DNA of 26,785 nt from positions 1 to 26,785 of IMG/VR virus record IMGVR_UViG_3300035183_000867; one strand, given 5' to 3'. Each line of letters opens with the position of its first letter. Position 1 is the first letter of the stretch. This DNA comes from a virus. Below, piece after piece: positions 1-26,785 of this stretch. Below the pieces are notes generated by a model. It had not been told where the DNA came from. It saw only the letters and a list, made by a program, of their open reading frames with translations, and made no database searches. Position numbers and translations under genes: made by a program.

Positions 1-144
1 CTAGAATTATTGATTTAATTAATTTCAAAATTTTCAGTGCATTAAAATCTTTCAATTCAATCAATTTTATTTATTTAATACTTTTCAAAATATTTTGATG
101 TCATTAGAAATTTCTAAATTTAGTTAACTTGATTGACATCTTAA

Positions 145-434
145 TCTAAATCTTTTAGTATCCATCTAAATCTTTTAGCATCCATTCTAAATCTTTTAGT
201 ATCCATTCTAAATCTTTTAGTATCCATTCTAAATCTTTTAGTATCCATTCTAAATCTTTTAGCATCCATTCTAAATCTTTTAGCATCCATTCTAAATCTT
301 TTAGTATCCATCTAAATTTAGCTAGCTTTAGCTAGCTTGATTAGTATCCATCTAAATCTTTTAGCATCCATTCTAAATCTTTTAGTATCCATTCTAAATC
401 TTTTAGTATCCATTCTAAATCTTTTAGAATTTAA
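145..434. repeat. 20-21 bp tandem repeat array in two blocks
   Basis: The unit is TCTAAATCTTTTAGTATCCAT or a close variant (GTATCC or GCATCC). Block 1 has eight units (145-310), of which the first and last are 20 bp and the rest 21 bp. Block 2 has four units (351-434), the last one diverged, and a degenerate copy follows at 435-448. Each block is preceded by a related leader: TCTAAATTTAG, then an AACTTGATT or AGCTTGATT element (113-134 and 311-342). The second leader carries a duplicated GCTAGCTTTA. The units abut without unique spacers, so this is a minisatellite-type array and not CRISPR. Origin, packaging-site or protein-binding roles are possible but unproven. Confidence 0.9.
311..342. 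repeat. Second array leader with GCTAGC palindromes
   Basis: The segment contains two copies of the self-complementary hexamer GCTAGC in AGCTAGCTTTAGCTAGCT. It matches the segment at 113-134 except that the latter has TTAAC in place of CTAGC and lacks the internal duplication. The two copies suggest that the whole leader-plus-array unit was duplicated once. Confidence 0.7.
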
Positions 435-495
435 TCTAGATCTTTTAGGGTGCTCTAGTTTCCTGACTAGATAAGATTTATTTTTCGGCTGATTT

Positions 496-520
496 CCCGT
501 CGCCCGCCGCCGCCCCGGCC
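496..520. other. GC-rich patch, possible G-quadruplex on minus strand
   Basis: Twenty-four of 25 bases are G or C, inside a region that is otherwise mostly A/T. On the minus strand it reads as runs of G (GGGG, GG, GG, GGG, GGG) with short C/A-containing loops. This could fold into a two-layer G-quadruplex. It lies between the repeat array and the end of the small terminase gene. Its role is unknown. Confidence 0.6.
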
Positions 521-546
521 AGAATTTAGAACTCAGAATTTAGAAC
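521..546. repeat. 12-bp direct repeat
   Basis: Two perfect copies of AGAATTTAGAAC are separated by TC. They sit directly beside the GC-rich patch. Confidence 0.85.
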
Positions 547-601
547 AGTCAAACCAACAGACTCAAATCTTTTCGGGATTTCTTATGGGGCAGTGACAGG
601 A

Positions 602-1042
602 TTATTCTTGATTTGTTCGCTCACCAGCAATCTTCGCGCACAATTCTTCAGTTGTTCCCACAAAGATTGCATTATTGACGACATTTCCTTGTCCTTGATC
701 AGACGGGCTATTTTCTACTTTGGAATTTTTCTTGAGATTTCGTTCAGTAATTTCTAATAAATCTTTATTGATTTCGGCAATGGTTTTTATAAATGTCGAA
801 GCACTTTCATACATTCTTGCACTTTCAACATCTCTAGCTAATGAAACAGCATTCGGTAACAATAACATTGCTTGTCTGATGACTTCACGTAAATTATTTC
901 TAGCAAAATTATAATCTTCAATTAAATTTTCTTGTAGATCTTCATGCTTCTCAATCACTTGAGAAACAGGCACAATTTCAGTTGAATTTTCTTCTGAAAT
1001 GCCAGTAGCTGTTCCTAATACTTCAGAAATTTTGTCCATCAT
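602..1042 (-). CDS. 16: Terminase small subunit (gp16-like)
   Basis: This is the probable small terminase, which recognises phage DNA and regulates the gp17 motor during head filling. The 146-residue protein has the helical core typical of T4-like gp16: a DYNFARNNL helix start near residue 43, then a region with ARxxESARMYESA and FIKTIAEINKDLL (about 70-95). A C-terminal tail NNAIFVGTTEEL resembles the conserved end of cyanophage-type gp16. The first ATG overlaps the stop of gp15 by 4 bases (ATGA); a second ATG follows immediately. It is the last gene of the leftward structural run. The partner gene 17 is not visible downstream, where a repeat array lies instead. The call rests on core motifs, length and position. 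Confidence 0.8.
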   Translation of the reverse strand: MMDKISEVLGTATGISEENSTEIVPVSQVIEKHEDLQENLIEDYNFARNNLREVIRQAMLLLPNAVSLARDVESARMYESASTFIKTIAEINKDLLEITERNLKKNSKVENSPSDQGQGNVVNNAIFVGTTEELCAKIAGERTNQE

Positions 1043-1764
1043 TCATCAATCGTGTCGACAATAGTATGAGGATCATTTATACTAGCAGTACTTGGCGCAA
1101 CTTCACTAATCAAAGTTGCAAATTTTCTATCAAAATCAGGCTGTGATAGATCAGTAATTGTTTTCTTGATTACATGCTGTTGCTTCACATCTCCATATAG
1201 CCATCCCTTAGCTGTAAATCCTAATGTCCATATGATAGTCCTTTTCGTCTCATAAGTACCTTCATATTCAATATCAAAACCTGCACTATTTAAAATAACA
1301 GGAATGTCAGTACGAAGACCAAAATCTTCCTTGTCTTTGATTGTAATGTTAAATTCAGGCGTAAAGATTGGCATAATTTGCTCAACAATCTTCAAGCTAT
1401 CTTCAAATTTCTTGGTTGCTAAGTAAAGATTGAATTGAAAATCATAAGGAATTCGACTGAACATATATTTTTCTTCATCAATAGTCGAATCCGTAATTCG
1501 ATTAAGAGGATTGACAAATCTTTCTGGAGCAAAGTTCAGACTAGTAATTTCAAATGCCATTCTAGGCAATTGAATTTCCATGTCGAGTTGATCAAAGTCT
1601 GCTTTTTCCATGAAATAGCTCACGAACTTTTCTTTCGGTGCATAATGAATCGGCACTTTAATTTCAATCCCTTCATCATTGATGTAGCGAATATTATCAA
1701 AAATTATTCCAAAGGCTACGATAATGTTTTTGATGGTATTATAGTAGAAAACAGGACGTGACAT
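1039..1764 (-). CDS. 15: Tail completion and sheath stabiliser (gp15-like)
   Basis: T4 gp15 caps the top of the tail tube and sheath and joins tail to neck. The 241-residue product (T4: 272) shows the family start, YNTIKNIIVAFGIIFDNIRY, near residues 8-27. A KVPIHYAPKEKFV stretch follows (about 36-48), then a long beta-rich body ending in the TKRTIIWTLGFTAKGWLYGD region. Those blocks are characteristic of gp15. Its start overlaps the gp14 stop by one base (TAATG) and its stop overlaps the gp16 start by four. The 13-14-15-16 order is the same as in T4, which supports the call. Confidence 0.9.
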   Translation of the reverse strand: MSRPVFYYNTIKNIIVAFGIIFDNIRYINDEGIEIKVPIHYAPKEKFVSYFMEKADFDQLDMEIQLPRMAFEITSLNFAPERFVNPLNRITDSTIDEEKYMFSRIPYDFQFNLYLATKKFEDSLKIVEQIMPIFTPEFNITIKDKEDFGLRTDIPVILNSAGFDIEYEGTYETKRTIIWTLGFTAKGWLYGDVKQQHVIKKTITDLSQPDFDRKFATLISEVAPSTASINDPHTIVDTIDE

Positions 1765-2408
1765 TATAGATCACCGAAAGGATTCTTTTCTGAGAAATCA
1801 ACCAATGTAGTCTTTTTATTCTCTAGACCACTGTTCTCAGCCACTGAAAGATCAGCTGTATTGTCACTTGCGTTGATGATATCAATTGCAGGATTTCCAG
1901 TATTAAATTTCTCATACGAGTAAGCAAATAATTGACATTTCAACTCATAAACGAAATACTTTCCTAATTGCCAGAAAGGAACTTCATGTTCAACAAAATT
2001 AATTTCGAAGAAGCTGTTCGTGAATGACGCATATCCTGCATTTTCAGTATCACCTACGTAAACTAAATCACCTTCACGAGGTCTAGGTCTGTTTGGGATG
2101 CCTAGTTCAATGAATCTTTTTTTACTCAATACGAATGTGGCGGTATCTGTCATCCGTAGACCAAATTTCGACATTATATCACCTTCGCCACCATATCCTG
2201 TTATTTCTTGTAGATAAACTTCAATCTTGAATGCAGAATTGAAGGTTGATTTCTTTGGTTCACCTAGAATTGGATCAATTTCTAGATATTCTCGCGGAAT
2301 ATAAAAGACATCGAATCCTGCATTTTTAATACTCTCAACCACCAGACTTTCATAGAAAGACTGTTCAGATTTATTTTTGAGATGATTGAAGTAAGGATTC
2401 GTAGTCAT
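1764..2408 (-). CDS. 14: Neck protein (gp14-like)
   Basis: gp14 forms part of the head-tail neck with gp13. The protein has 214 residues (T4: 256). The N-terminal TNPYFNHLKNKSEQSFYESL and the central block with YIPRE, ILGE and EVYLQEITGYGGEGDIMSKF are typical of gp14. The FGLRMTDTATFVLSKKRF and PREGDLVYV segments (about 80-120) also fit. The ATG immediately follows the TAA of gp13. The acidic, Asn-rich C-terminal tail (from about residue 180) looks disordered. Confidence 0.88.
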   Translation of the reverse strand: MTTNPYFNHLKNKSEQSFYESLVVESIKNAGFDVFYIPREYLEIDPILGEPKKSTFNSAFKIEVYLQEITGYGGEGDIMSKFGLRMTDTATFVLSKKRFIELGIPNRPRPREGDLVYVGDTENAGYASFTNSFFEINFVEHEVPFWQLGKYFVYELKCQLFAYSYEKFNTGNPAIDIINASDNTADLSVAENSGLENKKTTLVDFSEKNPFGDL

Positions 2409-3149
2409 TTAACCGACCATGAAATCTACCGGTAGTTGCCATGTATCCTGTAATTCTTCTTCAAGTTGTTGAATTTCTGCATTAGCATCATCAAAAAGCT
2501 GTCTGCCATTCAAAGTAATACCAGAAGGCAATTGAAATCCATCATATTTGAGCATATTCTGACCCCATTGTCTTTTGATCAAAGCAGTGGTATATTTTTT
2601 CAGCCAGATATTATTCCAGGCACTATCATAATCTTCTGGGTCTATGATTACATACGCTTCTAGAACAATATAATCACCAGGGTTGAAGAGTGTCCAATCG
2701 GTATCCAGAAAAAGACGACCCATGTGACGATTCCAACGAATCATCTTTTCGCGATTGAAAAATTCATTGATTGTCTTTAAATATTCTTCAGTGATAACGT
2801 AACCATGTAATCCTTCATTGATCAAACGTTTCACATTCATTATTTCAGTTAAGAAAAATTGATATTCGAGATTCAAACTGCTGGAGATAGTATTGAATGG
2901 CAAAATTCGAATAATAGTTACAATGTTTTCAGGGATCGTGATATAACGATTGGTGATGTCATCTGAAGTTAAAGCAATGGTCACGAAATTCTTTTCAGAA
3001 CCTTCACCATGAAATTCCCAAAACTTCTGTAGCGCATCATCGATACAGTCATCAATTTGCTCATCGGCGACATTGATTTCGATGACTGGTGCCCCGAGTT
3101 TTCTTAAACAATACTCAGCGAATTGTTGGCGAGAGTAAATGGTTGCCAT
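2409..3149 (-). CDS. 13: Neck protein (gp13-like)
   Basis: gp13 seals the filled head and, with gp14, makes the docking site for the tail. The protein has 246 residues (T4: 309). The start with RQQFAEYCLRKLGAPVIEINV and DEQIDDCIDDALQKFWEFHG is a hallmark of the family, as is the later ALIKRQWGQNMLKYDGFQLP with GITLNGRQLFDDA. The gene starts 3 bases after the stop of the preceding fibre-assembly-like gene, with only a weak ribosome binding site (AAGAT). It lies downstream of a terminator and a candidate late promoter (3666-3673), so it may belong to a separate neck/terminase transcript. Confidence 0.9.
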   Translation of the reverse strand: MATIYSRQQFAEYCLRKLGAPVIEINVADEQIDDCIDDALQKFWEFHGEGSEKNFVTIALTSDDITNRYITIPENIVTIIRILPFNTISSSLNLEYQFFLTEIMNVKRLINEGLHGYVITEEYLKTINEFFNREKMIRWNRHMGRLFLDTDWTLFNPGDYIVLEAYVIIDPEDYDSAWNNIWLKKYTTALIKRQWGQNMLKYDGFQLPSGITLNGRQLFDDANAEIQQLEEELQDTWQLPVDFMVG

Positions 3150-3152
3150 ATC

Positions 3153-3605
3153 TTATACTGGCCATTCTAGAATTGGGAGTTCAGCTTCAAGCTCTTTCCA
3201 TGATGGCATTGGTCGTTGACCAGACTGTACAGCATTTAAAACTTCATAACATTTTGCCCATGTCGCATCGCGCACTTGTACACAGTATTGCGCCTCGGCT
3301 GCAAATTTTGGATTTGTGCTCGTTGCATAAGTGCATGCTGAGAGAATACCATCATAATTTCGTGTACGAGCAAAAGCATCAAGTCGAGCTTGAACTTTTT
3401 CTGCAAATATAGAAATAATTTCTTCTAGTGTTTTCGGTGGGGATTCGAATGGAGGTGGATTAGTGAAAGTGATTCCATCCCATGTCGCTCCAATCTGCAC
3501 CCATTCAGGTGCTTCGACAAGTGTATATAGGTCGCCATAATAATCAAGGGAAGGAACTTCTAAAAGATTAACTACTTCATTATTTTCGATTTGCGCTGCT
3601 CTCAT
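3153..3605 (-). CDS. Tail-fibre assembly-like protein, paralogue B
   Basis: This 150-residue protein belongs to a phage family found next to tail fibre tips. It carries an EAPEWVQIGATWDG segment (about 31-44) and a FARTRNYDGILSACTYA segment near residues 78-94. A YCVQVRDATWAKCYEVL helix and an LPILEWPV end complete the pattern. A role as fibre chaperone or minor fibre component is inferred from context and not shown. It is a clear paralogue of the gene at 3883-4326, with long DNA stretches identical (for example 48 and about 56 bases). Its ribosome binding site, AGGAG 9 bases before the ATG, lies in a broken copy of the adhesin 3' end. It is separated from copy A by a terminator. Confidence 0.65.
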   Translation of the reverse strand: MRAAQIENNEVVNLLEVPSLDYYGDLYTLVEAPEWVQIGATWDGITFTNPPPFESPPKTLEEIISIFAEKVQARLDAFARTRNYDGILSACTYATSTNPKFAAEAQYCVQVRDATWAKCYEVLNAVQSGQRPMPSWKELEAELPILEWPV

Positions 3606-3607
3606 TA

Positions 3608-3658
3608 TTCGAACTCCTAAATTTCGATAGAATCAACTCCTTCATATTCAAATCTTTT
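3608..3658 (-). pseudogene. Remnant of an adhesin 3' end upstream of copy B
   Basis: Read in the frame that would end in TAA at 3607-3605, this stretch gives EGVDSIEI, a stop (TAG at 3619-3617), then EFE and TAA overlapping the ATG of copy B. The intact adhesin ends IEIWEFE followed by TAATG before copy A. The two 3' ends differ by two bases over the last 26, and one change turns TGG into TAG. It is best read as a decayed duplicate whose remaining use is to carry the ribosome binding site of copy B. Confidence 0.7.
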
Positions 3659-3665
3659 TATGTTT

Positions 3666-3673
3666 TATTTATC
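3666..3673 (-). promoter_or_regulatory. Candidate T4-type late promoter (GATAAATA)
   Basis: The minus strand reads GATAAATA, 7 of 8 matches to the T4 late promoter TATAAATA. It lies 61 bases before the ATG of copy B and downstream of a strong terminator. It is thus well placed to restart transcription for copy B, gp13, gp14, gp15 and gp16. Similar octamers occur by chance inside genes in this AT-rich window, so position is the main support. Confidence 0.45.
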
Positions 3674-3681
3674 GCGGCAAT

Positions 3682-3709
3682 AAAGAATGTATATTGGCTC
3701 ACATTCTTT
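3682..3709. other. 9-bp inverted repeat (AAAGAATGT/ACATTCTTT)
   Basis: The perfect 9-base stem has a 10-base loop. It lies just upstream of the GATAAATA motif and overlaps the end of the longer adhesin remnant. There is no T-run on either strand, so it is not a standard terminator. It could be an operator or an RNA hairpin. Confidence 0.45.
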
Positions 3710-3812
3710 CGAGTTTGATACGATCGACGCCATTATTACTACTGCTAAATGAATAGTTACTACCCCTAACAGCTCTAATCAATATATTAGAAACATTCGC
3801 TAGCTCACCAAG
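3699..3812 (-). pseudogene. Decayed adhesin fragment, no start codon
   Basis: An open stretch of 37 codons after an in-frame TAA has no usable start. It reads LANVSNILIRAVRGSNYSF, then SSSNNGVDRIKLERM and a stop. The first part matches PANVRALLIRAVGGGGGGY of the intact adhesin at 8 of 12 positions around ANV and LIRAV. The end, GVDRIKL, resembles the GVDSIEI of the second remnant. It is probably a deleted and diverged copy of the adhesin or of a sister fibre-tip gene. Confidence 0.55.
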
Positions 3813-3853
3813 TTATAAAAAATTGTGGGAGATTGGTAAAAGCAATCTCCCAC
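3812..3853 (-). terminator. Rho-independent terminator after paralogue A
   Basis: The minus strand has an 11-bp perfect stem (GTGGGAGATTG/CAATCTCCCAC, 3853-3825) with a 7-base loop, followed by AATTTTTTATAAC. It starts 29 bases after the stop of copy A. It is the clearest terminator in the window and splits the leftward structural run into baseplate/fibre and neck/terminase parts. Confidence 0.9.
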
Positions 3854-3882
3854 GCAATCATACAATCGTTACAGATTGAATT

Positions 3883-4326
3883 TTAATTCGGCCATTCTAA
3901 AGTCGGAAGTTCTGCTTCGAGTTCTTCCCATGTAGGTATTGGTCGTTGACCAGATTGTACTTTATCTAATATTTCATAACACTTTGACCATGTCGCGTCT
4001 CGGGCTTGTAAGCAATATTGCCCATCAGCGGCGAATTTCGGATTCGTACTTGCCGCGTAAGTGCATGCTGAGAGAATACCATCATAATTTCGTGTACGAG
4101 CAAAAGCATCAAGCCGAGCTTGAATTTTTTCTGCAAACTCATCTATGATCTCTTGAGGTGATTTAGTCGGAGGTGGAGGATTAGTAAAAGTCGACCCATC
4201 CCATGTCGCTCCAATCTGCACCCATTCAGGTGCTTCGACAAGTTTATGAAGATTGCCGTAACAATTAAGAGAAGGGACTTCCCATATATGAGTAACAATA
4301 CCGTTTTCGATTCTTGCTGCTCTCAT
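3883..4326 (-). CDS. Tail-fibre assembly-like protein, paralogue A
   Basis: The 147-residue protein is of the same family as the gene at 3153-3605. The chosen ATG (4326) overlaps the adhesin stop by one base (TAATG), matches the MRAA start of the paralogue, and has GGGAG 9 bases upstream. An ATG-less extension of five codons upstream exists but is not needed. It carries EAPEWVQIGATWDG, FARTRNYDGILSACTYA and YCLQARDATWSKCYEIL, and ends LPTLEWPN. Tight coupling to the adhesin suggests that it helps fold or attach it, as small proteins downstream of fibre genes often do. That role is inferred. A terminator follows. Confidence 0.65.
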   Translation of the reverse strand: MRAARIENGIVTHIWEVPSLNCYGNLHKLVEAPEWVQIGATWDGSTFTNPPPPTKSPQEIIDEFAEKIQARLDAFARTRNYDGILSACTYAASTNPKFAADGQYCLQARDATWSKCYEILDKVQSGQRPIPTWEELEAELPTLEWPN

Positions 4327-4868
4327 TATTCGAACTCCCATATTTCGATGTAACCTGGAGCACCGGCGGTAGGCGAAAGGGAAGAGCCGCCGCTGCCTCC
4401 GCCACCCATGGTGGCTAGATCACTAGAGCTTTTTCCTCCGCAGCCGATCGCCGAGCCACCGCCCCAACCAAGATCACCAGATTGACCGCGAATATTAACA
4501 TTTCCACCAGCCGCGTTTCCTCCACCTCCAACGTAGGTGCTCCCCCCAGGATGACCTCCTCCAGCTGTCATGCCAGCAATCGTTGTGTTGCCGCCGGCAG
4601 ATCCAGGCGTGCCTATCGCACCTCCTGCTCCGATTGTATATGAATAAGAACTTGCAGGAGAAGTAATGAACATTTCAGCATATCCTCCGCCACCTCCACC
4701 ATAACCACCACTACTATTATATCCACCCCCACCACCGCCAACTGCGCGAATTAATAATGCGCGAACATTTGCTGGCTTGTTGTATGTTCCGCTGCCTGGG
4801 GTTAAGAGACGAACAATATTGCTTGGTCGACCAGAACGAAATTGTAAAAATTGCGAAAAACTACTCAT
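4326..4868 (-). CDS. Glycine-rich tail fibre tip adhesin
   Basis: This is the probable receptor-binding tip protein. The first 45 residues (with GSGTYNKPANVRALLIRAVG) resemble the beta-strand that leads into glycine-rich phage tail tips. Residues 45-170 are dominated by Gly-rich loops (runs of 4-6 Gly with Tyr, Ser and Asn), similar in style to the polyglycine sandwich of T-even gp38 adhesins. The end, APGYIEIWEFE, closes a strand. The ribosome binding site AAGGAGG is the strongest in the structural cluster and overlaps the fibre stop codon. The next gene starts inside the stop (TAATG). Such tips usually vary fastest and set host range. A decayed copy lies at 3699-3812. Confidence 0.75.
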   Translation of the reverse strand: MSSFSQFLQFRSGRPSNIVRLLTPGSGTYNKPANVRALLIRAVGGGGGGYNSSGGYGGGGGGYAEMFITSPASSYSYTIGAGGAIGTPGSAGGNTTIAGMTAGGGHPGGSTYVGGGGNAAGGNVNIRGQSGDLGWGGGSAIGCGGKSSSDLATMGGGGSGGSSLSPTAGAPGYIEIWEFE

Positions 4869-4872
4869 ATTA

Positions 4873-4879
4873 CCTCCTT
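4873..4879 (-). promoter_or_regulatory. Strong ribosome binding site of the adhesin
   Basis: AAGGAGG ends four bases before the ATG at 4868 and overlaps the TAA of the fibre gene. Most neighbouring structural genes have weaker sites, so the adhesin is probably made at a higher rate. Confidence 0.8.
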
Positions 4880-6305
4880 AAGCTATGACCCAGCCGTAAG
4901 TTGAGCTGACATAAACTAAACGAAAATTTGTGGGTTGAAAATCTATTGTCATATCTTCCGCAAGACCCATTATATTTTGTCCATTTCTACTTACAACTGA
5001 TGTCGTTCCACCATTCATATTAACAATTCTTACCCAATCACCTACTATCGGTGATGTAGGCAACGCCAGTGTAATACCAGCTGCATCTAAAACATAAGTC
5101 TTTGACTTAACTGCCGTAGTATTAGCATTTATTACTACAACTGAATCTCTGAAATCGACAAATCCAGACGCGGTTAAGTTACTTGTCGTAATCGAACTGC
5201 TTGCAGTAAATGAAGGCGCAGAAACGCCATTAGTAAAACTGGGCGAAGTATTTTTGAATATTAATAGTGACCCATTAGATATATTATATTCACCGTTGCC
5301 TCTTGAAGTCAGCTCAATCCACCCACCGTCACTTATTGTGATTGAAGTAGGACCAGTTACTGCTGTCAAACCAATTGGTGGGGAATAAATGAATTGATTT
5401 GCATTTGAGTTGATTGTGAAACTACCCATTCCAAAAATCAACACTTTACTGCCAGCTACTGGGTCTGTTGCGGGAAGCGTTAAAGTTGCGCCTGGTGCAG
5501 CCTGAATAACTTTCCCCCAACATGACGAAGAAAGTGTTCCTGTCGTTTGAAATCCTATTATGCCATTGTAGTTTCCAATTTGATTGAACTGAGCTGCATG
5601 ATTGCTGCTTGTGGCAGTCCCAACCGTAACTGGTTGATTGAATGACGCGCTTCCACTTACTTGCAATGACGTGAAATAAGCAGCAATACTGTTGCTGTTG
5701 ATCCAGGTAGCTAGAGTAGCTTTTAGATTCGCCCATGTTAATTTTTTCAAGCTGAATGCTGATTGGCTATCAGCCAAAGCCAGCTCATCAGCGTCAACGG
5801 GAGTTGTTTTTGATGTCGCACTGTCAATTATAGCAGAGATGGATTTTGGCGCGTACTTACCAGCCGTGTTATCGAATGTGGCGACATCGTTATTTGAAGC
5901 ACCAGTAGAAGTAATTACACTTTGAATTGCATTCGAAGGAGTTACCGGAACATACTTATTTGTTGTGGAATTAAAGACAGGCAAATACCCATTTTGAGCA
6001 GACGACTTATCGATAACACTTGCAATTGCAACATCTGGGCTTTTTGGGACAAATTTATTTTGCGTTGAGTCGAAAGCTAAGATATCGCCATTACTAGAAC
6101 CACTTGTATTCAAACTGGTATTGTTTGCAACTTCATTGATAGCCCCAACAACAGAACTCTTATTAGATGTTATTAGTGAAGGCAGTGATCCAATTTTGTT
6201 ATTAAGGTCCGTTTCGACATCAACGACATCTTCGCTTATCTGATTTGTTTTCTGCCGCCACGTGTTAAATGTATCTGACGAATAAACTATTTTCTGGGTT
6301 GCCAT
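4878..6305 (-). CDS. Tail fibre protein
   Basis: This 475-residue fibre links the baseplate to the adhesin. The ATG at 6305 overlaps the upstream stop by one base (TGATG); a GTG one codon earlier is also possible. The N-terminus (TQKIVYSSDTFNTWRQKTN) is the type seen at the virion-attached end of fibres in T4-like aquatic phages. Three repeats of about 30 residues follow (about 70-165), each with a DVATFDNTAGKYAPK-like core. Two related beta domains with LTLPATDPVAGSKV and LALPTSPIVGDWV segments (about 250-345 and 390-475) form the shaft or tip. The C-terminal one ends FRLVYVSSTYGWVIA. The receptor specificity is probably in the next gene. Confidence 0.8.
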   Translation of the reverse strand: MATQKIVYSSDTFNTWRQKTNQISEDVVDVETDLNNKIGSLPSLITSNKSSVVGAINEVANNTSLNTSGSSNGDILAFDSTQNKFVPKSPDVAIASVIDKSSAQNGYLPVFNSTTNKYVPVTPSNAIQSVITSTGASNNDVATFDNTAGKYAPKSISAIIDSATSKTTPVDADELALADSQSAFSLKKLTWANLKATLATWINSNSIAAYFTSLQVSGSASFNQPVTVGTATSSNHAAQFNQIGNYNGIIGFQTTGTLSSSCWGKVIQAAPGATLTLPATDPVAGSKVLIFGMGSFTINSNANQFIYSPPIGLTAVTGPTSITISDGGWIELTSRGNGEYNISNGSLLIFKNTSPSFTNGVSAPSFTASSSITTSNLTASGFVDFRDSVVVINANTTAVKSKTYVLDAAGITLALPTSPIVGDWVRIVNMNGGTTSVVSRNGQNIMGLAEDMTIDFQPTNFRLVYVSSTYGWVIA

Positions 6306-6505
6306 CACGCTTTCTCTTTTAGTAAACTGATTATTGAGTCTAGTTTTGTTTCAATATCAGAGACTCGTTTTTCTATCTCTTCGATGCGCTTGTCGTTTTT
6401 CCTACGCATCAGTGCAGCGCGGTATTCTTTATCATTTTTATTTATCACGAAACAATTATTTACCTTGACATAATTATGATTTTCTCTTATAATCTGTTTA
6501 TTCAT
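6305..6505 (-). CDS. Small coiled-coil protein
   Basis: The 66-residue protein has a charged first half and a predicted coiled coil at about 38-63 (KRIEEIEKRVSDIETKLDSI) with heptad-spaced Ile, Val and Leu. The ATG overlaps the stop of the 1830-residue gene by 4 bases (ATGA), and its own stop overlaps the fibre ATG. Its place between the large baseplate/fibre protein and the fibre suggests a connector or trimerisation helper. I do not recognise a named family. A perfect sigma70 promoter on the opposite strand lies inside the start of this gene. Confidence 0.6.
   Translation of the reverse strand: MNKQIIRENHNYVKVNNCFVINKNDKEYRAALMRRKNDKRIEEIEKRVSDIETKLDSIISLLKEKA
6465..6493 (+). promoter_or_regulatory. 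Consensus sigma70 promoter, antisense to the structural operon
   Basis: The plus strand has TTGACA (6465-6470), exactly 17 bases, and TATAAT (6488-6493), matching the consensus at all 12 positions with ideal spacing. It points rightward, against the 1830-residue structural gene. The only start codons just downstream give a six-codon peptide, so any transcript would be non-coding antisense RNA. The match is exact; activity is not shown. Confidence 0.6.
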
Positions 6506-9500
6506 GTCAATGCAAGCACTCTGAATCTCTTAAACATAGTAGGATTAGCAGGATTCTTTGATCTGCCTACTAATTTCACTTTGAAAACGCTAAATTCATT
6601 TGAGCCAAATACACTAGGCAACGATTCGCTTAAATCAACTTCAATCTCTCTGTAGTCAAGTAAATTCGTGCTGATAAAGTTTTTCCAAACATCTGGCACT
6701 AATATCCAAGATTTAGTATCAATATCAACATTTTCCCACGGATGTAGAATCTTGACATACATATCAAAGTCAGCATCCTGTGGTTTGTACACATCAACTA
6801 AAATTTTCAAATCGAGTGCGGGATTCTGAAGTGAAATATTTCGCGTGACATACTTGTATGTCTCAACACCTTGCATCGGATCAGTTTCTGGAATAAATCT
6901 TGTTGAAGCATTAGGTGAAACTGCGTACGTCGTTTGATTAATAAATCCAATTCTATTTGCAACACATATAATACTAAACGTATCTACGTTTACGATAGGA
7001 CTGATGAGAGTATTATTAGTTTCAAAATTACCTGTTATTTTGATGCTAGAGTCGCTTGCAAGATTTCTAATCTCATTCAGTCTATTGGCCAACTTATACG
7101 GCTGCTTCAAAAATGTATCAGACCCACTAGAAAATTGTTTAGGATCAAGACGTACGTAGTTTTGACTTTCAAATAAACCGTTACATTTGTGGCCAGTTCC
7201 ATATAGCATCCACGAATAATCTGTATCGTTCGCAGTGAAACTACCGCTCACGTTGAACATTTCAAATCGTTGATTCACGTTGAGAACAACATTTCCGCCT
7301 GCAAATCCTGACGAAGTTGCAGGTGTGTCAGTTTCAACGATGAAGCTATCAACGCTATCAACTTCGATTACTGTTAGTTCACCATTCAATTCACTTTGCG
7401 GAATTCCATTCACGGAAATATTAATATTTTGATTAACGAATCCAGTGACATTGTTACTTGGGTTAAACGATGTAATTGATGTGAAATTCGATACTATGTA
7501 GCTATCATACAAAGCAGGAGTTATACTAGCCGCAGTAAATGATTGTCCTGTGGTGAAATAGCCTTTGATTTCAGTCAACAAACAATCTACTGTTCCACCA
7601 GATGCACTCTTAACTTCTTTGATCTTAGCAGAACCAGTGCTCGTAATAATTACTTGACCGGCAACGAGTTTACCGCTACTCTCTGTTACATTCAACCAAC
7701 TCAACTCACCAATTCTGAATTCGGTTTTATCGCCGACAGTCATGCCATGATTCTTCGCATGGACGCGAACTCTACGACTACCAGCTTCAGTCTCGAACGG
7801 ATCAAATACTACCGTATCATCAACAAATGGTTTATTTTTGAGGGCCAAGGTCATGTTATTATGTTTGAACCTGGCGCGATAGATAGTATATTTCAAATCT
7901 TCGTTTTGGCTTGCCGTCCAAGTCGAATTATTCTGAGATTTGAAAAGAGAGCCCAGTGACGGTTGCTTATCGATAATTAATCCTGGCTGTGTTACATCTT
8001 CTTGGCCTAATGCAGAAATCCAAATGCGAGTTTCAGGGGAATTTCCACCGACAACGATGGCATATTCTTTTCCGCCTTCTAAGAAGACAGGAAATGGGAA
8101 CTTGACTCGCGTTGGTGTAATTCCGCGCTTATCAGTATTTATCTGATTCCAGGATAAAAATGCTTCACCTAGAATCTCAGATCCAGGGTAGCCATTTTCC
8201 GTGTTTTTAATCTGAACGAAAATGTTATCAGATTCAAATACTGAGTAAAACCACAAATCAAGTTCAGTTACGAAACAACTTTCATTTGCAAAGAATGTTT
8301 GTGCGATTGGGTCGACGCCAGTTGAAAAATGCATTACTGTCGTCGTGCTTTCAATTCTCGTTTGACGTTCTGTAACAGTTCTTCTCGAAAGAACCGGAGT
8401 TATAACATTCAAGGTTTCATTTTGTTTACTAATATTAAGACCGCCTGCCCAATAAACAGCTTCTGCGCTTGTTAGTAACGAATCAGGATCTCTACTATCA
8501 TTCGCGGCATTGGTCAATCTAAATGTTTTTTGTCCATTGAAGAAACGACCTTCTGGGATTCTAAAGATTCCAGATATATTGCCGTGGCTATCAACAACTA
8601 ACTCATCGCCGAAACGACTTCCTGTAGTGAGCGGACGACAGTCGGCGGTGACATTAACTCCATCAAAGAACGCATAGAGACGCGTATTCGGTTTCATTCC
8701 AGTTGCATGGAATTCAATTTCACGTGACCGCATATATGGAATCAAGTTGACATCTGATACGCGATCACCGAGACTATACGAATCCGTTCTTGTGTCGTAA
8801 GTCGTCAAAATTCCGCTTCTTTGGAATGTGTTTCTAAAAGTCGTTATTTCCACCACATCATTCTGACCCCTGGTTGGGAAGGATCTCCCTATAACAGTAG
8901 AATTAATTAAACTCCATGCACCCCATTCAGTTCCAAGCAATCCGCTATTTTCAAGATTTTGTACACCTACGTCAATATTAAACGTTACGTTCGGTTGACG
9001 ATCAACATTACCCCAGCTATCATGATCAGGTAACAATATCATCTCACCTTTCGTTTCATAAACGAAGTAAGGATTGATAGATATGTTCTTGCTTGCGTAT
9101 GGCTGAGCATGCCAAAATTCACTATCATAATCAATCATTGCAACTTTGCCTAATATCTTAGCGTTAGTAGTCGAAGAAGTATCAATATCAAACCCGACGC
9201 TTTTCATAGTATATGGCGGACGCAATTCAGTATTCTTCCTATCCAAAGCAGCTCTAAATTCTCCGCTCGTCAAATCAGCCGCTTGGTAATTAATAAAGTT
9301 ATCAGCGACAAATCCATTCTTGAATCTATCATGGCCGTTCACGTCTTTGACTGTCATATCAGCCAATTGCTTCTCTAATAATGTAAAGGTGGTATAATAT
9401 TCGATATTATTAATGCGTCGCTCAAGGAGACCGATATCGTGCATCGTATATCGTTTATTTTCAATGAATTTCGCTATTATATCTGTGCTGATATTATAGA

Positions 9501-11994
9501 CAAACGGTTTCATGATAATTTGATAAATTTCTAACTCACCATCACTTTCAATATGAGGTGGTTGTGGAGTTTCACTGCTAACTCCTTTTTTCTGATAGAT
9601 TTCGCCATTCATGTTAACCACAATCGAATCAATCCTTGGTAGATAATATTCAATGTCTGTCCTAAAAATACTATTCAGAGCAGGTTGATTGATACTGATT
9701 GGATTCGCATCAAGGATAAGCGGTCTGAAATCAAGACAGTTTCTTAGATCATATTCGATGCCAGTTGTCGACTTGTAAACTGGAATGTCTTCATAACCAT
9801 AATCAACAGATGGACTGTTTACTATATTGCTATAGCTATCAACTGAGAAGTAATCCCCCGCACTATGCGAATAATAAGTATAAGACACTTCGAATCTTGT
9901 CGTTGCAGGCCACGAAGGAGCTGTTGATTTTTTTGTAACTACGATAGGAATATACGCATAATCACTTTGCCCATTAGTCCATGTAAAATGCTCAGTCGCA
10001 TCTGTTTTTACAGATGGGTTCGACGTATCATAACTCTTTATGCTTGTTATTTTAAACAGATCGGCTTTCGAGAGTACGAATGAATTACCAGAAAGCTGTA
10101 AATCTGTATCGACTGTGTCAACTAACGTCTTAGTCTTTTCGACGACGCCGTTTCTCATAACATTATGGAACAAAATGACTGTTTTACCTGAATTCGAAGC
10201 GCCTGCATTCACGGTTATCGACGTCGGGGTTACCGTGACGCTAGATAGCGGTAACTTTGTGAAGGCACCCGTAGACTCAACTACTCCGACAAGTGTATAT
10301 TGTTGATCAACCACATCAAAAAATTCACCAGAACCTGCATTCCATGTATATTGGCCAGATGCATTTAAAGCGGCGCTGAATTTTTTGCGAATAGTAACAC
10401 TCAGGCTGCTTGCGGTGCTATTATTAACATCATGAAGACTCTTAACATGAGTTTTCCCTGTTTCCCAAATCAAAACATTAAATGAGCTATCATATATTTT
10501 GGGTTTACTTGTCGCGTCGTCATTTATAGTGGTTGCTGCGAAATTAACAAACCCTGCATTATAAATGCTCTTGACCATATCATAAGTCTTCGATGCATTC
10601 ATTTCAATCTGCGTAAAATAAAGTCTATAATGATCGACGCCGCTCACTGTCGAATCATACTCAACATCATAGACTTTCATTTTGCCGATAATATTACCTG
10701 TCGGTACTCCTGAACTGAACGGACCATCATAAAGATTAACCGTTCCGTTATTAAAAATACCTGATCCGGATGCGCCTCCTGGAGCAAATCCACTATTGTT
10801 CTCTAGTTTTACTAAAACGTAGTTCAAACCTCCAAGTCTATTATAAAAATCATCCACTTTTTTAGTATCTCTGGCTTTTTCAAGAACGACGAGCGATTCT
10901 GCGATTTTCTCGACTTGATACCCTCTGATATACGCTTTACCTGAGCTCACGATAGCAACAAATTTGTTTTCATCTCCGCCTTGACTTTGCGTAAAGTATC
11001 CATTCGGATCATTCGGGTATTTTTTAAGATGCTCGAAAAGTTTAACCTTGAATGGAACGACGGTATAGTTTCCACTCTCATCAAATGTACGCTCCGCGAG
11101 CATATCCATAATTTTCGAATAATCAGTTCTTGAACGTACATATTGAATGACTCCATTCACTACACGAGCTAATGTGATGAAGTTCTCACCGTCATCAAAA
11201 TTCACCGACCGAATTGCAGGCACAAGTCTAATTCTCGCGCGATCTGCGCCTTCAGCCGAGAAATTAGGATAGCCGAGCGCATTATCATAGAGACTTGGAT
11301 CATCTTCAGCCGTCACGATATCTGATATTACATCAAATCCGACGACATAGCTACTCGTATTATTGGTATATTTTTCAGCAACAATAAGCTCAGGTTGTAC
11401 TTCAATGAAGTATCCCCATACGTAATAAATGCTCTCTGGGATGCTCCAAATTACAGCTCTTCCTGTTGGATTAAGATCAGGTCTAGGATCATTGCTTCCT
11501 GTACATGTCGGGCAACGAACTTTACAACTATAGGTAACTGTATCATTATTATCTACAACATCAATTGTTTCATTGTCTTGAAACTTCAAGGTTTGCTTAT
11601 CAGTTCCAGTTTTCGTATACGAAACGAAAAGAGTGATTGGATCGTTGTCTTCAGCAGGTAAAGATTTCAGTAACAGAGCTTCAACGCCACTTGTTTGTCC
11701 TCTTAATCGTTTGCCTATTAGACGATTGAGATTCACTGGCCCGTTATCCCACGGGCTATTCGGTTGAATCGTTACATAATGTACATTCAAACGAGTTGGC
11801 TCATTGCCGTTTACTCGCGCGCCGTGTTTGAATATATGTTCAGCGAGTCGTTCAATATGATTATGCTGAATGCTCTGAATCTGATTCAGTTCACGAACTT
11901 GTACAGGGCGAGAAGGTTTAAAAAGAACCCGAACGAAGTTCTTTTTTTCATCGAAATCATCAAAATACGGTTGTTTGTTGAAATTCGTTATCAT
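6502..11994 (-). CDS. Giant DUF4815-type baseplate/fibre structural protein
   Basis: The 1830-residue virion protein starts with the DUF4815 pattern (PYFDDFDEKKNFVRVLFKPS, then VQVRELNQIQSIQHNHIERL). In aquatic T4-like phages this family sits between gp8 and the fibre genes. A CPTC motif lies near residue 160. At about 1195-1340 there is a block typical of these proteins (HFSTGVDPIAQTFF, NGYPGSEILGEAFLSW, GGKEYAIVV, TRIWISALGQED). The end (PTMFKRFRVLALT) also fits. It occupies the place of T4 gp9, gp10, gp11 and gp12 and probably builds the baseplate periphery or a fibre-holding arm; the exact role is inferred. Its stop overlaps the next ATG. Confidence 0.8.
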   Translation of the reverse strand: MITNFNKQPYFDDFDEKKNFVRVLFKPSRPVQVRELNQIQSIQHNHIERLAEHIFKHGARVNGNEPTRLNVHYVTIQPNSPWDNGPVNLNRLIGKRLRGQTSGVEALLLKSLPAEDNDPITLFVSYTKTGTDKQTLKFQDNETIDVVDNNDTVTYSCKVRCPTCTGSNDPRPDLNPTGRAVIWSIPESIYYVWGYFIEVQPELIVAEKYTNNTSSYVVGFDVISDIVTAEDDPSLYDNALGYPNFSAEGADRARIRLVPAIRSVNFDDGENFITLARVVNGVIQYVRSRTDYSKIMDMLAERTFDESGNYTVVPFKVKLFEHLKKYPNDPNGYFTQSQGGDENKFVAIVSSGKAYIRGYQVEKIAESLVVLEKARDTKKVDDFYNRLGGLNYVLVKLENNSGFAPGGASGSGIFNNGTVNLYDGPFSSGVPTGNIIGKMKVYDVEYDSTVSGVDHYRLYFTQIEMNASKTYDMVKSIYNAGFVNFAATTINDDATSKPKIYDSSFNVLIWETGKTHVKSLHDVNNSTASSLSVTIRKKFSAALNASGQYTWNAGSGEFFDVVDQQYTLVGVVESTGAFTKLPLSSVTVTPTSITVNAGASNSGKTVILFHNVMRNGVVEKTKTLVDTVDTDLQLSGNSFVLSKADLFKITSIKSYDTSNPSVKTDATEHFTWTNGQSDYAYIPIVVTKKSTAPSWPATTRFEVSYTYYSHSAGDYFSVDSYSNIVNSPSVDYGYEDIPVYKSTTGIEYDLRNCLDFRPLILDANPISINQPALNSIFRTDIEYYLPRIDSIVVNMNGEIYQKKGVSSETPQPPHIESDGELEIYQIIMKPFVYNISTDIIAKFIENKRYTMHDIGLLERRINNIEYYTTFTLLEKQLADMTVKDVNGHDRFKNGFVADNFINYQAADLTSGEFRAALDRKNTELRPPYTMKSVGFDIDTSSTTNAKILGKVAMIDYDSEFWHAQPYASKNISINPYFVYETKGEMILLPDHDSWGNVDRQPNVTFNIDVGVQNLENSGLLGTEWGAWSLINSTVIGRSFPTRGQNDVVEITTFRNTFQRSGILTTYDTRTDSYSLGDRVSDVNLIPYMRSREIEFHATGMKPNTRLYAFFDGVNVTADCRPLTTGSRFGDELVVDSHGNISGIFRIPEGRFFNGQKTFRLTNAANDSRDPDSLLTSAEAVYWAGGLNISKQNETLNVITPVLSRRTVTERQTRIESTTTVMHFSTGVDPIAQTFFANESCFVTELDLWFYSVFESDNIFVQIKNTENGYPGSEILGEAFLSWNQINTDKRGITPTRVKFPFPVFLEGGKEYAIVVGGNSPETRIWISALGQEDVTQPGLIIDKQPSLGSLFKSQNNSTWTASQNEDLKYTIYRARFKHNNMTLALKNKPFVDDTVVFDPFETEAGSRRVRVHAKNHGMTVGDKTEFRIGELSWLNVTESSGKLVAGQVIITSTGSAKIKEVKSASGGTVDCLLTEIKGYFTTGQSFTAASITPALYDSYIVSNFTSITSFNPSNNVTGFVNQNINISVNGIPQSELNGELTVIEVDSVDSFIVETDTPATSSGFAGGNVVLNVNQRFEMFNVSGSFTANDTDYSWMLYGTGHKCNGLFESQNYVRLDPKQFSSGSDTFLKQPYKLANRLNEIRNLASDSSIKITGNFETNNTLISPIVNVDTFSIICVANRIGFINQTTYAVSPNASTRFIPETDPMQGVETYKYVTRNISLQNPALDLKILVDVYKPQDADFDMYVKILHPWENVDIDTKSWILVPDVWKNFISTNLLDYREIEVDLSESLPSVFGSNEFSVFKVKLVGRSKNPANPTMFKRFRVLALT

Positions 11995-12029
11995 TTCTAA
12001 CTTATCGTATTGGTTAGAGAAAGTACTTA

Positions 12030-13583
12030 TTAAAATACAATTATAACTTTAATATGCTCCTCTTGCGTCTCAGATCTCGTGACACTCTTGATGTTACTGA
12101 GATAAAGGATATATCCAGTTCCAGGAATGATCTTATTTAATGTACTTGAATTATTCGTAAATTCAGGATGGCTTGGTCCTATATATTCGTCGTTGTATGC
12201 AAATCCCGACGAATCTTTTACGTCTACGATAAGCCCAACCTGTCTGAAATCACTACCTACACCTGTCAAGAAGTATGAATCACTTGTTCCAAGTACCGCA
12301 CTAGTAATCGCAGTCGAAGCTCCCAATTCAGTAACAATGTTATTTCCATGACCATTGATAGGTGCCATAACAGCCTTAGCCACACAACCGGCAGTGCCAG
12401 GAATAATCCATACTTTCGCTGTTGTATAATTTGAACCCCCATTAGTGATCGTTACGGATTGAACCTGACCGCCAGAAACTGTTACATTCGCAGTTGCGCC
12501 CGTTCCGTCACCTGTTATAATTGCGATAGCTCCGCCTGTATAACCACTTCCCCCATTAACAACAGTACATGATGTAATTTGCTTTGTGGTTGAGTTTATA
12601 TTTGCGTTAACAATGGCACCTGAACCAGAAGTGCCGCTTTCTCTTACAATTGCATATGTTTCTGGATCATATCCCGTTCCAGGAGTTGTAATTAAAACTT
12701 GGCGAATAGTGTTTGTCGCAGTCTTCGTCGCGAATGCACTCGCGCCAGATCCAGATCCAACGATAGAAACTACTGGGGATGTAAAAGTGCCTGTTTGCGA
12801 TAAAATTTTGAATGTACTGATACTTTTAGGTAGAGCTGCCTGCTGAACTTGCCACTGCGATGAGCCGTCGTCGTGCGATTTGTAACCGATTGGTAAGAAA
12901 TCGCTTGTCAAGAATCCCGCGGCGTCTGAACTACTAATTGTAGCCATATATTTCCATGCATATCCATCCGCAAGGTTGATGACTCCTGTACTAACTCCTG
13001 TAGGTTTGCTAGTTGATGGCGATCCATTGTTATTGTTCAAGCATTTATAGATTTTATATTCATCAGTCACGACATAGAAAGGATGTTCATATGCGTTTGG
13101 ATCAAATGGATCTTTTTCACTATCGTATTGAGAATAGTAAGCACCACTCGTCCAGTCATGCCTCGGAATTCCAAGTTTGATGTCATCTTCTTTTATTTTC
13201 TTTAAGCTAATAATATCGTTTAACGTAACATAATCTTGAATATCAGATGTGTTTGGCGTAGGCGGAGAATTTTCATCAACCCAAGGACTATTTTTCCCGA
13301 TAAAGATAAATAAGCTACCTTGGAAGTTATCGTTGACTGGAAGAAATTCAACAAATACCCAGTCAACGTTCCCGTCACTCTGAACTCCACTAATATGTGT
13401 TGGGGGAATACTACCAGTTGTTCCTGAAGAAGAAGCGACGTATTTAGCATTATTATAGTAAACAACTTTCCCTACAGAAACAGTTAAACCAGGAGCCCAT
13501 TGATCAGGCCGTTTTGCTTTGAAAAAGTTTGCGAAGCTGCTAGATGTAAAACTTCTGATATTTTGACTGAATTTTGCCGGCAT
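12030..13583 (-). CDS. 8: Baseplate wedge protein (gp8-like), enlarged
   Basis: gp8 is a structural part of the baseplate wedge. The 517-residue protein is much longer than T4 gp8 (334). The gp8 core is seen in YKIYKCLNNNNGSPSTSKPTG (about 176-196), DGYAWKYMATIS (206-217), FLPIGY (229-234) and the end (IKSVTRSETQEEHIKVIIVF). Two additions are visible. Residues 30-82 look like a small carbohydrate-binding-like module (WAPGLTVSVGKVVYYNNAKY ... DGNVDWVFVEF). Residues about 265-405 hold repeated GGSGYT/GTGATA beta units. GAGGT six bases or so before the ATG is a good ribosome binding site. The 122-base upstream gap contains a candidate late promoter. Confidence 0.82.
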   Translation of the reverse strand: MPAKFSQNIRSFTSSSFANFFKAKRPDQWAPGLTVSVGKVVYYNNAKYVASSSGTTGSIPPTHISGVQSDGNVDWVFVEFLPVNDNFQGSLFIFIGKNSPWVDENSPPTPNTSDIQDYVTLNDIISLKKIKEDDIKLGIPRHDWTSGAYYSQYDSEKDPFDPNAYEHPFYVVTDEYKIYKCLNNNNGSPSTSKPTGVSTGVINLADGYAWKYMATISSSDAAGFLTSDFLPIGYKSHDDGSSQWQVQQAALPKSISTFKILSQTGTFTSPVVSIVGSGSGASAFATKTATNTIRQVLITTPGTGYDPETYAIVRESGTSGSGAIVNANINSTTKQITSCTVVNGGSGYTGGAIAIITGDGTGATANVTVSGGQVQSVTITNGGSNYTTAKVWIIPGTAGCVAKAVMAPINGHGNNIVTELGASTAITSAVLGTSDSYFLTGVGSDFRQVGLIVDVKDSSGFAYNDEYIGPSHPEFTNNSSTLNKIIPGTGYILYLSNIKSVTRSETQEEHIKVIIVF

Positions 13584-13699
13584 TTTTACCTCAGTTGCTA
13601 CATGAGAGAAATTTCAAGACCAATTGTCTCTTAGGTTTATGTTTCTTTGCGTATCTTGAACGCCAGAGTAATTGCTCAGATGAGTAAAATTATCTGTAT

Positions 13700-13707
13700 T
13701 ATTTATT
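13700..13707 (-). promoter_or_regulatory. Candidate T4-type late promoter (AATAAATA)
   Basis: The minus strand reads AATAAATA (7 of 8 to TATAAATA) at the very end of the preceding gene. It is 117 bases before the gp8 start, in one of the few real gaps of this cluster (13584-13705). The gap has no terminator. The evidence is motif and position only. Confidence 0.35.
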
Positions 13708-15337
13708 AAGAAATATATGCGTCGATTGTTCTAGATTCTAACGTTTCTTGTCTCGTTTCAAACGTTTGTTCTAACAGCCCTTCAAAGTCGCCGTTAGAAT
13801 AGGCGAACGTGTCTAAGAATTTGACAATTTCAAGCTCATTCACACTAAATATAGTACTCTTACCAATCTCATTGAGATAAAGATCAATTTGAATTTCAGA
13901 ACTCAAAGTAACAGGATACGGTAAAATTTCTTCTATTCTTGTTATTGAACCTTGATTTGATTGCAAACTTAGGTTGAGAGAAAGTGCTGTTTCACTGAGA
14001 AAAACGTTAAATCTTTTATAGCCTGCAGGATGTACCAAATCATCAACAATGTCATTGAATTGTGAACTATCTACTTTACTGACGACGACATACGAAAAAT
14101 TTTGAAAATAGTTACTATCATGAACAAAGCAATCATAACCCAAAACGCCTTGTTTGTTTTTGAAAATTAATTTCTTCTCGCTTAGGCACTTATTCATGAT
14201 GACTTCAAATGAAGCACCAGTCCCTTTCGAGCTTGTGACAGACACACTAGGAGTTCCAGAAACAAACTTCCAGTATTCATCAAAAATCTCAATACTCTTT
14301 ATTCCGCCGATAGTAGTAGAAGTTCCTACTATATTTGCTCCTGTTCCATTTTCGGAGATAACTATTAGTTGCGGGATGTCGTCATAATCATAACCATGAC
14401 TCCAAATTTTTACTTTCAGTATCTGCCCGAGAGATCCAACCTCACTGACTGTCGCGAAGAATCCTGAGCCGTTTTTTGTATTGCTTTTGGCTTTGATGCG
14501 ATCACCTACTACGTAATCGTGGCCGCCATTTACAATATTGACTCCTGATATTCCACCTGTTTGGATGCTTTTTACTCGGATGAGCCCTTTGATTTCTGTT
14601 CCATTAATAATAATTTCATCTCCTGGTTTATATAAGGTTCCAGGATTGTTAATTTTCAACCTTGCGCATTGAAAAATTGTTTCAGTTACAGATGTTTCCC
14701 CATCAGTTATGAACACATTTTCGAGCGGATTGAAATCTTTTTCAGATTCACTTACTAAAATTTGTAAGTACTGGACGTTATTGAATACAATAGGAGAAAT
14801 TTCTTCAACAGGCAAAGAAGTCTTACTATTTTCTCCAATTATCGAAACGTTCGATAATCCACCCTGAATGATTTTCTCATATTTGCTGCTACCGAAATTA
14901 TTGGCCGTTGTTAAAATCAAATGACCTATAATATGTTCTGTGTCGCTTAATGTGAAAAGTTTTTCTCTCGGATAACTGATCGCAATGTTTTCGCCGCCAC
15001 CGAATAGTACTTTGAACAAGTATCTGAAACTTTCAAAACTCCCGCGACTTAGATAAAAATCGCGAAGAGTTGAAACTAACATACTTTTGCTGATTTTAAG
15101 TGGTCGTTTGAGCTTCCAACCAAGTTCAGAAATGATTAAATCAATATAAGGTTCAATTTGATTGTTAACTTCTTGATTTTCCCAGAATTCCGTCAAAACG
15201 CGAATAAAATTTCCTTCAGTTTCAAGCCATCTATAAAAATCAACGATCAGTTTATGTGCAACAGGATATTCCTGAGTTATGAAATTCGGAATCCTGCTTT
15301 CGATTTTAGGAAAAATCGGATTACGCATAATCAACAT
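13706..15337 (-). CDS. Probable baseplate wedge structural protein (gp7 position)
   Basis: The 543-residue protein lies between gp6 and gp8, where T4 has gp7 (1032 residues), but I see no clear gp7 similarity. The N-terminus (IPNFITQEYPVAHKLIVDFY, RWLETEGN, then LRDFYLSRGSFESFRYLFK at about 90-110) is typical of structural proteins from aquatic T4-like phages. Residues about 240-370 contain GGHDY/GYDYDD and GTGANI repeat units like those inserted in gp8. A late segment, DDLVHPAGYKRFNVF, is also common in this group. A start three codons later (15328) would shorten the overlap with gp6 from 17 to 8 bases; neither start has a clear ribosome binding site. Confidence 0.6.
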   Translation of the reverse strand: MLIMRNPIFPKIESRIPNFITQEYPVAHKLIVDFYRWLETEGNFIRVLTEFWENQEVNNQIEPYIDLIISELGWKLKRPLKISKSMLVSTLRDFYLSRGSFESFRYLFKVLFGGGENIAISYPREKLFTLSDTEHIIGHLILTTANNFGSSKYEKIIQGGLSNVSIIGENSKTSLPVEEISPIVFNNVQYLQILVSESEKDFNPLENVFITDGETSVTETIFQCARLKINNPGTLYKPGDEIIINGTEIKGLIRVKSIQTGGISGVNIVNGGHDYVVGDRIKAKSNTKNGSGFFATVSEVGSLGQILKVKIWSHGYDYDDIPQLIVISENGTGANIVGTSTTIGGIKSIEIFDEYWKFVSGTPSVSVTSSKGTGASFEVIMNKCLSEKKLIFKNKQGVLGYDCFVHDSNYFQNFSYVVVSKVDSSQFNDIVDDLVHPAGYKRFNVFLSETALSLNLSLQSNQGSITRIEEILPYPVTLSSEIQIDLYLNEIGKSTIFSVNELEIVKFLDTFAYSNGDFEGLLEQTFETRQETLESRTIDAYIS

Positions 15338-17138
15338 TCACTACTACATTGTTGAAGATGATTATATTATTCAAATAAGTTTCAATGTCAGGTATTTCTG
15401 GAACTGCAGTGAATTCCATAGTACCTCGGGTAATATCCGTATTATCGCCGCTGGTTATATCAAGATCCAAGATAACTCGCAGAAGACCTTTTTCATACTC
15501 AATTGTGCCGATAGGGTGATTTAATACTTTCGTATTATTACTGTCGACAATCCATAAATTACCTTGCATATCATCAATGATTCTACATTTTTGATGGCCA
15601 TAGTCAAATTCAGAGCTTACCAAAGATCCAGGCTTTACTTTATTCCCGAAGAAAACAACATATTCGTTACTTGTTCTGTATGTAAACTCTAAGATTTTTG
15701 ACATTTTCTTTGTGCTGTATATTCGCGTAATAGATGGCTCTTCTTCGCGAATGTAATCGAGAAAATCCACTTCACTTAAACCTACATCAAATCTATCTAA
15801 CTTCTCAGAGCTGTATTGCATAGCCCTTTCGAAAACATACTTCTGAAGTTCACCTATTGATTTCGTCGTTCTGGATTGGCTAAACTTGGCGAAAATAGTG
15901 ACATCAATGATAAGATATTCAGGATCTACTATCTTGAATTTTGTGCCAACAACTCCATATTTTTCTAAAATCTTTTTGACATCTTCACGAGCAGATCCAC
16001 TTAGTTTTAACCCCTGCTTAGGTTTCATACACACAAAAACAGTTCCATAATCCTTGATGAAATTCTTTTCTCCGCCCCAGACGCTAATGCTGTCGATGTT
16101 TCTGAATTCACTGAGCAAAATAGATTTATAATCACTTTCAGTAACAATTCTGTTTTGTCTGCGATAATGGTGAGGAATATTGAATCTCATCTCATCAATA
16201 GTTTCACTTTGCATTCCCCCATTACTTGTCTCAGTCACAATTGTCGAGAATTCTGAGAAGAGTATAACGGTGGTGCGAGTTGGATCTATTCGCTGCGGTT
16301 TAACAAAAACCAAAGATTTGCAGCCATTTCCAGACTCGCCTTTTGTCGAGAGATATACAGCTTCTATAACATTACCATTACTTAGCTTTTTACCAAATTG
16401 GTCGTTACCGAAGAATATCTCGTAGTATCCTTCTTCATTTGTGCTCAGATAGAAGACTTCACTGAGAGCATCTATTTTGAACAAATTATTTGCAAGAGAG
16501 AATTCTCTTTTTTCTGTTGAATTTTCATTGTCGAATATACTAATACGCAACGTATCGATGTCTATAGAATCATCTTTGATAACAAATCGCTGATTAGGAT
16601 CATTTGCGTCGACTTTGAAACGCCATTTCTTCAATGCTCCTTCATATACAGTAAATTCAGGTGATGTATAACGAACTCTGTGCTCATCGTTTTTAAAATA
16701 TTCTTCTCGTTCGGTACATATAATATCATCAATGACATAAAATATTCTTCTATCATTTTCTGCATTAGCGCCAGAAAAATAACTTCCTCTGGGGATGATA
16801 ACACTTTTGTTATCAGGCTCTTGGTCGATACCGGCGGAACATTTTAAAATCACTTTTGCTCGCGCACTGCGCATACCTCTTGGGATATATCCATTCAATT
16901 TTGCTTTACTGAGAAGCGTTTCTCGACGAACCGCACTGTCGATAAAACTCTCATTCAATAGCATTTTAACATAGTACCCTATGTAATGGGCATTGTAAGC
17001 AAAAATATTGATAAGTGAATTTATTCCACTCGCTTCAAAATTGTAATCTCTGTAAGTAGGGTCTTGTTTTAGAAACTCAATGAAATTTGCTTTAATTTCA
17101 TTGAAATCTAGTCCATTGATTGGAAATGAAGGTTGCAT
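15321..17138 (-). CDS. 6: Baseplate wedge protein (gp6-like)
   Basis: gp6 is the ring-forming core of the wedge that holds the baseplate together and rearranges when the tail contracts. The protein has 605 residues (T4: 660). Family features include the N-terminal ANFIEFLKQDPTYRDYNFEA and SGINSLINIFAYNAHYIGYY (about 14-55), followed by SAVRRETLLSKAKLNGYIPRG. The NRIVTESDYKSILLSEFRNI block near residues 335-355 is the gpJ-like core shared with other contractile baseplates. Its ATG overlaps the gp25 stop by one base (TAATG). The gp25-gp6 pairing is the same as in T4. Confidence 0.92.
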   Translation of the reverse strand: MQPSFPINGLDFNEIKANFIEFLKQDPTYRDYNFEASGINSLINIFAYNAHYIGYYVKMLLNESFIDSAVRRETLLSKAKLNGYIPRGMRSARAKVILKCSAGIDQEPDNKSVIIPRGSYFSGANAENDRRIFYVIDDIICTEREEYFKNDEHRVRYTSPEFTVYEGALKKWRFKVDANDPNQRFVIKDDSIDIDTLRISIFDNENSTEKREFSLANNLFKIDALSEVFYLSTNEEGYYEIFFGNDQFGKKLSNGNVIEAVYLSTKGESGNGCKSLVFVKPQRIDPTRTTVILFSEFSTIVTETSNGGMQSETIDEMRFNIPHHYRRQNRIVTESDYKSILLSEFRNIDSISVWGGEKNFIKDYGTVFVCMKPKQGLKLSGSAREDVKKILEKYGVVGTKFKIVDPEYLIIDVTIFAKFSQSRTTKSIGELQKYVFERAMQYSSEKLDRFDVGLSEVDFLDYIREEEPSITRIYSTKKMSKILEFTYRTSNEYVVFFGNKVKPGSLVSSEFDYGHQKCRIIDDMQGNLWIVDSNNTKVLNHPIGTIEYEKGLLRVILDLDITSGDNTDITRGTMEFTAVPEIPDIETYLNNIIIFNNVVVNVDYA

Positions 17139-17527
17139 TATCGAACCCTTTGAATGTAGAAGCTGATTTTATCTTCTATTAGTAGACTTTTGACTGAATA
17201 AGATACTGTTATCTCGTATCCAGATTCATCATCAGATATTTCAATGATGATGTCATTTATTGCAACTCGTGGCTCGAACGTTGTTATCAACCACTCAGCG
17301 CGAGCTCGGATGCTCGCTTTAGTAGGATTGCTAGGTGGGTCAAACAATACGTCTCTCAAATGGCTATGATGTGCAGATGAAAATGGAACGTCCCATTTCT
17401 CCCAAAGAAAGAGATGAAGTAGAGCTCTTTTTACCGCATCTGCGTTTACTTTCGGTGTTATATCCCCCGTTAAAGGATGAGGTGTGAGAGAAAGATCTAA
17501 GTCTTTGTATAAGATATTTTCTCTCAT
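17138..17527 (-). CDS. 25: Baseplate wedge protein (gp25-like)
   Basis: gp25 is the conserved wedge protein thought to nucleate sheath assembly and is shared by T4-like tails, R-pyocins and type VI systems. The protein has 129 residues (T4: 132). It shows NADAVKRALLHLFLWEKWDVPF (about 29-50, the segment that lines up with the first sheath strand) and LITTFEPRVAINDIIIEI with the family EPR motif at about 85-87. The gene begins 2 bases after the PAAR stop and ends overlapping the gp6 start. Confidence 0.93.
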   Translation of the reverse strand: MRENILYKDLDLSLTPHPLTGDITPKVNADAVKRALLHLFLWEKWDVPFSSAHHSHLRDVLFDPPSNPTKASIRARAEWLITTFEPRVAINDIIIEISDDESGYEITVSYSVKSLLIEDKISFYIQRVR

Positions 17528-17529
17528 TG

Positions 17530-17820
17530 TTACCCACCAACGAAAACGTTAGGAGACCCTGTCGCGACTTTACTTCCACAGGCAATAGGATCACCGACTC
17601 TCCCAGCACCCTTTCCATTGACAAGAACAGATGAACTTCCTTTCTCGAGAACTGAGTGATGGCAAGAAGAGCCACAACAATGCTCAGCCCATGAATCGCC
17701 CTCTCTATGAAAAGGACGACCATTCACAAAAACGTTTGTACTCCCAGAAACGCATTTTCTAGAAGGAAAACAATCATGGCCTGTACATTTGTCGTTCAAT
17801 CTACATGCGGCTTTTCCCAT
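17530..17820 (-). CDS. 5.4: PAAR-domain spike tip protein (gp5.4-like)
   Basis: This protein sharpens the tip of the central spike. A longer open frame runs 28 codons upstream into the gp5 gene. The ATG at 17820 is preferred: it gives 96 residues (T4 gp5.4: 97), begins at the domain edge (MGKAACRLNDKCTGHDC) and leaves 13 bases after the gp5 stop. The PAAR pattern is clear: GSTNVFVNGRPFHREGD, then SSVLVNGKGAGRVGD, PIACGS and GSPNVFVGG. His and Cys residues (CTGHDC, HCCGSSCHH) could bind the tip metal. It directly follows the spike gene, as expected. Confidence 0.9.
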   Translation of the reverse strand: MGKAACRLNDKCTGHDCFPSRKCVSGSTNVFVNGRPFHREGDSWAEHCCGSSCHHSVLEKGSSSVLVNGKGAGRVGDPIACGSKVATGSPNVFVGG

Positions 17821-17833
17821 ATACCATTTCCGT

Positions 17834-18769
17834 TTAATTGAGACGAATCGTGCTAGCTTTTCTTGTTTCAGTTCCACCTGTTTCTGACGTCTGGTTTCCG
17901 TCAACTTTTAAGTGGAAATCTCCTTCTACAGTTAAATCATAATTTCCATGAATGAGCTCTCTACAATTTCCTTTGATTTCAATATCAGCATTTCCTTCAA
18001 CGAGAATGCTACCTTTTCCGACAATGTCTACTTTACAATCCCCTTTAACAAGAATATAACCATCCCCTAAGGTTATTTCGTAATTATCTCTTACTACTTT
18101 ATAGACAACTTGACCGTCAGGATGAACTTCTTCAAATGTCCCAGCTTTATGATACCGATGTAAACGTTCTACACCTGCCGTATCATCGAATTCTTCAATA
18201 TGGCCACACTCAGTTTCTCGTACATGATTGAAAGGATATTTCGCATTATACGGGGTTGGGGGCTCTCGCCATTCTCCTCCGAATGCAATTCTTGCAGTCT
18301 CAAGAGATTCTTTCTTTTTCTTGACAATAGTTTCGTCAATATTCTCGTTTCGAGCCAAGCGATTTGTGTCTTGTTCGCCATAAGGATACTTTGGATATCT
18401 ACCGTTCGGATCTTTGAATCCTGTCCCTTCTAGTTGGTTCGGCTGAGGTCTCCCTCCGAGTGTTCCTAAAATAATCGGATGCTGCGCTTCATGCCCATCT
18501 GCAAAAAATCCTATAACCGTAGTTCCTTCGACAATTCCTGTTGGACTGAACCCGATGCCGCTCATAGCTGCACTAATGATAGGTTGAATTGGCATAGCCC
18601 AAAACAGATCATCTTTCGGTATCTTGCCTGTATCTGCAGTGTGATACCCATAAATTCGAACTCGTACGCGGCCGATTTTTTCAGGGTCCATTCGATCCTC
18701 TACGACGCCAATCCACCAAACGAATTCACCATAACTGAAAGCATTGTTTCTTATTTGCCTATTATTCAT
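17834..18769 (-). CDS. 5: Central spike protein (gp5/Vgr-like) without lysozyme domain
   Basis: This spike pierces the outer membrane of the host. Residues 13-105 form an OB-fold like T4 gp5 and VgrG (WWIGVVEDRMDPEKIGRVRV, then SPTGIVEGTTVIGFFADGHE and PIILGTLGG). From about 225 to the end, short strands repeat with a V-x-G-x/I-x-V-x-G rhythm (ILVKGDCKVDIVGKGSILVE, IEIKGN, LTVEGDFHLKVDG), typical of the triple beta-helix needle. T4 gp5 has 575 residues with a lysozyme domain between these parts. Here there are 311, and the 110-residue middle has no lysozyme-like motif that I can see. The ATG overlaps the hub stop (ATGA). Confidence 0.88.
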   Translation of the reverse strand: MNNRQIRNNAFSYGEFVWWIGVVEDRMDPEKIGRVRVRIYGYHTADTGKIPKDDLFWAMPIQPIISAAMSGIGFSPTGIVEGTTVIGFFADGHEAQHPIILGTLGGRPQPNQLEGTGFKDPNGRYPKYPYGEQDTNRLARNENIDETIVKKKKESLETARIAFGGEWREPPTPYNAKYPFNHVRETECGHIEEFDDTAGVERLHRYHKAGTFEEVHPDGQVVYKVVRDNYEITLGDGYILVKGDCKVDIVGKGSILVEGNADIEIKGNCRELIHGNYDLTVEGDFHLKVDGNQTSETGGTETRKASTIRLN

Positions 18770-19992
18770 TTAATCTTTACCTCATGGCGTTTCTTTATCA
18801 ATTCATAGTTGATGAAATACGAATGTTTACCGAAATAGTGGCTGATAGCCACAACTAAATATCTTCCTTTGAATTGTTTATCATAAATTTCATTTTTGAA
18901 ATCTTGTTGTGATGGCAGATCTATCTCAATGGTGTGACCTAGAGCCTCCCATCCTTTCACGCCTCCAGGAAGTTGAACGATGAGTTTATCCTGCTCAAGT
19001 TTCATCAAACTACTTCTACGACTGCCAGACCAATCTGCAGCAGAATCGAGCATCGTTTCTCCGTTCCCAGATAATCCTGGATGTTTTGGTAAGAAAGAGA
19101 TGTTAGCATTTTCTTGCTCGAAGAGCTCGTCATCTTTCCAGGGTTTCTTCTGAGCGTCAGCCGCAACATCATCACCAAATTTGAATTTTTTTTCATTCCA
19201 GGTTTTGTCGATGAAATTGAATTGCACTAGTTTATTGGCATATAATCCGCTGCTGATATTACTCATCACATCATAATGTTCAAAATGATAATTCGTGATG
19301 CATAAATTATAATCTTCTTCTAAACTACCTGAATTATCTCGAATGTTCGAAGGTCTCATTTTGAATCTAAACACAGGAGATTCATTATACATGCTTTCGA
19401 TGCTTTTCATTGCATATTTCTTATCATCGCGCATAAAAAACATCATATCCGCCGCGCCGTTGAATATAGCTATTTTGCACAACAAATGTGCCGCGGTAAA
19501 TGGGCTCAGATTTGAGATGATGACACTGACTTGATTGCTAGCAGAATCTGTATCAATTGTACCATTCAAGTACTCTTCGATTATTGAGCCACAAATTTGA
19601 TCTGGTTGGAGATTTCTATAACTCTGTAAAACTCTAATTCCTTGATTTCTGATAAAATCTTGAGATACGCAACTGATGGTATAAAATTGTTGCAAAGAAT
19701 TCTCAAATTGCTTGTCGCCTATTCCGAAAACGACAAACTTGAATGTTTTTTCGCCGTCAGTTTCGCTTTTCAAATCAGTTTTAACTGATACAGTCACTTT
19801 ACTCCCAGGTCTGATAGGAACATTCATCATCACGTTATTTGTATCATTTAAATCAATTGATGCAGTCCAGGTGGGGCTAAAGATGTCTTGGAATACTGTC
19901 ACGCTCATCACAGATTCAGTGATATCAGTATCATCAACCTTGACCTCGAACTTGGCGAGGTCGCCTGGCATTGCGTTCTTTTCTGAAATCAT
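18766..19992 (-). CDS. 27: Baseplate hub protein (gp27-like)
   Basis: This is the trimeric hub that connects the tail tube to the spike. The protein has 408 residues (T4 gp27: 391). The N-terminal AKFEVKVDDTDITESVMSVT and FSPTWTASIDLNDTNNVM belong to the tube-like hub domains. QFYTISCVSQDFIRNQGIRV (about 101-120) and the end (KQFKGRYLVVAISHYFG) are typical of gp27 and gpD-type hubs. The ATG overlaps the gp53 stop by 4 bases. A start at the Met8 codon is possible. It lies directly upstream of the spike gene, which matches its partner. The call rests on overall pattern and position. Confidence 0.8.
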   Translation of the reverse strand: MISEKNAMPGDLAKFEVKVDDTDITESVMSVTVFQDIFSPTWTASIDLNDTNNVMMNVPIRPGSKVTVSVKTDLKSETDGEKTFKFVVFGIGDKQFENSLQQFYTISCVSQDFIRNQGIRVLQSYRNLQPDQICGSIIEEYLNGTIDTDSASNQVSVIISNLSPFTAAHLLCKIAIFNGAADMMFFMRDDKKYAMKSIESMYNESPVFRFKMRPSNIRDNSGSLEEDYNLCITNYHFEHYDVMSNISSGLYANKLVQFNFIDKTWNEKKFKFGDDVAADAQKKPWKDDELFEQENANISFLPKHPGLSGNGETMLDSAADWSGSRRSSLMKLEQDKLIVQLPGGVKGWEALGHTIEIDLPSQQDFKNEIYDKQFKGRYLVVAISHYFGKHSYFINYELIKKRHEVKIK

Positions 19993-20534
19993 GTCTCTGC
20001 GCTTTCTAAGATTCTTTGATACTCATCGACGAAATGAGTTATAGCTTTTGGATTGATGACAGATATTTCTCTACGCTTCTCATTAAGTTCTAGTTCATAT
20101 TGATAGTTAGTAACGGGAATTATCTCACTTGGGAAATTAGGCGCTCCGATGAGAAGACGCAAACGAGCATCGTCAATATCATCACAGATTCTATCTATAG
20201 CAGTATCATAAAAATGATGTATACCATATAAACCATCAGGGTATTTTACCTCAACAAATTTTTCGAGTGTTGCACTGTCCATGTACCACTCAGTCATGGG
20301 ATCTATGATGTTATTTATAAACAGAATCGTCCAATAGTACTTCGGTGTTTTGTATAGTTTTTCAGAGACGCTTTCAGGAAGATCACCATCTCGAATAATA
20401 TATCTCTGAAAAAGAAATATATCATCTGCTTTGCTGCGCTTGAGGAGAAACGCCGTTGTAATATTAACGACGTAGTTCGAATGTGTCTCATCTACGTTGT
20501 AGTTTATTCTCGGGAAATACTTGAAGAAAGACAT
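19989..20534 (-). CDS. 53: Baseplate wedge protein (gp53-like)
   Basis: gp53 completes the wedge and clamps neighbouring wedges around the hub. The protein has 181 residues (T4: 196). The start (FFKYFPRINY), the central LYKTPKYYWTILFINNIIDP and the WYMDSATLEKFVEVKYPDGL block are strong family marks. The LysM-like C-terminal part is short. The ATG overlaps the gp48 stop by one base (TGATG), and GAGGG lies upstream. A perfect TATAAATA octamer occurs inside the gene (20312-20319 on the minus strand) but is probably coding chance. Confidence 0.92.
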   Translation of the reverse strand: MSFFKYFPRINYNVDETHSNYVVNITTAFLLKRSKADDIFLFQRYIIRDGDLPESVSEKLYKTPKYYWTILFINNIIDPMTEWYMDSATLEKFVEVKYPDGLYGIHHFYDTAIDRICDDIDDARLRLLIGAPNFPSEIIPVTNYQYELELNEKRREISVINPKAITHFVDEYQRILESAET

Positions 20535-21289
20535 CAGTATCCCTCATTTACATCGTCGCGGAGAACAATCTCTATTTCCGTGAATCGTAAGTTCAGAGTG
20601 ATTTCAGCAGGGAATCCATCGCGCGTCATACTCCACATACCAGAACCAGTATAATCCGTATCAATCCCAACCAAGACGCAGCGTTTAAACTTATTCAACC
20701 ACGGATTGATAATGTCGCCGTAGTGATACTCAATAGTAAATTCATTAGGATATCCTAAAAGATAGTCGCCTGACCCTCCCTTTCCTGGAGGCAATGAAGC
20801 CATCCTAAGAGATTTTATCATATTGTGAATTGTGTTTGTGTCTTGTTGGCTGTGGGGATATAATTTGAACGTAAATTCGAAAGTTCTAAAATCGACGCCG
20901 CGAAATAACATTGTCAAGTACGGGTTGGGAATTTTTTGTTGAGTTGCTCCTAGTAAAGTCTCCGCAGAAGCATTACTGCCCAGTTTTTGCGCAATCGTAC
21001 TGGCTATATTGAACCCTGCTCTTGTAGCACCTGCTTGAAATGTACTGGATAACGCCGTTCTTATTCCCACCTGCCCGTTTAATAATTCTGAACCAAGTCC
21101 TGCAATAACACCAAGTTTTTCGGCATCCCAGCTAACAGTATTCGGATTTATCAAACGCTCAGGCATGTAAAGGGTATATGTGTTTGATGGTCTAGATGAA
21201 TTCCTATCTTGTCTTTCCCATTCCTGAAATAGGATGAAAGCTTGGAATATATCCTCCCCTACGTTCGCGGGATACCTGTAATCTGCCAT
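20534..21289 (-). CDS. 48: Baseplate tail tube cap (gp48-like)
   Basis: gp48 sits on the hub and, with gp54, starts tube growth. The protein has 251 residues and is shorter than T4 gp48 (364). The diagnostic block is IPNPYLTMLFRGVDFRTFEF with TFKLYPHSQQDTNTIHNMIK (about 132-170). This is the tube-like strand pattern of gp48. The end (LNLRFTEIEIVLRDD) completes the fold. It is the first gene of the leftward structural run, 32 bases from a candidate late promoter (21321-21328). There is no clear Shine-Dalgarno sequence before its ATG. Confidence 0.9.
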   Translation of the reverse strand: MADYRYPANVGEDIFQAFILFQEWERQDRNSSRPSNTYTLYMPERLINPNTVSWDAEKLGVIAGLGSELLNGQVGIRTALSSTFQAGATRAGFNIASTIAQKLGSNASAETLLGATQQKIPNPYLTMLFRGVDFRTFEFTFKLYPHSQQDTNTIHNMIKSLRMASLPPGKGGSGDYLLGYPNEFTIEYHYGDIINPWLNKFKRCVLVGIDTDYTGSGMWSMTRDGFPAEITLNLRFTEIEIVLRDDVNEGY

Positions 21290-21296
21290 AGCTTGA

Positions 21297-21304
21297 GATA
21301 AATA
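21297..21304 (+). promoter_or_regulatory. Candidate late promoter for the rightward cluster (GATAAATA)
   Basis: The plus strand reads GATAAATA (7 of 8 to the T4 late consensus), 36 bases before the gp4 ATG, in the 50-base gap between opposite operons. Transcription would begin near 21311. Confidence 0.5.
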
Positions 21305-21320
21305 ACTTACTGAATATATG

Positions 21321-21328
21321 TATTTATG
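21321..21328 (-). promoter_or_regulatory. Candidate late promoter for the leftward cluster (CATAAATA)
   Basis: The minus strand reads CATAAATA (7 of 8), 32 bases before the gp48 ATG. With the plus-strand motif at 21297-21304 it makes a face-to-face pair, so each promoter would transcribe through the other. Confidence 0.5.
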
Positions 21329-21339
21329 AAAGCATCCAG

Positions 21340-21810
21340 ATGCCGCGAGAACATTATCAGGGCAGATACAGGGTCCGTAATCCAGAAAAATATGTAGGGG
21401 ATGTGAAGGATGTGGTTTTTAGGAGTCTCTGGGAAAGAAAATTCATGATCTGGTGCGATACTAACCCTAGCGTATTGAAATGGGGCAGTGAAATTTATCC
21501 AATTCGGTACTATAGTAAAGTTGATGGAAAAATTCGTAGATATTTTATCGATTTCTTTATACAAATAAAGAAAGCTGACGGGTCTATTCAGAATCTGGCA
21601 ATCGAAATAAAACCATTTTCACAAACGCAACCTCCTGTTCGCGGAAAGAAAAAAGAAAAGACATATATACAAGAATGCTTGACCTATCAAGTCAACCAAG
21701 ACAAGTGGGCAGCGGCTCGTGAATGGGCAACAAAAAATGGCTTCGAATTCATCATTCTGACCGAGTACGATTTGGGACTCGCAAAAAGAAATGAAAAGAA
21801 AAAAGATTGA
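21340..21810 (+). CDS. 4: Head completion protein (gp4-like)
   Basis: In T4, gp4 (also gp50) is needed to finish filled heads before tails attach. The protein has 156 residues (T4: about 150). Family features are HYQGRYRVRNPEKYVGD (5-21), FRSLWERKFMIWCDTNPSVL, WGSEIYPIRYYS and the RRYFIDFFIQ strand. E32, D71 and the E89-I-K91 triplet resemble a PD-(D/E)XK nuclease core, in line with the view of gp4 as a head completion nuclease. The ATG at 21340 is the only in-frame start. It begins the rightward cluster, and its end overlaps the next gene by 20 bases. Confidence 0.88.
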   Translation: MPREHYQGRYRVRNPEKYVGDVKDVVFRSLWERKFMIWCDTNPSVLKWGSEIYPIRYYSKVDGKIRRYFIDFFIQIKKADGSIQNLAIEIKPFSQTQPPVRGKKKEKTYIQECLTYQVNQDKWAAAREWATKNGFEFIILTEYDLGLAKRNEKKKD

Positions 21811-22348
21811 AGATAAAGTAAAGAAAAGCGGCAATAATGCCAAGAAACTTGCAGCTAATAGTTTGAAGTGGTTTTATAATCAGATCAAGAGCACTGCCAG
21901 CGCTTTTCCGAAAAATACTTTCAAGCCAATTAGAGATCCTTTCATTGGTGGAATGTTTCATTTCATTTATGATCCTAAATGGAAAGAAGAATTGCCTTAC
22001 TGGGATAAATTTCCGTTAGTAATTCCTATAGAAGTTTATAACGATGGTTTCTTGGGGCTGAATCTTCATTACCTTCCACCATTGTTGAGAGCTAAACTGC
22101 TTGACGCATTATTTGAATTAAAAGAAAAGAGTCCAACCAATCAATCATATATGCGTGTCAGTTATCAAATTCTCAAAGGGACAATTAAACATAAACTCTT
22201 CCAACCTTGCTTGAAACGTTATCTTACAAGCCACATAAGAAGTAATATTATCAGTATAGATGAAGACAGCTGGGAAGAGGTTGCTTTTCTTCCGACACAA
22301 CAATTCCAGAAAGCCACACACAGGAAAGTTTGGGAAGACGCAAGATGA
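21791..22348 (+). CDS. Probable DNA end protector (gp2-like)
   Basis: The 185-residue protein has a basic N-terminus (MKRKKIEDKVKKSGNNAKK). Its conserved body has GGMFHFIYDPKWKEELPYWD, FPLVIPIEV and GFLGLNLHYLPPLLRAKLLD (about 55-105), ending near FLPTQQFQKATHRKVW. This pattern is widespread in T4-like phages next to gp4, and I recall it being annotated as DNA end protector (gp2). That protein binds packaged DNA ends and shields them from host exonuclease (RecBCD in T4). The specific function is the less certain part. The gene overlaps gp4 by 20 bases and the next gene by 4 (ATGA). In T4 genes 2 and 4 are also neighbours. Confidence 0.55.
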   Translation: MKRKKIEDKVKKSGNNAKKLAANSLKWFYNQIKSTASAFPKNTFKPIRDPFIGGMFHFIYDPKWKEELPYWDKFPLVIPIEVYNDGFLGLNLHYLPPLLRAKLLDALFELKEKSPTNQSYMRVSYQILKGTIKHKLFQPCLKRYLTSHIRSNIISIDEDSWEEVAFLPTQQFQKATHRKVWEDAR

Positions 22349-22962
22349 ACGATGTCAGTATAAAAAGTTTCATAGCAAAACTCGGAACTGGATTAGCCAA
22401 ACCTTGCCGTTATCGCGTCGAGTTTAGTTTACCTGCTGGTTTTAATGCTCCTGCTTCTTTACCAGGTGTAAACACTGATAGTGCGGCTTCAAATATCAGA
22501 GCCAAAGAAAGAGAATATAACCAAAATGGTTTGGTGAATGTATTGTGCCATACCTGCAGTCTTCCTCAGCGCTCGTTATTAACTTATGAACACAAACAAT
22601 TATCGGCGCCTTATAGAGTTCCCTATTCGCAAACTTATGATCCTGTTACTTTTAGTTTTTATGCCGATTCGGATTATATTGTGAGGGAGTATTTTGATAT
22701 CTGGCAAAATGCGGTCGTGAATATCGGAAGCAATACGATGAATTACTATAATGAGTTCACCAGTGATGTCAACATTTATGCTATAAATGACGCAGGTGAA
22801 GACACTTACTACGTTACTCTTTATGAAGCGTACCCAATTAACATTGGTATAGTTGATCTTAGTTATAGTAACATGAACGCAACGCAAACAGTCACGGTAA
22901 CTCTGAGCTACAAGTACTGGGCTTCAAGTTATAATGATACGGCTGTGAATAGAACTCAATGA
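22345..22962 (+). CDS. 54: Tail tube initiator / tube-like protein (gp54-like)
   Basis: The 205-residue protein has the T4 tube fold pattern: KPCRYRVEFSLP, then CHTCSLPQRSLLTYEH, YDPVTFSFYADSDYIVREYF, DIWQNAV, MNYYNEFTSDVNIYAI and TVTLSYKYWASS. This is shared by gp19 (tube) and gp54 (first ring on the baseplate). A position beside the baseplate genes and a length above gp19 (163) favour gp54, although T4 gp54 has 320 residues. The ATG at 22345 overlaps the previous stop (ATGA) and has GGAAG upstream. A TTG five codons earlier is less likely. A second tube protein could be encoded elsewhere. Confidence 0.75.
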   Translation: MNDVSIKSFIAKLGTGLAKPCRYRVEFSLPAGFNAPASLPGVNTDSAASNIRAKEREYNQNGLVNVLCHTCSLPQRSLLTYEHKQLSAPYRVPYSQTYDPVTFSFYADSDYIVREYFDIWQNAVVNIGSNTMNYYNEFTSDVNIYAINDAGEDTYYVTLYEAYPINIGIVDLSYSNMNATQTVTVTLSYKYWASSYNDTAVNRTQ

Positions 22963-23438
22963 TATCTAAAACGTATGAAAATCCATGGTTGTTTAATGGA
23001 GAGCCATTTCTGGATTGTGGCAAATACGCAGGTTTTGTTTATTTGCTAATAGATAAGGTGACTGGCAAGCGATATATCGGCAAGAAATTTTTTTGGTGTA
23101 AACGCAAAGTACCAAACAAGAAACGTCGAGTAACTGTTGAGAGCAACTGGCGAGAATATTACAGTTCGTGTGATGAAATAAAGAAGTTAGTCAAAGAGCA
23201 TGGTAAACAGAGATTTGAACGACATATCCTGAGCTTACATGAACTTGAACGAGATGTGAATTATATGGAAATCAAACTCCAGTATATGCTAGGAGTTTTA
23301 GAAAAGACAGATGAAGAAGGTAATATGCTCTATTACAATGGCAACATTTCAGGGAAACATCATGCACATCTTGTTAGAGGAATTGAAGGAAGAATGAACG
23401 CCATCGATCCTAAAGTTCTAAAATCTTTGGTGATTTGA
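22959..23438 (+). CDS. SegE-type GIY-YIG endonuclease
   Basis: The 159-residue protein has a GIY-YIG fold of the SegE type common in T4-like phages. AGFVYLLIDKVTGKRYIGKK (24-43) carries both motif tyrosines. ESNWREYYSSCDEIKKL (61-77) and NYMEIKLQY (101-109) supply the later conserved block and the likely metal-binding Glu104. Such enzymes cut DNA and can spread as free-standing homing endonucleases. However, a tight ATGA overlap with the tube-like gene suggests a settled gene and not a recent insertion. Its last 21 bases overlap the end of the kinase gene on the other strand. Confidence 0.8.
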   Translation: MISKTYENPWLFNGEPFLDCGKYAGFVYLLIDKVTGKRYIGKKFFWCKRKVPNKKRRVTVESNWREYYSSCDEIKKLVKEHGKQRFERHILSLHELERDVNYMEIKLQYMLGVLEKTDEEGNMLYYNGNISGKHHAHLVRGIEGRMNAIDPKVLKSLVI

Positions 23439-24014
23439 ATTCAGTTTCTCAACAACGTACCATACACGATCTTCGAGATTTATTATTTGCGACGGAATGA
23501 TGTGAAATTTCTCAGGCCATAGATAGTTAACTCCGAATGCCAGTATATTGTTATTGATCGCCGTCCGATAGATATCTCCTAGAAAAACTTCTCCTTCTTT
23601 ACCAACTTCAGGCACCACAGGAATGCCTGGCTGCACAAGAAATATCTCATCAAAATGTTTTTGGGTTAAATCAATCACTTTATCGACATAGGATCTCGTG
23701 GTGTCGGACCATAAATCGCTGCACGTATGATCCAGAAAAGCGAACAGATACCCAAGCAAGTCAAGAGGAGTCCTATCAGCGACAAAGGCTTTTTCTGCTT
23801 TTTCATATTGTCCTCTTAAGTAATCTAATAGACCAAACTGAATTTTTAATCTTTCAGCAAACGTAACAATATCGGAAGGAGAGGTTTGTGTTTCCTTCCA
23901 GACAGGAGCTTGACTGACATTAGTAACAAGAAAATGAATTCCTAGTTGCTCAGCAATAATTCGTGCGAGCGTGGACTTCCCTGTCCGATGCGCTCCACAG
24001 AAGCCAATTCTCAT
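23418..24014 (-). CDS. P-loop kinase (AAA_28-like)
   Basis: The 198-residue NTP-binding protein has a Walker A motif GAHRTGKST at residues 7-15 and a VADRTPLDLLGYL segment (78-90) typical of AAA_28/NadR-like and nucleotide kinases. D80-R81 probably act like the DR of dNMP kinases. The substrate is unknown: nucleotides, NMN-type or RNA ends are all possible. The ATG at 24014 is chosen because GAAGG lies 8 bases upstream; a TTG at 24029 would overlap the previous stop. It is last in an operon with an RNA ligase, so nucleic acid end repair or nucleotide metabolism is plausible. There is no terminator before the convergent nuclease gene. Confidence 0.75.
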   Translation of the reverse strand: MRIGFCGAHRTGKSTLARIIAEQLGIHFLVTNVSQAPVWKETQTSPSDIVTFAERLKIQFGLLDYLRGQYEKAEKAFVADRTPLDLLGYLFAFLDHTCSDLWSDTTRSYVDKVIDLTQKHFDEIFLVQPGIPVVPEVGKEGEVFLGDIYRTAINNNILAFGVNYLWPEKFHIIPSQIINLEDRVWYVVEKLNSNHQRF

Positions 24015-24025
24015 GCCGGCGACCT

Positions 24026-24214
24026 TCAATTATTCACTTTCTTAACTTCGCAAGTACTCACGAATTTTTTAATTTTACCTTCTTGCGTCAGCTCAGTAGT
24101 GAACGAGTTGTTTTTACAGTTCATTAGATATGAACGAAAAGCACTCTCCGTTGCTTGACGTGCATCGCAGCCTGCGACGATAACGGTCGCGATTAAAACA
24201 AAAAGTAATTTCAT
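24026..24214 (-). CDS. Small lipoprotein
   Basis: The 62-residue protein has a classic lipoprotein signal: MKLLFVLIATVIVAGC, with lipobox VAGC and the lipidated Cys at 16. The ATG at 24214 is fixed by a very strong ribosome binding site (AGGAGGAG, 24226-24219), and the 10 codons upstream in frame are discarded. Asp at the +2 position (CD) is, in enteric bacteria, an inner-membrane retention signal. The 46-residue mature part has two more Cys (33 and 55) that could form a disulphide. Superinfection exclusion, lysis or membrane anchoring of partners are possible. The inner-membrane signal argues against a standard outer-membrane spanin. Confidence 0.8.
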   Translation of the reverse strand: MKLLFVLIATVIVAGCDARQATESAFRSYLMNCKNNSFTTELTQEGKIKKFVSTCEVKKVNN

Positions 24215-24218
24215 GTTA

Positions 24219-24226
24219 CTCCTCCT
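24219..24226 (-). promoter_or_regulatory. Strong ribosome binding site of the lipoprotein
   Basis: AGGAGGAG ends four bases before the ATG at 24214. It decides the start and marks this small gene as highly translated within its operon. Confidence 0.85.
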
Positions 24227-24228
24227 GT

Positions 24229-24405
24229 TCAATGAAGCGCCCAAAGCAAAATGATTTCAATGACCACCAATACTACATAGTAAATCACCACAAACGCGAT
24301 GAACAACAACAGACACAGAATGATTTTTTTGAGCACAAAACGTAATTTGTCCCGAGGAACCATAACCAACAAAATGACAAACGCAAAAATCAAAAGGAAA
24401 TCCAC
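24229..24405 (-). CDS. Two-span membrane peptide
   Basis: The peptide of about 58 residues has two hydrophobic segments (about 2-17 and 29-55) joined by a basic loop (PRDKLRFVLKK). The start is uncertain. GTG at 24405, 5 bases after the RNA ligase stop, is preferred; ATG at 24441 would overlap that gene by 31 bases and lacks a ribosome binding site. It directly precedes the lipoprotein gene. Size and topology fit a holin-like or small immunity/exclusion protein, but no family is recognised. Confidence 0.55.
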   Translation of the reverse strand: MDFLLIFAFVILLVMVPRDKLRFVLKKIILCLLLFIAFVVIYYVVLVVIEIILLWALH

Positions 24406-24410
24406 ACTTC

Positions 24411-25502
24411 TTACCCCCCAAAGTTTTGATTGAAGACACATACCAAAGGCAGTTCTTTCAATCGCCTTTCTTTCCAGACTTTAGCGAAATCAACCTCCTT
24501 TCCATCATATAACTTCATTGCCAGTTTGAAATTTTCATGCTTACCGAACTTCATGGCCGCTTCTTTTCTAGAAGGTAGCAAGCGAATCTCTTCAAGCAAA
24601 TCCTCTGTGTTCTTACGAATCTGATTGATCTCTTCGACTACTTGACGTTCGATTTCTTCGATTGGCGCCAGATCTTTACCATCCAAAGACAAAGAACTCT
24701 TCAAATCATCGACAGTTTCATCTACGACTGCTTCAGCCACATCTCTGATCCTGAGTTTCGTCGTCGAACGATGATTGCGCAAGTACCACTCAGTTTTGAA
24801 TTTCACTCGCTTCTGGTTAGGCAGAAGAACCACATACCCTTCAAAATTCTCGCGTGTTTTCATCTCATGGAGTATCTCACCCCTGTCGAGTTCAACTTCA
24901 TCAATGTAATCGACTTCAAAGACAGTAGCAATTTTCTTGATGATGTCGAAGTCCAGATAGTTGCCTGTGATGTTATCTCGAACAGCCAGTAACGTGAACT
25001 TGGGCACAGGGCCATAATTGATGACGACTTGCCAATTAGGATGTGTGAATTCGAAGATAGGAGTCAAATTATTTTCACAAATGAACTTCGAAAATTTCAG
25101 AAGATTCTCATCCGCAACTTTCTGCGCTTCAAGGGCTACATCAGAGAAGAACGATTTTTTGGTCTTGAAGTAAACTTTGCCATCAATCAAGACAGGAACG
25201 ACCATACTTCCATCGCGTTTTTCGAAGACGCGAGCCATATTGAAATCAAGTCGATCTAACTTAGTCTCTTCACGTTCATTTACATTGAAGAATTTCTCGA
25301 AAGGACGAGACAAGCAAACTCCCGTCTTGACGCAGAACACGGGCCCTCTGGTCTCAAGAGCCATTTCTTTCTTCCAGAAGTCTTCAGTGGCAATCATATA
25401 AGAGACGATGACGACATCCCTGTCACCAATCGTTTCCTGTTTGAAAGAAACTCTCGGGTCTGAGCGAAGATGATTGAAACTTGCAAGGTTGAATGGTTTC
25501 AT
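24411..25502 (-). CDS. rnlA: RNA ligase (T4 Rnl1-like, RnlA)
   Basis: This ATP-dependent RNA ligase seals 5'-phosphate and 3'-OH RNA ends through a lysine-AMP intermediate. Motif I is EK95RDGS, with K95 the AMP-binding lysine. ALETRG (48-53), SRPFEKFFNVNE (65-76), FEF near 150, motif IV EGYVV (221-225) and motif V VKFK (233-236) fit T4 Rnl1 closely. The C-terminal part (about 250-363) matches the Rnl1-specific domain in length. ATG at 25502 gives 363 residues (T4: 374); a GTG at 25517 overlapping the previous stop is possible. In T4 this enzyme repairs tRNA cut by the host anticodon nuclease PrrC, with Pnkp; no Pnkp-like gene is seen here. Confidence 0.92.
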   Translation of the reverse strand: MKPFNLASFNHLRSDPRVSFKQETIGDRDVVIVSYMIATEDFWKKEMALETRGPVFCVKTGVCLSRPFEKFFNVNEREETKLDRLDFNMARVFEKRDGSMVVPVLIDGKVYFKTKKSFFSDVALEAQKVADENLLKFSKFICENNLTPIFEFTHPNWQVVINYGPVPKFTLLAVRDNITGNYLDFDIIKKIATVFEVDYIDEVELDRGEILHEMKTRENFEGYVVLLPNQKRVKFKTEWYLRNHRSTTKLRIRDVAEAVVDETVDDLKSSLSLDGKDLAPIEEIERQVVEEINQIRKNTEDLLEEIRLLPSRKEAAMKFGKHENFKLAMKLYDGKEVDFAKVWKERRLKELPLVCVFNQNFGG

Positions 25503-25513
25503 TTCACTCACTC

Positions 25514-25810
25514 TCACATCGAATAGACTACCACGCGCTTAGCTTTTATGATTGCATGCCTCACCATATTGATATGCTCTTTGACAATACTCCTCATCGA
25601 ATCGGCTTCCTTACTGCTTTGAAATACCCCATCTGCGTGACTACTGACCCATTCAAAATATCGTGCAATTGCCGCTTTTGCTTGCTTGCCAGTTAGCTCG
25701 TACTCGATCACTCCATCATCCGTGGTCATGCACATGCAGGTGATGTAAGACGGGGTTTGCCACAGATCGACTGGTTTGTCGTCGGCAGTCAAATACATAT
25801 TGATGCTCAT
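25514..25810 (-). CDS. Hypothetical protein, 98 residues
   Basis: There is no recognised family. The ATG at 25810 is chosen because GAGGGATAAGAAT lies directly upstream and the gene then starts 4 bases after the preceding stop; a TTG at 25825 is less likely. The sequence begins with a beta-like half (KPVDLWQTPSYITCMCMTTD, then VIEYELTG), followed by a helical half (KQAKAAIARYFEWVSSHADG). It sits between another unknown gene and the RNA ligase, in the same operon. Confidence 0.65.
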   Translation of the reverse strand: MSINMYLTADDKPVDLWQTPSYITCMCMTTDDGVIEYELTGKQAKAAIARYFEWVSSHADGVFQSSKEADSMRSIVKEHINMVRHAIIKAKRVVVYSM

Positions 25811-25814
25811 ATTC

Positions 25815-26324
25815 TTATCCCTCAACTTTCAATTCAAAATGCGCCTTACTGATTTCACCTAACAAATTATGCATCCAAGACATGGAACGTTCGATAACCT
25901 CTTCTTCTTCGAGAATACGACGCTCACATATCTCAGCTTTCAATACACCTCTGCGTTTCTCCTCTTCCCATTGCTCTTTGTTTTCAATGGCGCGTTCGAG
26001 TTGTTGAATGATCTTCTTGCAGATGCGTGTGAGTTCTTGTTGTGCTTCACGAAAAGAGATTCTTGAAGCACCTACAGGTTTTTCAACTAGAACTCTCTTT
26101 CCATTTTTGAACTCACACTTCTTGAACACATCGCAATCAATGATCTCAACGTTACCGACCATGCCGACTTTATAAGACCGCTCGGCTTTTTGTACTTCAA
26201 GGCCGAATACTTTTCGCACCCAATCTTCTGCGGCTTGGTAATCGGAGGCATGAACTTTGAAGATGTGCGGTTGCTTGGTTGCTGGATCCTTCAAGAAAAC
26301 TTGAAACGTTTTTGGTTTGTTCAT
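25815..26324 (-). CDS. Hypothetical protein, first gene of the RNA ligase operon
   Basis: The 169-residue protein is of unknown family. The N-terminal part (FQVFLKDPATKQPHIFKVHA, DYQAAEDWVRKVFGL) looks like a small alpha/beta domain. Residues about 95-150 are very rich in Glu, Lys and Arg and probably form a long helix or coiled coil (LERAIENKEQWEEEKRR). The start is firm: GGAGA lies 7 bases before the ATG, downstream of a consensus sigma70 promoter. As the first product of a host-polymerase-driven operon it is probably made early. Confidence 0.75.
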   Translation of the reverse strand: MNKPKTFQVFLKDPATKQPHIFKVHASDYQAAEDWVRKVFGLEVQKAERSYKVGMVGNVEIIDCDVFKKCEFKNGKRVLVEKPVGASRISFREAQQELTRICKKIIQQLERAIENKEQWEEEKRRGVLKAEICERRILEEEEVIERSMSWMHNLLGEISKAHFELKVEG

Positions 26325-26355
26325 GATGTATCTCCTTTTTTCACTCTACGATTAT

Positions 26356-26384
26356 ATTATAGTACATCTTTCACAAGATGTCAA
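26356..26384 (-). promoter_or_regulatory. Consensus sigma70 promoter of the RNA ligase operon
   Basis: The minus strand has TTGACA (26384-26379), a 17-base spacer and TATAAT (26361-26356), matching at all 12 positions. It lies 32 bases before the ATG of the 169-residue gene. This suggests use by unmodified host RNA polymerase, that is, early expression. Confidence 0.92.
26364..26381. promoter_or_regulatory. Palindrome in the promoter spacer, possible operator
   Basis: ACATCTT and AAGATGT form a perfect 7-base inverted repeat with a 4-base centre (TCAC). It fills the spacer and touches the -35 box, a classic repressor position. Confidence 0.55.
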
Positions 26385-26388
26385 GCAC

Positions 26389-26414
26389 TTTTTGAAAATT
26401 TTTTGAACTTTTTT
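26389..26414. promoter_or_regulatory. Phased A-tracts upstream of the promoter (UP-like)
   Basis: Three T-runs on the plus strand begin at 26389, 26399 and 26409 (5, 6 and 6 bases), exactly 10 bases apart and immediately upstream of the -35 box. Phased A-tracts bend DNA and can bind the polymerase alpha subunit. Confidence 0.65.
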
Positions 26415-26421
26415 GAGAGAG

Positions 26422-26453
26422 AGGACATCCTTGTCCTTCAGCGACAAACGCTG
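26422..26453. other. Two small hairpins after the VWA-like gene
   Basis: AGGACA/TGTCCT (422-437 in the last kilobase, loop of 4) and CAGCG/CGCTG (439-453, loop of 5) lie between the VWA-like stop and the next promoter. No T-run follows on either strand, so termination is uncertain. Confidence 0.4.
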
Positions 26454-26463
26454 TGACGTATCT

Positions 26464-26785
26464 TCAATTGAGAAAAATCTTATCACCGAACGGCACTTCT
26501 CGGTTCTCAGTCAGCACCCAAAGAGTAGGATAAGGGGGAACCGTTTTAGGATAATCCCCGTACCCGTCCGTGAAGTACAAAAGCACATCTGGCATCACTC
26601 CTTCCTTCTCCACCCAGTTGAAAGCAGGTCTGAAATCCGTTCCACCTCCTCCAATCGGGTCAAGAACTACAGAGCTATACTCGTCGAAATAATCAACTTT
26701 CGCCACGTTGGCGTCACAGTAAACGACGTAAACATTTTCAATAGAAATTTCATCCTTAATTGCATTTATTTCTGAAGCGAAACTC
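26464..26785 (-). CDS. VWA-like (DUF2201-type) protein, 5' end outside the window
   Basis: Only the last 107 residues are visible; the frame stays open to the window edge. The segment has ENVYVVYCDANV, then LDPIGGGGTDFRPAFNWVEK and PDVLLYFTDGYGDYP, ending in TLWVLTENREVPFGDKIFLN. This is the C-terminal VWA-like part of DUF2201 proteins, where the GGGGT(D) and D/TDG motifs form the metal site. Such proteins are usually encoded beside a MoxR-type AAA ATPase, which would be expected just to the right. Its function in phages is unclear. Confidence 0.75.
   Translation of the reverse strand, partial: SFASEINAIKDEISIENVYVVYCDANVAKVDYFDEYSSVVLDPIGGGGTDFRPAFNWVEKEGVMPDVLLYFTDGYGDYPKTVPPYPTLWVLTENREVPFGDKIFLN

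What the first reader, a model, noticed from the sequence alone, without database searches (positions are those of the whole stretch)
23418..26324. Candidate counter-defence operon: RNA ligase, membrane peptide, lipoprotein, kinase and two unknowns
A sigma70-driven operon joins an Rnl1-type ligase (in T4 the answer to tRNA cleavage by PrrC) with a two-span membrane peptide, an inner-membrane-type lipoprotein, a P-loop kinase of unknown substrate and two unrecognised proteins. The mix of RNA repair and membrane parts could oppose tRNA-cutting defences and also block superinfection. Lack of a Pnkp-like gene here raises the question whether the kinase heals RNA ends.
Basis: partly seen in the sequence, partly recalled or inferred. 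Interest (0 to 1): 0.6.

Follow-up and report, generated by a model that had tools for sequence, protein, structure and literature searches.

The report
Phage early operon with RNA ligase
A strongly promoted early operon in a T4-like phage holds a genuine RNA-repair ligase, but the kinase beside it looks like an ordinary nucleotide kinase rather than an RNA-end kinase, and comparison with relatives suggests a shuffled set of accessory genes rather than one dedicated anti-defence machine.

Summary
Six co-directional genes (minus strand, 26324-23418) follow a 12/12 consensus sigma70 promoter. The ligase is Rnl1-type with its adenylyltransferase motifs. The lipoprotein, two-span peptide and both unknowns are real, selected genes.

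The 198-aa P-loop protein is not Pnkp-like: its profile shares only the P-loop with Pnkp, and it lacks the Asp/Arg of the 5'-kinase site and the HAD phosphatase domain. Its model matches deoxynucleoside kinase, thymidylate kinase and NadR folds. Most relatives sit beside dUTPase, ThyA/ThyX, DHFR, RNR, dCMP deaminase or QueE.

'No Pnkp here' says nothing, because the window is a 26.8-kb fragment. Complete phages YB07 and X1 carry a full Pnkp 20-30 kb from the same type of ligase. One large contig carries Pnkp, Rnl1 and this kinase as three separate genes.

The operon is conserved only among near relatives. A sister lineage keeps the kinase in place without the ligase.

Best reading: an early accessory operon in a variable locus. 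The ligase seals cleaved tRNA using ends healed by a Pnkp encoded elsewhere; the kinase feeds nucleotide metabolism; the two envelope proteins are unassigned.

The parts
26356..26384 (-). sigma70-type promoter, TTGACA-17-TATAAT
   Evidence: 12/12 consensus
25815..26324 (-). unknown protein, 169 aa (predicted beta N-part plus helical hairpin, low confidence)
   Evidence: 40% identical relative in sister phage G005 about 10 kb from the kinase
25514..25810 (-). unknown protein, 98 aa; absent from relative L003
24411..25502 (-). T4 Rnl1-type RNA ligase, 363 aa, catalytic motifs intact
24229..24405 (-). hydrophobic membrane peptide, 58 aa, probable GTG start
24026..24214 (-). small lipoprotein, 62 aa, Asp at +2, two further conserved Cys
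23418..24014 (-). P-loop kinase of the TMK/deoxynucleoside kinase/NadR fold group, 198 aa

Best explanation
This is an early, sigma70-transcribed accessory operon in a variable locus beside the gp4/gp2/tail-tube/segE block of a T4-like phage. The Rnl1 ligase seals cut RNA, most likely tRNA broken in the anticodon loop by a host nuclease, after the ends are healed by a Pnkp encoded elsewhere in the genome. The P-loop protein is a small-molecule nucleotide kinase (dNMP or deoxynucleoside) serving the phage nucleotide pool and is not functionally tied to the ligase. The membrane peptide and lipoprotein are early envelope proteins of unknown target. Shown: genes, promoter, ligase family and motifs, kinase fold, lack of Pnkp hallmarks, and breakdown of the gene order in relatives. 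Inferred: tRNA as substrate, Pnkp in this genome, the kinase substrate, early timing, and co-transcription without functional coupling.
For: Promoter and operon. Ligase. Kinase fold: AlphaFold pLDDT 82.9; Foldseek best match is Mycoplasma deoxyadenosine kinase, E 5e-6, then Aquifex thymidylate kinase; NadR, thymidylate and deoxyadenosine kinases tie at Z 14-15. Kinase context in relatives: dUTPase, ThyA, RNR, dUTPase, RNR, ThyX, dUTPase, ThyA, DHFR, ThyX, and ThyX, QueE, GTP cyclohydrolase or dCMP deaminase, QueE. Pnkp with Rnl1 but apart in YB07 and X1; 13 of 21 large Pnkp contigs also hold Rnl1. G015 has Pnkp, Rnl1 and this kinase as separate genes. Sister phage G005 keeps the kinase without Rnl1.
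Against: The six genes share one promoter and tight spacing in the window, and the same order in L002 (with a TnpB insert), which can mean joint function. No Pnkp has been seen in the window's own clade, whose contigs are all fragments. The kinase's neighbours in this clade are not dNTP genes, and NadR-type folds score equally, so its substrate stays open.
Confidence: 0.66

Rival explanations
1. A dedicated counter-defence operon: the ligase repairs tRNA while the membrane peptide and lipoprotein block superinfection, with the unknowns and kinase as partners.
For: One perfect early-type promoter, tight gene spacing and purifying selection on all parts; early expression would suit exclusion proteins better than lysis proteins.
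Against: Parts come and go: L003 lacks the 99-aa gene and has a second membrane peptide, L002 carries a TnpB insert, and L008/G005 keep the kinase in place without the ligase, lipoprotein or membrane peptide. Other Rnl1 neighbourhoods examined show no homologue of the partners beside the ligase.
Confidence: 0.12
2. The P-loop kinase is a stand-in Pnkp that phosphorylates RNA 5' ends for the ligase.
For: It is a P-loop kinase in the same transcript as an RNA ligase; in sister phages a true Pnkp-type kinase domain lies about 1 kb upstream of this kinase.
Against: Profile comparison with Pnkp aligns only 20 P-loop columns, probability 2.3%. There is no Asp between the P-loop and residue 48, where Pnkp has D35/R38, and no phosphatase domain. 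A Pnkp or Pnkp-type kinase domain and this kinase coexist in G005, L008 and G015.
Confidence: 0.04
3. The kinase is a nicotinamide riboside kinase that helps restore NAD+ during infection.
For: NadR kinase domains tie for best structural score. Such P-loop kinases are described in jumbo-phage NAD salvage systems (PMC7824862).
Against: No NAD genes were recognised beside it here or in the relatives examined, whose recognised neighbours are mostly dNTP or deazaguanine genes; no NadR adenylyltransferase domain.
Confidence: 0.12
4. The membrane peptide and lipoprotein are lysis proteins (holin and spanin), comparable to T4 pseT.2/pseT.3, which I recall lying near rnlA.
For: In YB07, X1 and contig G025 the ligase sits one or two small genes from a cell-wall hydrolase gene.
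Against: The 58-aa peptide has no room for the periplasmic domain of an inner spanin. Asp at +2 of the lipoprotein suggests inner-membrane retention (rule from E. coli). The operon promoter is an early type.
Confidence: 0.06
5. The ligase gene is kept mainly for tail-fibre attachment, as proposed for T4 gp63, rather than RNA repair.
For: PHROG 562 carries the name 'RNA ligase and tail fiber protein attachment catalyst'; the window holds tail genes.
Against: The adenylyltransferase motifs are intact under strong purifying selection; the promoter is early-type; ligase genes recur beside Pnkp in other phages.
Confidence: 0.08

Closest known systems
T4 RNA ligase 1 (Rnl1, gp63)
   Same: Same family, aligned motifs and similar size
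   Different: About 34% identical to T4-type Rnl1 over two thirds of its length; C-terminal domain only weakly recognised; different neighbours from T4
Rnl1 of Stenotrophomonas phage YB07 and Xanthomonas phage X1
   Same: 40-43% identical; in YB07 it lies at the same place, 2.3 kb from the convergent segE/tail tube/gp2/gp4 block
   Different: The genes between are unrelated to those here and none is a membrane peptide; both phages carry a full Pnkp 20-30 kb away
Thymidylate and deoxynucleoside kinases, AAA_28 phage kinases
   Same: Fold, P-loop and DR motif (DRTPLD)
   Different: Only 14-20% identity to solved members; substrate not determined
T4 Pnkp (PseT)
   Same: Both are P-loop phosphotransferases
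   Different: No shared profile beyond the P-loop, no D35/R38, no phosphatase domain

Membership tests
T4 Rnl1 RNA ligase | Nucleotidyltransferase motifs KxDG, EGY, KxK | tested here: met
   KRDGS, EGYV and VKFK aligned to T4 Rnl1 2c5u
T4 Rnl1 RNA ligase | Rnl1 C-terminal domain / full-length equivalog score | tested here: inconclusive
   T4_Rnl1_C E 0.0021, below cut-off; TIGR02308 148 bits against cut-off 242
T4 Rnl1 RNA ligase | Seals PrrC-type tRNA breaks | not testable with these tools
   Needs biochemistry or complementation
Pnkp (PseT), for the kinase gene | Kinase-domain profile match beyond the P-loop | tested here: not met
   hhalign probability 2.3%, 20 columns
Pnkp (PseT), for the kinase gene | Catalytic Asp and Arg (T4 D35, R38) | tested here: not met
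   No Asp between the P-loop and residue 48; retained in the true Pnkp-type gene of L008
Pnkp (PseT), for the kinase gene | HAD phosphatase domain | tested here: not met
   198 aa, no HAD match; present in G015 Pnkp
Thymidylate/deoxynucleoside kinase superfamily | Fold and DR motif | tested here: met
   Foldseek E 5e-6, Z 14-15; D80 R81 invariant across A4
Thymidylate/deoxynucleoside kinase superfamily | Activity on a nucleoside or dNMP | not testable with these tools
   Needs an assay
NadR | Fused NMN adenylyltransferase domain | tested here: not met
   198 aa, kinase domain only
NadR | Ribosylnicotinamide kinase domain fold | tested here: inconclusive
   Ties with thymidylate kinase at Z 14.9
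Inner/outer spanin pair | Inner spanin with periplasmic domain | tested here: not met
   58-aa peptide, hydrophobic almost throughout
Superinfection exclusion proteins | Match to a described family | tested here: inconclusive
   No match in Pfam, PHROGs, NCBIfam or PADLOC that names such a function; absence proves nothing for 58-62 aa proteins

The most novel reading that the evidence does not exclude
The operon is a true two-layer counter-defence unit: tRNA sealing by Rnl1 combined with an early inner-membrane peptide and lipoprotein that exclude superinfecting phages or quench a membrane-bound defence, with the 169-aa and 98-aa proteins as new RNA-repair or immunity factors.
Probability: 0.08. 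Interest if true: 0.5.

Novelty: new member of a known kind. Interest (0 to 1): 0.27.

Why it matters
It places an intact Rnl1 and a candidate pair of early envelope proteins in an uncultured T4-like lineage, and it warns against reading function from co-transcription in phage early regions. If the envelope proteins did work with tRNA repair, that would be a new style of combined counter-defence. The sister lineages, one with Rnl1 and one with a stand-alone Pnkp-type kinase domain plus many tRNAs, are a useful natural comparison.

Tried and rejected
A near-DNA match of 22900-26785 in phage records gave nothing. The two unknown proteins have no relatives in phage records, and a viral scan found the 169-aa protein only in the same two contigs. 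The lipoprotein was found only in this clade (its single weak phage hit, E 0.6, was set aside). The 169-aa model is low confidence (pLDDT 68.9), so I did not search with it. A Pnkp scan of viral contigs found none from the samples holding the window's clade; the clade's contigs are fragments, so this is not evidence of absence. No Rnl1, no Rnl2 above cut-off (the weak match is the DNA ligase-like gene) and no full-length Pnkp was found in G005. PADLOC gave only a weak P-loop match for the kinase. A literature search for AAA_28/NadR-type phage kinases found nothing. My first dN/dS run misread two loci because alignment rows shared their names; it was redone correctly. I did not measure the background rate of nucleotide genes near random genes, so the kinase context is a count, not a statistic.

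Full report
What the window is. It is a 26,785-base virus record holding the structural block of a T4-like phage, including terminase small subunit, tail sheath stabilizer, baseplate wedge and hub genes on the minus strand and DNA end protector, tail tube and a segE-like gene on the plus strand. Closest named phages by a baseplate wedge protein are Acidovorax ACP17, a Variovorax phage, Xanthomonas X1 and the Stenotrophomonas menderaviruses, at 40-46% identity. Those phages have genomes of about 156-200 kb, so the window would be about a sixth of a genome of that size.

The observation. Six minus-strand genes run from 26324 to 23418 with little or no space between them. Upstream lies TTGACA-17-TATAAT (26384-26356), the only perfect match; the scan's total of six promoter-like sites equals chance, but the other five score only 9 of 12. 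The same kind of promoter stands at the same place in L002 (perfect) and L003 (weaker), and similar promoters precede many small gene groups of the relatives. All six genes are under purifying selection.

The ligase. It matches Pfam RNA_lig_T4_1 at 3.6e-23 and PHROG 562 at 5e-74, and solved T4 Rnl1 at 1.2e-30 with KRDGS, EGYV and VKFK in register. The C-terminal domain is weakly recognised (E 0.0021, below cut-off), and the NCBI equivalog score is below cut-off, so it is a divergent Rnl1. In T4, Pnk and Rnl1 together restore tRNA-Lys cut by PrrC (PMC3014915; PMC2610378). That this ligase does the same is inference from family.

The kinase. It belongs to AAA_28 (2.9e-7). An AlphaFold model from ten sequences reached pLDDT 82.9. 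Foldseek's best match is Mycoplasma deoxyadenosine kinase (E 5e-6), then thymidylate kinases. A second aligner puts NadR, thymidylate kinase and deoxyadenosine kinase level at Z 14-15. By sequence the best full-length solved match is the same deoxynucleoside kinase (E 8e-4). Against a Pnkp alignment only the P-loop aligns, and the Asp and Arg of the Pnkp 5'-kinase site are missing. Relatives elsewhere lie beside dUTPase, thymidylate synthase, RNR, DHFR, dCMP deaminase, QueE and GTP cyclohydrolase; two Vibrio phages and Achromobacter phage Motura show no such gene within the stretch read. A nucleotide or nucleoside substrate is therefore most likely; a nicotinamide riboside kinase is not excluded.

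Is Pnkp missing? The window has none, but that is weak evidence. YB07 and X1, which hold some of the nearest ligases in complete genomes, carry full Pnkp genes about 20 and 30 kb away. Among 21 large contigs selected for Pnkp-type genes, 13 also have Rnl1; in several the two genes are neighbours. This sample was chosen for having Pnkp, so it says nothing about how often Rnl1 occurs without it. Contig G015 holds Pnkp, a methyltransferase, Rnl1 (42% identical to this one) and a metallophosphoesterase in one cluster, with the AAA_28 kinase about 9 kb off beside a deaminase and QueE. No Pnkp was found in contigs of the window's own clade, all fragments.

Is the operon a unit? In the closest relatives the order is kept but parts vary: L003 lacks the 99-aa gene and has a second membrane peptide, and L002 carries a TnpB gene between the peptide and the lipoprotein. 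In L005 and L006 only the lipoprotein, kinase and a related peptide are visible before the contig ends. In the sister lineage (L008 and the 126.7-kb G005) the kinase stays in place at 56% identity, but no Rnl1 is found in G005, and the lipoprotein and membrane peptide are not detected; a Pnkp-type 5'-kinase domain without phosphatase stands about 1 kb upstream, and a tRNA-Met gene lies between the kinase and segE. The 169-aa protein has a relative in G005 about 10 kb from the kinase. In YB07 the ligase stands at the same place as here, upstream of the convergent segE/tail tube/gp2/gp4 block, but with unrelated neighbours. The position thus holds RNA-end genes in three lineages, with changing company.

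The envelope proteins. The lipoprotein has a varied signal peptide but a nearly invariant mature part with two further cysteines, which argues for a specific contact outside the cytoplasm. The membrane peptide is 58 residues with a positively charged loop. Early-type transcription speaks for a role in takeover or exclusion rather than lysis, but this is inference; no family match supports any role.

Verdict.

Noticed in passing
window 6465-6493, + strand: A perfect TTGACA-17-TATAAT promoter that points against the minus-strand tail genes.
   Followed up: no
L002 7360-8565: A lone TnpB (OrfB/Cas12f-like) gene inserted in the relative's copy of the operon between the membrane peptide and the lipoprotein, with no TnpA seen.
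   Followed up: partly
L032 5478-5802 (G005): A betaproteobacterial-type permuted tmRNA (Rfam RF01850, RF04321) in a T4-like phage contig that also has 14 tRNA genes; hints at a betaproteobacterial host.
   Followed up: partly
L008 3542-4018; L022 12321-12791: Pnkp-type 5'-kinase domain without its phosphatase half, near the AAA_28 kinase in the sister lineage.
   Followed up: yes
L027 6866-7255; L120 4387-4857: Similar small proteins resembling a macro-domain family lie near the AAA_28 kinase in both G005 and G015; no Pfam match, the resemblance is from memory.
   Followed up: partly
window 22959-23438: segE-like GIY-YIG protein (Pfam 1.3e-41) whose PHROG family, and the YB07 record, are named 'NAD synthetase', apparently a misannotation.
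   Followed up: no
window 26464-26785; L034 9243-10343 and 15808-16776: DUF2201 metallopeptidase/VWA gene upstream of the operon and, in the relative, what looks like a MoxR-type AAA gene, with arrays of similar small genes between.
   Followed up: no
L026 13357-19437 (G005): Several genes encoding proteins with repeated C-x-FG motifs, possibly beta-helical.
   Followed up: no
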